A stretch of 55,349 nt of DNA from contig JACRML010000088.1 of NCBI GenBank assembly GCA_016214995.1, positions 1-55,349 on the forward strand, given 5' to 3'. Below are positions 1 through 55,349 of the stretch, one piece after another. The position numbers and the translations under genes are program-made. How positions within the stretch are numbered: the stretch's first letter is position 1; every line of letters begins with the position of its first letter. The notes under the pieces are model-generated. The model searched no databases. It saw only the letters and a list, made by a program, of their open reading frames with translations, and was not told the DNA's origin. This DNA is from Deltaproteobacteria bacterium (GTDB lineage: Bacteria; Desulfobacterota; GWC2-55-46; UBA9637).

Positions 1-50
1 AGGATGATTACAAGGATAATTATAAGTTCAGTTGTTCCTATGCCAAACAT
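1..50 (-). CDS. tatA: TatA/TatE-type twin-arginine translocase subunit, 5' end only
   Basis: The reverse strand begins an open frame at 50 that reads MFGIGTTELIIILVII and runs off the left edge. This is the typical start of TatA: a short N-terminus followed at once by a hydrophobic membrane helix. A Shine-Dalgarno sequence GGGAGG lies about 9 bases upstream of the ATG (near 60-70 on the plus strand). TatA forms the pore of the Sec-independent system that exports folded proteins across the inner membrane. Only 16 residues are visible, so TatA and TatB cannot be told apart with certainty. The gene is divergent from the TonB-family gene, and the two share a gap of about 50 bases. Confidence 0.75.
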   Translation of the reverse strand, partial: MFGIGTTELIIILVII

Positions 51-102
51 ATAAAAATATACCTCCCAACGAGGCTTTTATTATTGCAAGATTGTTTTAT
101 AT

Positions 103-951
103 ATGTCAATAAAAATCTTATCTCTGGATAAAGGTCAGCTCTTTGTTTTTTTGATAATTTCCATTCTTCTCCACATCGGAATTGTTTTGATTGTTCCACA
201 GGCAAGGGAAGACAAAAAGGTTTTGCCCAGGTTGATACCTGTTGATATAATAGAATTGCCGCAGCCTGCAAAGGTAGAAAAAAAGGAGGCAGGGGTCGGA
301 GGGCAGGGGTCGCAAGAAAAGAAGAAAATACTACCCGTGCCGCCGGCACAAGAGGAAAAAACAGCAACTCGGCTTCCTCTCCAGAAACATCCTGTAGAAT
401 TATCAGAAGAACTTCTGCCTCTTGAAACTAAAACCTCACTAAAAGAGAAAGGGCCAGAAGCTCCGGGTCAGAAGCCTGAAAACAAGCAAGAAATACCTCC
501 GGCGCCAGAGGCATTAAAACAAGAAAAACCTTTAAATCTCTATCCCACAGGAGAACGTCTTACCGCACTGTCAGAGAAATATGAAAAAGAAACCCCTACG
601 GCAGAAGAGGATAAAAACCTTTCTCTTGAGGCAAGTGAACCCAGGTCTATTTCCTATCTTCAAGGGCTCAAGGGCAAAATTTATCATAAATGGGAATATC
701 CTGAAGCTGCTGCAAGGGCGGGGCAGACAGGCAGGCTTTGGATTCGGTTTATTATTAAGAAAGACGGGGCATTAGAAGAAGTAATAGTTATAAAATCATC
801 TGGTTATCCAATGCTTAACGATGCGGCAGTGTCTGCCATACGATTGGCAGCACCGTTTTATCCGTTTCCCAAAGGCTTTGGCAGCCTTGAAAAGATTACG
901 ATAAATGCAAGATTTGAATATATACTGGAAAGCCTTCCCCCCACAAAATAA
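103..951 (+). CDS. TonB-family energy transducer
   Basis: The 282-residue protein has the full TonB layout. A short cytoplasmic N-terminus precedes a membrane anchor at about residues 13-33. A long Pro/Glu/Lys-rich spacer follows (about 45-180), which would cross the periplasm. A C-terminal TonB domain (about 186-280) contains YPEAAARAGQTGRLWIRF and SSGYPMLNDAAVSAIR, the usual conserved parts. Such proteins pass proton-motive force from ExbB/ExbD to outer-membrane receptors. No ExbB or ExbD is seen here. The ATG at 103 is used because the membrane segment follows it directly, though no strong ribosome site is visible. The specific transport partner is unknown. Confidence 0.9.
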   Translation: MSIKILSLDKGQLFVFLIISILLHIGIVLIVPQAREDKKVLPRLIPVDIIELPQPAKVEKKEAGVGGQGSQEKKKILPVPPAQEEKTATRLPLQKHPVELSEELLPLETKTSLKEKGPEAPGQKPENKQEIPPAPEALKQEKPLNLYPTGERLTALSEKYEKETPTAEEDKNLSLEASEPRSISYLQGLKGKIYHKWEYPEAAARAGQTGRLWIRFIIKKDGALEEVIVIKSSGYPMLNDAAVSAIRLAAPFYPFPKGFGSLEKITINARFEYILESLPPTK

Positions 952-1092
952 GATAAGATGAAATGAGTTTTTTATAGGAATACAGATCTCAGACAAACCC
1001 GCTTCACCCGAAAAATACTTTTGGTTTTTATTTTCTGGGTTCAGGATACTGGCTCCTGAATTTTGGTTGCTTTATTTCAGAGGTTATTTATT

Positions 1093-1731
1093 TTGAAGGT
1101 ATCCGAGATATTCTTAAGCATTCAAGGCGAGTCAAGCTACACAGGACTTCCCTGTATATTTATCAGGCTTGCAGGCTGCAACCTGCGCTGTAGCTGGTGT
1201 GATACCACATACGCCCAGACTTCTGACCGAGGTGAAAACCTTTCCATTGAACAGATAACAAGCAAGCTAAAAAAATTTAATTGCAATCTGGTGGAGGTTA
1301 CCGGCGGCGAACCGCTATTTCAGAAAGAGACACCGCTACTGGTAAACAGGCTGTTGAAACTAGGCTATGAAGTGCTCCTTGAAACCAATGGCAGCATAAA
1401 TCTTGAGCCAGTCAATACAAATGCCGTAAAGATAGTGGATGTCAAGTGCCCTTCCAGCGGTCATTACGGAAGCTTCCTGATGGAAAACCTCAGATTTATT
1501 ACATTGCGGGATGAAATAAAATTTGTTATAGCAGACAGGAAAGATTACGAGTTTGCTTGCGATTTTTTGGAGACATGCATTAAAGATAAAGCCACAAAGA
1601 TTCTTTTTGCTCCGGTGTATCCCGATATGCCTTCTCAGGAGCTTGCCAAATGGATACTTGCAGACGGGATTAAGGTAAGGCTTCAGATCCAAATGCATAA
1701 ATTTATCTGGGGAGAAGAAAAGGGAAGGTAA
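1093..1731 (+). CDS. queE: 7-carboxy-7-deazaguanine synthase (radical SAM)
   Basis: QueE converts 6-carboxytetrahydropterin to 7-carboxy-7-deazaguanine in queuosine/preQ1 synthesis. The protein opens KVSEIFLSIQGESSYTG and carries the radical SAM cluster motif C-N-L-R-C-S-W-C (Cys29, 33, 36 from the chosen start), followed by VEVTGGEPLFQ, all typical of QueE. The frame is open from a TTG at 1063, but I choose the TTG at 1093: AGAGG at 1079-1083 gives a 9-base spacing and the family normally begins with this SEIF segment. The product is then 212 residues, the usual length. It ends directly before the cytochrome assembly gene. No queC, queD or queF is visible. Confidence 0.92.
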   Translation: MKVSEIFLSIQGESSYTGLPCIFIRLAGCNLRCSWCDTTYAQTSDRGENLSIEQITSKLKKFNCNLVEVTGGEPLFQKETPLLVNRLLKLGYEVLLETNGSINLEPVNTNAVKIVDVKCPSSGHYGSFLMENLRFITLRDEIKFVIADRKDYEFACDFLETCIKDKATKILFAPVYPDMPSQELAKWILADGIKVRLQIQMHKFIWGEEKGR

Positions 1732-2529
1732 ATGCGGTTATTTGTTTTCAGCGCTTTAATTCTATACATTTTAACTTTTCTGCTTGTTATCTTCTATCAC
1801 ATAACAAAAAAAGACCTGCTTGAAACTCTTTCAAAGGCTGCCATTACAGCCGGCCTTCTTGCCCATACAATTGCCCTGGCTATAAGGACATATGAATCAG
1901 GCCATGCACCTATGCTTGCAATGTATGAAACACTTCTTTTTTATAGCTGGTCAACTATTCTTGTAAGCGCCATTGTGATATTCAGATATAATGAAAGATT
2001 TACAGAGCTTATAAGCATACCTGTTGCCATCCTTGCCATGGTATTTGCCCAGTTCAATGAGGTTCCTCCAAAACCATTAATACTGATTCTAAAGACACGT
2101 TGGTTTGAAACCCATGTAATAGCCTCATTTGCAGCATACGCACTTTTTACACTATCATTTTCAGGAGCGCTGTTATATTTACTCTCCGAACTCCGCGCCC
2201 GCTCTGCGGACACCCGAAACTCTGAACTTAAAAAAGATTTTCAGGACATTGCCAACCGGAGCATTCTCTGGGGGTTTTTCTTCTTTTCCGCTTCCATGTT
2301 TGCAGGCGCGATATGGGCATACCTTGCATGGGGTACATACTGGCTTTGGGAGCCAAAGGTCATCTGGTCATTCATCGTATGGTTTTATTATGCAGGCGCA
2401 ATGCACGCATACTATGTAAAAGAGTGGCGTGGAAAGGGATTGGCGATAGCTACTATTATAGGATTTTTTGTGGTGCTGTTTACATATTTGGGGGTGAGTC
2501 TTCTTATGAAGAGCAGCCACAGCTTTTAA
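1732..2529 (+). CDS. ccsB: Cytochrome c assembly protein, CcsA/CcsB (ResC) family
   Basis: This polytopic membrane protein of 265 residues matches the CcsA/ResC haem-handling subunit of System II cytochrome c maturation, which moves haem across the inner membrane to apocytochromes. It has about eight hydrophobic segments, a conserved His in FETHVIASFAAY (about residue 127) and a tryptophan-rich motif WGTYWLWEPKVIW (from about residue 200). The family motif is usually WGxYWxWDPKE, so Asp is replaced by Glu and the terminal Glu by Val here. The gene starts directly after queE (TAA then ATG), which suggests co-transcription. The partner ResB/Ccs1 is not in the window. Confidence 0.88.
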   Translation: MRLFVFSALILYILTFLLVIFYHITKKDLLETLSKAAITAGLLAHTIALAIRTYESGHAPMLAMYETLLFYSWSTILVSAIVIFRYNERFTELISIPVAILAMVFAQFNEVPPKPLILILKTRWFETHVIASFAAYALFTLSFSGALLYLLSELRARSADTRNSELKKDFQDIANRSILWGFFFFSASMFAGAIWAYLAWGTYWLWEPKVIWSFIVWFYYAGAMHAYYVKEWRGKGLAIATIIGFFVVLFTYLGVSLLMKSSHSF

Positions 2530-2677
2530 CGGCTTTGTAAAAAGTCTATCTGCTGTGTTGTCGCCACGGCTTATGCGCTCAACATACCTATAGTTTGCCC
2601 ATTTATGGGCGTTTTTTAAAAGCGCCGATAAATCGGCACACTACAATGCCTTGCATCTGGAGCTTTTTACTTTGCCG
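2530..2677. repeat. MITE-like element with imperfect terminal inverted repeats
   Basis: The two ends of this 148-base stretch are imperfect inverted copies of each other. The left end (2530-2553) contains GTAAAAAGTC and the reverse complement of the right end (2653-2677) contains AGTAAAAAGCTC, with matching CGGC outside and ATCTGC/AGATGC inside. No coding frame of note lies within. It begins at the last base of the ccsB stop codon. This fits a small non-autonomous mobile element, but no second copy is visible in the window. Confidence 0.5.
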
Positions 2678-2996
2678 TCAGTCTTTTGAAATATGGGAAG
2701 TGCCTCATTCCCATATTCCACGCTTGAGAATCTTTAGATATATTTGTATTATGCAGGCGTAACATGGATATGGGATGCCTATGACCAGCGACTTATCATT
2801 CATAACGAACGAAAAAACAAAGTCTGAAAAACAGGTTTGAAGTGCTGATAAAAGACACCTCTTTTTTTGACTGTCTTGCAGGGTATTTTATACCAGAAGG
2901 GATACTCAGGGAAGGGGAAATGGTAAATAAATCTGTCCACATTATCTTGTTACTTATCATGGATGTCCACTGAATTAGGGAGAAAGCAGTAAAACC
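2678..2996. other. Spacer without a recognised gene, upstream of mod
   Basis: I see no convincing gene here. A short open frame around 2830-2970 reads FEVLIKDTSFFDCLAGYF and then EGEMVNKS; I cannot place it, and it has no clear start. A GGGAG at about 2975 lies upstream of the mod start and may be its ribosome site, although the spacing is long. Confidence 0.4.
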
Positions 2997-5030
2997 ATGA
3001 AACTTACTGACAACGAAATCCGGGACATAACCAAATATTTGGAAGAAGGCAAGCCGCTTCCTGATATGTATCGCTTTCTGCTGTTCGGCGATAAGAGGGA
3101 GGTGGAGCTTGTCTGGAACGGCAAGACGAATGAGGTTACAAACGTTGTGCTGCCTTTTCAGGTTATTGAGCATGTGGATGAGCCGAGGGCTGAGAAGGAT
3201 ACGAGGATACAGACCTCTCTTTTTGATTTTGACAACCGGGGACGGCAGGTTAAGGGCTGGACAAATAAACTTATATGGGGCGATAACAAACTCATACTTT
3301 CAAGCCTAAAGAACGGGCCGCTCCGTGAAGAAATAGAGGCTCAAGGCGGGATAAAACTGATTTACATAGACCCGCCTTTTGATGTAGGTGCTGATTTTTC
3401 AATGGACATTGAAATAGGCGATGAGCAATTCACAAAACAGCCGGGGGTATTGGAGGAGCTTGCATATAGGGATACATGGGGAAAAGGCGCTGATAGTTTT
3501 ATTGCAATGATTTATGAGCGGCTTTCATTGATGCGGGATTTATTGGCTGAGGATGGGAGTATTTTTGTTCATTGTGATTGGCGTGTTAACAGCTTGATTA
3601 GATTAGTCATGGACGAAATTTTTGGGAACGATAATTTTAGAAATGAAATTATTTGGTGTTATGAAACAGCAGGTAAAAGCAAGTCTACTTGGTCAAGAAA
3701 ACACGACAACATGTACTTTTACAGTAAAAATGACAATTACATCTTTGACCCGTTTCGGTCTACAATGCCGAGAAAGGAAAACAAACACATGAAGATGGGC
3801 ATTGATGAAGATAGGCGTATGTATGAAGAAAAGACTGATAAAAAAACAGGCAAGGTTTACCGCTGGTACTTTGATGAAAGAAAATTGCCTATGGATTTTT
3901 GGATAGATATTCCATTTATAAATTGGGAAGCTCATGAAAGGACTGGTTATGCTACACAAAAACCAGAAAAATTATTAGAAAGAATAATAAACTTTTGTTC
4001 AAATGAAAGCGACCTTGTTGCCGACTTCTTCTGCGGTTCCGGCACAACTCTCGCCGTTGCAGAAAAACTTGGACGCAAATGGCTCGGCTCAGACCTCGGC
4101 AAATTTGCCATTCATACAAGCCGCAAGAGGATGATTGGCGTTCAGAGGGAGTTAAAGAAGGAAGGCAAAAATTACAGGGCGTTTGAGATTTTGAATCTTG
4201 GAAAATACGAAAGGCAGCATTATATAGGGATAGATTCCTCACATTCGTTCGGAATGACAGATAAAACTGTCGGAATGACAAAAGAAACTGTCATTTCGAC
4301 CAAAGGGAGAAATCTTACCCGTCAGGAAATGCAACAACGCATGATTGCAAGAAAGGAAAAGGCGTTTTTGGAACTTATCCTGCGCGCTTATCGGGCGGAA
4401 GGGGTTGAGGGGTTTAAAACATTTCACGGCAAGAAAGCAGCGCGGCTTGTGGCGGTTGGCCCGATTAACCTTCCTGTAACCCGTTTGTTTGTGGATGAGG
4501 TAATTAAAGAGTGTCTTGCAAATAAGATTTCAAAGGTAGATGTCCTTGCCTTTGAATTTGAAATGGGGCTTTTCCCGAATATTCAGGAAGAGGCAAAGAA
4601 AAAGGGGATTGATTTAGCGCTTAAATATATCCCAAGAGATGTGTTTGACAAGCGGGCTGTTGAAAAGAATCAGGTTGTTTTCCACGATGTCTCGTATATT
4701 GAAGTAAAACCGCATGTAACCCCCCTTTCATCCCCCCTTAGCAAGGGGGGAACGAGAGGGGTTGCAGTAGAGTTGACTGACTTTTCGGTTTATTATAATC
4801 AGGACTCCATTGCCAATGCAGAGTCAACTCTTAAAAACGGCAAAAGCAAATTGGTGGTGGAAAACGGAAAGATTATAAAGGTATCAAAGGATAAGGACGG
4901 CATTGTAAGCCGTGACATTTTGACAAAGAAGTGGACTGACTGGATTGACTACTGGGCAGTGGATTTTGATTTTGAGAGTAAGAAAGAAATTGTCAGGATA
5001 CCGGTAAATCCCCCCCCAGCCCCCCTTTGA
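2997..5030 (+). CDS. mod: Type III restriction-modification methyltransferase (Mod), frame broken near the 3' end
   Basis: This is the modification subunit of a type III system, an N6-adenine DNA methyltransferase that also reads the target sequence. The catalytic motif DPPF (KLIYIDPPFDVG, about residue 126) comes before the AdoMet motif FCGSGTT (about residue 344), the order of beta-class methylases. The visible frame gives 677 residues and stops at a TGA inside a palindromic repeat. One base less in the C8 run at 5010-5017 would restore the frame through to 5241, giving about 747 residues with the conserved-looking tail. Three palindromic repeats lie inside the gene, at 4232-4315, 4718-4763 and 5006-5055; the first two are read through in frame. 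Genes for an Abi protein and others follow, then a truncated res. Confidence 0.88.
   Translation: MKLTDNEIRDITKYLEEGKPLPDMYRFLLFGDKREVELVWNGKTNEVTNVVLPFQVIEHVDEPRAEKDTRIQTSLFDFDNRGRQVKGWTNKLIWGDNKLILSSLKNGPLREEIEAQGGIKLIYIDPPFDVGADFSMDIEIGDEQFTKQPGVLEELAYRDTWGKGADSFIAMIYERLSLMRDLLAEDGSIFVHCDWRVNSLIRLVMDEIFGNDNFRNEIIWCYETAGKSKSTWSRKHDNMYFYSKNDNYIFDPFRSTMPRKENKHMKMGIDEDRRMYEEKTDKKTGKVYRWYFDERKLPMDFWIDIPFINWEAHERTGYATQKPEKLLERIINFCSNESDLVADFFCGSGTTLAVAEKLGRKWLGSDLGKFAIHTSRKRMIGVQRELKKEGKNYRAFEILNLGKYERQHYIGIDSSHSFGMTDKTVGMTKETVISTKGRNLTRQEMQQRMIARKEKAFLELILRAYRAEGVEGFKTFHGKKAARLVAVGPINLPVTRLFVDEVIKECLANKISKVDVLAFEFEMGLFPNIQEEAKKKGIDLALKYIPRDVFDKRAVEKNQVVFHDVSYIEVKPHVTPLSSPLSKGGTRGVAVELTDFSVYYNQDSIANAESTLKNGKSKLVVENGKIIKVSKDKDGIVSRDILTKKWTDWIDYWAVDFDFESKKEIVRIPVNPPPAPL
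4232..4315. repeat. Palindromic repeat inside mod (first)
   Basis: A left arm AGATTCCTCACATTCGTTCG and a right arm whose reverse complement starts AGATTTCTCCCTTTGGTCG flank a short centre with repeated CGGAATGACA units. The element adds a Ser/Thr/Lys/Met-rich insert (SSHSFGMTDKTVGMTKETV) to Mod between the methylase core and the downstream region without breaking the frame. Its length (84 bases) is a multiple of three. Confidence 0.65.
4718..4763. repeat. Palindromic repeat inside mod (second)
   Basis: C-rich and G-rich arms (AACCCCCCTTTCATCCCCCC and the matching GGGGGG...GAGAGGGGTT) form a strong hairpin. It is read in frame as TPLSSPLSKGGTRGV. It looks like the same family as the repeat at 5006-5055. 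Confidence 0.65.
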
Positions 5031-5055
5031 AAAAGGGGGGAGCAAGGGGGGATTT
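5006..5055. repeat. Palindromic repeat inside mod (third), holding the C8 run and the stop
   Basis: The element runs AAATCCCCCCCC...GGGGGGATTT with a CTTTGAAAAAG centre. It contains a run of eight C (5010-5017) and a run of six C, and in the present frame it supplies the TGA at 5028-5030 that ends Mod. With seven C the frame reads NPPQPPFEKGGSKGGFEE and enters the rest of the gene. Confidence 0.7.
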
Positions 5056-5241
5056 GAAGAAAGATGGACAGGGGATTATATCTTTGAAAACGAATGGCAG
5101 TCCTTCCGCACCAAGAAAGACCGCACACTTGAATTAAAAAGCATTGCCCACGAATGCACAAAGGGACGGCGCAAGATTGCTGTTAAGGTGGTTGATATTT
5201 TTGGAAATGATACGATGAAGGTGGTGGAGGTGAAGGTATAG
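5031..5241 (+). pseudogene. Out-of-frame C-terminal part of Mod
   Basis: After the stop in the third repeat, a different frame (offset by one base) reads WTGDYIFENEWQSFRTKKD, then RTLELKS and finally VVDIFGNDTMKVVEVKV, ending in TAG at 5239-5241. This is the kind of C-terminus seen in Res/Mod-locus methylases and shows that the gene once continued. It is four bases from the next gene start. A one-base loss in the upstream C8 run rejoins it to the main frame. Confidence 0.75.
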
Positions 5242-5244
5242 AGG

Positions 5245-6051
5245 ATGCGAATTTCATCTAAGACGATTGACTTTTTAAAAGATTTGGTCACTGGAGATAG
5301 TAATATAACCGAATATAAATCTGGTCCTCGTCTTGTTGAGTTTTTCAATTCGTTGGGTTTCAATGATTCGTATGGGCAAGGCTTTCCGAGCAGATGGGCT
5401 TATGCAAAACAAAAAATAGAAGAAGTCAATAGCTCTAAGAAGTTAGAAGATTTAATTAAATCGCTATTGAATCCAATTAACTTTATAGATAATGAGGAAA
5501 AACTATTTGCAATTATTGAGAGTCTTAATAAGTATTTGGATTTTGATGGCTATAAGGTTCTGATTAAGGATAAAAAATGCAAGATAGTCACATTAAACAG
5601 CAAAGAAATTGAAATTGAAAATACAAAGCATTTAGACGATGATTTTATTCTTGAACAAATCAAAAAATCCGAAGAGAAGATAACTTTGGGTGATTTTGAC
5701 GGAGCAATAACAAATGCGCGCTCATTGCTTGAAAGTGTAATTGGACACATTCATAAGCATTTAACAGGAGAAGAATTAGAAAAGACTGGCGACCTTAAAA
5801 AAGATTATAAAAACGTGCGTAATTCGCTAAATTTGACCCCTGACAAATATGCTGACGAAAATATCAAACAAATACTCAATGGCTTCATTTCAATTGTTGA
5901 TGGAATTGACAGAATAAGCAATCAAATGGGCGATAGGCATAGGAGAAGAGTTAAGCCGGAAAAGCACCATGCTAAATTGGCTGTGAATTCAGCAAAAACA
6001 TTATCGGATTTTTTATACGACACATGGTTGTATCAGAAAAGTAAAAAATAA
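5245..6051 (+). CDS. Abortive-infection-type protein with C-terminal Abi_C-like domain
   Basis: The 268-residue protein is mostly charged and helical. Its C-terminal third (about 170-262), with NSLNLTPDKYADENIKQIL, MGDRHRRRVKPEKHHAKLA and VNSAKTLSDFLYDT, resembles the Abi_C domain found in abortive infection proteins: a conserved R-H...H-H pattern followed by an A-x-x-LxxFL helix. The N-terminal part is not recognised. It sits three bases after the reading frame of the Mod tail, inside the type III locus, so a role in phage defence is likely by context. What triggers it and what it does are not known from sequence. Confidence 0.7.
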   Translation: MRISSKTIDFLKDLVTGDSNITEYKSGPRLVEFFNSLGFNDSYGQGFPSRWAYAKQKIEEVNSSKKLEDLIKSLLNPINFIDNEEKLFAIIESLNKYLDFDGYKVLIKDKKCKIVTLNSKEIEIENTKHLDDDFILEQIKKSEEKITLGDFDGAITNARSLLESVIGHIHKHLTGEELEKTGDLKKDYKNVRNSLNLTPDKYADENIKQILNGFISIVDGIDRISNQMGDRHRRRVKPEKHHAKLAVNSAKTLSDFLYDTWLYQKSKK

Positions 6052-6098
6052 TTGACTCTACATCCAAAATTTGTGAAGTTGAGGCAAATTAAAACACT

Positions 6099-6992
6099 AT
6101 GCTCCTTAATCGTCAAAAGGCTTTATTAAACTACATCTCTATCTCTGGAGAGATTAAAAGCAAAACCCTGCTTGTAAAGGCGTTGTTTCTGCTTTGCGAG
6201 GAAGAATTGAGGCCCCGCGGTTGTCCGCTATACGATTTTTTTCCGTATAAATATGGACCTTTTTCATTTAGTTTAATGAAATGCGATATTCAAAAATTGA
6301 TTAAGGAGGGCATTATCTCTGATTTACCTTATCGGATACTTGACAAGAGGCGCGCTAACGAAATAATTGGCGGCTTAGACGGCGTGATGTCTTCCGCTTT
6401 GGAGAGAATACATAATACATACGGCAAAATGAGTGTGGCGAAAATTAAAGATTATGTTTATGCCCGCTATCCGTATTTTGCCATTCATAATGAGAACAAT
6501 CCAGAAGCCTATTTGCCGCATGACCCTGCCAATAGCCCATTGCTTCAGGAAGCGCGCATTTTTACGATAGGCTACGAAGGCAGAAGTTTAGACGCTTTTC
6601 TAAATACTCTTATTGCAAATAATATTAAGACGCTTGTTGACATCAGGAATAATCCTGTGAGCATGAAATATGGATTTACCGGCAGGCTGCTGAAACATTA
6701 TGTGGAAGAGACAGGAATCAAATATATCTCTATTCCGGAACTTGGTATAGAAAGCCGGCACAGAAAAAATTTGGACAATCAGGATGATTATATAACTTTG
6801 TTTAAAATTTATGAAAGCAAAATCCTGCCGCAAAGAAAAGATAAGATGGCAAGGCTAAAAAATTTGATTACGCAGGAAAAGCGACTCGCCTTGATGTGCT
6901 TTGAAAAAGATGAGCGAATGTGCCATCGCGGTATAGCAAGCCGTTACTTTCAGAATTGGTGCGATAACAAATATGGATTATCTCATATCTGA
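6099..6992 (+). CDS. DUF488 protein with an N-terminal Panacea-like domain
   Basis: The C-terminal half (about residues 154-290) is a DUF488 domain: FTIGYEGRSLDAFL, LVDIRNNPVSMKYGF, and CFEKDERMCHRGIAS, which holds the family Cys/His/Arg motif. The N-terminal half (about 1-130) has QKALLNYI...KTLLVKALFLL...YDFFPYKYGPFS, which resembles the SocA/Panacea-type domain (DUF4065) that occurs in antitoxins. Such fusions are seen near defence genes. The activity of DUF488 is not established. The gene overlaps the next one by 20 bases, so the two are very likely translated together. Confidence 0.72.
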   Translation: MLLNRQKALLNYISISGEIKSKTLLVKALFLLCEEELRPRGCPLYDFFPYKYGPFSFSLMKCDIQKLIKEGIISDLPYRILDKRRANEIIGGLDGVMSSALERIHNTYGKMSVAKIKDYVYARYPYFAIHNENNPEAYLPHDPANSPLLQEARIFTIGYEGRSLDAFLNTLIANNIKTLVDIRNNPVSMKYGFTGRLLKHYVEETGIKYISIPELGIESRHRKNLDNQDDYITLFKIYESKILPQRKDKMARLKNLITQEKRLALMCFEKDERMCHRGIASRYFQNWCDNKYGLSHI

Positions 6993-7776
6993 CACAGACG
7001 ACAAGTTTTCTAAAAAGAAGGTTAAGGTTTTAATTACAGTAAAAACCTATCCCCTCCCATCAAAAACATATCAGGAAACTGTATGCACCGCAGGAGTTAA
7101 AGAAGACGGCACATGGATTAGATTATATCCGGTAAGTTTCCGCTATTTACCATATAGCCAGCAATATAAAAAATATCAGTGGATTGAACTTGAGGTGGTC
7201 AAACATGAAAAAGACCCGCGAAATGAAAGTTATAAACCTTACGGTGAAATCAAAATTCTCGGTCAAATAGGCACACAAAATAATTGGGAAGAAAGAAAAA
7301 GATATGTCTTAAAGCATATTCAACCATCGTTAGAATTGCTGAAAGAAAAAAGTAAAGGCGGGGTATCTCTTGGCGTTATCAAGCCAAAAGAGATTTTAGA
7401 TTTTACTGTTGAGCCGGTATCCGGCGAATGGAAAGATAAATGGCAAGCTCTTTTTAAACAATTAAAATTATTTGGAGAACAGCAAAAACCATTGGAAAAG
7501 ATACCTTATAAATTCAGCTATAGATTTACTTGCTGCGGAGAAAATTGTGCTGGCCATAAGATAATGATTGAGGATTGGGAAATTTATGCGCTATATCGCA
7601 ATATGCTTAAAACTTATGGTTCAAAAGATAAGGCGATTGAGAAGGTAACAGAACAATATTTGCATCGCTTTCCAAAAGAAAAAGACCTTTATTTCTTTAT
7701 GGGAACAACAAGAAAAGACCACCATAGAGGAACCTTTGTAATAATTGGGGTATTTTGGCCCAAAAAGGAAATTTGA
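6973..7776 (+). CDS. Unrecognised protein with a Cys/His cluster and a DWE motif
   Basis: I do not recognise a named family. The 267-residue protein starts with KVLITVKTYPLPSKTYQETV and TAGVKEDGTWIRLYPV, and has in its C-terminal half CCGENCAGHK followed by IEDWE (Cys187, Cys188, Cys192, His195, Asp201, Glu203). The Cys/His residues could bind a metal, and the acidic pair could be catalytic; this is inference. It ends with a beta-rich stretch, GTFVIIGVFWPKK. Its start lies within the last codons of the DUF488 gene and its stop lies four bases before the res start, so it is part of one tight operon with them. Confidence 0.6.
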   Translation: MDYLISDTDDKFSKKKVKVLITVKTYPLPSKTYQETVCTAGVKEDGTWIRLYPVSFRYLPYSQQYKKYQWIELEVVKHEKDPRNESYKPYGEIKILGQIGTQNNWEERKRYVLKHIQPSLELLKEKSKGGVSLGVIKPKEILDFTVEPVSGEWKDKWQALFKQLKLFGEQQKPLEKIPYKFSYRFTCCGENCAGHKIMIEDWEIYALYRNMLKTYGSKDKAIEKVTEQYLHRFPKEKDLYFFMGTTRKDHHRGTFVIIGVFWPKKEI

Positions 7777-7780
7777 ATAT

Positions 7781-8524
7781 ATGGCGCTGCACCCTAAATC
7801 CCCAAAATCTCCATACGAAATACTTGAGCCTGACTATCGCTGGTTTCCGGCTGATGAGGCTTTGCGCGAGCAGGGATATGAAAAACTCCTGCCGCCTCTC
7901 GTTGCTTCCATTAGAAAGAAAGTTAAGGAATGGCGAGATGCTGATTATAAAGGGGCAAGCCCTACAAGCATAGCCCTTTTAAAGTGGTGGTTTCAGACTG
8001 AACATTTGTTGCCGCATGCAGATGGAACAGGGGTGAAATTCCAATACTATTTCGGACAACAGGAGGCAGTAGAAACAGTTGTGTATTTATATGAAGTACT
8101 CGGGGTTAAGGATAAATACGATTTGATTAGATTTGACAGTTCTGGCGCTGTTTCTGCCGGGATGTTTGCCGAGAATTGGAAAAGGTTTGTTATCAAGATG
8201 GCAACAGGAAGCGGCAAGACTAAGGTTATGAGTCTGATATTGGCGTGGAGTTACTTTCACAAAATATATGAGTCTGATTCAACCCTTGCAAGGAATTTTC
8301 TGTTAATAACCCCAAACATTATAGTGCTTGACCGCATAAGAAGCGATTTTGACGGGCTTAAAATATTCTTCCAAGACCCTGTCCTGCCTGACAATGGCTA
8401 CGAGGGGCAGAATTGGAGGGACGATTTTCAACTGACCCTGCATATTCAGGATGATATTGGAATCGTCAGAAAAACAGGGAATATCTTTCTTACAAATATC
8501 CATCGTGTTTATAGAGGAAAATAG
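7781..8524 (+). pseudogene. Type III restriction endonuclease (Res), N-terminal stump
   Basis: Type III Res subunits are about 900-1000 residues with helicase and nuclease domains. Only the first 247 residues remain. They include the Walker A motif MATGSGKTKVM (about residue 140) and TPNIIVLDRIRSDFDGL, and end at NIFLTNIHRVYRGK. The helicase second half and the nuclease domain are missing. The break coincides with a 10-base tandem repeat at 8511-8580 that brings several TAG/TAA codons. I start at the ATG at 7781 because AAGGA lies about 10 bases upstream; an in-frame ATG at 7745 lies inside the previous gene. The fragment cannot cut DNA. Confidence 0.85.
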
Positions 8525-8580
8525 AGGAAATAAGAGGAAATAGAGGGAAATAGAGGGGAAATAGAGGGAAATAGAGGGAC
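8511..8580. repeat. Tandem repeat of about 10 bases, seven units, at the break in res
   Basis: Seven imperfect copies of ATAGAGGAAA follow one another (the later ones ATAGAGGGAA). The repeat starts inside the last codons of the res stump and gives stop codons in its frame. Such a tract can grow or shrink by slippage. Confidence 0.85.
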
Positions 8581-8744
8581 GCTTCCCGTATTTCCAAAGC
8601 CTGCAAATACAAAAAACAAATTGACCAAAGAAAATAGGGACAGACACTTTCCTTCTGTCTTGCAAAAGTGGGAAACGCCACATGCACATTATCCGAAAGG
8701 GACAGAAGGCAGGAGATGAGATTGTGGAGGGTTGGATATTGATG
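8581..8744. other. Spacer with one copy of a dispersed repeat
   Basis: No gene is seen. About 8630-8694 matches 9548-9610 closely: both carry a cAgaCACTTT-type start, CTTCTGTC, TGCAAAAG and CACATTATCC. Inside the first copy, CCTTCTGTC (8651-8659) and GACAGAAGG further right form an inverted repeat. The two copies flank the toxin-antitoxin pair. Confidence 0.55.
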
Positions 8745-8800
8745 TTGACAAATTACAATAAGACTATTGATACAACAGTCTGTTTCTGTTATGATAGTCT
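8745..8800 (+). promoter_or_regulatory. Promoter and operator of the toxin-antitoxin operon
   Basis: TTGATA (8767-8772) and TATGAT (8790-8795) are spaced by 17 bases and make a good sigma-70 promoter. A second possible -35, TTGACA, lies at 8745-8750. The inverted repeat AGACTAT (8761-8767) and ATAGTCT (8794-8800) encloses the -35 and -10 boxes. This is the usual position for autorepression by the antitoxin or toxin-antitoxin complex. The first start codon is about 32 bases downstream. Confidence 0.65.
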
Positions 8801-8832
8801 TAATTCTGGTCAACCCGAAACGAGGTTAAAAA

Positions 8833-9093
8833 ATGAAAACATTGTCGCTCTCTGAGGCAAAGATGAAACTAAGCAGCCTTGTGGATTCGGTATATAAAAC
8901 TGACGAGGAGGTCATCATTACAAAAAACGGCTCGCCTGCTGCAGTCCTGATAAGCCCTGATGAGTTTGAAGGATGGAAGGAGACTATTGCCATACGTTCT
9001 GATGCTGCCTTTATGGAGGAAATAAAGAAGGGGTTGGCATCCCTAAAAAAAGGCAGGGCAAAGTTCTATACACTCGAGGAGCTGTTCAGATAG
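8833..9093 (+). CDS. Antitoxin, Phd/YefM family
   Basis: This 86-residue protein has the Phd/YefM N-terminal DNA-binding fold: MKTLSLSEAKMKLSSLVDSV, then EEVIITKNGSPAAVLISPDEFEGW. The C-terminal part (about 55-86), rich in Lys and Glu, would wrap the toxin. Such antitoxins neutralise a RelE-type RNase and repress their own promoter; the palindrome upstream fits this. A ribosome site GAGG lies about 8 bases before the ATG. Its stop TAG directly abuts the ATG of the toxin gene. Confidence 0.9.
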   Translation: MKTLSLSEAKMKLSSLVDSVYKTDEEVIITKNGSPAAVLISPDEFEGWKETIAIRSDAAFMEEIKKGLASLKKGRAKFYTLEELFR

Positions 9094-9384
9094 ATGAGCA
9101 TTCTCAGGCTGCAAATGTCTGATGAGACGGCGGACTTACTACGCTCCCTTCACCCTGATATAAAACGAAAGATTAAGGCCGCATTACAAACTGTTTTAAG
9201 TGACCCCCTGTCAGGCAAGACATTAAAAGATGAACTTGAGGGACTGCAAAGTTTTAAAGTGTGGAAGTTCAGGGTGATTTATAAAACAACAAAAGACAAA
9301 GGAGTCATTGAAGTTGTAACCATTGGACCTCGAAAAACTATATATGAAGAAACTTTGAGGCTTTTAAAAAGGGGAAAATTATAA
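9094..9384 (+). CDS. Toxin, RelE/ParE superfamily
   Basis: The 96-residue product has the RelE/ParE layout: two N-terminal helices (LHPDIKRKIKAALQTVLSDP), then GKTLKDELEGLQSFKVWKFRVIYK, and a final strand VVTIGPRKTIYEE. RelE toxins cut mRNA at the ribosome; ParE toxins poison gyrase. The KFRVIYK core and the R-K-x-x-Y-E end favour the RelE side, but this is not certain. It follows the antitoxin with no gap, the standard order. It appears intact. Confidence 0.9.
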   Translation: MSILRLQMSDETADLLRSLHPDIKRKIKAALQTVLSDPLSGKTLKDELEGLQSFKVWKFRVIYKTTKDKGVIEVVTIGPRKTIYEETLRLLKRGKL

Positions 9385-9387
9385 GAC

Positions 9388-9549
9388 ATGAATTTAGTCT
9401 TCTCTGAAGACAGCCTTATCGAACAACCAGCCATAGAACTTTTCAAGTCTCTCGTCTATGCACATCAGGACTGCTATAACTAAACCTTTGGCAAGACTGG
9501 CACTCTCGGCAGAGAGACTTCGACTGATGTTGTTTTAAAACCAGAATGA
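9388..9549 (+). pseudogene. N-terminal stump of a type I restriction subunit (HsdR-like)
   Basis: The frame reads MNLVFSEDSLIEQPAIELFK, then SLVYAHQDCYN, then a TAA at 9481-9483, and continues in the same frame as TFGKTGTLGRETSTDVVLKPE to a TGA at 9547-9549. This is the usual beginning of HsdR-type restriction subunits, with an in-frame stop and then loss of the rest of the gene. It begins four bases after the toxin gene. The remaining nuclease and helicase parts are absent. Confidence 0.7.
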
Positions 9550-9610
9550 AAATCGGGCCAGGCACTTTTCTTCTGTCCTGCAAAAGGGAAAAGGCACAGG
9601 CACATTATCC
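9548..9610. repeat. Second copy of the dispersed repeat that flanks the toxin-antitoxin pair
   Basis: The sequence GAAAATCGGGCCAGGCACTT, followed by CTTCTGTCCTGCAAAAG and CACATTATCC, matches 8630-8694. It starts where the HsdR stump ends. Confidence 0.6.
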
Positions 9611-9760
9611 AGGAATAGATTGAGAATATAGAAATGCTCAAAAAACAGCAGACGATTTATCTGCCCTCAAGCAATCGGTTCTTCATTAGGCATTTTCCAG
9701 CCTTGCCCTCTCATAGAACCTTTATCTTATAAAAAACAAATGGATACTTGGCTTCCTATT

Positions 9761-9785
9761 ATGGATAGAATAGTATACTATCCAT
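9761..9785 (+). promoter_or_regulatory. Operator-like palindrome over a -10 box
   Basis: ATGGATAG-N9-CTATCCAT is a perfect inverted repeat, and its centre holds TATACT (9774-9779), a good -10 box. It lies directly before the winged-helix stump at 9788, so it probably was the self-controlled promoter of that regulator. Confidence 0.5.
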
Positions 9786-9787
9786 AC

Positions 9788-9901
9788 ATGAAAATTCACA
9801 AAGTCCTTGAATCCATCTTCGGCAGTCCTGCAAAGATTCGCATATTGCGGGCATTATTCAACTCTCCCCTAAATTCTGGGGACACAATACTTAATTATTA
9901 A
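9788..9901 (+). pseudogene. Start of a winged-helix regulator, cut short by a repeat
   Basis: The 37-codon frame reads MKIHKVLESIFGSPAKIRIL and RALFNSP, which is the first helix pair of a winged helix-turn-helix domain of the kind found in small transcription factors and HTH-nucleotidyltransferases. After NSP the sequence changes to CTGGGGACACAATACTTAATT-type text and soon stops. Such GGGGACA sequences often mark ends of small insertion elements; here that is inference. No downstream remainder of the gene is seen. Confidence 0.5.
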
Positions 9902-10060
9902 ACCAGTGACAGCGACTGTTTATGTTCCGGCAATTAAATTTGTTGCATTTACAAGCTTGTCATTCCCGCATTATTTAAGCGGGAATCTGGTTTTTCTGAA
10001 CCATATCCCCGGTAGAAGCATTCGGGGATGGCAGATGTTCAATTGCCTGCTTAGTAACAC
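9902..10060. other. Spacer with a CATTCCCGC hairpin
   Basis: GTCATTCCCGC and GCGGGAATC (9960-9987) form a hairpin like the one at 18350-18420. Nothing else is recognised. Confidence 0.5.
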
Positions 10061-10450
10061 CTATCCTTCTGGTGTAATAACGACCTCTAAGACAGTATCT
10101 CTGCCGTCCGACTTTTTAAAGGTGCCCTTTGCATAAGAACCGGATTTCAAAGCGGACAACGGTTTCCTTTCCCCATCCACCATGATGCGGCTCATTACCC
10201 TTACATAAATCTCGACATTTCCTTCCTTGGTCTCAAGGACAAATGTATTGGCTGTAGTATTTATATTGGACACTTTACCCTCAAGTTCAAATATGCCTGT
10301 TTTGTTTGCGGTGACAGGATTTTCCTGTTTCTCCGCGCCTGCTGTCTCCCCTCCCGGGACCTGACTGCTTTCCTTGCCTTTACAGCCTGTTAACAGGGTC
10401 ATGGAGAATACTACTGATAAAATTGCTATTCCTATTGCAAATCTTTTCAT
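10061..10450 (-). CDS. Small lipoprotein of unknown function
   Basis: From the Met at 10450 the protein has a lipoprotein signal, MKRFAIGIAILSVVFSMTLL followed by TGC, with lipid attachment expected at Cys23. A polar linker rich in Gly, Glu and Gln follows (about 24-50). A small domain with FELEGKVSNINTTANTFVLE and ALKSGSYAKGTFKKSDG resembles DUF5666-type beta domains. A longer frame from 10483 would bury the signal, so the shorter start is preferred. The gene stands alone. Its role is unknown; the protein should sit in the outer or inner membrane facing the periplasm. Confidence 0.75.
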   Translation of the reverse strand: MKRFAIGIAILSVVFSMTLLTGCKGKESSQVPGGETAGAEKQENPVTANKTGIFELEGKVSNINTTANTFVLETKEGNVEIYVRVMSRIMVDGERKPLSALKSGSYAKGTFKKSDGRDTVLEVVITPEG

Positions 10451-10655
10451 AAATACCGCCTTTTTTATAGATTTCGAAATCACTCCCTGAAGGCTATTCT
10501 ATAGGCTTGTGTGTGTCTTTGTCAAATAAAATGGAAATAGGGAAAGCAAATCAATCCCCCTTTTATTTTTTAGTTCCTATATTGAAAAGTCTTCAGGATA
10601 TGCTATATTTTAACCATTACGAGGAAAACATGGATGTGAGAGGGACATTTTCCAT

Positions 10656-10735
10656 ATTTCGGTTTTTCAGACACAACCGCAAGATTTGAGTCAGAGCCTG
10701 CCCCTGAAGGTTTTTATCAGGGGATTGCGTTTGTA
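10656..10735 (-). repeat. Partial copy of the AACCC-type MITE (core only)
   Basis: Read on the minus strand it holds ACAAACGCAATCCCCTGA, TAAAAACCTTCAGGGGCA and ACTCAAATCTTGCG, the core shared with 18457-18622 and 48411-48653. The terminal AACCC arms are not seen. It begins nine bases downstream of the stop codon of the AarF/UbiB gene, and its hairpin CCCCTGA-N9-TCAGGGG could end that transcript. Confidence 0.7.
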
Positions 10736-10743
10736 GCTACTCT

Positions 10744-12429
10744 TCAAAACTTCCCAGACCTCAGTATCAAAAACGCAAGCCACAATCCAAGGATACCTGC
10801 TACTGCAAAACCCAGTATCCCCAGAAACGGAAATCCGAATAATTTTGGTCCGCTGCCAAAAGCCAGCACCAGAGAGGAACCGATGATAAGCGCTGCTATA
10901 ATTACGCCGAATGTAAGTCTGTTAGACGACCTGTCCATTTCTCCCATCAGGTCTTCAAGCCCCTTGTGGACAAAGTCTATGGTAAATTTATCGCTCATCA
11001 TCTTTTTTAATATCTGGCTCATCTGATGCGGAAAGGAATGGATAAATGTCTGGTATTCTCTTACTGTATCAATGGCGCCTTTTGCCACCGCTCCTGGACC
11101 GAAGCGCTTTGCTATAAGCTTCCTGGCAAATTGCTGGCTTTCTACCAGGACATTCACATCGGGATGCAAAAGCCTTCCCAGCCCCTCTAATTCAAGTATG
11201 CATTTGTCCAGAAGCAGAAGTTCTCTCGGCATTTTTATCTTATGTCTTCGGGCAAGCCTTAGGTAGTCCATGAACAGTTCACCAACGCTTGTCCTTTTAA
11301 AAGGCTTTCCAAAATAAGAAAAGAGCATGTCCTGATATTCCCTTTTAAACGATACCTCGTCTATATCCTCCGGCAGTATACCCATCCTCAAATAAACCCT
11401 TGTAAGAAGCTCGTAGTCTTCGCTTACAAGGCCGACAAAGATATCTGCCAGATTTTCCTGCATCTCTTTGTCTATCCTTCCGACAATCCCAAAATCAACA
11501 AACACAATCTGTTCAGGCCCTGCAACAAATATATTTCCTGAGTGAAGGTCTCCATGAAAAACCCCGAATTCAAAAACCTGCCTGAACAGAACCTCTGCCA
11601 CGATATGGCTTATCTTTTCTGTATCTATACCGGTTGCTTTGAGTTTTTCTATATTGTCTATCTTTATCCCATCTATCCTTTCCATGGTAAGGGCTCTTTT
11701 ACCGGTCAGTTCCCAGTAAATCCCTGGAATAAAAACCCTTGGGTCGTCAGAATGATTTTTCTTAAATCTTTCCGTATAGCTTGCCTCCAGGGTAAAATCC
11801 ATCTCCTTTTTTATGGTCAGGGCAAATTCCTCCACCATGCCCACAGGGTCGTATGACCTGCTCTCAGGTATGTATTTTACAATGAGTTTTGCAAGGTATT
11901 GGAGGATGGATATATCGTTGTCTATTGTTGCCTCTATATCAGGGCGCTGTACTTTTATCACCACATCTTTCCCATCCATGGTGACTGCCTTGTGAACCTG
12001 TGCAATGGACGCAGCGGCAATAGGTTTTTCTTCTATCTCCTTAAACAACTCTTTTGCGGGTCTCTTGAATTCCTGCTCTATTACTTTGATAATGTCCTGA
12101 AAAGGGAATGGCGGGACTTCATCCTGCAGTTTTAGAAATTCTCTTATAAATTCTTCAGACAGTAAGTCAGGTCTTGTGGATAGTATCTGGCCAAATTTAA
12201 TAAATGTCGGGCCGAGTTCTTCAAAGGCAAGCCTTGTTCTGACAGCAAGGGATAAGGCATCCTGCGCTGCAGTTGCTTTTTTCCCTGCAATCCTTTGATG
12301 GAGAGATATGAGTTTTGTCAGATGTATCCTCTCTATGATTGGGTAAAATCCATGCTTGATCAGTATGGTAATAATCTGGCGGAGCCGCTGGAGATTCTTA
12401 TATGCGAGGTGGATTCGTAAGAAGGTCAT
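10744..12429 (-). CDS. ubiB: AarF/UbiB-family atypical kinase
   Basis: This is an ABC1/UbiB-type protein-kinase-like enzyme, needed for ubiquinone synthesis or lipid/quinone handling at the membrane. It has the family KxGQ motif (GPTFIKFGQILSTRPDLL), the alanine-rich loop (AAASIAQVHKA), the catalytic loop VFHGDLHSGNIFV and the metal-binding VDFG. Two hydrophobic segments close the C-terminus (about 505-555). I choose the Met at 12429: GAGG lies 8 bases upstream and the ATG 30 bases earlier has none. The product is 561 residues, a normal length. It follows rnr by about 105 bases on the same strand. The symbol is by family; the exact quinone is not known. Confidence 0.88.
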   Translation of the reverse strand: MTFLRIHLAYKNLQRLRQIITILIKHGFYPIIERIHLTKLISLHQRIAGKKATAAQDALSLAVRTRLAFEELGPTFIKFGQILSTRPDLLSEEFIREFLKLQDEVPPFPFQDIIKVIEQEFKRPAKELFKEIEEKPIAAASIAQVHKAVTMDGKDVVIKVQRPDIEATIDNDISILQYLAKLIVKYIPESRSYDPVGMVEEFALTIKKEMDFTLEASYTERFKKNHSDDPRVFIPGIYWELTGKRALTMERIDGIKIDNIEKLKATGIDTEKISHIVAEVLFRQVFEFGVFHGDLHSGNIFVAGPEQIVFVDFGIVGRIDKEMQENLADIFVGLVSEDYELLTRVYLRMGILPEDIDEVSFKREYQDMLFSYFGKPFKRTSVGELFMDYLRLARRHKIKMPRELLLLDKCILELEGLGRLLHPDVNVLVESQQFARKLIAKRFGPGAVAKGAIDTVREYQTFIHSFPHQMSQILKKMMSDKFTIDFVHKGLEDLMGEMDRSSNRLTFGVIIAALIIGSSLVLAFGSGPKLFGFPFLGILGFAVAGILGLWLAFLILRSGKF

Positions 12430-12534
12430 TTGTTGAACCTCAAATGCAAAATTGGTCAAAGTATCAGATCAGAGTGTCAAAGTAAAAAAATTGACCTTAT
12501 GCCGCTCTGGCACTTTTTCATTTTGCAGTGCGTG

Positions 12535-14751
12535 TTACCGTTTCAACCTCTTATCTGTCTTCACTTGCCCTTCCAACACCATATCTATCTGACGCCGTTC
12601 AATATCTACATTTTCTATTTTCACTTTTACCTTATCTCCTATTCTGTATCTCTTGTTGGTATGTTCTCCAATAAGGGAATGCTCTTTTTCCATAAAGATA
12701 TAATAGTCGTCTTTCATATTGGTAACATGCACCAGCCCTTCCACAAAATATTCCTCAAGCTCTGCAAAGAGGCCAAAACTTGTAACGCCTGATATAATGC
12801 CGTTATACACCTCGCCGATCTTATCTTTCATAAACTGGGTCTTTTTCAAATCAACTATCTCCCTTTCAGCCCCCATGGCATTTCTCTCTCTCTGAGATGT
12901 ATGGACTGCAATTTCAGGCAGGTTTTTTTCCCAATATGCTTTATCTTTTTCAGAATATCTTGTTTTTATCATTGTTTTTAAAATTCTGTGCACTATGAGG
13001 TCAGGGTATCTGCGGATGGGAGATGTAAAGTGTGTATAGTATTCAAAGGCAAGTCCGAAGTGGCCGATGTTTTTTTCAGAATATCTTGCCTGTTTCATGG
13101 AACGGAGGAGTATATGATTTATGAGCTTTTCTTCCGGTTTGCCGTCTGCCTCCGATAACAAATTCCGAAGAACATTAGGGCTTAGTTTTTTCCCTTTTAG
13201 ATAGTATCCAAAGTTTTGGATAAACTCCTTGAACTCATTCATGCTCTCTTCATCCGGTTCCTCATGTATTCTGTATAAAAAGGGAAGTTTTAATCTGGCA
13301 ATATGGGCTGCTACTGATTGGTTTGCCGCAAGCATGAATTCTTCTATTATCTGGTGGGCAATATTTCTCTCGGATTTTACAATATCCTCAACCCTTCCTT
13401 CTATATCAATAATAATCTGCGGCTCAGGAAGGTCAAAGTCAATGCTGCCAAGTTCTGCCCGTCTTTGCCTGAGTTTGAGACAAAGTTCCTGCATTAATAA
13501 AAGGTCTGTGTCTATTTTTGAATCTTGAATATTTAATTTTGAGTCAAGAATGTTTTTCACCTTTGTATAAGTCAGCCTCTCGCAACTGTTGATAACGCTC
13601 TCGTAAAATTTACTGTGTAGAATATTGCCGTGGTGGTCAAAATCTATCTCTGCCGTAAGAGTGAGTCTGTCAACATTTGGATTTAAACTACAGATGCCAT
13701 TGCTCAAAGCCTCTGGCAGCATGGGGATACACCTGTCCGGAAAATATACGCTTGTCCCTCTTTTATATGCCTCCTCATCCAAAACACTTCCCTTTTTCAC
13801 ATAATGAGCCACATCCGCAATAGACACCCACAATTTATAGCCTCTGTTTGTTCTTTCTATGGAAACCGCATCATCAAAATCCTTTGCTGTTTCACCGTCA
13901 ATCGTAACCGTAGTCCTTTTTCGTAAATCAACCCTCCCGGCAATATCCTGCTGTGCAACCTCCTGCGGTGTCTCCTTTGCCTCAGCAATTACGTGATGTA
14001 GAAATCTGTGCGGCAGGCCGTATTTTTTTACGATAACCTCAATCTCTACCTCAGGGTCATCAGGCTCTCCAATAACTCCAATAATCCTTCCAGCAGGGGC
14101 AATGTTTTCCGCAGGCCACCTTGTTATCTCAGCCTCGACAATCTTACCTTCCATAGCGCGAATAAATTCGTGCCTGCTTGCAGGCATGATTCCTGAATTA
14201 AAACCTTTCAGGACAGGTTGAATCGTGTTTATGTCTTTCAAAGGGATTATAATCTCCTGCAGAACCCTTTCATCAGACGGGATAACAATTCCAACTTCCT
14301 TGTTCTTTTCAAACCTCCCAACTATGGTTTTATGCGCCCGTTCAAGGACTCTTATAATCCTTCCCTCTCTCTTGCCATTGCCCTTGCTGCGGCCTTCAAC
14401 CCTTGCCACAACCTTGTCCCTGTGCATGGCGCCTTTCATATTTCTTGGATTGATAAATATATCCTCTCCACCGGCTTCAGGCGCAACAAAGCCAAAACCA
14501 TTGGGATGGCACGAAAGCTCACCAACAGTGAGGTTCATCTTTGATGGAACGCCATACCTCTCGCCTCGAATCTTTACAATATGACCGTCCTTAATCAAAT
14601 CTCTTAGCAGTTTTTTAAAAATGTTTTTTTGCTCCTTAGAAACCTGCATTTGGCGGGTTAGTTCTTTAAAAGACAGCGGCCTGTATGCCTTGTCCTGCAT
14701 GAATTGGAGAAGGGATTGTTTGTCGGAAATATTTAAGGGTTTTTGTGGCAT
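12535..14751 (-). CDS. rnr: Ribonuclease R
   Basis: RNase R is a 3'-to-5' exoribonuclease that degrades structured RNA. The 738-residue protein has an N-terminal winged-helix part, cold-shock domains (for example VGELSCHPNGFGFVAPE), the RNB catalytic core with KDFDDAVSIER (metal-binding Asp residues) and HFTSPIRRYPDLIVHR, and a C-terminal S1 domain (about 645-730). The last residues are basic (KTDKRLKR). The length is normal. It lies between fabI and the UbiB gene, all on the minus strand. A cluster of CGGATA motifs lies just upstream of its start and may control it. Confidence 0.95.
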   Translation of the reverse strand: MPQKPLNISDKQSLLQFMQDKAYRPLSFKELTRQMQVSKEQKNIFKKLLRDLIKDGHIVKIRGERYGVPSKMNLTVGELSCHPNGFGFVAPEAGGEDIFINPRNMKGAMHRDKVVARVEGRSKGNGKREGRIIRVLERAHKTIVGRFEKNKEVGIVIPSDERVLQEIIIPLKDINTIQPVLKGFNSGIMPASRHEFIRAMEGKIVEAEITRWPAENIAPAGRIIGVIGEPDDPEVEIEVIVKKYGLPHRFLHHVIAEAKETPQEVAQQDIAGRVDLRKRTTVTIDGETAKDFDDAVSIERTNRGYKLWVSIADVAHYVKKGSVLDEEAYKRGTSVYFPDRCIPMLPEALSNGICSLNPNVDRLTLTAEIDFDHHGNILHSKFYESVINSCERLTYTKVKNILDSKLNIQDSKIDTDLLLMQELCLKLRQRRAELGSIDFDLPEPQIIIDIEGRVEDIVKSERNIAHQIIEEFMLAANQSVAAHIARLKLPFLYRIHEEPDEESMNEFKEFIQNFGYYLKGKKLSPNVLRNLLSEADGKPEEKLINHILLRSMKQARYSEKNIGHFGLAFEYYTHFTSPIRRYPDLIVHRILKTMIKTRYSEKDKAYWEKNLPEIAVHTSQRERNAMGAEREIVDLKKTQFMKDKIGEVYNGIISGVTSFGLFAELEEYFVEGLVHVTNMKDDYYIFMEKEHSLIGEHTNKRYRIGDKVKVKIENVDIERRQIDMVLEGQVKTDKRLKR

Positions 14752-14790
14752 TGATTACCTTCTTCAGTACAATTTAAGAGAGGAGCAAAA

Positions 14791-14866
14791 TTCGGATAAT
14801 ATTAATATCCGAAATAAGTTCGGATAGCATTCCACTTTGGGTAGATATCCGAAGTATTGCGGATAC
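14791..14866 (-). promoter_or_regulatory. Cluster of five CGGATA/TATCCG motifs upstream of rnr
   Basis: TTCGGATAA (14791), TATCCGAA (14806), TTCGGATAG (14819), ATATCCGAA (14845) and GCGGATAC (14859) fall within 76 bases. The first two form an inverted repeat TTCGGATA-N7-TATCCGAA. The placement, 40-115 bases upstream of the rnr start, suits an operator array for an unknown regulator. A repeat element is the other explanation. Confidence 0.4.
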
Positions 14867-14958
14867 TCCCAATATATAAGACCGGCTGGGCTATGTCCAC
14901 CAATTATCGGCTGGCACAGCCCACCCTACCCCTTCACTTGCCGCTTGCAGCTTTCTTT

Positions 14959-15729
14959 TTACAGTCCCACAATATTATACCCTGCATCTACATAGATAAT
15001 CTCGCCTGTAACTCCGCTGGAAAGGTCGCTGCAGAGGTAAAGCGCTGTCTTTGCCACATCCTCAGCTGCAACATTTCTTCTCAAGGGTGCCTTTTTTTCC
15101 ACAACACCGAGTATATCTCTAAAGCCTGCTATGCCCATAGCAGCAAGTGTCTTTATCGGGCCTGCCGATATTGCATTGACCTTGATATTTTTTTGTCCCA
15201 GATCTGCCGCAAGATATTTAACGCTTGCCTCAAGCGCTGCCTTTGCAACGCCCATGACATTGTAATTTGGAACTACCTTTTTGCTGCCGTAGTAGGTAAG
15301 CGTTATAATGCTTCCCCCTCTTCCTTCCATTAACGGGTATGCCCTTTTTGCCAGCGCAACCAGAGAGTATGCGCTTACATCCATTGCTAGTCTGAATCCT
15401 TCCCTTGAAGTATCAGCGTAAAGCCCTTTGAGCTCTTCTTTATTTGCAAAGGCAACAGAATGAACCAATATATCCAGCCCGCGCCATGTCTCTTTTACTT
15501 TGTTAAACACGGCATCTATTTCATCATCTTTGGCAACATCACACGGCAAAATCAATTTTGAGCCCACGCTCTGTGCCAGAGGCACAACTCGTTCCTTGAG
15601 CGCATCGCCAACATAAGTGAATGCAAGTTCTGCCCCTTCCCTGTGGAGTGCCTGTGCAATAGCCCATGCAATGCTTCTTTCATTGGCAACGCCGAATATG
15701 ATGGCTTTTTTGTTGTCCAGCAGACCCAT
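14959..15729 (-). CDS. fabI: Enoyl-[acyl-carrier-protein] reductase (NADH)
   Basis: FabI reduces enoyl-ACP in the last step of each fatty acid elongation cycle. The 256-residue protein is a short-chain dehydrogenase with [16 protein letters not shown] at the cofactor end and the FabI active-site spacing Tyr-x6-Lys in [14 protein letters not shown], plus [14 protein letters not shown]. The frame is open from further upstream, but AGGAGG lies 7 bases before the ATG at 15729 and FabI proteins begin [10 protein letters not shown], so that start is clear. Gram-negative bacteria commonly carry FabI. It is followed on the same strand by rnr, with about 207 bases between. Confidence 0.95.
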
Positions 15730-15923
15730 CTTAAACCTCCTTGATGATAGCTCATAGCTGATGGTTGTTAGCTCATAGCAACTACTATTACTATGAGCCA
15801 TGAGCTATAAACTATATTTGCTACCTTTCTATCACTATTTTACGGCTGATTCAATCATTATTTGGCTTGCAACTGTGTATATCTTTTGTTAGATTTATAA
15901 TAAATTAATAATCGGAGGCCGAT
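15730..15923. other. Divergent promoter region between fabI and the ferritin-like gene
   Basis: Repeated AGCTCATAG and CTATGAGC half-sites occur at about 15747-15800. A TATAAT box lies at 15896-15901, 23 bases before the ferritin-like gene, without a well-spaced -35. No gene is seen. Confidence 0.4.
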
Positions 15924-16409
15924 ATGACTTTTGAAGACCTTGAGGAAAAGGAGGCTGTGGAGATTGCCTCTTTAATAGAAAAAAATGGGTTTGCATTTTA
16001 TTCTATCCTTGCAGATAAAACAGAGGATAAGGCAATAAAGGATGTATTTAAAAAGCTTGCAAAAGAAGAGAAAAGACATATGAAGATATTGGAAAAGAAA
16101 TATTACCCCGAGGCAGGCTTTGGGGAACAGATTACAGATGAGGAGCTTGCCATTGAGGATTATATTTCAAGAACCGCAGACCCTAAAATATTTACTGAAG
16201 AGATAAACATAGAAAAACTTGTCCATGCGATAGACAGCATAAAAAAGGTCGTGATACTGGCCATCCACACAGAGAGATATGCATCAGAATACTTTAAAGG
16301 CATGGCTAAAAAGGCCTCTACCAAAGAAGGCGCTGCAATGTATACAGAGCTTGCCGACGAGGAAAAGGTGCACGCTGCGGAATTAGAGGCTGTATTGAAA
16401 TTATTATGA
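15924..16409 (+). CDS. Ferritin-like diiron protein (rubrerythrin-type four-helix bundle)
   Basis: The 161-residue protein has the paired iron-binding motifs of the ferritin-like family: EKNGFAFY and EEKRHM in the first half, HTERYASEYF and ADEEKVHAAE in the second. No rubredoxin domain follows, so it is the short form. Such proteins act in iron storage or peroxide reduction in the cytoplasm, often in anaerobes. A ribosome site GGAGG lies 7 bases upstream of the ATG. It is transcribed away from fabI and followed by a strong hairpin at 16415-16449. Confidence 0.85.
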   Translation: MTFEDLEEKEAVEIASLIEKNGFAFYSILADKTEDKAIKDVFKKLAKEEKRHMKILEKKYYPEAGFGEQITDEELAIEDYISRTADPKIFTEEINIEKLVHAIDSIKKVVILAIHTERYASEYFKGMAKKASTKEGAAMYTELADEEKVHAAELEAVLKLL

Positions 16410-16410
16410 A

Positions 16411-16522
16411 GAGCCGTAAAATAGCGATTAAAGACTTCGCTATTTTACGAACTGGCGATTTGCCTGCCATACTTCGTTATCGGCACATTTTTTCTTCTCA
16501 CCGTATTGGTGATATACGGCTC
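16411..16522. repeat. Inverted-repeat element and terminator-like hairpin after the ferritin-like gene
   Basis: GAGCCGTA (16411-16418) and TACGGCTC (16515-16522) are perfect inverted ends. Inside, CGTAAAATAGCGA (16415-16427) and TCGCTATTTTACG (16437-16449) form a perfect 13-base stem with a nine-base loop. It starts two bases after the ferritin-like stop codon and could end that transcript. The whole looks like a small mobile element. Confidence 0.55.
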
Positions 16523-16721
16523 GTAGCAAATAACATACCCCTTTAGTCCCCTCTCGAGAGGGGATTTAGGGGTGTGTTGTCTGGCAGCCAACTTGCCAGT
16601 TTACCCAAAAATCAATGTCTATTTTTGGGAAGAGACAGAAAATAGAAAATGGGAAACAGGAAATAAAAACCTTATCTTCCCGTTTTTTGCTTTCTAATTT
16701 TCTTTTTTTCAGGGTTTTATT
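16523..16721. repeat. Spacer with two hairpins before galT
   Basis: ACCCCTTTAGTCCCCTCTC and its mirror GAGAGGGGATTTAGGGGTG form a near-perfect palindrome at 16536-16574, related in style to those inside mod. CCCAAAAAT-N8-ATTTTTGGG is at 16604-16629. No gene is seen. The galT ribosome site appears to be AGGG at about 16712. Confidence 0.55.
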
Positions 16722-17726
16722 ATGCCTGAGCTAAGACTAAATCTCATAACAAGAGAATGGGTAATCATTGCTACGGAACGGGCAAAGAGACCTGAGGATT
16801 TTAAAATTCTTGCAAGTAAAAAGGATACCCCTCATTATGTTGGAACATGCCCTTTTTGTCCTGGAAATGAGGTCAAGACCCCGGGAGAACTTTTAAGGGT
16901 AAGCGCTGGAAATGGGTGGAAAGTAAGAGTTGTACCAAACAAGTTTTCCGCAGTATCCCATTCAGGCAAAAAAGAGAGAAAAATCGAAGGATTCAGACGC
17001 AGCATTACAGCCGTTGGTGTGCATGAGGTTATAATTGAGAGTCCTTTACATAATACAAATCCAGCGCTTCTTTCACTGGAGCAGATGGAGGAGGTTGTAA
17101 GGGCCTACAAAAACAGATTTTTGGAGGCATACAGCGACCAACGGGTTGAGCATGTAATAATTTTTAAAAACCACGGAGAAGGGGCCGGCACATCTCTGGA
17201 ACATCCTCACTCACAGCTTATTGGAACCCCAGTAACACCTATTCAGTTCAGAGACAGGCTTGAGGCTGCGGCGCATTTCTTTGATGACACAGGCGAGTGC
17301 CTGATGTGCATGCTGGCAAAAAAAGAAAAGGAAGAGGAAGTCAGAATAATTGCAGAGAATGAATATTTTCTAAGCTTTGTCCCCTATGCAGCTCTTTCAC
17401 CTTTTCACACATAGATATTTCCCAAAAGGCATTCTGCATCCTTTGGAGACATTACTGAGGCAGAGATTAAAAATCTGGCTTCTTCTCTGCAAAACATCCT
17501 CTCAAAACTTTATCACGGATTGGCAAATCCAGATTATAATTTTGTAATCCGCTCAAATAAACCAAGGGATTGCGATTTAGAATATTTCCACTGGTATGTG
17601 AGTATAATCCCGCGTCTTTCCAAGGCTGCTGGTTTTGAACTTGGCAGCGGGATGTATATAAACACAAGCCTGCCTGAAGCAAGCGCCGAATTTTTGAGGA
17701 AGGTAAACCCCTGCCCCCAGTTCTGA
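16722..17726 (+). pseudogene. galT: Galactose-1-phosphate uridylyltransferase with an in-frame amber codon
   Basis: GalT swaps UMP between UDP-glucose and galactose-1-phosphate in the Leloir pathway. The first part has the zinc ligands in CPFCPGNE (Cys43, Cys46) and the catalytic HPHSQ (His161, His163). After residue 230 (ALSPFHT) comes a TAG at 17412-17414, then the same frame goes on as IFPKRHSASFGDITEAEIKN and later YFHWYVSIIPRL and FELGSGMYINTSLPE, the normal C-terminal half. The family normally has Trp at the position of the stop (FHTW), so TGG to TAG is the likely change. The last residues (VNPCPQF) are altered by a 47-base insertion. Either the gene is dead, the stop is read through, or one base is misread. 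Confidence 0.85.
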
Positions 17727-17749
17727 AGGCCGGGGCGTTTTTGAGGAAG
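17691..17749. repeat. 47-base insertion flanked by a 12-base direct repeat at the galT end
   Basis: TTTTTGAGGAAG occurs at 17691-17702 and again at 17738-17749. Between the copies lies CCCCTGCCCCCAGTTCTGAA followed by GGCCGGGGC, a GC-rich hairpin. Removing 47 bases joins EFLRK to ILIHKNK in the galT frame. This has the form of a small palindromic insertion with a duplicated target. Confidence 0.65.
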
Positions 17750-17757
17750 ATTTTAAT

Positions 17758-17888
17758 CCACAAAAATAAATGTTTATTTTTGGGACATTTGTAAATTGGT
17801 TTTACATCTTAGCAGAAATATATTGCTTGGCTGACTGATACATGCTACGTTGCTATACATAAACCCAAAAAATGCAGTTGCATTTTTT
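17758..17888. repeat. Two AT-rich hairpins between galT and the OB-fold gene
   Basis: AAAAATAAA-TG-TTTATTTTT followed by GGG is at 17762-17784, and AAAAAATGC-AGTT-GCATTTTTT is at 17867-17888, preceded by AAACCC and followed by GACAAAC. The second matches the left arm of the MITE at 18457. The first resembles the hairpin at 16604-16629, so galT is bracketed by similar hairpins. Confidence 0.55.
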
Positions 17889-17910
17889 GACAAACAAGGA
17901 GGAGGATTTA

Positions 17911-18309
17911 ATGAAATTTTACGCAGGCATTACCGCAGCGCTTCTTGCCATTTTGATTATTGGCTGGAATAATACCTCTCAGGCTGCTGAAAAAGGCGCA
18001 ACTAAAAAGGTAAAAGACGTACAAGCAGTTGAAGAGCTGTATGCCAAGAAAGACAAACTAAACGGCAAAAAGGTTGTTGTTCGCGGCAAGGTTGTAAAAT
18101 TCAACGGCGGCATAATGGGGAGAAACTGGATTCATCTGCAGGACGGCAGCGGCAAACAAGGTACTAACGACATTACAATCACTACAAATCAGAATGCAAA
18201 TGTAGGCGATACAGTCGTTGCAACCGGCGTAATGGCCATAAACAAGGAATTTGGAGGCCAATACAAATACGAAGTCATTATTGAACAAGCTACTATTGCT
18301 GTTGAGTAA
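17911..18309 (+). CDS. Exported OB-fold protein
   Basis: From the ATG at 17911 (AAGGAGGAGG upstream) the 132-residue product has a signal peptide MKFYAGITAALLAILIIGW with a likely cut after SQAA. The rest is an OB-fold: LNGKKVVVRGKVVKFNGG, NWIHLQDGSG, DITITTNQNANVGDTVVATG and YEVIIEQATI. Such small periplasmic OB proteins occur near cytochrome and redox genes in related bacteria, but their ligand is not known. A longer frame from 17872 runs through the upstream hairpin and is not credible. It stands alone between galT and tldD. Confidence 0.78.
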   Translation: MKFYAGITAALLAILIIGWNNTSQAAEKGATKKVKDVQAVEELYAKKDKLNGKKVVVRGKVVKFNGGIMGRNWIHLQDGSGKQGTNDITITTNQNANVGDTVVATGVMAINKEFGGQYKYEVIIEQATIAVE

Positions 18310-18349
18310 ATTAACCGTTTGTTGAAAAACTAATTTTCGCTCTTTTGCC

Positions 18350-18420
18350 GTCATTCCCGTGTAAACGGGAATCCAGTCTTTTCGATATGTTACTGGATAC
18401 CCGCTTTCGCGGGTATGACA
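18350..18420. repeat. CATTCCCGC-type palindromic repeat
   Basis: GTCATTCCCGTGTAAACGGG and, 40 bases on, ACCCGCTTTCGCGGGTATGA form a two-hairpin unit with GGGAATCCAG / CTGGAT pairing between them. A shorter relative is at 9960-9987. No gene lies here. Confidence 0.6.
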
Positions 18421-18456
18421 TTTTCCCCGATTTTGATGCCTTTTTCAACAGCCTGT

Positions 18457-18622
18457 TAACCCAAAAAATACAGTTGCGTTTTTTGACAAACATAATCCCC
18501 TGATAAAAACCTTCAGGGGCATGCTTTGGTCCGATGGATTCCGAAGAGTCATACAGACTCCTTCGGAGCTCAAATCTTGCGTTTGGCCCGAAAACTAAAA
18601 ACCAAATGCATTTTTTGGGTTA
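18457..18622. repeat. Complete AACCC-type MITE next to tldD
   Basis: The 166-base element starts TAACCCAAAAAATACAG and ends TGCATTTTTTGGGTTA, a near-perfect inverted repeat with TA at both borders. Inside are TTTTTTGACAAAC, the hairpin CCCCTGA-N9-TCAGGGG and CTCAAATCTTGCGTTTG, all shared with the copy at 48411-48653. No transposase frame is present. The terminal TTA at 18620-18622 is the TAA stop of tldD on the other strand. Confidence 0.8.
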
Positions 18623-20011
18623 TCTTACCTCTCCAGCAACCACTATTTCAGGTATCCGTAATGTTGGCTGGGCATCCGAAACAGGTATGCCCTGGGCATC
18701 CTTTCCGCACGTGCCTATTCCAAAACCAATATCAGAGCCTATCATATCTATATTTTTCAAGACTTGCGGGCCGTTGCCTGTAAGCGTTGCACCCCTTATC
18801 GCCTCCCCGATTTTACCTTTTTCTATTAAATAGCCTTCTGTAACCTCAAACACGAAATCGCCGTTAACGGTATTTACCTGCCCCCCGCCCATCTTTTTTA
18901 CAAGAAGCCCTTTTTCAAGGGATTTGACAATTTCATCTGGATTTGATTTGCCGGCGGCAATCATGGTATTGGTCATCCGTGGGATGGGCCTGTGGTGGTA
19001 AGATTCTCGTCTGCCGTTTCCCGTGGATACCGTATTATCTTTCATTGCTGTAAGGCGGTCATACATATAATTTTTTAAAACCCCGTTTTCTACAAGGATT
19101 GTTTTTTGGCCTGGACTTCCCTCATCATCGAAGAAAAACGAGCCTCTCTTGTATGGAATAGTTGCATCATCTATAACGGTTATAAGCGGTGAGGCAATCA
19201 TTTCACCAATCTTACCTGAATATACTGAAAGGCTATGCTGAGCCAGGTCTGCCTCAAGTCCGTGGCCTATTGCCTCGTGAATCATGGTGCCGCCAGCCTC
19301 GCTGGACAAAACAACAGGCATCTTACCTCCGGATGCCTTCCGTGCCTTTAGCATAAGTATGGCCCTTTTTGCTGCTGTCTCGGCAATCTTTTCAGGAGGG
19401 TTTTGTTCAAATATCTCCAAACCCATAACGCCGCCTATTGGCTCATAACCTGTCTGCACAACATCTCCTTCTCTTGCAACTGCCTGAACTAAAAATAAAA
19501 TACCTGTCCTGTTTTCTTCAATCCACTGGCCCAGAGAATTTACAACAGCCATTTTCCTGAATCCGTCGCCATAGACCACCTTTACCTGGGCAATCCTTTT
19601 ATCAAAACCTCTTGCAAAGGAATTTCCGTTTTTAACCAACCCTACCTTTTTTAACAGGTCAACACTGGAAGGTGGGGTTTTTATAGAAAAACTCGCGGCA
19701 ATAATTTTTTTAACAAGTGGTACATCTTTTTTTGCTTTGCCCTCTTTTACAGCCTTGCTTACTATATCTGCCAGCTCCAGAAGTCCTTTTTCGGTTATAT
19801 CATTTGTATAAGCATAAGCTGTCTTGAAATCAAAGATAACCCTTAATCCTAATCCCCTGTCTCTTCCCGATATTACCTTTTCAATTCTATTCTCTTCACA
19901 GATTATGGATGTATTAACAGTCTCCTCCATATATATATCTGCAAATTCACCGCCTCTCTTTAGAGCCGCCTTGAGAATCTTGAATGGGTCAAAATTCTTA
20001 ATAAGTTGCAT
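18620..20011 (-). CDS. tldD: TldD metalloprotease family protein
   Basis: TldD, usually with TldE, forms a protease that trims unfolded peptides and some modified peptide precursors. The 463-residue protein has the HExxxH metal motif (HEAIGH, His245, Glu246, His250) and other family blocks, GGVMGLEIFEQNP, RGSFFFDDEGSPGQKT and RRESYHHRPIPRMTNT. It ends GNGPQVLKNIDMIGSDIGFG and then IVVAGEVR. The final stop codon is formed by the TA border of the adjacent MITE, so the original C-terminus may have been slightly different. No TldE is seen. The region upstream (20012-20145) is free of genes. Confidence 0.93.
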   Translation of the reverse strand: MQLIKNFDPFKILKAALKRGGEFADIYMEETVNTSIICEENRIEKVISGRDRGLGLRVIFDFKTAYAYTNDITEKGLLELADIVSKAVKEGKAKKDVPLVKKIIAASFSIKTPPSSVDLLKKVGLVKNGNSFARGFDKRIAQVKVVYGDGFRKMAVVNSLGQWIEENRTGILFLVQAVAREGDVVQTGYEPIGGVMGLEIFEQNPPEKIAETAAKRAILMLKARKASGGKMPVVLSSEAGGTMIHEAIGHGLEADLAQHSLSVYSGKIGEMIASPLITVIDDATIPYKRGSFFFDDEGSPGQKTILVENGVLKNYMYDRLTAMKDNTVSTGNGRRESYHHRPIPRMTNTMIAAGKSNPDEIVKSLEKGLLVKKMGGGQVNTVNGDFVFEVTEGYLIEKGKIGEAIRGATLTGNGPQVLKNIDMIGSDIGFGIGTCGKDAQGIPVSDAQPTLRIPEIVVAGEVR

Positions 20012-20145
20012 AGTTCCTCCAATGCCAACCTTGGTAGCATATTTTTAGAAATTCCTCAAGCATAAAGGGTTTGCCAAAAGCATGTATTGCAATTCTTTAC
20101 TTCACACCAAAGATTTTGGTGTACTTGGGTTACTGCTATGATGTT

Positions 20146-20215
20146 TTGTTCATATTATGAACAAACTTCTTGACATGGTTTGCCGGGCTGTGTTAATGTT
20201 CATCATATGAACATT
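20146..20215 (+). promoter_or_regulatory. Promoter with two matching operator palindromes
   Basis: TTGTTCATA-T-TATGAACAA lies at 20146-20164, and AATGTTCAT-N3-ATGAACATT lies at 20195-20215. Both have the core TGTTCAT/ATGAACA. Between them are TTGACA (20170-20175) and a weak -10 (GTTAAT, 20192-20197). The second palindrome covers the start codon of the regulator gene at 20207. The layout is that of a self-repressed promoter for the regulator and the polysaccharide genes behind it. Confidence 0.7.
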
Positions 20216-20845
20216 AAAGATAACCGTATTACACAGTCGTCTGATGATTATCGCTCCCTTCTTCTTTTAGATGAAATATCAAGAAATAATGAAATAACTC
20301 AGCGAGATTTAAGCAAGAGATTGGGGATTGCGCTGGGGCTTATCAATTCATACATAAAAAATCTTGCCTCAAAGGGCTATATAACCGTAGCCGCCATACC
20401 CAAAAAGCGATATAAATATTACCTTACCCCGCAGGGTTTTATAGAAAAAACCCGCATGACCTACCACCACCTGCAAAACTTTACAAGCCTTTACAGAGTT
20501 GCAAGGCACGATTTTCAAAAATTATTTTATAACCTACATAAAGATAATATTAAAAGAGTTGTGTTTTGCGGCTCTGATGAGGTGGCGGAGATTGCCTATA
20601 TTACACTGCAGGAGTTTGGAATAGAACTTATTGCAGTAGTGGATACTGAAAACGAAAGCAAAAGTTTTTTAGGTCAAAGCATCAGACCCATAGAAGATTT
20701 AAAGATAATAGATTATGACCGTGTAATTGTCGCCAGCTTTTCAAAAGAAGAAGAATTGTATGTCGAACTGGTAAAGGCAGGGGTGCCGTCTGAAAAGATA
20801 CTGTCAAGAGGTGGGACGCCGTTCCCAAGGAGGTGGCATGAATAA
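20207..20845 (+). CDS. Winged-helix transcriptional regulator of the polysaccharide locus
   Basis: The protein has an N-terminal winged helix (about 15-85): LLLLDEISRNNEITQRDLSK, then LGLINSYIKNLASKGYITV. It ends with a Rossmann-like part (about 115-200): IKRVVFCGSDEVAEIAYITL and VVDTENESKSFLGQSIRPIE, which resembles nucleotide- or sugar-nucleotide-binding domains. This architecture is common for the first gene of exopolysaccharide clusters. I start at the ATG at 20207 inside the second operator; a TTG at 20180 is possible. There is no Shine-Dalgarno, so the message may be leaderless or weakly translated. The gene overlaps the dehydrogenase start by 8 bases. Confidence 0.75.
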   Translation: MNIKDNRITQSSDDYRSLLLLDEISRNNEITQRDLSKRLGIALGLINSYIKNLASKGYITVAAIPKKRYKYYLTPQGFIEKTRMTYHHLQNFTSLYRVARHDFQKLFYNLHKDNIKRVVFCGSDEVAEIAYITLQEFGIELIAVVDTENESKSFLGQSIRPIEDLKIIDYDRVIVASFSKEEELYVELVKAGVPSEKILSRGGTPFPRRWHE

Positions 20846-22172
20846 AAGAAATAGTGATGATTTCTTATTTAAAAAAATCAAAGACAAAAATGCAACTATT
20901 GGCATTATAGGTCTTGGTTATGTGGGATTGCCTCTGGTTATAAGGTTTTGTGAAGAGGGTTTTAAGGTTCTGGGATTTGATATAGACCCGGGGAAGATAA
21001 AAAAGCTCAATAAAGGTGGATCCTATATAAAACATATACCTTCAGTTACTATCAAACGATTTGTAAATGAAGGCATTTTTTCCTCAACCTCTGATATGGC
21101 AAGATTGAAAGAACCTGATGCTTTGATCGTCTGTGTTCCAACACCATTAACAGACAAGAGAGAGCCTGATATGCAGTATGTGGAAAACACCGCAAAGGAG
21201 ATTGCAAAACACCTGAGAAAGGGGCAGCTCGTATCCCTTGAGTCCACCACCTATCCTGGTACAACAGAAGAATTATTACTGCCGCTCTTTCAGGAAAAGG
21301 GACTCAAGGTTGGCAAAGATTTCTTTTTGGTCTTTTCACCGGAGAGGGAAGACCCGGGCAGAAAAGACTTTACAACTAAAACCACTCCGAAGATAGTTGG
21401 AGGCATGACAGAGAAATGTCTGGAGATAGGTGCTGCACTGTATTCAAAGATTGTGAACAAGGTTGTAAAGGTTTCGTCTCCAAGGGCTGCTGAGATGACA
21501 AAGCTTCTTGAAAATATCTATCGCAGTGTAAACATTGCCCTTATAAATGAGCTAAAGATGCTCTGCAACAGGATGGATATAGATATATGGGAGGTAATAG
21601 AAGCTGCAAAGACAAAACCCTTTGGCTTTGAGGCATTTTATCCTGGTCCGGGCCTTGGTGGACACTGTATTCCAGTAGACCCCTTTTATCTGACATGGAA
21701 GGCGCGGGAATACGACTTTGCTACCAGATTTATAGAGCTTGCTGGAGAGATAAATACCTCCATGCCCTATTATGTTGTAGAAAAGGCAGGGTGGGTTTTA
21801 AATGAAAGGGGAAGAGCGCTGAAGGGTTCGAAAATAATTGTTCTGGGGGTAGCTTATAAGAAGGATGTGGATGACCAGAGAGAGTCACCTGCGCTCCGGA
21901 TCATCCACCTTTTGAAAAAACGGGGAGCGAATGTTGTATACAACGACCCCTATGTACCTGTATGTGCTGGACATCGCCACTATCCTGATATAAATATGAA
22001 ATCAGTCGAACTTACTGAAGAGGCATTGAAAGGTGCTGATATGGCACTTCTGGCAACAGACCACACATCGTATGACTATGCCTTAATAGAAAGACACGCG
22101 CAGTGCATCCTGGATACAAGAAATGCGTTCAGGAAAAATAAAATAAACAGCAGAAAGGTATATAGGGCATGA
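20838..22172 (+). CDS. UDP-sugar 6-dehydrogenase (WbpA/WecC type)
   Basis: This family oxidises the C6 hydroxyl of a UDP-sugar to the uronic acid with two NAD+. The 444-residue protein has a Rossmann start [18 protein letters not shown], the middle-domain helix [20 protein letters not shown] and the active-site block [16 protein letters not shown] with the catalytic Cys. The sequence resembles UDP-GlcNAc/ManNAc dehydrogenases more than simple UDP-glucose dehydrogenases, but the substrate is not fixed. AGGAGG precedes the ATG at 20838. It overlaps both the regulator and the epimerase gene (ATGA), so the three are coupled. Confidence 0.88.
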
Positions 22173-23173
22173 GAAAGATATTGGTTACCGGCGCGGCAGG
22201 TTTTATAGGTTTTCACCTCTGCAAAAGACTGCTTGATCGCGGAGATAAAGTATTAGGAATTGACAACCTCAATGATTACTATGATGTCAATCTCAAAAAA
22301 GACAGGTTAAAACAGATTGAGGGAATGAAGAATTTTAAATTCATCAAGATGGATATAGTAGATAGAAAATCTATATCCTCCCTTTTTTCTGAAGAATCTT
22401 TTGATGTAGCAGTTAATTTGGCAGCACAGGCAGGGGTGAGATATTCATTGGTGAATCCTTATGCATACATTGAGAGTAATATCAATGGATTCTTAAATAT
22501 CCTCGAAGGGTGCAGACATAATAAAGTCAAACATCTTGTCTTTGCCTCATCGAGCTCTGTTTACGGCGCTAATACAAACATGCCATTTTCCGTTCATCAC
22601 AATGTGGATCATCCTGTATCTCTTTATGCCGCCACGAAAAAGGCCAATGAACTTATGGCGCATACATACGCAAGTCTCTACAATATCCCATGCACAGGTT
22701 TAAGATTTTTTACTGTCTATGGTCCGTGGGGCCGTCCTGATATGGCGCTCTTTCTCTTTACGAGTGCGATCGTAGAAGGAAAGACAATAGATGTATTTAA
22801 TTACGGGAAGATGAAAAGGGATTTTACTTATATAGACGATATTATTGAAGGGGTGATCAGGGTAATGGATAAAATACCGGAGCCTAATCCCCGCTGGGGC
22901 GGAGACAATCCTGACAGCGCCACAAGCTACGCCCCGTATAAATTATACAACATAGGCAACAATAATCCTGTTGAACTCATGAAATTCATAGAGGTTCTTG
23001 AGGCCTGCCTCGGCAGGAAGGCAGAGAAAAACCTTTTACCCATACAACCCGGAGATGTCCCTGCAACCTATGCGGATGTGGATGATTTGATTAAGGATGT
23101 GGGTTTTAAACCCTCAACACCGATTGAAGAAGGAATAAGAAAGTTTGTGGACTGGTATATAGGATATTATTGA
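22169..23173 (+). CDS. UDP-glucuronate 4-epimerase-like NAD-dependent epimerase
   Basis: This extended short-chain dehydrogenase of 334 residues has the TGAAGFIG nucleotide loop, [17 protein letters not shown] (the block typical of the glucuronate epimerase group), ASSSSVYG and the active-site YAATK, then [15 protein letters not shown] and DFTYIDDI. It would interconvert UDP-glucuronate and UDP-galacturonate, or an N-acetylated relative made by the preceding dehydrogenase. Its start overlaps the dehydrogenase stop by four bases, and the UDP-GlcNAc epimerase follows after three bases. Confidence 0.85.
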
Positions 23174-23176
23174 ACC

Positions 23177-24307
23177 ATGCCTATGAAAATAAAAATTATA
23201 AATGTTGTGGGTGCAAGGCCCAATTTTATGAAGATACCTTCCATCATGGAAGAAATGGAGAAGCATCCTGATAGACTTGAACCTGTTTTAGTCCATACAG
23301 GCCAGCACTATGACAAATCAATGTCAAAGGTCTTTTTTGAAGACCTTCAAATTCCGGAACCGGATATAAATCTCGAAATAGGGTCGGGCAGCCATGCTGA
23401 ACAGACAGCCGGCATAATGCTAAAATTCGAAAAGATTCTCCTCACAGAAAAACCTGACCTTGTGCTGGTGTTAGGCGATGTAAATTCTACGCTGGCCTGT
23501 TCTGTAACCGCCTCAAAACTCTCTGTTCCGGTAGCCCATGTAGAGGCAGGGCTGAGAAGTTTTGACAGGACGATGCCTGAGGAAATAAACAGGATTGTTA
23601 CCGATGTCCTTTCAGACTACCTCTTTACAACCTGCGAAGATGCAAATGAAAATTTAAGACGCGAAGGCATTTCTGAAAAGAAAATCTTTTTTGTCGGCAA
23701 TGTTATGATAGATACACTCTTAAAACACCGCGCAAAGGCAAGGCGGTCAAATGTCTTAGAAAGGCTTAGCCTTAATGGCAGGCCTTACATCCTCATTACG
23801 CTTCACCGGCCGTCAAATGTAGATTCAAGAGAAATATTTTTTGAAATTACTGAGGCATTAAAATACCTTGCTGAAAAAATCCCTGTTATTTTTCCTGTCC
23901 ATCCGAGAACCAAAAAACAGATTTTAGGGTTTGGCCTTGAAGATACCTATAGAACCTTCAGCGAAGGCATGAAAATGCCGGATAAGGGCGTATGGCTCAC
24001 AGAACCCTTTGGCTATCTTGACTTCCTGAATCTGATAGATAACGCAAAGGTTGTTTTAACAGATTCCGGCGGAATACAGGAAGAAACAACCGTCCTTAGA
24101 GTGCCGTGTATTACTATAAGGGATAATACAGAACGTCCTATTACCATAACTGAAGGCACAAATGTCCTCGTAGGCACAGATATAAAAAGAATTATTGATG
24201 AAGGCATTAAAGCCCTGAATATCTCCGGTAAATCAGGCAGAATTCCAAAACTATGGGATGGCAAGGCAGGCGAAAGAATAGTTAAGATATTATTGGAAAA
24301 TCTATGA
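23177..24307 (+). CDS. wecB: UDP-N-acetylglucosamine 2-epimerase (non-hydrolysing)
   Basis: This enzyme interconverts UDP-GlcNAc and UDP-ManNAc. The 376-residue protein shows the family blocks VVGARPNFMK, LVHTGQHYDKSMSKVFFEDL, LVLGDVNSTLA, HVEAGLRSFDRTMPEEINR and LTDSGGIQEE. Together with the upstream dehydrogenase it could supply UDP-ManNAc uronic acid. A second ATG lies six bases into the frame (23183) and could be the real start. It overlaps the next gene by four bases. Confidence 0.93.
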   Translation: MPMKIKIINVVGARPNFMKIPSIMEEMEKHPDRLEPVLVHTGQHYDKSMSKVFFEDLQIPEPDINLEIGSGSHAEQTAGIMLKFEKILLTEKPDLVLVLGDVNSTLACSVTASKLSVPVAHVEAGLRSFDRTMPEEINRIVTDVLSDYLFTTCEDANENLRREGISEKKIFFVGNVMIDTLLKHRAKARRSNVLERLSLNGRPYILITLHRPSNVDSREIFFEITEALKYLAEKIPVIFPVHPRTKKQILGFGLEDTYRTFSEGMKMPDKGVWLTEPFGYLDFLNLIDNAKVVLTDSGGIQEETTVLRVPCITIRDNTERPITITEGTNVLVGTDIKRIIDEGIKALNISGKSGRIPKLWDGKAGERIVKILLENL

Positions 24308-26451
24308 AACAAGTTCTGATAAAGAGAGGTCAGACAGTGGTTGAAGAGGTCCCTGCGCCAATAATAGAAGCAGGTACACTGCTGGTACAGGTTAACCATT
24401 CCTGCATCTCTGTTGGCACAGAGATGAGCGGTATCGCTGCCAGCGGGCTTCCCTTGTGGAAGCGCGCCATAAGACAGCCAGAGAATGTAATAAAGGCAAT
24501 ACATATGGCGGCAACAGAGGGTCTAAGCCGCACCCGCAGCATTGTTGAAGGTGCGCTTTCTGTAGGCCAGCCCACAGGTTACTCTGCATCTGGTGTTGTA
24601 ATGGAAGTCGGTGAAGGAATCTATGACATTATCAAGGGGCAGAGGGTTGCCTGTGCAGGGGCACAGTGTGCCCATCATGCGGAGATTATCAGGGTTCCCA
24701 GGAACCTGACAACAGTTATCCCTGATAATCTTGATTTTGCCTCTGCCTCAACTGTTACACTGGGGGCAATAGCCCTTCAGGGTGTGCGTCGTGCCCAGCC
24801 TACCCTGGGGGAAAATTTTGTTGTGATTGGACTCGGCATCTTGGGACAACTTACAGCCCAGCTTCTCAAAGCCAATGGTTGCTGCGTCATAGGCACTGAC
24901 CTTGATAGAAAACGTATTCAACTTGCTCAAGGTCTGGGTATGGATATCGACATCCATCCTGAAGATGGCAATGATATTGAGCATGTAATAAGGTTGACAG
25001 CTGGGATAGGCGCAGACGGCGTAATTATTACCGCAGCAACACCTTCAGATGCAGTAATCTCAACTGCCTTTAAGATGTGCCGCAAAAAGGGACGTGTGGT
25101 GCTTGTAGGCGATGTGGGATTAAATCTTAACCGCGCAGACTTTTATCAGAAAGAATTAGATTTCTTTATTTCCACATCATACGGCCCAGGCCGTTACGAC
25201 AATAATTATGAAGAAAGGGGATTGGACTATCCGGTTGCCTATGTGCGCTGGACAGAAAACCGCAATATGGAAGAGTATCTGCGGTTGGTGGCAGAGGGGA
25301 AGGTTAAGGTTGCTCCGCTTGTATCCGCTACTTATCCTATAGAAAAGGCGGCAGATGCTTATGAGTCTCTTAAAAGCAGCGCTGAAAAGCCTCTTATGGT
25401 TCTGCTTTCCTATCCTCAAAAAGGGGAAGGAATTTCTTCTTTGCGGACAGTTCCCAATCCCTTAGCCAGACCAGCAGGGCAGAATAGAATCCGGACGGCA
25501 GTCTGCGGGGCAGGCAGTTTTGCAAAAGGGGCGCACCTTCCCAATCTGCAGTCGCTGTCTCATACATTTCACCTGCAGGCAATTATGAGCCGAACCGGAC
25601 ATAATGTGGTTGCCACAGCCAGACAGTTCGGCGCCAATTATTCAACCACTGATTACGAACAGGTTCTCAATGACTCTGAAGTTGATGCAGTTATTGTTGC
25701 CACTCGCCACAATCTCCATGCCAGAATGGCGCTTCAGGCACTAAGGGCCGGCAAGCATGTGCTTCTGGAAAAACCATTGGCTTTGACTATGGAAGAATTA
25801 AAAGAAATTGAAAACTTTTACTCATCACTTAGTGTTAAAGATGCGCCTCCCATCTTATTGACCGGTTTTAACCGTAGATTTTCCTGCTATGCAAAACATA
25901 TCCATGAGATTGTTAAGAATCGCAGTAATCCCATGCTTCTCAACTATCGGATGAATGCCGGTCATATCCCGCTTGACCACTGGGTACACACAGAGGAGGG
26001 CGGGGGGCGAAACATCGGGGAGGCATGTCATATATATGACCTTTTTACATACCTCACAAACAGCAAGGCATTAACCGTAGAAGCGATGACCATAAAGCCC
26101 TCAACAGGCTATTACAGCCATCGGGATAATTTTGTTGCAAACATAAAGTTTGAGGACGGCTCTGTTGCTGTGCTTATCTACACAGCCCTTGGGAGCAGGG
26201 ATTATCCAAAGGAGCATCTTGAGGTATTTGTAGATGGTAAGGTAATAGCGATGGATGATTATAAACGGCTTACAATTACAGGCGCTAAAGGTAAAGGAAT
26301 AGAAACAAAGATTTCGGACAAAGGACAGAAGGAAGAACTGGAGGCATTTGCAAAGGCAATTCGTAGTGGCGGAGAATGGCCTATTCCGTTATGGCAGCAG
26401 GTGCAGGCGATGGAGATAAGCTTTAAGGTAGAGAAGATGTTATATCGATGA
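24304..26451 (+). CDS. Two-domain oxidoreductase: zinc-type alcohol dehydrogenase fused to Gfo/Idh/MocA
   Basis: Residues about 1-360 are a medium-chain dehydrogenase (VQVNHSCISVGTEMSGI, VGQPTGYSASGVVMEVGEGI, FVVIGLGILGQLTAQLL). Residues about 395-710 are a Gfo/Idh/MocA domain (TAVCGAGSFAKGAHLPNLQ, EKPLALT, EEGGGRNIGEACHIYDLFT). This exact fusion is found in exopolysaccharide loci, most often next to a heparinase II/III-like gene; here that partner lies 12.6 kb downstream at 39107. The reaction is not established; it probably modifies a nucleotide sugar. It is coupled to the gene before it, and a 26-codon fragment overlaps its stop. Confidence 0.85.
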   Translation: MKQVLIKRGQTVVEEVPAPIIEAGTLLVQVNHSCISVGTEMSGIAASGLPLWKRAIRQPENVIKAIHMAATEGLSRTRSIVEGALSVGQPTGYSASGVVMEVGEGIYDIIKGQRVACAGAQCAHHAEIIRVPRNLTTVIPDNLDFASASTVTLGAIALQGVRRAQPTLGENFVVIGLGILGQLTAQLLKANGCCVIGTDLDRKRIQLAQGLGMDIDIHPEDGNDIEHVIRLTAGIGADGVIITAATPSDAVISTAFKMCRKKGRVVLVGDVGLNLNRADFYQKELDFFISTSYGPGRYDNNYEERGLDYPVAYVRWTENRNMEEYLRLVAEGKVKVAPLVSATYPIEKAADAYESLKSSAEKPLMVLLSYPQKGEGISSLRTVPNPLARPAGQNRIRTAVCGAGSFAKGAHLPNLQSLSHTFHLQAIMSRTGHNVVATARQFGANYSTTDYEQVLNDSEVDAVIVATRHNLHARMALQALRAGKHVLLEKPLALTMEELKEIENFYSSLSVKDAPPILLTGFNRRFSCYAKHIHEIVKNRSNPMLLNYRMNAGHIPLDHWVHTEEGGGRNIGEACHIYDLFTYLTNSKALTVEAMTIKPSTGYYSHRDNFVANIKFEDGSVAVLIYTALGSRDYPKEHLEVFVDGKVIAMDDYKRLTITGAKGKGIETKISDKGQKEELEAFAKAIRSGGEWPIPLWQQVQAMEISFKVEKMLYR

Positions 26452-26528
26452 GAGAACCACAGTTTCCAATCGTATATGCTCCTTATTATGAAGGTATAAA
26501 AACAGTTTGTAACAGATTTCTTTCATAG
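26448..26528 (+). pseudogene. 26-codon fragment after the two-domain oxidoreductase
   Basis: An ATG that overlaps the oxidoreductase stop (ATGA) opens the frame MREPQFPIVYAPYYEGIKTV, then CNRFLS and a TAG. The coupled start suggests this was once a real gene that has lost the rest. It marks the junction where the Gmd block begins. The lost family cannot be told. Confidence 0.4.
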
Positions 26529-26537
26529 GAGAGATAG

Positions 26538-27692
26538 ATGCCAAAAGTAGCGTTTATTACAGGTGTTACAGGGCAAGACGGTGCGTATCTTGCAGAGTTT
26601 TTAATAGAAAAGGGGTACACAGTATGGGGATTAAAGAGGAGGACGTCCTTATTTAACACAGACAGGATTGACCATTTGATTAAAGATGAACATGAAGTAG
26701 GTGATAGGAGATTTCATTTTCTATATGGTGATATGACGGATTCAACAACTATCATTAGAACAATTCAGCAAATACAGCCCGATGAAATATATAATTTGGC
26801 AGCAATGAGTCATGTAAAGGTCAGCTTTGACATCCCTGAATATACTGCAAATGCTGATGGGATTGGAGCTCTTAGAATTCTTGAAGCAGTCAGGTTGCTT
26901 GGATTGACCGAAAAAACAAAGATATATCAGGCATCAACAAGCGAGTTATATGGAAAAGCTCAGGAAGTTCCTCAGAATGAAAAAACTCCATTTTACCCCA
27001 GAAGTCCTTATGCGGTTGCGAAGCTATATGCCTATTGGATAACAATGCACTACAGGGAAGCTTACAACATTTTTGCATGTAATGGGATCCTTTTTAATCA
27101 CGAGAGTCCTGTTAGAGGAGAGACATTTGTAACGCGAAAAATCACGAGGGCTGTTGCAAGAATATCTTTGGGGCTGCAGAAAAAGCTTTATTTAGGCAAT
27201 CTGAATGCAAAAAGGGACTGGGGACATGCAAAAGATTATGTAGAAGCAATGTATCTAATTCTTCAACAGGATGAACCGGATGACTATGTGATTGCCACAG
27301 GAGTAACAACAGAAGTTAGAGAGTTCGTGAGGAAGGTATTCGCAGAGATAGGCATAAAGCTCGGCTTTACGGGCAGCAATGAACAGGAAGAGGGAGTAAT
27401 TGCAAGTATAAATAATGATATATTTGAAGGAAAAGTTGGAGCAAAACCAGATCATTTAAGAGCAGGGCAGGTGGTTGTTGAAGTAGACCCAAAATATTAT
27501 CGTCCAACGGAAGTTGATTTATTGATTGGAGACTCAACGAAGGCAAAGACGAAACTCGGATGGATTCCAAAATATACCCTTGATGACATTATGAAAGAGA
27601 TGGTTGAGAGTGATATTGATTTGATGAAACGGGAAGAATGTTTAAAGAATGGTGGTTTTAAAATCGTGAGCAGGCTTGAGGAGAAAAGGTGA
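26538..27692 (+). CDS. gmd: GDP-mannose 4,6-dehydratase
   Basis: Gmd makes GDP-4-keto-6-deoxymannose, the precursor of fucose, rhamnose and perosamine. The 384-residue protein has the family start [20 protein letters not shown], then [36 protein letters not shown], the active-site [25 protein letters not shown] and [22 protein letters not shown] lies 6 bases before the ATG. It overlaps the next gene by four bases. Compared with the usual protein, a longer variable part is present at about 275-300. Confidence 0.95.
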
Positions 27693-28624
27693 AAATCTTA
27701 GTACTCGGAGCAACAGGATTTGTAGGTAAACGGGTTGTTGAGAAGTTGCAACAATTGAAACCAAATGCTGAAGTTTTTAAAACATCATTGTCATTAGGAA
27801 AAGACCTTAGAAATGAAGTGCAGACTTCCAACTTATTTGAGAATATAAGACCTGATTATGTTATAAACTGCGCTGCATATGTTGGTGGTATTCAATATGG
27901 CTATATCCATCCAGCAGAAATCTATTATAACAACATGCGGATGATTTTGAATATTTTTGAGGCATGTAAAGAGTACAAGGTAAAAAGGTTAATCCAACCT
28001 ATTTCAAATTGTGCCTATCCAGCTAATGAGAGTTTTTTTAAAGAGGAAGACTTTTGGAGTGGACCTTTACATGAATCAGTTTTGGCATACGGTATGACCC
28101 GTAAGATGATGTGGGTTGGTGCCTGGGCTTATGCAAAGCAATACAACTTGGATACCGTGAGCTTAATACTCTCCAACATGTATGGCCCTGGTGACCACTT
28201 TGATGAAGTGAGGTCGCATGCCTTAGGGGCATTGGTAAAGAAAATCGTTGATGCCAAATATAAAAAAAATAAAGAGGTGGTTATATGGGGTACCGGCAGT
28301 CCTGTTAGGGAATGGTTATATGTTGAAGATGGGGCGGAGGCTTTAGGAAGGGCAATAGATATTATGCCTCATAATGATATTATAAATGTCGGTGTTGGGT
28401 ATGGGATCTCGATTAAAGATTTAGCAAATATTATAAAAGGGATTGTAGAATGGGATGGAGAGTTTGTTTTTGATGCAACAAAGCCGGATGGAGCACCTTT
28501 TAAGACAGTAGAGGGAAGTAAGGGCAGGCTGTTATTGGGTTGGGTACCCCAGACTGATTTAAAGTACGGAATTAGAAGGGCAGTGGATTTTTATGTAATG
28601 GAGGTTATAAAACAGGATGCATAA
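27689..28624 (+). CDS. GDP-fucose-synthase-like NAD-dependent epimerase/reductase
   Basis: The protein resembles GDP-L-fucose synthase and related reductases: [43 protein letters not shown] and [14 protein letters not shown]. The short-chain dehydrogenase motif YxxxK reads Tyr134-G-M-T-Arg138 here, with Lys only at 139, so the usual catalytic Lys is Arg. The real reaction may therefore differ from fucose synthase. It starts at a GTG inside the gmd stop and overlaps the aminotransferase by eight bases, so it belongs to the perosamine block. Confidence 0.75.
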
Positions 28625-29711
28625 GATAACCCAGGTAATGCCGTACATAGATGAGAGTGAATTGGATTTTATTGGAAAATCCGTCAGAGATAAATGGCTA
28701 ACAGAAGGTCCTTATGCCAAACTATTTTTGGAAAGTATTAAAGATTATACAGGTTCAGAATATGCTGTATTGGCACCTAACGGTACTTTAGGGCTTTTTC
28801 TAGCGCTGTTAGCATTAGATTTGCCACGTGGAAGCGAGATAATTATTCCAAGTTTTACCTTTTTTGCTTCAGCATCATCTGCCGTATTTGCAGGGTTAAC
28901 CCCTGTTTTTGTGGATGTAGAAGAGGATACTTATAATATCGATGTCAGTAAAATTGAAGAATTAATAACCGACAAAACAAAGGGGATTATGCCGGTGCAT
29001 GTTTATGGGCACTCATGCAAAATAGATAAATTAATGAAACTCGCAGAAAAATATCAATTGAAAGTAATAGAGGACGCTGCACAGGGTTTTGGAGTTTTTT
29101 TAAATAATAGGCATGTTGGAACATTTGGGGATGTCTCTATGCTCTCTTTTTTTGCTGATAAAACAATAACCACAGGTGAAGGTGCGGTTGTGCTTACTAA
29201 AGATGAGAGGTTGTATAACAAGCTGGTGTTATTGAGAAATCAAGGAAGACCACATAGCGGAACTTTTATCCATCCCTCGTTAGGAATGAATTTTAGGATG
29301 ACGGACATTCAATGTGCGATCGGGGTAGCCCAGTATAAAAAGTTTCCTGATATATTGAAAAAGAGACTCGAAGATTTTGAGTTTTACAGAGAAGGTCTTG
29401 AAGGGGTAGGTGATTTAAGATTCATAAGGATCCAAGAGGGTTCAACTTTTGTCCCATTCAGATTTTTTATTAGGACAAAATATAAAAAAGAACTTTTGAA
29501 TTTTTTAGAAAAAAATGGGGTTCAAACGAGATCATTTTTTTATCCAATGCATCTGCAGCCTGCTTTGGAATGTTTTTCTAATAAAAGAAGTCTCCCTGTT
29601 TCGGAGGAATTGTATGAGACAGGGATCTGTTTGCCATTACATTTTTATATGTCAAAAGAAGATATTTTGTTTATTATTGAAAAAGTAAAAAGCCTTTTTA
29701 AGGATGTCTAA
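28617..29711 (+). CDS. DegT/DnrJ-family aminotransferase, probable GDP-perosamine synthase
   Basis: This PLP enzyme of 364 residues has LAPNGTLGLFLALLAL, IIPSFTFFASASSAVF, VIEDAAQGFG and the Lys block SMLSFFADKTITTGEGAVV (Lys182). The KTITTGEG sequence is the form seen in perosamine synthases, which put an amino group on C4 of GDP-4-keto-6-deoxymannose. The Gmd gene two places upstream makes that substrate. It overlaps both neighbours. Another 4-aminohexose is possible but less likely. Confidence 0.8.
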   Translation: MHKITQVMPYIDESELDFIGKSVRDKWLTEGPYAKLFLESIKDYTGSEYAVLAPNGTLGLFLALLALDLPRGSEIIIPSFTFFASASSAVFAGLTPVFVDVEEDTYNIDVSKIEELITDKTKGIMPVHVYGHSCKIDKLMKLAEKYQLKVIEDAAQGFGVFLNNRHVGTFGDVSMLSFFADKTITTGEGAVVLTKDERLYNKLVLLRNQGRPHSGTFIHPSLGMNFRMTDIQCAIGVAQYKKFPDILKKRLEDFEFYREGLEGVGDLRFIRIQEGSTFVPFRFFIRTKYKKELLNFLEKNGVQTRSFFYPMHLQPALECFSNKRSLPVSEELYETGICLPLHFYMSKEDILFIIEKVKSLFKDV

Positions 29712-30241
29712 TGAAACTCCACTTGGGATGCGGAAACAGGCGTATAGATGGATTTATTCACATAGACTTAATGGATTATGAATATATTGATTATAAGTCA
29801 TCCGCAGACAAATTAGGGTTTATAAAGGATGGAACCGTTGACCTGATATATGCATCACACCTGTTAGAACATTTTGGAAGAAATGAGATAGAAAAAGTTT
29901 TAACAGAATGGCATCGAGTTTTAAAAAGAGGTGGGATCTTAAGATTGGCTGTACCTAATTTTGAAGCCATTGTTAATGTTTATATGAAAAACAAAAATCT
30001 TGAAGAACTGTTAGGATTACTAATAGGCGGACAGAAAAACGAATACGATTTCCATAAAATGATTTTTGATGAAAGACTCTTGAAAAGGTCTCTCCTAAAG
30101 GCAGGTTTTTCAAAAGCATATAGATATGATTGGCGAAAGACTGAGCATTGCAATATTGATGATTTTTCACAAGCATACCTCCCTCACATGGATAAAGAGA
30201 AAGGTATTTTGATGAGCCTGAACTTAGAGGCAGTTAAGTGA
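29711..30241 (+). CDS. Class I SAM methyltransferase
   Basis: The 176-residue protein starts with the AdoMet loop KLHLGCGNRRIDGFIHID and contains VDLIYASHLLEHF and EWHRVLKRGGILRLAVPNFE, the motifs of small type 11/12 methyltransferases. It lies between the aminotransferase and the formyltransferase with one- and four-base overlaps, so it probably acts on the same sugar or on the growing chain. The target atom is unknown. Confidence 0.82.
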   Translation: MKLHLGCGNRRIDGFIHIDLMDYEYIDYKSSADKLGFIKDGTVDLIYASHLLEHFGRNEIEKVLTEWHRVLKRGGILRLAVPNFEAIVNVYMKNKNLEELLGLLIGGQKNEYDFHKMIFDERLLKRSLLKAGFSKAYRYDWRKTEHCNIDDFSQAYLPHMDKEKGILMSLNLEAVK

Positions 30242-31143
30242 ACCAGATTGTAAAAATTGGGCTTTTTTTGAGTTATAAATGGGGAAAAACTACTTTTGAG
30301 AGACTTGTAGAAGATCAAAATATAGAAATTAAGTTTGTATGTCTTAGGGGTGATGAAGATACTGAAGAATTTCAATCTGACCTTAAAAGGCAACAAATCC
30401 CTTTTTATAAATATAAAAATATAAATACATATGAATTTATTAAAAAAATTAAAAATCACGGATGTGATATATTCGTTTCTTTCGGATTTAATCAAATATT
30501 TAAAAAAGAGGTTCTACAGATTAATCCTTCGAGATTTATTAATTGTCATCCCGGCAAATTACCATTTTATAGAGGGAGAAATGTATTAAACTGGTGTTTA
30601 ATAAATGATGAGAAGGAATTGGGGATAACTGTTCATTTTATTGATGAAGGTATAGACACCGGCGATATTATTTTACAACATATGTTTCCCATCACAGATG
30701 ATGATGAGTATGAGACATTGTTAAACAAAACTTATGAAAAGTCACCAGAATTGATATTAGAAGCCATTGCAATGATATGTTGTCATAAAGACATGACGGT
30801 CATAAAACAAAATGATATCCATCCTCTCGGTTTTTATTGCGGTGCAAGAGAAAAAGGAGATGAAATAATAGATTGGAATCAAACGAGTAGAGAGGTTTTT
30901 AATTTTATTCGGGCAATTAGCAAACCAGGTCCAATGGCGCAAAGTTTTATTAACGGCAAGGAGATTCGAATAAATAAAACAAAGATTATTCCAAATGCTC
31001 CGACTTATAAAGGAATCCCAGGCCAGATTATAGGGGTTACTTTAAACGGCTTTGCTGTAAAAACTAAGGATTCTACCTTGGAGATTGTGGATTACGAGTT
31101 CAACGGCAAAGTAAAAACAGGAGATAGGCTTAAATCTTTTTAG
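30238..31143 (+). CDS. Sugar N-formyltransferase, probable GDP-perosamine N-formyltransferase
   Basis: This 301-residue protein has the formyltransferase fold of methionyl-tRNA formyltransferase. The catalytic triad is present with normal spacing: Asn102 and His104 in FINCHPGKLPFYRG, and Asp140 in HFIDEGIDTGDII. A C-terminal Fmt-like domain follows (VFNFIRAISKPGPMAQ, GQIIGVTLNGFAVKT). Sugar formyltransferases of this kind use N10-formyltetrahydrofolate to formylate 4-amino sugars. The neighbours Gmd and perosamine synthase make GDP-perosamine the best substrate guess. It starts at a GTG that overlaps the previous stop (GTGA). Confidence 0.82.
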   Translation: MNQIVKIGLFLSYKWGKTTFERLVEDQNIEIKFVCLRGDEDTEEFQSDLKRQQIPFYKYKNINTYEFIKKIKNHGCDIFVSFGFNQIFKKEVLQINPSRFINCHPGKLPFYRGRNVLNWCLINDEKELGITVHFIDEGIDTGDIILQHMFPITDDDEYETLLNKTYEKSPELILEAIAMICCHKDMTVIKQNDIHPLGFYCGAREKGDEIIDWNQTSREVFNFIRAISKPGPMAQSFINGKEIRINKTKIIPNAPTYKGIPGQIIGVTLNGFAVKTKDSTLEIVDYEFNGKVKTGDRLKSF

Positions 31144-31770
31144 AATGCCGACACGAAGATCAGGCAGCTTTCCGAATACTGTTTACAACTTACTTAAGGT
31201 GATGAAAAAATGATAATCATGGGTAACCCCCCCCAGCTCTGCTGTGGGACTTCCAGAGTTTGACATCTACGGGAGTATGTTTTCCCCATGTTGATTTATA
31301 ACATCCTGTTGAGAACTGGAATTCAGAAGCATTGGGTATTATGTCAAATTTGGTATGATGGTTTTGCATTTTGAGATTTTGTTTTTTAGGTTTGCGAAAA
31401 GTCCCCTTTGAGGGGACAGCAAACCTCAAGCCTCCGGCTTTGCTGGAGGTATCTGACTGTGAGGGATAAGTAAAGGTTTCCATCCACCCCCCCCTTTTTA
31501 TTGTAAACCCTTAAAGTCATGCTGGGAGAATAGTACTTAAAAACTACAAACCTATTTACCACGGGGGACACGGGGACTGTAACAAAATCTGAAAATTCAT
31601 GTTTTTCAAAATAATGATATCACCCTTATTAAAGATATTGGTATTTTTATAAAAGCTTCTATCAGTTGGTTTTCCCAGTGTTCCCATGGTTGATTGCATG
31701 ATTTAGGTAGTAGATGAATCATTGCCAGAAATCAAGAAGTTGAGGTTTAAAGGAATCGGAGAAAATAGTT
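31144..31770. other. 627-base spacer with hairpins, no clear gene
   Basis: A short frame MPTRRSGSFPNTVYNLLKVM at 31144-31212 is too small to judge. GTCCCCTTTGAGGGGAC and CCTCCGGCTTTGCTGGAGG (near 31401 and 31432) are strong hairpins, and two C-rich tracts lie near 31230 and 31488. Nothing else is recognised. The region separates the perosamine block from the asparagine synthase block and may have carried a lost gene. Confidence 0.45.
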
Positions 31771-33669
31771 GTGTGCGGAATAGTCGGCGCTCTAAAGTTT
31801 AAAAACAGCATCTTCCATATCACCGAGCCTTACATGACCGCTATGCGCGATACGATGGCGCACAGGGGGCCGGATGGCGCTGGTATCTGGATTTCATCCG
31901 ATAGGAAGATCGGCCTTGGACACCGCAGGCTCTCTATTATTGACCTATCCACTGTAGCAAACCAGCCTATGAGCAATGAAGATGATACCTTATGGGTGGT
32001 CTTCAATGGCGAAATTTATAATCATGCCGATATTCGCAAGGAATTGCAGGACATAGGCGGGCACAGATGGAAGACAGACCACTCAGATACTGAGGTAATC
32101 CTTCATGCATTTGAACAGTGGGGTATAGACTGTTTGCATAAATTCCGGGGAATGTTCGCCATAGCCCTATGGGATGTGAAAAGGAAAGAACTATGGCTTA
32201 TCAGAGACCGTATCGGTATAAAGCCCCTGTATTACTGCATCCATAACGGCCGTATCACATTTGCATCAGAGATAAAGGCGCTCCTCAATGACCCTGACCA
32301 AAAGCGCGCTGTTAATGAAGAGGCATTTTACCATTATCTGTCTTTTCTGACCACTCCTGCACCCCAGACCCTTTTTGACGGCATCAAAAAACTTCCCGGA
32401 GGGACATGGCTTAAAGTAAGCGAAGACGGGCAAATCCAAGAGCATCGCTATTGGGATGTCTGGGATTATACAAGTCCCTTAACTAATACTTCGGAAGATG
32501 AGATTGCCTCAATGCTTATTGCCGAACTTCGCACAGCAGTTAAACTCCGCAAGGTAAGCGATGTCCCTGTAGGTGTCTTCCTCTCAGGGGGAATAGATTC
32601 CAGCACCAATGCTGCCCTATTCTCAGAAGGCGAGGGAGGAACTGTAAAGACATTTTCCATAGGATATGTGGGGGAATATCAGACCTATCAGAATGAACTC
32701 CACTATGCCAGAAAAATGGCAGCACTGGTGAAGGCTGAACACCATGAAAGGCTTCTAACCCAGGATGACTTGCTCGATTTCTTACCAAAAATGGTGCATC
32801 TGCAGGATGAGCCCATTGCAGATCCTGTTTGTGTGCCTGTTTATTATGTCTCCAAACTGGCGCGGGATAATGGGGTGATAGTCTGCCAGGTGGGGGAGGG
32901 GGCGGATGAACTATTCTGGGGTTATCAGGGATGGAAGACTGCGCTTAAGATACAGCATTACAATGACCTCCCAACTCCTCGTATATTAAAGAAACTCGGA
33001 CTTGCCGCGCTACGATTTATGGGCAGAGAAGAATCTCTGTATTATGAATGGCTGCGTCGAGGGGCGGAAGGACAGCCGATATTCTGGGGGGGCGCAGAGG
33101 CATTTACCGAAGCGCATAAAAAACGCCTGCTCTCGTCGCGGCTGCGCGAGAAATTCGCGGGCATCACGTCATGGGAAGCGATCAAACCTATACGGAAGCG
33201 GTTCGAGGAAAAGGCTTGGGAAAAATCGCATCTCAACTGGATGACCTACATTGACCTCAATATGCGCCTGCCGGAACTACTTCTTATGCGTGTGGATAAG
33301 ATGAGCATGGGTGTTAGCCTTGAAGGCAGGGTCCCGTTCCTTGACCATAAATTTGTTGAACTTGCCATGAGCATCCCGGAGGCGATTAAGACGAAGAACG
33401 GAACGCTCAAGTATATATTGAAGAAATCAGTTCGCGGCCTGATCCCCGATGAGCTGATAGACCGGAAGAAGCAGGGCTTCGGCGTTCCCGTGTATGAGTG
33501 GTTCTTCGACAAGCTCGGCGCGCAGACGCGGAAAGAACTTGATGACTTCTGCAGCAAGACCGATTTTCTCGACCGTGCTGAAGTAACGAAACTCATCGAC
33601 AAGGGAAACGGCCCGCAGGTCTGGTACCTGCTGAATTTTGCGTTGTGGTGGAAGGAATATATAAAATGA
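31771..33669 (+). CDS. asnB: Glutamine-hydrolysing asparagine synthase family protein
   Basis: The protein starts at a GTG so that Cys2 becomes the N-terminal nucleophile of the glutaminase domain (CGIVGALKF, then MAHRGPDGAGIW). The synthetase half has the ATP loop FLSGGIDSSTNAALF (about 272) and LEGRVPFLDHKFVELAM. The 632 residues are the normal length. In polysaccharide loci such proteins may amidate uronic acids in place of making asparagine. Codon use changes inside the gene: from about 33100 to the end it is clearly richer in G+C in the third position than before. The methyltransferase gene follows with an ATGA overlap. Confidence 0.9.
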   Translation: MCGIVGALKFKNSIFHITEPYMTAMRDTMAHRGPDGAGIWISSDRKIGLGHRRLSIIDLSTVANQPMSNEDDTLWVVFNGEIYNHADIRKELQDIGGHRWKTDHSDTEVILHAFEQWGIDCLHKFRGMFAIALWDVKRKELWLIRDRIGIKPLYYCIHNGRITFASEIKALLNDPDQKRAVNEEAFYHYLSFLTTPAPQTLFDGIKKLPGGTWLKVSEDGQIQEHRYWDVWDYTSPLTNTSEDEIASMLIAELRTAVKLRKVSDVPVGVFLSGGIDSSTNAALFSEGEGGTVKTFSIGYVGEYQTYQNELHYARKMAALVKAEHHERLLTQDDLLDFLPKMVHLQDEPIADPVCVPVYYVSKLARDNGVIVCQVGEGADELFWGYQGWKTALKIQHYNDLPTPRILKKLGLAALRFMGREESLYYEWLRRGAEGQPIFWGGAEAFTEAHKKRLLSSRLREKFAGITSWEAIKPIRKRFEEKAWEKSHLNWMTYIDLNMRLPELLLMRVDKMSMGVSLEGRVPFLDHKFVELAMSIPEAIKTKNGTLKYILKKSVRGLIPDELIDRKKQGFGVPVYEWFFDKLGAQTRKELDDFCSKTDFLDRAEVTKLIDKGNGPQVWYLLNFALWWKEYIK

Positions 33670-34472
33670 ATAAAGATAAGCTGGAGACCCAAAAACAGTG
33701 GAATGAGAATCCGTGCGGTACCGGTGACTATCTCGCCGGCATTGAATATGGATCGCTGAAGTTCTTTGATGAAATACAGCGAAGCCGCTATGAAGTAACC
33801 GACACATGGATGAAACAAACGATAGATTTTAACATGGCCAAAGGAAAAAAGCTTTTGGAAATAGGCCATGGAATAGGTACTGATTTACTCACGTTCTGCG
33901 AAGGCGGTGCCGAGGTTTATGCAATAGACATAACAGAAGAACATCACAAGCTGGCGACCTTGAACTTTAAATTGCATGGTAAAGAATGTGTACTAAAATT
34001 ATGCGACAGTGCCAATATTGATTTCCCTTCCGATTGTTTTGACTATGTTTACTCTCATGGAGTTTTGCATCACACGCCTGATACGGTACGCTGCATATCC
34101 GAGGCATACCGGGTGCTAAAACCCGGCGGGCTCTTTGTCCTCAGCCTCTACCATACCTACAGCGCATTCCATATATTCTCTAAAATTCTTTACGATGGCT
34201 TGATGCGAGGAAAATTAAAAAAATTAGGATACAGAGGCTTAATGTCCACAGTAGAGTACGGCGCTGACGGTATTAACATTAAACCTTTAGTTAAGACATA
34301 TTCCAAAAGAAAATTGCGAATCATCTTGGAGGATTTTTCAAAGGTTGATTTTAAAATTGCGCATTTTAAGCGTGAACATATTCCACTTGGTTCGAAATTC
34401 CTTCCACGATTTATAGAAAAATGGTTAGAACACTATTTAGGATGGTATGTGATTGCTTTTGCAGTAAAGTAA
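33666..34472 (+). CDS. Class I SAM methyltransferase
   Basis: The protein has KLLEIGHGIGTDLLTF, VYAIDITEEHHKLA, DYVYSHGVLHHTPD and EAYRVLKPGGLFVLSLYHT, the classical AdoMet-binding blocks, and a C-terminal tail RFIEKWLEHYLGWYVIAFAVK. I use the ATG at 33666, which overlaps the asparagine synthase stop. It is the intact relative of the broken methyltransferase at 36773-37487: both share the HGVLHHTPD and GWYVIA parts. The substrate is unknown. Confidence 0.85.
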   Translation: MNKDKLETQKQWNENPCGTGDYLAGIEYGSLKFFDEIQRSRYEVTDTWMKQTIDFNMAKGKKLLEIGHGIGTDLLTFCEGGAEVYAIDITEEHHKLATLNFKLHGKECVLKLCDSANIDFPSDCFDYVYSHGVLHHTPDTVRCISEAYRVLKPGGLFVLSLYHTYSAFHIFSKILYDGLMRGKLKKLGYRGLMSTVEYGADGINIKPLVKTYSKRKLRIILEDFSKVDFKIAHFKREHIPLGSKFLPRFIEKWLEHYLGWYVIAFAVK

Positions 34473-34497
34473 TGAGACGGCAAATAAACTATCTTCG

Positions 34498-35823
34498 ATG
34501 AAGAATTTTCTTAACGCATACATAAATCAACATGGCGCTACGCCGCGACTGGCTTTCCGCAGTTTGATGCAGTGTGCTATAGACTCCGACTTCGTCCGCA
34601 AGGTAACCGAAACATTTGCCACAAGAATCTTTCTTATCGGTATCGGCTTAGTTACTGGCGTGATTGTTGCAAGGATTCTTGGGCCGGAGGGTCGCGGGCT
34701 TTATGGCGTGGCTGTGACTATAGGCGCCATAGGTGTACAGTTCGGAAATATGGGGCTCCATGCTTCCAACACATATTATGTGGCAAGGGATAGGGAGTTG
34801 CTTGCTCCTTTGGTGGGTAATATACTCCTGGTGGGCCTTGTCTTTGGTGGAATCATTTCGGTTCTGGCAGGGGCTCTCTTTTATATCTATCCACACATAG
34901 CTCCTTTAGATGGATTGCTTCTTACGTTAGCCCTTGTGTATATACCGTTAGGCCTTACTTACATGCTTTTACAGAGCCTTTTGCTGGGTATACAGGAGGT
35001 GAGGATATACAATAAGATAGATATTATAAACAGTTTCTTCACTTTTTGCCTCGTAGGGATAGTTATTGCAATAGGGATAGTATCGGTGGAATCGGTTTTT
35101 GCTATGGGGCTGGTAGCTCTCTTTATTGGTTGTGTCTGGATAATGCGGCTACTTCTCACTTACACAGACAGCCCTCCCTTGCCTTCCCTTTCGCTTTTCA
35201 GAAACAATATAAGCTATGGACTTAAGGCATACTTTTCTTCTCTTTTTGTCTTCTTAATGTTGAGGATAGATCTGCTAATGATCAAGTATATTCTCGGCGC
35301 TGAAGAGGCGGGGCATTACTCCATCGCTGTTAATATGGCCGATATGGTTTACATGTTACCCTTGGTAGTCTCAACTATTCTTTACCCGAAGCTCAGTGCA
35401 ATCAAAAACGTGCATGAGAAATGGCGCTATACCAAAAATGTACTTGTGGTGCTTGGTCTGGTAATGTTCGCCATATGCATCTTCTTCGCGCTATTCTCGC
35501 ACGTGATCGTGGGGCTGCTGGTCGGCAAGGTGTATCTCCCCGCCGTACCCGCATTTGTTGTACTCATACCAGCAATTTACCTGCTTTCACTGGGAGGTAT
35601 TCTGGGTAACTTCAACGCCTCAGTCATGATTCCTCCCAGCTCAATACCGTTTACCTTGGGGCTTGCAATCCTCAATATTTTACTCAATCTGGTTTTGATA
35701 GAAAGATACGGTATCGTTGGAGCCTCGGTATCTTCTATGATATGTTATGGGTTGCTGATACCGTTTAATGTATATTATGTCAAGGTCTATCTGAGCAGGG
35801 CTGATGAACTGAGTTCGGAGTAA
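34498..35823 (+). CDS. Wzx-like oligosaccharide flippase
   Basis: The 441-residue protein is almost wholly hydrophobic, with about 12 membrane segments and the MATE/PST-type start FATRIFLIGIGLVTGVIVAR, LGPEGRGLYGV and MGLHASNTYYVARDRE. Wzx proteins flip lipid-linked repeat units to the periplasmic face of the inner membrane. This is the only flippase seen in the locus. A short patch (about 35480-35560) is more GC-rich than its surroundings. It is followed by a family 2 glycosyltransferase after 12 bases. Confidence 0.85.
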   Translation: MKNFLNAYINQHGATPRLAFRSLMQCAIDSDFVRKVTETFATRIFLIGIGLVTGVIVARILGPEGRGLYGVAVTIGAIGVQFGNMGLHASNTYYVARDRELLAPLVGNILLVGLVFGGIISVLAGALFYIYPHIAPLDGLLLTLALVYIPLGLTYMLLQSLLLGIQEVRIYNKIDIINSFFTFCLVGIVIAIGIVSVESVFAMGLVALFIGCVWIMRLLLTYTDSPPLPSLSLFRNNISYGLKAYFSSLFVFLMLRIDLLMIKYILGAEEAGHYSIAVNMADMVYMLPLVVSTILYPKLSAIKNVHEKWRYTKNVLVVLGLVMFAICIFFALFSHVIVGLLVGKVYLPAVPAFVVLIPAIYLLSLGGILGNFNASVMIPPSSIPFTLGLAILNILLNLVLIERYGIVGASVSSMICYGLLIPFNVYYVKVYLSRADELSSE

Positions 35824-35835
35824 AGGGAGACAGAC

Positions 35836-36768
35836 ATGGGAAACACAACCCCTCTCGTCAGTATAGTAATGGCGTCGCTCAACCAGGGGAAGTTTATAAA
35901 GGAGGCGATAGATAGTGTCCTATCGCAAGATTACCATAACATAGAGCTTATTGTAACCGACGGTCTGTCCACCGACAATACAATAGATATCCTCAGATCA
36001 TACGGGGACCGCATCAGGTGGATATCCGAGAAGGACAAAAACCTTACGGATGCAATAAATAAAGGGATAAAGATGAGCAAGGGTAATTTTATCCACTTGC
36101 TGGCCACTGATGAGGTTTTGTGCGAAAAAGCTATTTCCACGCTTGTAAACTATATGAACTCCACTGGCGCAGATATTGTTGTAGGGCAGGGGTTTGCGAT
36201 AGATTCTGACTCAAGGGTGACATACAACATCGACAACTATCTTCCTATAAATTTTGAAGATGTCTTTACACTAAAAAAAACGATGCCCTTCGCATTCTCA
36301 TTTTTCAGGAGGAGTGTATTTGATGATCACGGCCTATTTGACGAGGAGTTCAGGACGTGTACAGACTTCATGTTTTGGCTGACCGTTTTTGAAAAGGTAA
36401 AAATAGTCTTCGTGCCGGAACGTATCGGTAAATTCAGGTACCATGAGGCCTCATGGACAGGGAACCCGGCATTGAGCCGCAAGATATTTGAGGCTAAGTC
36501 CATGGCATTAGATAAATTTTTCCACAGGGACCCCTCCTATCGGCACTTACAGGGGATTGCCCGCGTTGGAGCATATGCAGGGCTTTTCATGGCTCATTGT
36601 AACTGTGGAAGGTATGGCAAGGCCATTGAAACTATTATTCGGAGTTTCATCGGACATCCTATTGCCACTTTAAAATGGAATGAAGGAAAGATGCTTCATT
36701 ATATCCATCACAGCATTATAACTATGATTAAGAAGACCTTTCGCATCGAACGAAAGATATTTAGGTAG
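35836..36768 (+). CDS. Family 2 glycosyltransferase
   Basis: The start is a GT2 (GT-A fold) domain: LVSIVMASLNQGKFIKEAID, SVLSQDYHNIELIVTDGLST, ISEKDKNLTDAINKGIK and GNFIHLLATDEVL. GT2 enzymes move sugars from nucleotide donors with an acidic metal site. A short C-terminal region rich in basic residues follows. AGGGAGA precedes the ATG. The donor and acceptor cannot be read from sequence. Confidence 0.87.
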   Translation: MGNTTPLVSIVMASLNQGKFIKEAIDSVLSQDYHNIELIVTDGLSTDNTIDILRSYGDRIRWISEKDKNLTDAINKGIKMSKGNFIHLLATDEVLCEKAISTLVNYMNSTGADIVVGQGFAIDSDSRVTYNIDNYLPINFEDVFTLKKTMPFAFSFFRRSVFDDHGLFDEEFRTCTDFMFWLTVFEKVKIVFVPERIGKFRYHEASWTGNPALSRKIFEAKSMALDKFFHRDPSYRHLQGIARVGAYAGLFMAHCNCGRYGKAIETIIRSFIGHPIATLKWNEGKMLHYIHHSIITMIKKTFRIERKIFR

Positions 36769-36772
36769 AAAA

Positions 36773-37487
36773 ATGGAGACGGACAAGATATCAGCAAAAA
36801 AGGTATGGGGGGCAACTCCTGCTGGCGCTGCTTTTGGTAGGCAGGCCGAAATAGGGACTAGAGATTTTTTTGAAAATGTCATCAGTCGACGCTCGGCATA
36901 TGAGATGCATGGCTTTACGACCTTGTTCCTTTTCCCTCCTTCCGGGACAAGAAGGTTCTCGAGATAGGGTGTGGGGCTGGCTATGACGTATGGCAGGAGA
37001 TGCAGAAAATCTTCAGTTTAAAGATGGGTCTTTTGATGTCGTATTCTCTAATGGAGTTTTACACCACACCCCTGATATTGAAAAAAGCTTTAGAGAAGCC
37101 CAACGAGTGCTTCGCAGGGGCGGTGAATTCTGGGTAATTCTCTACCACAAAAATTCCGTTTTTTACTGGATATCATTGCTGCTATTCGACCACATTCTCA
37201 AACTGGGATTTCTGAAGAGGAGTTTTCGCGAACGTCTATCGATGATCGAATATACCACAAGCAAGGAGCTTCCTCTTGTTAACGTCTATAGCAGACGGCA
37301 ATTGAGAAAGCTCCTGGTAGCAACTGGGTTTGAGGTGGAAGCCATCTGGGTAAGAAGATTAATTGAGGAAGAATTGCCCCCGCTTCCTCTTTTGGGCAGG
37401 CTCTGGAAGTTTATCCCGCAGAATTGGCTCGATAGATTGGGCAACGTTTTTGGTTGGTACGTCATCGCTCAAGCGAAGAAACGATAA
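36773..37487 (+). pseudogene. Broken class I methyltransferase
   Basis: Three frames are needed to read this gene. The first part gives KKVWGATPAGAAFGRQAEIG (36773 on). Then KKVLEIGCGAGYDVWQ comes from another frame (about 36946-36995), and the rest, GDAENLQFKDGSFDVVFSNG to GWYVIAQAKKR, from a third frame (36990-37487). The residues normally found between GYDVW and GDAENL (about 35-40 amino acids, with the motif II acidic residue) are absent. So a frameshift and an internal deletion removed part of the AdoMet site. The remaining frames can make only fragments. Confidence 0.8.
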
Positions 37488-37492
37488 GCACC

Positions 37493-39094
37493 ATGAGACT
37501 TTTTATAACCTACAACACTTCAAACGTTCCGGCAGTATCGATCACCTCCTTGTTAGTCACACTGGAGGCACTCCGGGAATGGGCTACGAGTGGTAAAATT
37601 ATACTCCACCTGTTTCGCTATACGCATGTTGAACTGTCCACCTATCGTAGCGATGTCATCCCGAGACCTTTTTTTGTTAAACTCGTTCTCCGCTTGTTGA
37701 GCAGAGGCGAAAGCATTGTAAAAGACGACCTGGGGCATACGGAGCAGATAACGCTGCTGAGCCTGACTATCTGTTTTCTGAATTTTCTGAAAGACGCGTG
37801 GAGGAAACGGGGCGCGCTGAAAGATATTCTCAATCATGTTTCACGACTCGAGAAATCTTCCATAAAACCTTCAACAGCAATGAATATTAATTTGGCTGCT
37901 TCTCCCGTCTATCTTCGCACGGATTTGCTTTTCGGCATTTCGTCCGGCGGATCCATCGGTCATATCTCGGGTGTATTAAACAACCTGAATAATTTTACCG
38001 GTAATCCCATTTTCTTGACCACTGATGCGATACCAACCGTCCGTCATGACATCGAAACACGGTACCTCCAGCCCAATCAGCATTTCTGGGATTTTGCAGA
38101 ATTACCCCCTCTTCTCGTCAACAGAACGTTTGAAAAGCAGGCGAATACCTTGCTCGCGGATAATAAACCGGCATTTGTGTATCAGCGTTACTGCTGGAAC
38201 AACTATACAGGACTAACACTTGCTCAACGGTTTCACGTCCCATTTATTCTGGAGTACAACGGTTCTGAAATCTGGGTCGCACGTCACTGGAGCAAGCCTC
38301 TTAAGTATGAGGCGTTAGCCGAGCGTATAGAACTCCTGAATCTGAGAGCTGCGGACGTAATCGTCGTCGTAAGCGAACCGTTGAGAGTTGAACTCGTCGG
38401 ACGAGGTATCGACAGGAATAGGATCCTTGTAAACCCGAACGGAGTCGATTCCGAGCGATATAAACCTGAGATGGATGGTTCAGTAGTCCGCAACAAATTT
38501 GCGCTGAACGGCAAGACCGTCATCGGCTTCATCGGCACCTTCGGCCGCTGGCACGGGGCTGAGGTTTTGGCAGAGGCTTTCGGCCGGTTGCTGAAAGAAT
38601 ATCCTGTGTATCGGGATTCTGTGAGACTTCTGATGATCGGGGACGGCATGACCATGCCACAGGTCAAGGAAAACTTGGCTAAATATAATGTCAATGATAG
38701 TTGTATCCTGACCGGTCGCATTCCCCAGGAAGAAGGCCCGGCCCATCTCGCTGCCTGCGATATCCTGGCATCGCCTCATGTCCCGAACCCGGACGGCACT
38801 CCCTTCTTCGGCTCGCCCACCAAGCTCTTCGAGTACATGGCCATGGGCAAGGGCATCGTGGCCTCGGATCTCGACCAGATCGGCGAAATCTTGAAACATG
38901 ACAAGACAGCCTGGATGGTAAAGCCGGGAGACGCGCAGTCCCTGATGCTCGGCCTCAAAAAGCTGATCGATGATGCGGCATTGCGGGAACAACTTGGACA
39001 GTCAGCGCGTCGCGACGTTGTGGCCAATTATACATGGGAAAAACACACGCGGAAAATCATCGAAAAGCTAAAGCAGGTCACCGGTTCTGCGTGA
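37493..39094 (+). CDS. Family 4 glycosyltransferase
   Basis: The 533-residue protein has a GT-B fold: an N-terminal half with SSGGSIGHISGVLNNLNNF and a C-terminal GT1 domain with VNPNGVDSERYKPEMDG, GKTVIGFIGTFGRWHGAEVL, LLMIGDGMTMPQVKENL and GSPTKLFEYMAMGKGIVAS. I use the ATG at 37493 because the frame before it overlaps the broken methyltransferase. The gene is more GC-rich than the perosamine block, rising towards its 3' end. It is a retaining glycosyltransferase of unknown donor. Confidence 0.85.
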   Translation: MRLFITYNTSNVPAVSITSLLVTLEALREWATSGKIILHLFRYTHVELSTYRSDVIPRPFFVKLVLRLLSRGESIVKDDLGHTEQITLLSLTICFLNFLKDAWRKRGALKDILNHVSRLEKSSIKPSTAMNINLAASPVYLRTDLLFGISSGGSIGHISGVLNNLNNFTGNPIFLTTDAIPTVRHDIETRYLQPNQHFWDFAELPPLLVNRTFEKQANTLLADNKPAFVYQRYCWNNYTGLTLAQRFHVPFILEYNGSEIWVARHWSKPLKYEALAERIELLNLRAADVIVVVSEPLRVELVGRGIDRNRILVNPNGVDSERYKPEMDGSVVRNKFALNGKTVIGFIGTFGRWHGAEVLAEAFGRLLKEYPVYRDSVRLLMIGDGMTMPQVKENLAKYNVNDSCILTGRIPQEEGPAHLAACDILASPHVPNPDGTPFFGSPTKLFEYMAMGKGIVASDLDQIGEILKHDKTAWMVKPGDAQSLMLGLKKLIDDAALREQLGQSARRDVVANYTWEKHTRKIIEKLKQVTGSA

Positions 39095-39106
39095 CGCCAT
39101 AATCCC

Positions 39107-41164
39107 ATGCCGACCTTGCAATATTACATACATCAGCTCCGGCTACTCCCCATGCGGGAGATCGTCCGGCGTGCGAATGAGATCGGGACGCGTTTCGGCC
39201 GCGACCGCATCGGAAAGGTACGAGCGCGCGTTTTTGGGACGACGATATCGGACCGCGATTTCATTGCGAACGCTTTCGGCGGCGCGTTTCCGGATAAAGG
39301 CGCGCTTTTTGCTCATTTCCGAGCGCGGACGAAGCCGTCGTTCATCGTTGCTCGCGACAACATGGCAGCCGCTCTTTCCGAACTCTCGCCGACGGAGAAG
39401 GAAGCCATCATTTCCCTGGCCGACAAGACTTGCGATCATATCTTCGACCTCTTGGGCTCCGGCGACGCGCATCTTGGCGACAGCATCGACTGGCATCAGG
39501 ATTTCAAGACCGGTTATCGCTGGAACTCGGACACCTACTACAGGGACATAAAGATACCCTACGGCAAGGCGGACATCAAGGTGCCCTGGGAACTGTCGCG
39601 CTTTTACCATGCAGCCGTCTTGGGACAGGCCTACCAGTTGACGAACAACGAGAAATACGCCCGGGAGTTCGTGAGCCAGGTGAGCGGTTGGATCAACGAG
39701 AACAACCCGAAATTCGGCGTGAACTGGAACTGCACCATGGACATCGCCATTCGCGTCTGCAACTGGATCCTGGGCTATGCGTATTTCCAGGATTCGCCGT
39801 CCCTCACCGATGAGTTTGTGGTCAAATTCCTGAAGAGCCTATACCAGCACGGCCTGCATATCCGGGAGAACCTTGAATACAGCGAGACGTTCAATTCGAA
39901 CCATTATCTCTCGAACATTGCGGGCATGGTGTATCTTGGCACTTTGTTTCCGGAATTCAAGGAATCTGCCGAGTGGCGGACCTTCGGCATCAGAGAGTTG
40001 AAGAACGAAATGATGAAACAGGTTTATCCGGACGGCTGTGACTTCGAGGCTTCAACCTGCTATCATCGCCTCGTCCTTGAGCTCTTCTTCTATTCCACGC
40101 TCGTAGCAATAACGAATGACGGAGATTTTACGGGCACGAACTACCAGGCCGTTACCGACAAGCTCTTCGGCAGAGAGTATCGCGAAAGGCTCTCCGGGAT
40201 GTTTGAGGCCATGCTTTTTCTCCTCAAGCCGAACGGCGCAATGCCCCAGATCGGCGACAACGACAGCGGCAGACTGCATGTCTTCACAGCGCGGCACATC
40301 CTCGATATGCGGTACCTTTTGTGCCTCGGGGCAATTTTTTTCAAAGAACCGAAATTCAAGGTCAGGGAATTCTGGTTCTGCGAAGAGGCCCTTTGGGTCT
40401 TCGGCTCGAAGGGCCTCGCCACCTGGCAGGCGCTTGAGGAGAGAACGCTTGCTGTAATCGGAAGCCATGCCTTTCCCGACGCCGGCTGGTTTGTCATGCG
40501 AAACGAAAGGGATTATATTGTCATCTCCTGCGGCCCCAATGGTCAGAAAGGAAACGGTGGGCACGCCCATAACGACAAACTTTCTTTCGAGCTATGCATG
40601 GATGGTAAAGACATTTTTGTTGACCCGGGGACTTACCTATATACCCCTGAACCTGAAATGAGGAATCTCTTCCGGTCAACATCTTATCACAATACCGTTG
40701 TCGTGAATGGCATGGAACAAAACAGCTACGATAATGGATTCCTCTTCATGCTTAGGGATGAATCAAAGGCGAGCAGGGTTATGTGGGAATCAGGCAGGGA
40801 ATATGACCATTTCATAGGAGAACACCTTGGTTTCAATAGTAACGGATTCCATCACCGGCGCGAGGTGTATTTTGATAAATCAGAAAGGGTTTATAGGATT
40901 GTCGACAAAATAACGGGAGATAACCCACAATCAAAGGTATATTTCTATCTGAAGCCGGGTGTAGCAGTGAAAAAGATTAAAGACGGGATATTCAAGGTGG
41001 AAGATGTTATCGTTAGATTCTCGGGTTTTTATAAGATAGATGTTTTTAATTCATGGTATTCCAAGGAATACGGCTTTAAGGAGTCAAATAGATGCATAAG
41101 GGTATCCTTCGGTGATGCATTAGAGACCAGCATCTGCTGTGAAGACTTAATGGTGTCACCATGA
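39107..41164 (+). CDS. Heparinase II/III-family (alginate-lyase-like) protein
   Basis: The 685-residue protein has an alpha/alpha toroid (about 130-410), with DIAIRVCNWILGYAYFQ, NSNHYLSNIAGMVYLG and STCYHRLVLELFFYST. A C-terminal beta-sandwich domain follows (about 450-680), starting DAGWFVMRNERDYIVISC, NGGHAHNDKLSFEL and GKDIFVDPGTYLY. Such proteins are polysaccharide lyases or processing enzymes in capsule-like loci and usually pair with the two-domain oxidoreductase found at 24304. Up to about 40520 the DNA is GC-rich; after that it returns to local composition within the gene. No signal peptide is visible. It overlaps the next gene by four bases. Confidence 0.82.
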   Translation: MPTLQYYIHQLRLLPMREIVRRANEIGTRFGRDRIGKVRARVFGTTISDRDFIANAFGGAFPDKGALFAHFRARTKPSFIVARDNMAAALSELSPTEKEAIISLADKTCDHIFDLLGSGDAHLGDSIDWHQDFKTGYRWNSDTYYRDIKIPYGKADIKVPWELSRFYHAAVLGQAYQLTNNEKYAREFVSQVSGWINENNPKFGVNWNCTMDIAIRVCNWILGYAYFQDSPSLTDEFVVKFLKSLYQHGLHIRENLEYSETFNSNHYLSNIAGMVYLGTLFPEFKESAEWRTFGIRELKNEMMKQVYPDGCDFEASTCYHRLVLELFFYSTLVAITNDGDFTGTNYQAVTDKLFGREYRERLSGMFEAMLFLLKPNGAMPQIGDNDSGRLHVFTARHILDMRYLLCLGAIFFKEPKFKVREFWFCEEALWVFGSKGLATWQALEERTLAVIGSHAFPDAGWFVMRNERDYIVISCGPNGQKGNGGHAHNDKLSFELCMDGKDIFVDPGTYLYTPEPEMRNLFRSTSYHNTVVVNGMEQNSYDNGFLFMLRDESKASRVMWESGREYDHFIGEHLGFNSNGFHHRREVYFDKSERVYRIVDKITGDNPQSKVYFYLKPGVAVKKIKDGIFKVEDVIVRFSGFYKIDVFNSWYSKEYGFKESNRCIRVSFGDALETSICCEDLMVSP

Positions 41165-42411
41165 ATAAGGTGCTGATAGTGTCTCCATTTTTTCCGCCCT
41201 TCGAAAAGGTAGGGGCTGTAAAGCGGGTCGAGGGTTTCGTGAAGAACCTGCCTGAAAACCACTGGAGCCCCATAGTTTTAACCATGGACTGGGGGTACAA
41301 TGACCTGCAGATTCAACAGGATAAGAGGCTCTATTTTACAAGGAATATAGCCTTTGCCTCATGGAAGGCGTATGAGGTTGCAGACCTACGGGCAGCAGAA
41401 TCATGGAAGTCGATACTTCTGAAAAAACTCATCAGGTTTGTCAGGCCTATCAAAAAATATCTTCTGCCGCCTGATGAACTGGTACTTTGGGCACTCTGGG
41501 CCGTCCCACTAAGTAGAAGAGTAATAAAATCGGAGAAGCCCAATGTTATCTTTGTCACCGCCCCGCCATATTCATCCCTCCTGACGGCAGTGATATTGAA
41601 GAAGATGTCCGGGCTACCATTAGTTTGTGACATACGCGACGACTGGATAGGAAACCCGTTAATGGAGAAGGAGAGCAGGTTCCTGAGGTTTATAGAGAGG
41701 AGAATGGAGCAATGGGTGGTCCGCAATTCAGACAGGGTAGTGGTAATGACGCCTGCCAGCCTTGATCTGTGGCGCAGCCGATATCCTGAAGACAAGGCCA
41801 AGATCTGCCTTATCGAAAACGGTTATAACGAAGAAGAGTTCCGTGCCATAGTCCCTCACAGATTTCAGGATTTTGCTTTGGTTCATGTCGGGTCCCTTGA
41901 ATTGAACAGGTCGCCGGAACTGGTTTACAAGGCACTTTCAAGGATTGGTGCAAAAGGGAAGCGCATACACTTTTACCAGTACGGCCTTGCCTTGCGTGAT
42001 TTCCAGGATATGGCCTCACGCTACGGGATTGAAGATGTGGTTCACTTTGAAGGTATAATAAAGAGTGACGAGGCGATTGCCAGGATAAAAGGCGCTTCCA
42101 TGCTGGTTCTATTGCCCACCCAGAATGCACCTACAGCCATCCCCGGCAAGGCCTATGAATACCTCAGAACAGGTAAACCCATCCTGATGATATCCGAACG
42201 GAATTCGGCAACGGAGTTCATGAACAACTTCCCCAACGTTTACCATGTGGAACCGGATGATGAACAGAGGTGTATTGACATAATAGATGAAATATATAAA
42301 AGAAAAGACACGCTCAGGACTGATATGAAGGGCAAGGGAATTGAAAGGTATGATAGAAGGAAATTGACAAAGGAGCTTGCAAATGTGTTTAATTTGCTCC
42401 TTGAAAAGTGA
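41161..42411 (+). CDS. Family 4 glycosyltransferase
   Basis: Starts MNKVLIVSPFFPPFEKVGAV, then VFVTAPPYSSLLTAVILKKM-type text (IFVTAPPYSS), LVCDIRDDWIGNPLMEKE and VVMTPASLDLWRSRYPEDK, followed by CLIENGYNEEEF, VHVGSLELNRSPELV and GKAYEYLRTGKPILMIS. This is a GT-B glycosyltransferase of the WcaI/Bme6-like type found in exopolysaccharide loci. It is 416 residues, a full length. It overlaps the heparinase-like gene by four bases (ATGA) and is followed after six bases by a methyltransferase. Confidence 0.87.
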   Translation: MNKVLIVSPFFPPFEKVGAVKRVEGFVKNLPENHWSPIVLTMDWGYNDLQIQQDKRLYFTRNIAFASWKAYEVADLRAAESWKSILLKKLIRFVRPIKKYLLPPDELVLWALWAVPLSRRVIKSEKPNVIFVTAPPYSSLLTAVILKKMSGLPLVCDIRDDWIGNPLMEKESRFLRFIERRMEQWVVRNSDRVVVMTPASLDLWRSRYPEDKAKICLIENGYNEEEFRAIVPHRFQDFALVHVGSLELNRSPELVYKALSRIGAKGKRIHFYQYGLALRDFQDMASRYGIEDVVHFEGIIKSDEAIARIKGASMLVLLPTQNAPTAIPGKAYEYLRTGKPILMISERNSATEFMNNFPNVYHVEPDDEQRCIDIIDEIYKRKDTLRTDMKGKGIERYDRRKLTKELANVFNLLLEK

Positions 42412-42417
42412 ATCGAG

Positions 42418-43197
42418 ATGAAAAAGATATATACGTTCCGCAATACAGCGCAGCAGCAGGAGCATTTGTGGGATAGGCACACCGTTACTGAAGAAGTTGC
42501 GGCTTGTTCCCAAAGGAACATTATGGACACGTTTTTAAAATACCTGCCGAAAAACGAACCCATTCTCGAGGCTGGCTGCGGTCTCGGCGCCTGGGTGATC
42601 TTTTTAAGCGAGAAGGGTTATGATATCGCCGGAATAGACAATAACAAGGCCGTGATAGACAAACTTAAAGCCTGGAACCCTTCCCTCAAAGTTCAGTATG
42701 GGGACATAAGAAGGCTGCCATACTATGACAATGCTCTTGGGGCGTATATCTCATTAGGAGTAGTCGAACATTTCGAGGAAGGGTGCGAAGATGCCTTGAA
42801 GGAGGCTTATCGGGTACTAAAGCCAGGAGGGACGATCTTCTTTACTGTTCCCATGGAAAATATATTTAGAAAGATAATCTCTCACCCTTTAAGGGCGATA
42901 TATCTGTATTGGCGAAGACTAAAGGGGGACTCTATTCATTTTGCAGAATATAGATATAACAGGCAGGAGGCGGAGAATCTGTTGAAGAAATACGGTTTTG
43001 AGATTGTTCTTTCAGATTGGGATGATTTTGCAGATAAAAGGAAGTCTCTCGGTATATGGGCCGATTTCCCACAACTCCACGACAAAAGGTTATATAAACT
43101 GAATATCATTGGCAGGACTATGGCAATTGTGATGAACTCCTTGTCGAGATGGACTGCGACCGCAGGGGTTTTTTGCCTGGCGAAGAAGTTGATTTAG
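42418..43197 (+). CDS. Class I SAM methyltransferase
   Basis: The 259-residue protein has PILEAGCGLGAWVIFLSEKG, IAGIDNNKAVIDKLK, IRRLPYYDNALGAYISLGVV and EAYRVLKPGGTIFFTVPMEN, an intact AdoMet-binding site. The C-terminal region (AEYRYNRQEAENLLKKYGFE) is typical of sugar methyltransferases. It follows the glycosyltransferase closely and may add a methyl group to a sugar or to the lipid-linked chain. Confidence 0.87.
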   Translation: MKKIYTFRNTAQQQEHLWDRHTVTEEVAACSQRNIMDTFLKYLPKNEPILEAGCGLGAWVIFLSEKGYDIAGIDNNKAVIDKLKAWNPSLKVQYGDIRRLPYYDNALGAYISLGVVEHFEEGCEDALKEAYRVLKPGGTIFFTVPMENIFRKIISHPLRAIYLYWRRLKGDSIHFAEYRYNRQEAENLLKKYGFEIVLSDWDDFADKRKSLGIWADFPQLHDKRLYKLNIIGRTMAIVMNSLSRWTATAGVFCLAKKLI

Positions 43198-43261
43198 AGA
43201 CCATGAGAAACATTTGGTGTTTATTTCCAGAAAAGACTAATATAGCAAGGACTTGTATTTA

Positions 43262-43948
43262 TTGAAGATACTCATAGTAACACCTTTTTTGCCTTACCTA
43301 TGCGCAACCCACGCTGGAGGGATATCGGTATTTGAGAGTATAAAGGCCATCTCGAAAGACCATGAGGTTTATCTCTTTTCAAGGATTGAGCCGTTTGAAA
43401 TAAATTATGTTGCAGACTTGAAGCCATTCTGCAAGGAGGTCCATTTTTACATATTTGAGACTCCGGCTTCGAGAAACCCTGTCTCTATAATATTTTCATA
43501 CATGATACTGGGGATGAAGGCGCACCGGCTAATGAAGGAAAATGCGTTTGGTCTGGTTCAGGCAGAATTCACGGAGACGGGATTTGCTATGCGTTCCCCC
43601 AGCATCCCGAGTGTTTTTGTGGCTTATGATGTCATATCGAAACCGGCAAAGAGGAGGCTATATGTCTCAAAAACCTTAAGGAAAAAGATTTTTAATGCCT
43701 TAAGATTTAAGGTCACAAGATTAGTTGAACTGTTTATATCAAGAAAATTCGCTAAAGTCCTTGCCATGCCCGATGGCTACAGGAAAGTCCTCCTTTATCT
43801 TAACAGGGCTATAGATGCAGAGGTGTCGCCTAATCTTCTGCATCCGGATTTTGATGTTTATGTTGGATATGCAGGGGGCGAGGCGGAGACACTGCTCTTT
43901 GCCGGGGCCATGCACCGGGATGTCAATGTAGAGGCAGTGCCTGCATGA
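43262..43948 (+). pseudogene. Family 4 glycosyltransferase, N-terminal half only
   Basis: From the TTG at 43262 (AAGGA about 10 bases upstream) the frame reads KILIVTPFLPYLCATHAGGI and later VQAEFTETGFAMRSPSIPSV. It runs up to AGGEAETLLFAGAMHRDVNV and EAVPA, then stops with a TGA that overlaps the next start. GT4 proteins go on after FAGAMHRD with the C-terminal sugar-nucleotide-binding half, which is absent. So about 230 residues of roughly 400 remain. It is likely a deletion product joined to the following gene. A 20-codon frame at 43203 just upstream (MRNIWCLFPEK) may be another trace. Confidence 0.7.
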
Positions 43949-45126
43949 AAGAGATAGCAAGAACGCATATATTGATAATTACTTATAACGACTACCCCGT
44001 TTATGAGGGATTAGGGGTAAGAATAGAAAACCTGGCGCAAGTGTATACGAAAAGCGGGTATAAGGTTATTATCTTTGCTCCTAACATAGAGAATAAACGT
44101 GAAAGAAAGGAAGAGTTAAACGGTTATAAGGTCATGAGGGCTATCATCCCAGTTCCAAAATGGCTTCTGCGATACCGAATCCCTGCGCGGGCATATTCCA
44201 TGCTACTTCAAACCCTCCTTACTTTTTTTGTATATTTTAAATATCTTAGAAAGGAGAGGATTGATGTAATACAGGCGGAGCATGTATATTCCATCCCCCC
44301 AGCCTTGATAATCAAGGCCTTTACTGGAGCGAGGGTGTTCGTGGATGATATTATCACTGTGTCCGATATGCTTAGATCCCAGGGGAATACAATCATCTCA
44401 AGGTTATTTATGTTTATGGAAAAGACATTGTTTAGGATGTGCGATGAGTTTACTTATACATCAGATGTCTGCCGCGATTATTGTGAGAAACGCGGAGGAA
44501 GGGCTACGGTTTTTGTGCCCAATGGTGTCGATTGCAGTAGGTTCATCCCTGGATATAAAAAGGAGAAGGACAAAAAGGTCATATTTTTTAACTGTAGCAC
44601 TTACTCAAGCCAGAATATTGATGCTATAAAAAATTTCCTCTTGATAGGTAGATTGTTGAGGAAACAGACGGATATACCTTTCATCTTACACTTGATTAGC
44701 AGCCCCATTCACAATATACCTGTCACCTTAATGGAAGAGATTAAAAAAGAGAATGAATGGTTCTTGCTCGAAGAAGGGGTTCCTGATATCGCATCAAGGA
44801 TTAGCAACGCAGATATTACCGTCCTCCCTTACTCACCAGGGCATCACCTTACTGGGGGCGTAAGGTTAAAGGCCTTGGAATATATGGCGTGCGGCAAACC
44901 GGTTTTGAGCACTCCTGAAGGAGTGGAGGGCATAAACGGGCTGATTCCGGGGAAACACGCGGTAGTAACCAAGACCCCTGAAGAAATGGTCTCTTTACTC
45001 CTTGATTTCCTTGAGAGCGACAGAGACTTCAACCCTATTGCGATAGATGGAAGGAACTTCGTGAAAGAGAATTTTGATTGGGAAAGGGTTGCGACACCTA
45101 TGCTCGAAAGGCTTAAGAACATATAA
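43945..45126 (+). CDS. Family 4 glycosyltransferase
   Basis: A full 393-residue GT-B protein: HILIITYNDYPVYEGLGVRI, VIFAPNIENKRERKEELNGY, VIQAEHVYSIPPALIIKAF and VDDIITVSDMLRSQG in the acceptor half, then VFVPNGVDCSRFIPGYKKE, ADITVLPYSPGHHLTGGVRL and KALEYMACGKPVLSTPEGVE in the donor half. The start overlaps the stump before it (ATGA). It may have taken the position of the lost C-terminal half. Confidence 0.87.
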   Translation: MKEIARTHILIITYNDYPVYEGLGVRIENLAQVYTKSGYKVIIFAPNIENKRERKEELNGYKVMRAIIPVPKWLLRYRIPARAYSMLLQTLLTFFVYFKYLRKERIDVIQAEHVYSIPPALIIKAFTGARVFVDDIITVSDMLRSQGNTIISRLFMFMEKTLFRMCDEFTYTSDVCRDYCEKRGGRATVFVPNGVDCSRFIPGYKKEKDKKVIFFNCSTYSSQNIDAIKNFLLIGRLLRKQTDIPFILHLISSPIHNIPVTLMEEIKKENEWFLLEEGVPDIASRISNADITVLPYSPGHHLTGGVRLKALEYMACGKPVLSTPEGVEGINGLIPGKHAVVTKTPEEMVSLLLDFLESDRDFNPIAIDGRNFVKENFDWERVATPMLERLKNI

Positions 45127-45144
45127 AAAGGAATCTATAAAACA

Positions 45145-46152
45145 ATGAGTCCTCCTGTAAGTATTGTAATCCCCATGTACAACGCCGAAAGGCACGTAAA
45201 GAATGTCCTTGATGCAATATTTGACCAGGACTACCAAGGCCCTGTGGAGGTCATAGTTGTTAATGACGGGAGCAGGGACAGGTCCCTGGAGATAGCCAGG
45301 ACTTTTCAGGGGAGAGGTGGTCTTACGATTATAGACCAGCCAAATCAGGGGGCTGTGGCTGCCACCAATAACGGCTTTAAGGCCGCAAGGTATGATATTA
45401 TATGCAGTGTGGACTCGGATGTGGTTCTTCACAAAGACTGGCTGAGAAAAATAATGGAAGAATTTGACGACCCGGTAGTTGGCACTGTTCAGGGTTATTA
45501 TAAAACGCCGCAAGGAGTTTCTTTATGGGCAAGGATGATGGGCTATGATGTAGAGGCTCGGTATGACAGCATACCGTCAAAATATGTAACACAGGTCTGC
45601 ACGGGCGATACGGCATACAGAAAATCGGCCATAGAAAAAACAGGACTCTTTGATCCAGCCTTTAAATACGGCTATGACAACGACATGAGCTACCGGCTCC
45701 AAAAGGCGGGATACAAACTTGTTTTCAGGAAGGATGCCCTCTGCGACCATTACTGGAAGGCGGATTTCAAAGGATACATAAAGCAGCAGTATCACTCAGC
45801 CTACGGCAGGATGCAGCTTATTCAAAAGCACAGGGAAAGGATTGCCGGCGACAGCGTTTCGGGAATTAGGATGATTATGCAGGCGCCACTAACCTTGCTC
45901 TGTTTTATTTTATTCGTTGCAACCGCTTGCCTGCCGTTTACTGCCTACGCATATATCGGCGGCTATTTCTTGTTTGGGGCCTTCGGAATTCTTGGTCTCA
46001 TTTTGACAGATCGGTTTGTTTTTGCCGTGGGGGTGTTCAGAAAACAGAAAGACCCTACCTCTCTTTTCCTTCCTTTGGTGCATCTGCTGCGAAATGTGGT
46101 CTGGTGTTGGGCAATGCTGAAATGGAGCTTGAAATCAGGATTATCACGATGA
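45145..46152 (+). CDS. Family 2 glycosyltransferase with C-terminal membrane segments
   Basis: The GT2 domain (about 1-225) has VSIVIPMYNAERHVKNVLDA, EVIVVNDGSRDRSLEIA, VDSDVVLHKDW and the acceptor-side FKYGYDNDMSYRLQKAGYKL. Two or three hydrophobic segments at about 245-330 (LTLLCFILFVATACLPFTAY and onward) anchor it in the membrane. It is a processive-type or membrane-bound glycosyltransferase of unknown donor. It overlaps the radical SAM gene by four bases. Confidence 0.87.
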   Translation: MSPPVSIVIPMYNAERHVKNVLDAIFDQDYQGPVEVIVVNDGSRDRSLEIARTFQGRGGLTIIDQPNQGAVAATNNGFKAARYDIICSVDSDVVLHKDWLRKIMEEFDDPVVGTVQGYYKTPQGVSLWARMMGYDVEARYDSIPSKYVTQVCTGDTAYRKSAIEKTGLFDPAFKYGYDNDMSYRLQKAGYKLVFRKDALCDHYWKADFKGYIKQQYHSAYGRMQLIQKHRERIAGDSVSGIRMIMQAPLTLLCFILFVATACLPFTAYAYIGGYFLFGAFGILGLILTDRFVFAVGVFRKQKDPTSLFLPLVHLLRNVVWCWAMLKWSLKSGLSR

Positions 46153-47600
46153 AAATCTGCCTTCTAATACCACCTGCAAAAGAACAGGGCAAGACCCCGG
46201 AACGGGTTTACGGCTGCACCTTTACTTATTATAAGCAGCCTGAACTTCCCATGCTGTATGTCGCCTCCGTACTTGAGCAAGAAGGACATATGGTTGCCTT
46301 TAAGGATTTTACCGACGGAAACTCGTGGGACGATTTTTGCCGATTTGTGAACAATGCGGAGTATGATGTTTATATTTTCCACACCGTGCTGCTTGCGGAA
46401 GGTATTGATGTAAGGGCTGCCCGGCATATCCTTGATAACAGCAATGCAAAGATAATATTCTTCGGCCCGCATCCGACACTCAAACCGCAAAATTTTCTCC
46501 TGAGCGAAGGGTGTTATGCCGTCCGTGGGGAGGCGGAGTTTATTATACTGGATTTGATCAGGGGCATGGAAACAAACAAGCTCGGTGCCGTAAAAGGCAT
46601 TTCCTATCTCGAAAACGGCGCGATGGTTGAAACCGCAACCTACGGCGTCATCGAAGACCTGGATTCTCTGCCGTTTCCGGCAAGGCATCTTATCAGAGAA
46701 AAACAAGATGACTATTTTAACCCCAAGCTTCCTGATAGGCCTGTAACCCTTATCCTCACATCCCGCGGATGCAGTTTCAGGTGCTACTACTGTGTGCCGA
46801 ATGCTATCAGTTGGGCAAGGGAGTTGGAATGGAAGAGATTTAACAACGGCAAGAAACCGCCGGTAAAACTCCGCTCTCCGCAAAATATTATTGAAGAATT
46901 TAAGTTAGTAAAGGCTAATGGATATAAGGCAGTTTCTGTGGTTGATGACTTATTTCTCTTTGGTGGCAAAAAAAGGATTCTTGAAATTTGCGCGGGACTA
47001 AAAGAGGTTGGCCTGCCTTTCGGTGTTCTGGCAAGGTGTGATTTGATTCTGGATGATGAAATGGTAAAGGCGCTGGCAGAGGCAGGATGCAAGTATGTTG
47101 ACCTCGGCGTGGAATCCATGGATCAGGCCGTGCTGGATGACATAAAAAAGGATATGGATGTTGCTACGGTCAAAAGGGCTGTTGAACTCTTAAATAAGTA
47201 TGGTATAGAACCAAAGGCCAATATCATGTTTGGAGCCTCCCCTGTAGAAACCAAAGAGAGTATGGAAATGACTATCAAAGGCGTATCAGCGCTGCCCATG
47301 AATTATTGCATGTTCAGTATTGCCACTCCATTTCCTGGAACCGAATTTGCTGAAAAGGCAAGAAAACAGGGTTTTGCAGTTGAACCGGAGATAGATGACC
47401 TTGAAAATAATTTATCTCCGACAGAGAAGGCCCTTGTTTCGTATCCTGATTTACCAAAAGAATCGTTAGAAAAGGCGGTGAAGCGGGCCAATAGATGGTT
47501 TTATCTCAATCCGAAACGGATTTTGTTTCAATTAAAACAGGTTAATTCACTTAAGAAATTAAAAGATTTGATTCTTACAGGCTGGAAGGTGATAAAATAA
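46149..47600 (+). CDS. B12-binding-type radical SAM protein
   Basis: The 483-residue protein starts at the ATG at 46149 (overlap with the glycosyltransferase stop). It has an N-terminal B12-binding-like domain (about 1-165: MKICLLIPPAKEQGKT, LPMLYVASVLEQEGHMV, IIFFGPHPTLKPQNFL) and a radical SAM core with CxxxCxxC at Cys208, 212 and 215 (SRGCSFRCYYC). GVESMDQAVLDDIKKDMDVA and NIMFGASPVETKESMEMTIK follow. Family members methylate unactivated carbons or rearrange substrates. The place in a polysaccharide locus suggests a sugar or lipid carrier substrate, but none can be named. Confidence 0.85.
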   Translation: MKICLLIPPAKEQGKTPERVYGCTFTYYKQPELPMLYVASVLEQEGHMVAFKDFTDGNSWDDFCRFVNNAEYDVYIFHTVLLAEGIDVRAARHILDNSNAKIIFFGPHPTLKPQNFLLSEGCYAVRGEAEFIILDLIRGMETNKLGAVKGISYLENGAMVETATYGVIEDLDSLPFPARHLIREKQDDYFNPKLPDRPVTLILTSRGCSFRCYYCVPNAISWARELEWKRFNNGKKPPVKLRSPQNIIEEFKLVKANGYKAVSVVDDLFLFGGKKRILEICAGLKEVGLPFGVLARCDLILDDEMVKALAEAGCKYVDLGVESMDQAVLDDIKKDMDVATVKRAVELLNKYGIEPKANIMFGASPVETKESMEMTIKGVSALPMNYCMFSIATPFPGTEFAEKARKQGFAVEPEIDDLENNLSPTEKALVSYPDLPKESLEKAVKRANRWFYLNPKRILFQLKQVNSLKKLKDLILTGWKVIK

Positions 47601-47602
47601 AA

Positions 47603-47633
47603 CCGTGTCCGTTTTCCATATCCGTGACCGTAT
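47603..47633. repeat. GTCCGT-type repeat copy (single arm)
   Basis: CCGTGTCCGTTTTCCATATC and CGTGACCGTATG match the left arm of the repeat at 54244-54317 (GTCCGTGTCCGTTATCCGTG...). Confidence 0.6.
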
Positions 47634-47645
47634 GAATTAAAAATA

Positions 47646-48413
47646 ATGGGCTTTATACTATCAAAAATTATCTTATTTCTTGTTCTGCCGCCTTCCAGCC
47701 TGATAATAGTTATGGCATTGGGGTTTCTGCTGGTAAAAAGACACCCCCGCCTTGCTAAGGTTTTTATCGTGGCCGGGTTTTCTATCCTTTATTTGATTAG
47801 CATAAGACCTGTTTCTGATGCGCTCATAAAGCCATTGGAATCAAGCTTCTCTCCGCTTGTTAAAGATTCTGCTCTAATCCCTGCAAATACTATTGTAGTT
47901 CTGACAGGTGGCGCAGTAGACCTTTCCTGGCTTGGTATCAGTCCACGGCCATCCAAAGCATCTTTATCAAGGCTTATCTATGGAATGACACTTTACAGAC
48001 AGATTCCAGGTGCAACCATTGTTATCTCCGGGGGGAGCGGTGATTTTGAGAAACAAAATATTTCTGAGGCCGATGCCATGAAGGATATCGCTGTCTCACT
48101 TGATTTTCCGCCTAAAGATATACTTATTGAGAAAGATTCAAGAAATACTATTGAAAGCGTCAGGGAATTAAACAAACTTATTGGAAATAAAAAGATAACC
48201 CTTGTTACATCTGCGTATCATATGAAAAGGGCTGCGGCCATGTTCAAAAAGATTGGCATGGATATTGTTCCTGCTCCAACAGATTATATCAGTGAGCAAA
48301 AAACAATATCCCTGTACTCTTTTATACCAAGGACAGATAATCTAGCAACATCAACTGTTGCATTTTATGAGTATATGAGCTTTGCCTGGTATAGAATTAA
48401 TGGTAATGTATAA
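47646..48413 (+). CDS. YdcF/ElyC-family (DUF218) membrane protein
   Basis: The 255-residue protein has two N-terminal membrane segments (about 5-28 and 37-52) and a DUF218 domain: ANTIVVLTGGAVDLSWLGIS, GATIVISGGSGDFEKQNISE, IEKDSRNTIESVRELNKLIG and ITLVTSAYHMKRAAAMFKKI. ElyC-type members affect the lipid carrier for envelope glycans. The placement after the glycosyltransferase genes fits this. The TAA stop (48411-48413) is the first TAA of the adjacent MITE, so the last residues may not be the original ones. Confidence 0.88.
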   Translation: MGFILSKIILFLVLPPSSLIIVMALGFLLVKRHPRLAKVFIVAGFSILYLISIRPVSDALIKPLESSFSPLVKDSALIPANTIVVLTGGAVDLSWLGISPRPSKASLSRLIYGMTLYRQIPGATIVISGGSGDFEKQNISEADAMKDIAVSLDFPPKDILIEKDSRNTIESVRELNKLIGNKKITLVTSAYHMKRAAAMFKKIGMDIVPAPTDYISEQKTISLYSFIPRTDNLATSTVAFYEYMSFAWYRINGNV

Positions 48414-48653
48414 CCCAGAAAATGCAATAGCATTTTCTTACAAACGCAATCCCCTGATAAAAACCTTCAAGGGGCAGGCTTTGGCTAAATACTGCGTCAT
48501 GGGCACCTATTGCGGAGCAAGGGGTCAGGCTGTCCAAATACTCATATACTTAAAACAGTATGCTCCGTTTTGTCCAGCCAGCTTTTCCTTGTCTTTGGCT
48601 CAAATCTTGCGTTTGCACCCGAAAAAGGAAAACCAAATGCATTTTTCGGGCTA
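48411..48653. repeat. Complete AACCC-type MITE next to the YdcF gene
   Basis: It starts TAACCCAGAAAATGCAATAG and ends AAATGCATTTTTCGGGCTA, inverted ends with TA at both borders. The core has the CCCCTGATAAAAACCTTCA hairpin, CGCAATCCCCTG and CTCAAATCTTGCGTTTG, as in the copy at 18457-18622. The 243-base length comes from a larger central part. An open frame crosses it but is only repeat sequence. Confidence 0.8.
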
Positions 48654-48663
48654 ATCTGAATTT

Positions 48664-49365
48664 ATGAACAAGATATTGATTATAATGCCAGCCTACAATG
48701 AGGCTGAAAGTATTCGAGGTGTCATATCGGCTGTTAATAAAGAACTTCCGCATGTTGATATATTAGTTATAAATGACGGCTCAAGAGATGCTACCAGCCA
48801 TATTGCCAAAGGACTTGGTGCCACTGTTATAGACCTTCCCTACAATATGGGTATCGGTGCCGCTATGCAGACAGGCTACAGATATGCGGCTAATATGGGT
48901 TATGATATAGCTGTCCAGGTAGATGCAGACGGCCAGCATCCTCCCGACCAGATAAAATACCTTATCGATCCTGCTATGGAAAAAAGGGCCGATATGATTA
49001 TAGGTTCCAGATTTCTTGGGTCTGGAGAATATCAGCCATCATTGGCAAGAAATCTCGGCATAAAGGTTTTTGCAGCGGTGGTATCCATGATAACAGGCCA
49101 TAGATTGACAGACACAACTTCAGGTTTCAGGGCTGCCGGCAAAGAGACTATAAGGTTTTTTGCTCAAAGCTATCCTGAAGACTATCCGGAGGTAGAGGTG
49201 CTTGTCTTGCTTCATAAAGCAGGATTTAATATCATGGAAGTTCCTGTAAACATGGAGCCTAGGGTGGGAGGGAAATCCTCTATAACGCCTTTACAAGCCA
49301 TTTATTATATGATAAAGGTCTTACTGGCAGTATTTATAGATATGTTAAAGAGGGTTAAAAGGTAG
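48664..49365 (+). CDS. Polyprenyl-phosphate-type family 2 glycosyltransferase
   Basis: The 233-residue protein has the dolichyl/undecaprenyl-phosphate mannose-synthase-like GT2 layout: KILIIMPAYNEAESIRGVIS, ILVINDGSRDATSHIAK, IGAAMQTGYRYAANMGYD and the metal site QVDADGQHPPDQI, then GSRFLGSGEYQPSLARNLGI, TDTTSGFRAAGKE and EPRVGGKSSITPLQAIYYMI. It would charge a lipid phosphate with a sugar. A DUF2304 gene follows, the usual pair. Confidence 0.88.
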   Translation: MNKILIIMPAYNEAESIRGVISAVNKELPHVDILVINDGSRDATSHIAKGLGATVIDLPYNMGIGAAMQTGYRYAANMGYDIAVQVDADGQHPPDQIKYLIDPAMEKRADMIIGSRFLGSGEYQPSLARNLGIKVFAAVVSMITGHRLTDTTSGFRAAGKETIRFFAQSYPEDYPEVEVLVLLHKAGFNIMEVPVNMEPRVGGKSSITPLQAIYYMIKVLLAVFIDMLKRVKR

Positions 49366-49370
49366 GCACA

Positions 49371-49727
49371 ATGCAGTCTATCCAAATTTTTGCTATTATC
49401 TTTAGTATCGGCGTTTTTGTAAGTATTGTAGACCTTATAAGGCGCGGGATGCTTAAAGAGCAATACGCCATCCTATGGTTGATATCCGCCATTGTTTTGT
49501 TGGTGCTTTCGGTGTGGAGGAGGCTATTGGATAAAATCGCCAGCTCTTTAGATGTCGCATATTCTCCGTCTTTTCTTTTTCTTGTGGCCTTTGTATTTCT
49601 TCTTTTGATAGTGCTTCATTTTTCAGTTATTATATCAGATATTAGTGAGAAGAATAAGAAGCTTAGCCAGGAAATCGCGATGCTTAAAACATCACTTGAA
49701 GAAATAAGAAAAAGTGAAAAGCAGTGA
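49371..49727 (+). CDS. DUF2304 membrane protein
   Basis: The 118-residue protein has three hydrophobic stretches (about 3-20, 30-50 and 65-90) and ends in a charged helix. The order QYAILWLISAIVLLVLSVWR is typical of DUF2304. Such proteins regularly follow the polyprenyl-phosphate glycosyltransferase type just upstream and probably assist it in the membrane. The gap to the glycosyltransferase is five bases. The mechanism is not known. Confidence 0.85.
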   Translation: MQSIQIFAIIFSIGVFVSIVDLIRRGMLKEQYAILWLISAIVLLVLSVWRRLLDKIASSLDVAYSPSFLFLVAFVFLLLIVLHFSVIISDISEKNKKLSQEIAMLKTSLEEIRKSEKQ

Positions 49728-49836
49728 ACCCAATTAAACCTAATTGGAATTACATTTATATTTCAAAGGCTATACGGGAAAGTAAGGGGCCTTGTTTTGA
49801 AACTACAAAGAACCCCTCAATAGGAGGTCTGGAAGG

Positions 49837-51111
49837 TTGAACATAGAAAAGATATTTGAAAGCAGAAGATTTCATCTTGTGGCAGGTTTATTGATTGCAA
49901 TATCTACATTTCTGATATATTCCAATACATTCAATGCCAGTTTCCACTTTGATGATACCACAAGCATTGTGGAAAACTACAGCATAAAAAGTTTAAACAA
50001 TTGGATTGATATAGTGAGAGGTCAGCGCGGTGTAGCAATGCTGAGCCTTGCCATAAACTACGCCATAGGCGGGATGAATGTTGTAGGTTATCATATTGTA
50101 AACCTAGCCATACATATTACAAACAGCATATTGGTTTATTTTCTGATTTTCCTTACCCTTAATCGCATTGACAGCTTTACGGGTAGAGCAAAAAAAATAG
50201 CCATCTATACAGCCCTGCTTTTTGCTGTGCATCCTATACAGACGCAGGCTGTGACCTACATTGTTCAGAGGATGGAAACACTTGCATCGATGTTTATGCT
50301 CATCGGTCTTTTATTGTTTATAAAAGGCACAGGTGTAATAAGGATGCCTGCAAAGGTTCTGCTTTATGGAGCCGTGGCTATTTCGTATATATTAGGGTTC
50401 TATTCCAAGGAAATTGCTATCACCCTTCCTGCCATTATATTTCTCTATGATTACTGTTTTCTTGCAAATGGCAGCCTGAAAAAGCTTATGTCTAGGCTGC
50501 CCATATATATTATTATTATTTCAATATTTGGTTTTTTAGCTGCGCCAACCTTCACCGGCCTTCAGGAGACTCCTGGCGTTTCAACTGGTTCAGGCGCTTC
50601 AGCAGGCTTTAATGTTCAGGGTATAACGCCAAAGGAATACCTGTTTACCCAGTTTAATGTGCTTATATATTATATTATCCTTCTTTTTGTGCCTATAAAT
50701 CAGAACGTGGATTATGACTTCCCTATCTCAAAAGGGCTTTTCGAGGTTCCAGTGGTAAAAGAAGGAACTGTATTAAATTATCCTATACCTCCGGCCTTTG
50801 TATCACTTATCATTCTTTTGGCCATTGTTGGATTTGCTCTATATCTTCTCCTCCTCAAACGGACGACAACGGATAACGGTTACGGACAACGGTCTTTAAT
50901 CGCCTTCTTTATATTGTGGTTTTTTATAATACTGTCTCCAACTTCTAGCTTTGTTCCTATAATAGATGTTATCTTTGAACACCGGCTCTATCTGCCGTCG
51001 GTGGGTTTCTTTTTCCTATTTAGCTTGACCTTTGACCAGTTTTTTGAATATCTTGAAAGGAGGGCTCAAAACTCAAAAGGGCGAGGAAGTCAAAGTGTCA
51101 AAGAATCTTAG
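49837..51111 (+). CDS. Multi-pass membrane protein of the TMTC/PMT-like glycosyltransferase type
   Basis: The 424-residue protein has about nine or ten membrane segments and the TMTC-like blocks NTFNASFHFDDTTSIVENYS, GYHIVNLAIHITNSILVYFL, LFAVHPIQTQAVTYIVQRME and YDYCFLANGS. The DD acidic pair in the first loop is the usual catalytic site of C/O-glycosyltransferases that use polyprenyl-sugar donors. Most relatives carry TPR repeats after the membrane part; here the chain stops at ERRAQNSKGRG. I use the TTG at 49837 with AGGAGG nine bases upstream. A copy of the GTCCGT-type repeat lies in frame (about 50858-50894). Confidence 0.75.
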   Translation: MNIEKIFESRRFHLVAGLLIAISTFLIYSNTFNASFHFDDTTSIVENYSIKSLNNWIDIVRGQRGVAMLSLAINYAIGGMNVVGYHIVNLAIHITNSILVYFLIFLTLNRIDSFTGRAKKIAIYTALLFAVHPIQTQAVTYIVQRMETLASMFMLIGLLLFIKGTGVIRMPAKVLLYGAVAISYILGFYSKEIAITLPAIIFLYDYCFLANGSLKKLMSRLPIYIIIISIFGFLAAPTFTGLQETPGVSTGSGASAGFNVQGITPKEYLFTQFNVLIYYIILLFVPINQNVDYDFPISKGLFEVPVVKEGTVLNYPIPPAFVSLIILLAIVGFALYLLLLKRTTTDNGYGQRSLIAFFILWFFIILSPTSSFVPIIDVIFEHRLYLPSVGFFFLFSLTFDQFFEYLERRAQNSKGRGSQSVKES

Positions 51112-51178
51112 AGTCAAAGTTTTTATTATGATGCTTTGATACTATTAGCTTTGAGATTTGAGCTATATATAATAAAAT

Positions 51179-51793
51179 ATGACAGCAAAAACATCCCCCC
51201 AAAAAATGGATATTGAAGAAACCAGCCGCGTCCTGATTGCAGATGATAGTGCAGCAATTAGAAAATATCTTGCATCTCAGCTTGAGGTGATGGGATTTAA
51301 TATTGTAGCCGTAGCAACTACAGGCGAAGAGGCCGTGGCCTTTTATGACGAGTTCAAACCAGACCTGGTCATCATGGACATTAAGATGCCAAAAATGGAT
51401 GGCATTGAGGCTGCGAAGATTATCACTGGCCGCCTGCCGGTTCCCATAATCCTTATAACAGGTCATTCCTCCGGACCTCTGGTTGAGAGGGCAATAGAAA
51501 GCGGCGTGTTCGCCTATATCCTAAAACCAATAACAAAGAAGGACCTCCTCCCTGCCATAAGGCTTGCCTTTGCCAGATTTAAGGAATTTACAGCACTCAA
51601 GACAGAGGTTAGCGGCTTAAAAAATGCAATTGAGACAAGGAAGCTTGTTGAAAGGGCAAAGGGTATACTCATGAAGCGGCTAAATATTCCGGAAGATGAA
51701 GCCTTCAAGCTTCTCCAGAGCCAATCTCAGAAAGAAAATAAAAAACTAAAAGATATAGCAGAAACTGTTATAACTGCAAGTAAGATGATATAG
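51179..51793 (+). CDS. Response regulator with ANTAR output domain
   Basis: The receiver domain (about 16-125) has VLIADDSAAIRKY, the phosphoacceptor Asp67 in DLVIMDIKMPKMDG, LITGHSS and the Lys116 block AYILKPITKKDLL. The C-terminal part (about 140-200), VERAKGILMKRLNIPEDEAF and KLLQSQSQKENKKLKDIAET, is an ANTAR domain, which binds hairpins in nascent RNA and prevents termination. The target RNA is not evident. No histidine kinase is adjacent. The region before it has short CAAAG-rich repeats. Confidence 0.9.
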   Translation: MTAKTSPQKMDIEETSRVLIADDSAAIRKYLASQLEVMGFNIVAVATTGEEAVAFYDEFKPDLVIMDIKMPKMDGIEAAKIITGRLPVPIILITGHSSGPLVERAIESGVFAYILKPITKKDLLPAIRLAFARFKEFTALKTEVSGLKNAIETRKLVERAKGILMKRLNIPEDEAFKLLQSQSQKENKKLKDIAETVITASKMI

Positions 51794-52038
51794 CCACCAC
51801 CTTTGGATCAAGACGGCCATGTTGTCGTTTACGCCAACACGGTTGGTTTGCTTAATACAATTAACCCACAAAATACATTTTGCCCGCCCCAAACCGTGAT
51901 TTGACACTGCACTCTAATCTCAACCTGTCCATTGCGTGTTGAAGACACAATTTTATCAACTCTGCCAACTTTGACATTACACAACTTCCCGTTGACTCAT
52001 AACAAAATGTTACCGAAAGACAGAATAATATAGAGTTA
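51794..52038. other. Spacer before the insertion-sequence remnant
   Basis: No gene is seen. AACCCACAAAATACATTTTG near 51864 resembles one arm of the AACCC-type MITE. The region may hold an end of the insertion element. Confidence 0.35.
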
Positions 52039-52740
52039 TCATGGTTTGGGTTTATAACAAAGGATAAACACCTTATTCAGTTTTATTTCCATACCTTTCT
52101 CAGTTTTAAAAGGATTCATAGAAAGGAATTGTTCTTTGAGATTCTGTTTGACGCTATCAGCAATATGAGGAGATTCCATAACTCTCTGAAAAGGAGTTTT
52201 TGGATTATCATAGCGTTTTATCGTCTTTGAAGCAATCCTTTGCTTTGCAACAAGCTTAACCCAAGGACAGAAGAAATTATGAAAAAGCCTCCATTCAGTT
52301 TTATAGAGGCAATTAATAAGAAACGGCGCATCAGGATGATCAAATCTGTGATAACCGAGCCATTGCCTTACCTGCGTCCAATTCTTCTGCTCCGCATGAG
52401 CATTATCATCCTTGTGATAAGTCCTGCTTCTCGTGAATTGGACAGGCTGTTTTCTTTCGGTAAAATGTCTTAAGAGGTGATAGTTTAAGAACTCAGAACC
52501 GTTATCCGAATCAAAACCGCGCAAAGGGAAAGGAAGGGATTTCTCAATATCCTTAATCTGCTCCATAACACCGTATTCACTTTTGCCCCATACAACCCTT
52601 TGCTCTGTCCAACCTGTGGCGATGTCAACACAGTCTACAGTGTAGGCAAACATGCCCATAAGAGATTCGCCGCAATGCGCAACGGTATCTGCCTTAAAAA
52701 ATCCAGATTTATATATTACAAAATATTCTTGATTTTAACA
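52039..52740 (-). pseudogene. Insertion-sequence transposase, integrase-core remnant
   Basis: On the minus strand the frame reads FKADTVAHCGESLMGMFAYT, then VDCVDIATGWTEQRVVWGKS, GFDSDNGSEFLNYHLLRHF and KDDNAHAEQKNWTQVRQWLG. This is the DDE catalytic core of an integrase-type transposase, with Asp, Asp (in DSDNGSEF) and Glu (in HAEQKNW) present. The N-terminal DNA-binding part is missing: the frame is open only from about 52740. The first ATG is at 52659. The promoter of rpsF starts within the truncated edge. Confidence 0.75.
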
Positions 52741-52757
52741 ATAAAATATAGTATAAA
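52729..52757 (+). promoter_or_regulatory. Promoter of the rpsF-rpsR-rplI-dnaB cluster
   Basis: TTGATT (52729-52734) and TATAAA (52752-52757) with a 17-base spacer make a good sigma-70 promoter on the plus strand, about 100 bases before rpsF. It sits at the truncated edge of the transposase remnant. Confidence 0.6.
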
Positions 52758-52778
52758 ACTGCACTTAAAGTAATCCTT

Positions 52779-52799
52779 GCCACTGGAAAATCCAGCGGC
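52779..52799 (+). promoter_or_regulatory. Leader hairpin before rpsF
   Basis: GCCACTGG-AAAAT-CCAGCGGC folds into a hairpin with one A-C mismatch. It lies in the mRNA leader, about 60 bases before the start. S6:S18 leaders are known to control such operons, and this could be one, but the pattern is too weak to be sure. Confidence 0.35.
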
Positions 52800-52858
52800 T
52801 AACCTAATCCATATACAATACAAATGTCGTGGATAGGAATCCATAAGGAGGCGCATAG

Positions 52859-53212
52859 ATGAATAATAATTATGAAGTGGTCTTCATTGCAAGACCGGAT
52901 GCTGGGGATGACATCATAAAAGGTATCATACAAAAGGCAAAAGATACCGTTGGAAGTCTCAACAGCCAGATTACAAAAGTTGAGGAGTGGGGTAAGAGAA
53001 AAATGGTCTATCCGATCAGGAAATATCCGGATGGCTATTATGTTCTCCTGAATATATCAGCCAACCCATCGGCCTGCAAAGAAGTTGAGAGGATTTTGCG
53101 GCTAAATGAGGATGTTATCCGCTACCAGACAATTAAAAAGATAGAAATAAAGAATACCAAAAAGGCTAAAAACAAAAAAGAGGCTAAAGAATCTAAGGAG
53201 ATAAATCAATGA
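52859..53212 (+). CDS. rpsF: 30S ribosomal protein S6
   Basis: S6 binds the central domain of 16S rRNA with S18. The 117-residue protein has the family start [40 protein letters not shown] and [18 protein letters not shown], with a Lys/Glu-rich tail (about 98-117). AAGGAG lies 8 bases before the ATG. It overlaps rpsR by four bases (ATGA). Confidence 0.96.
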
Positions 53213-53493
53213 GTGAAAATAGGGGTAAAAAAGAGGCTACAAGCGGGGGACGGCAGCAGTTTGGGGGCAAACGTTCTTTTCAGAAAAAAAAGGTTTGCCG
53301 TTTTTGCGCTGACAAGAATATGAAAGCAGATTATAAGGATTTCAGGATACTTAAGCAGTTTATAAGCGAGCGCGGGAAAATTACCCCCCGACGAATTACC
53401 GGCAACTGCGCCAAACATCAGAGGGAGGTGGCAACAGCCATAAAAAGGGCACGGATACTTGCCTTTCTTCCATTTACTACGGCTGTAGTGTAA
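53209..53493 (+). CDS. rpsR: 30S ribosomal protein S18
   Basis: S18 partners S6 on the platform of the small subunit. The 94-residue protein has [40 protein letters not shown] and [20 protein letters not shown], the full family pattern with CxxC. A longer N-terminal extension (about 1-27) is rich in Lys, Gly and Gln. The ATG overlaps the rpsF stop. Confidence 0.96.
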
Positions 53494-53791
53494 TTAGTAA
53501 ACAGTCTTTAAACAGCACATTGCTCACTAATTAGTTCATAGTGAAAAACGACCTTTTATGCTAAAAATTTTTGACTATTGTTTGAATTATTTTAAATGAT
53601 GTTCACGCACAAAAATGCACAGATGCTAGGCAGAACAAGAGGTTGTACTGATGCAGGAACCAACTCCTCATGGCGATTCTTTTGCCGCCACAAACAACTC
53701 CTGTTTTAGGCATGTGAAGATGGAAACCAGCACCGCTGACAATGCAGATGGTCATTTTTAAGCGTGAGCTAATTAAGGAGGCACTAGAATA
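53494..53791. other. Spacer of about 300 bases between rpsR and rplI
   Basis: I see no convincing gene. In many relatives a DUF2232 membrane protein gene lies here; nothing of that length is present. AAGGAGG just before 53792 is the rplI ribosome site. Confidence 0.5.
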
Positions 53792-54235
53792 ATGGAAATC
53801 ATACTAAAGAAAGACGCCCCTTCCCTTGGTAAGCTGGGAAACGTTGTTAAGGTTGCCGATGGCTATGCAAGAAATTATTTGATTCCACATGGAATTGGCC
53901 TTGAAGCCACGCCCAAAAATCTTAAACTCCTGGAAAAAGAGATGAAACTCTGGCAAAAGAAGGCAGAGAAACAGAGGGAAGAGGCTCAACAATTAGCCCA
54001 AGAGATAGAAAAACTCTCCTTAAGCTTTGCCCGTAAATCAGGCGAGGAGGATAAGATTTTTGGTTCAGTTACTTCTCTTGATATTGAGGAAAAAATTAAA
54101 GAGAGCGGCATCCAGATAGACCGCAAAAAGATACATCTTGAAGAACCAATTAAAGCCCTTGGTATTTTTACAGTCCCTGTAAAACTTCACCCGGAGGTTA
54201 CGGCAAGCCTCAAGGTTTGTGTTGTAAAGGAATAA
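53792..54235 (+). CDS. rplI: 50S ribosomal protein L9
   Basis: L9 bridges domains of 23S rRNA on the large subunit. The 147-residue protein starts MEIILKKDAPSLGKLGNVVK and VADGYARNYLIPHGIGLEAT, has the long connecting helix (about 45-75, LKLLEKEMKLWQKKAEKQRE) and the C-terminal domain FGSVTSLDIEEKIKESGIQI. AAGGAGG lies 11 bases upstream. The length is normal. It is followed by the GTCCGT-type repeat and dnaB. Confidence 0.96.
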   Translation: MEIILKKDAPSLGKLGNVVKVADGYARNYLIPHGIGLEATPKNLKLLEKEMKLWQKKAEKQREEAQQLAQEIEKLSLSFARKSGEEDKIFGSVTSLDIEEKIKESGIQIDRKKIHLEEPIKALGIFTVPVKLHPEVTASLKVCVVKE

Positions 54236-54243
54236 AAATCGTT

Positions 54244-54317
54244 GTCCGTGTCCGTTATCCGTGACCGTATAAAAAAACTTCTTCTTACGGACACGGGACA
54301 CGGACACGATTCACGGT
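54244..54317. repeat. GTCCGT-type palindromic repeat between rplI and dnaB
   Basis: A left arm GTCCGTGTCCGTTATCCGTG and a right arm whose reverse complement begins TACCGTGAATCGTGTCCG pair across an AT-rich centre (AAAAAAACTTCTTC). Other copies are at 47603-47633 and inside the TMTC-like gene at about 50858-50894. Confidence 0.65.
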
Positions 54318-54323
54318 ATTACT

Positions 54324-55349
54324 ATGGCAATTCCAGCACAAGATTTATCCCTTCACAAGCTCCCTCCGCAAAATATTGATGCAGAGCAGTCTATCCTTGG
54401 GGCCATCCTTATCGAAAATGATGCCATTAATAAGGTTATCGGCATATTAGAGCAAAGCGGCGAAGATTTTTACAGGGATGCCCACAAAAAAATATTTAAG
54501 GCCATGCTCTCTCTCAGGGAGAAAGAAAACGAGCCCATAGACTTTGTAACATTGTCAGCCGCTCTTAAAAACATGGGCGCGCTTGAATCTATAGGCGGAA
54601 GCTCATATCTGGCCGCACTTATAGAATCCACACCTACTGCTGCGAATATAGCCTACTATGCGAAAATAGTGAGGGAGAAGGCCCTGTTAAGAAAGCTTAT
54701 AAATGCCTCCACAGAAATAATAACAAGGTGTTATGACGGCAAAGAAAAAATAGATGATTTTCTTGACGATGCTGAGAAGATAATATTTGATGTCGCAGAA
54801 GACAAGACAAAACAATCTTTTTATCCTATCAAGGATTTAGTTACAGGCGTCTTTAAGGCCATTGAAGGGCTCTCTGGCAGGACTAGCAATATTACAGGCG
54901 TGCCGACAGGCTTTGACAAGTTTGATGAGCTTACATCAGGCTTGCAGCCTGCAGACCTTATTATTATTGCCGGAAGACCCAGCATGGGCAAGACGGCATT
55001 TTGTCTGAATATTGCCCAGAGCACGGCCGATGCAGGCAATCCTGTGGCAGTGTTCTCGCTTGAGATGAGCAAAGAGCAGCTTGCCCAAAGACTGCTTGCC
55101 TCCAAGGCAAGAGTCAACCTTCATAGGTTGAGGAACGGAAAGTTAAGGGATGAGGATTGGAGCAGACTCATCAGAGCGGTTGACAGCCTGCATGAGGCCC
55201 CTCTATTTATAGATGATACACCTGCTCAATCCGTGCTGGAGATAAAGGCAAAGACCAGGAGGCTTACAAAACAGCATGGCATAAAACTTGTTATCGTGGA
55301 TTATCTTCAGCTTATGAGGGGCAGACACGATGCAGACAATAGGGAGCAG
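54324..55349 (+). CDS. dnaB: Replicative DNA helicase DnaB, 5' part
   Basis: DnaB unwinds DNA at the replication fork. The first 342 residues are in the window and run off the right edge. They show the N-terminal domain (KLPPQNIDAEQSILGAILIE, DFYRDAHKKIFKAMLSLREK) and the RecA core with GVPTGFDKFDELTSGLQPAD, Walker A GRPSMGKTAF (about residue 218), AVFSLEMSKEQLAQRLLASK and VIVDYLQLMRG (Walker B). It starts at the ATG at 54324 inside the edge of the repeat; no strong ribosome site is visible, so the repeat may have replaced it. The position after rplI is common. Confidence 0.95.
   Translation, partial: MAIPAQDLSLHKLPPQNIDAEQSILGAILIENDAINKVIGILEQSGEDFYRDAHKKIFKAMLSLREKENEPIDFVTLSAALKNMGALESIGGSSYLAALIESTPTAANIAYYAKIVREKALLRKLINASTEIITRCYDGKEKIDDFLDDAEKIIFDVAEDKTKQSFYPIKDLVTGVFKAIEGLSGRTSNITGVPTGFDKFDELTSGLQPADLIIIAGRPSMGKTAFCLNIAQSTADAGNPVAVFSLEMSKEQLAQRLLASKARVNLHRLRNGKLRDEDWSRLIRAVDSLHEAPLFIDDTPAQSVLEIKAKTRRLTKQHGIKLVIVDYLQLMRGRHDADNREQ

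Follow-up and report, generated by a model that had tools for sequence, protein, structure and literature searches.

The window, a stretch of 55,349 nucleotides of DNA analyzed as a whole, contains one ordinary copy of PDC-M19, a gene pair that encodes a DUF488 fusion (PDC-M19A, here protein A) and a divergent dual-OB protein (PDC-M19B, here protein B). Both proteins match the respective PADLOC models over their full length (PDLC04505 for A, 6.9e-85, residues 3-297 of 297; PDLC04508 for B, 4.8e-97, residues 16-266), and the module is therefore one that PADLOC has already catalogued as a candidate anti-phage module. A first-pass annotation, which missed these matches, had described it as unlisted. 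A and B are neighbors at 63 of the 64 testable loci, and the two diverge in step. The unit is therefore the pair of DUF488 fusion and dual-OB gene, a mobile two-protein module, rather than a trio with the gene upstream. In the mechanism that we consider most probable (roughly 0.55), B would bind nucleic acid through its tandem OB fold, the DUF488 domain of A would modify or process it, and the N-terminal part of A would exert regulation, with the module playing a role in conflicts between mobile elements and their hosts. A full-text literature search for PDC-M19 returned no experimental report, and searches combining DUF488 with dual OB or with rhodanese, or addressing DuOB, returned nothing relevant.

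A gene pair within a damaged type III locus

Three open reading frames encoding proteins of 268, 297, and 267 residues lie in a row between the mod-like and res genes (Table 1). Their coordinates had been assigned correctly, as had the 20-nucleotide overlap between the second and third genes and the four nucleotides that separate the end of the dual-OB gene from the ATG at 7781 opening the res frame. The same 20-nucleotide overlap of the M19A and M19B genes is kept in L002, the closest relative.

Table 1. Coordinates of the features at the PDC-M19 locus of the window.
Feature	Position	Strand	Remarks
mod-like type III DNA methyltransferase	2997-5030	+	Frameshift near the 3' end; original frame continues to about 5241
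Imperfect palindromic poly-C/poly-G insert	5006-5055		Inverted repeat; carries the mod frameshift
AbiJ-like protein, Abi_C domain	5245-6051	+	PF14355, 1.9e-18; PADLOC AbiJ
PDC-M19A: N-terminal Panacea-like and C-terminal DUF488	6099-6992	+	PADLOC PDLC04505; PF04343
PDC-M19B: divergent dual-OB (DuOB-like) protein	6973-7776	+	PADLOC PDLC04508
res 5' quarter (type III restriction helicase), remainder deleted	7781-8524	+	ResIII, 3.2e-10
Tandem repeat, consensus ATAGAGGGAA, at the res truncation point	8511-8579		Tandem Repeats Finder

The view that both mod and res are broken holds fully for res and in part for mod. The res gene is genuinely truncated: about 245 codons match the 928-residue res of L002 (96% identity across 244 codons) before the tandem repeat is reached. 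The missing segment of about 2 kb is absent from the source assembly, which is 82.5% complete, the best candidate being a 132-base match of 72% on another contig. The mod gene (N6_N4_Mtase in Pfam, 1.8e-43; MTase_III in PADLOC, 1.6e-111) has lost only its last 64 or so codons through the frameshift in the insert, an inverted repeat (I1) with 23-nucleotide arms that are 74% complementary; the DPPF and FCGSGT motifs are intact, and the C-terminal frame is recovered downstream of the insert. A shorter, in-frame form of the insert, reading NPPQPPFSKGGF, occupies the same place in the mod gene of L002, and the orthologues in L002 and L003 comprise 732 and 735 residues, respectively. Two more short in-frame insertions, scored relative to L002/L003 or to L002, are seen in mod at about 4242-4317 (residues 415-440) and 4722-4752 (residues 575-585) of the window. 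A type III restriction-modification system takes an intact mod and an intact res; here, mod is frameshifted at its end and res is cut near codon 245. Just past the truncated res, at 8833-9384, lies a pair of genes for a Phd/YefM antitoxin and a ParE-like toxin.

The first of the three genes matches AbiJ (PDLC02347, 4.4e-34), and its assignment as an Abi_C protein was confirmed. Its inclusion in a three-gene cassette was not, with no Abi_C homologue found in the 26 related genome loci (L002-L027). The AbiJ-like gene, absent from other M19 loci, is a separate neighbor that lies outside the conserved pair. In L002, a Nitrospinae MAG, the order is mod, an AlbA_2/ATPase gene, M19A, M19B, and res, with mod and res both intact, and in L003, a Nitrospirae MAG, the order is the same up to the end of the contig inside M19B. 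The gene between mod and the pair in these two closest relatives (L002:5330-6937 and L003:4632-6245) encodes Schlafen-AlbA_2 and HATPase_c_4 domains; in the window, the AbiJ-like gene is found there. This suggests that the slot between mod and the M19 pair is exchangeable.

The recurrence of the pair downstream of an intact mod in L002 and L003, followed by an intact res in L002, would be in line with a helper function in type III restriction, in which the pair acts on DNA ends made by Mod-Res. In L004 the pair adjoins a type ISP enzyme, and in L011 it adjoins a methyltransferase. However, a restriction enzyme is absent beside most family members, and we regard such a helper function as highly improbable.

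The cassette had further been proposed to be under selection by itself. Pairwise omega values are 0.13-0.24 for A, 0.12-0.13 for B, 0.12-0.17 for mod, and 0.06 for the res fragment; they average over the time preceding the breaks in mod and res, and neither show nor exclude that the pair was kept for its own sake. By dN/dS, the pair is indistinguishable from mod and res, independent selection is unsupported, and the pair of L002 lies inside an intact mod-res locus.

Composition of the two proteins

DUF488, a common domain for which we know of no established role, forms the C-terminal part of A (about residues 154-296), as had been annotated (PF04343, 7e-25; 88.4 bits against a cut-off of 22.2). 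Among 59 complete A/B pairs, Y159, D181, R183, C267, E269, C275, H276, and R277 are each invariant (59/59), and the DUF488 cysteine motif C-x-E...C-H-R is present throughout. In the AlphaFold2 model of A (pLDDT 88), C267 comes after a predicted strand at residues 262-266, and it is at this type of position that the catalytic cysteine is expected in rhodanese and phosphatase folds; the paper describing the rhodanese/phosphatase superfamily reportedly included DUF488. A Foldseek search with the fusion protein yielded nothing below E 0.001, and a sequence search of solved structures with the profiles of A and B yielded nothing usable. The weak structural matches of A to PTP-fold phosphatases (E 0.15 or worse) agree, short of proof, with C267 being a rhodanese/phosphatase-type catalytic cysteine. 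In A, the DUF488 domain would probably act as a rhodanese/phosphatase-like cysteine enzyme, modifying or processing the substrate held by B.

The Panacea-like label for the N-terminal part of A derives from weak but repeated matches among family members. With E values of up to 1 allowed, 11 of 22 relatives match SocA_Panacea (PF13274), the best at 0.004, whereas the window protein has no match. Elsewhere, the DUF488 domain is preceded by ParB-HTH or by an HTH-like extension, or stands alone, and the N-terminal part is thus interchangeable across pairs. It may serve as a replaceable regulatory or docking part.

A Panacea-like domain could also point to an abortive module of the toxin-antitoxin kind, in which either the DUF488 or the OB protein is a toxic effector that the Panacea-like domain restrains until infection. 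Detection of this N-terminus is weak but repeated, Panacea antitoxins are hyperpromiscuous and linked to defense (PMC10440598), the genes for A and B overlap as in toxin-antitoxin operons, and the pair is found on plasmids and temperate phages. Yet many pairs lack the Panacea part or have another part in its place, A and B genes are frequently convergent, an uncommon arrangement for toxin-antitoxin operons, and both proteins exceed the typical size of toxins and are conserved. Taken with these features, a toxin-antitoxin arrangement appears quite unlikely.

The reading that we prefer, a nucleic acid-binding protein paired with a processing enzyme, draws on the nature of B, a divergent dual-OB protein related to Pfam DuOB. 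DuOB is matched by 4 of 23 B family members (best 5.8e-4) and any other family by at most one; with respect to the DuOB (PF22557) cut-off of 27 bits, the window protein has no match and relatives reach 18.6 and 18.7 bits. In profile-profile comparison, B aligns with six canonical DuOB proteins at E=5.5e-5, compared to 0.25 for a DUF488 profile as a control; with a narrower alignment (A1), the match to DuOB is weak (E=0.01). The AlphaFold2 model of B, a protein that had been annotated as unknown, predicts a tandem-OB fold (pLDDT 82). The model matches tandem-OB proteins that bind ssDNA or DNA, namely the telomere-end binding protein alpha (TEBP-alpha), CST, and HIN-200 domains, at E values of 8e-5 to 8e-4. 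Because the TM-scores are low (about 0.3), these predicted fold matches support a tandem OB protein and imply no specific binding partner. B would most likely bind nucleic acid, possibly single strands or ends.

Conservation in B is strongest at residues other than those highlighted earlier. C38, R50, P53, D81, and R83 are each invariant in the 59 pairs. The first-pass annotation had numbered C187, C188, C192, H195, D201, and E203 correctly and had suggested that they could form a metal or catalytic site. The DWE motif is kept (D201 in 58 and E203 in 57 of 59 pairs), but C187 occurs in 39, C192 in 28, H195 in 36, and C188 in a few at most, and the Cys/His site is missing from the B proteins of Bacteroidota and from the Edaphobacter/Granulicella copies. 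With this poor conservation, the Cys/His site was rejected as a family-wide active site. In some branches, its role could be that of a structural zinc site.

Pairing, co-variation, and genomic context

The 64 testable loci comprise 25 genome loci, 6 genomes of the same phylum, 13 plasmid or phage records, and 20 viral contigs, and thereby cover bacteria, archaeal plasmids, Gordonia temperate phages, and viral contigs. A protein search of GTDB genomes returned 26 loci, and in all 25 with upstream DNA the DUF488 fusion gene is located directly upstream of the M19B gene. Within the phylum, M19B occurs in 6 of 297 genomes, including the source genome, each time with a DUF488 gene alongside (6/6). 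A DUF488 protein is the neighbor in 12 of the 13 plasmid and phage records, as a ParB fusion in two archaeal plasmids, the only exception being the Sulfolobus plasmid pSOG2, and in all 20 viral contigs. Gene orientation is variable: A may precede B, B may precede A, or the two may be convergent with overlapping ends. The window copy shares gene order and orientation with the other fusion members of PDC-M19 and differs in its setting between mod and a truncated res with an AbiJ-like gene alongside.

The earlier proposal that the two genes act together is borne out not only by adjacency but also by co-variation. In a mirror-tree analysis of the 59 complete pairs, distances among A and B proteins correlate with r=0.78, a value that may include shared host ancestry and was reached by 0 of 2000 shuffles; within subsets, r is 0.76 for the fusions and 0.70 for the rest. 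A quick FastTree phylogeny, which took in DUF488 proteins lacking an M19B partner, places all 34 Panacea-type fusions (34/34) in one clade with the window copy. One genome (G219) encodes a full M19A-like fusion (L049:1480-2400) and no M19B. DUF488 at large is not tied to M19B: 102 of the 297 phylum genomes have a DUF488 match, compared to 6 with M19B.

Genomic context is suggestive of defense, and mixed. Neighbors of the pair match 94 PADLOC families (E 1e-15), and the same number of genes drawn at random from the phylum matches 6; the contrast is overstated, with single methylases matching many models. Among the genes directly upstream of the pair, 2 of 10 are clear defense genes (type ISP restriction-modification and an HmaB-like methylase); among the rest are genes for a sulfatase, a peptidase, and a sugar transferase. 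Co-occurrence searches found the pair with mod and res in L002 and mostly without a restriction enzyme. A restriction-only association was rejected on these grounds.

The prevalence of non-defense genes among the direct neighbors in the sampled genomes, together with archaeal copies fused to ParB and several plasmid copies among metal-resistance genes, raises the alternative of a housekeeping or plasmid-maintenance unit that travels on mobile elements and serves nucleotide, tRNA, or DNA-end repair rather than defense. Set against this are the patchy distribution (6 of 297 phylum genomes), the occurrence of the pair on viral contigs and next to a phage repressor, and the listing of PDC-M19 as a defense candidate by the authors of PADLOC. 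A housekeeping role is, in our judgment, unlikely. The two-protein module would more likely serve in conflicts between mobile element and host, as a defense against phages or plasmids.

In Gordonia phage Eviarto (L034:3994-6241), the M19B-like gp43 begins on the final base of gp44, the immunity repressor gene, the DUF488 gene gp42 is convergent, and the gp42/gp43 region adjoins the integrase. Genes 43 and 44 of CarolAnn act in defense from a repressor-linked position (PMC6426606); the likeness to the Eviarto pair is in location only, and the genes are unrelated. The related phage Kita encodes RosmerTA, which protects E. coli (PMC10440598). As a hint of defense, the placement of the Eviarto pair would be an analogy of position only.

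A possible wider OB and DUF488 architecture

Canonical DuOB corresponds to PADLOC PDC-M45A, and the partners M45B and M45C are DUF488 proteins. DuOB adjoins DUF488 genes, usually two in tandem (M45B and M45C), at all eight places found (L088-L095). Given this adjacency and the relationship of B to DuOB, M19 and M45 appear to be two branches of a single kind. In both, an OB protein that starts with C-x-A-G...W-I-R-P is encoded next to its DUF488 partners. M45 differs from M19 in that it lacks a Panacea part and carries DUF488 as two separate genes, and M19B falls below the DuOB cut-off.

ParB-HTH-DUF488 fusions directly adjoin a DuOB-like gene in three of three archaeal plasmids (L042:3909-5834, Saccharolobus pBEU9E1; L040:5923-8113, Haloquadratum PL100; and NC_010597.1:23257-25098), an arrangement that parallels the Panacea-DUF488 fusion. 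CTP is bound by an archaeal protein in which a ParB fold is joined to DUF488-HTH (PMC12704722). This fusion resembles A in that DUF488 follows a regulatory DNA-binding part and in that the plasmid gene adjoins a DuOB-like gene; it differs in having ParB-HTH instead of a Panacea-like part, and CTP binding was demonstrated for one archaeal fusion, not for protein A of the window. In Sulfolobales plasmids, a small gene directly follows the DuOB-like gene (L035:5822-6328 and L042:5834-6325); by eye it has a PD-(D/E)XK-like pattern, and it has no meaningful match to a Pfam or PADLOC family.

More generally, and tentatively, PDC-M19, PDC-M45, and the archaeal ParB-DUF488/DuOB pairs might represent a single immune architecture of an OB protein plus a DUF488 enzyme. 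The tandem-OB protein would offer nucleic acid, perhaps its ends, to a new enzyme that modifies nucleic acids by cysteine chemistry, and the trigger would be set by an exchangeable N-terminal part (Panacea-like, ParB-HTH, or none).

The single copy in the window adds little by itself, and it is the link between M19, M45, and the ParB-DUF488 fusions that is worth following. Such near-absolute pairing, seen in bacteria and archaea and on plasmids and phages alike, points to a chemistry that DUF488 proteins have in common. The conserved residues listed here, together with the Gordonia phage pair beside its repressor, make both this chemistry and a role in defense directly testable.
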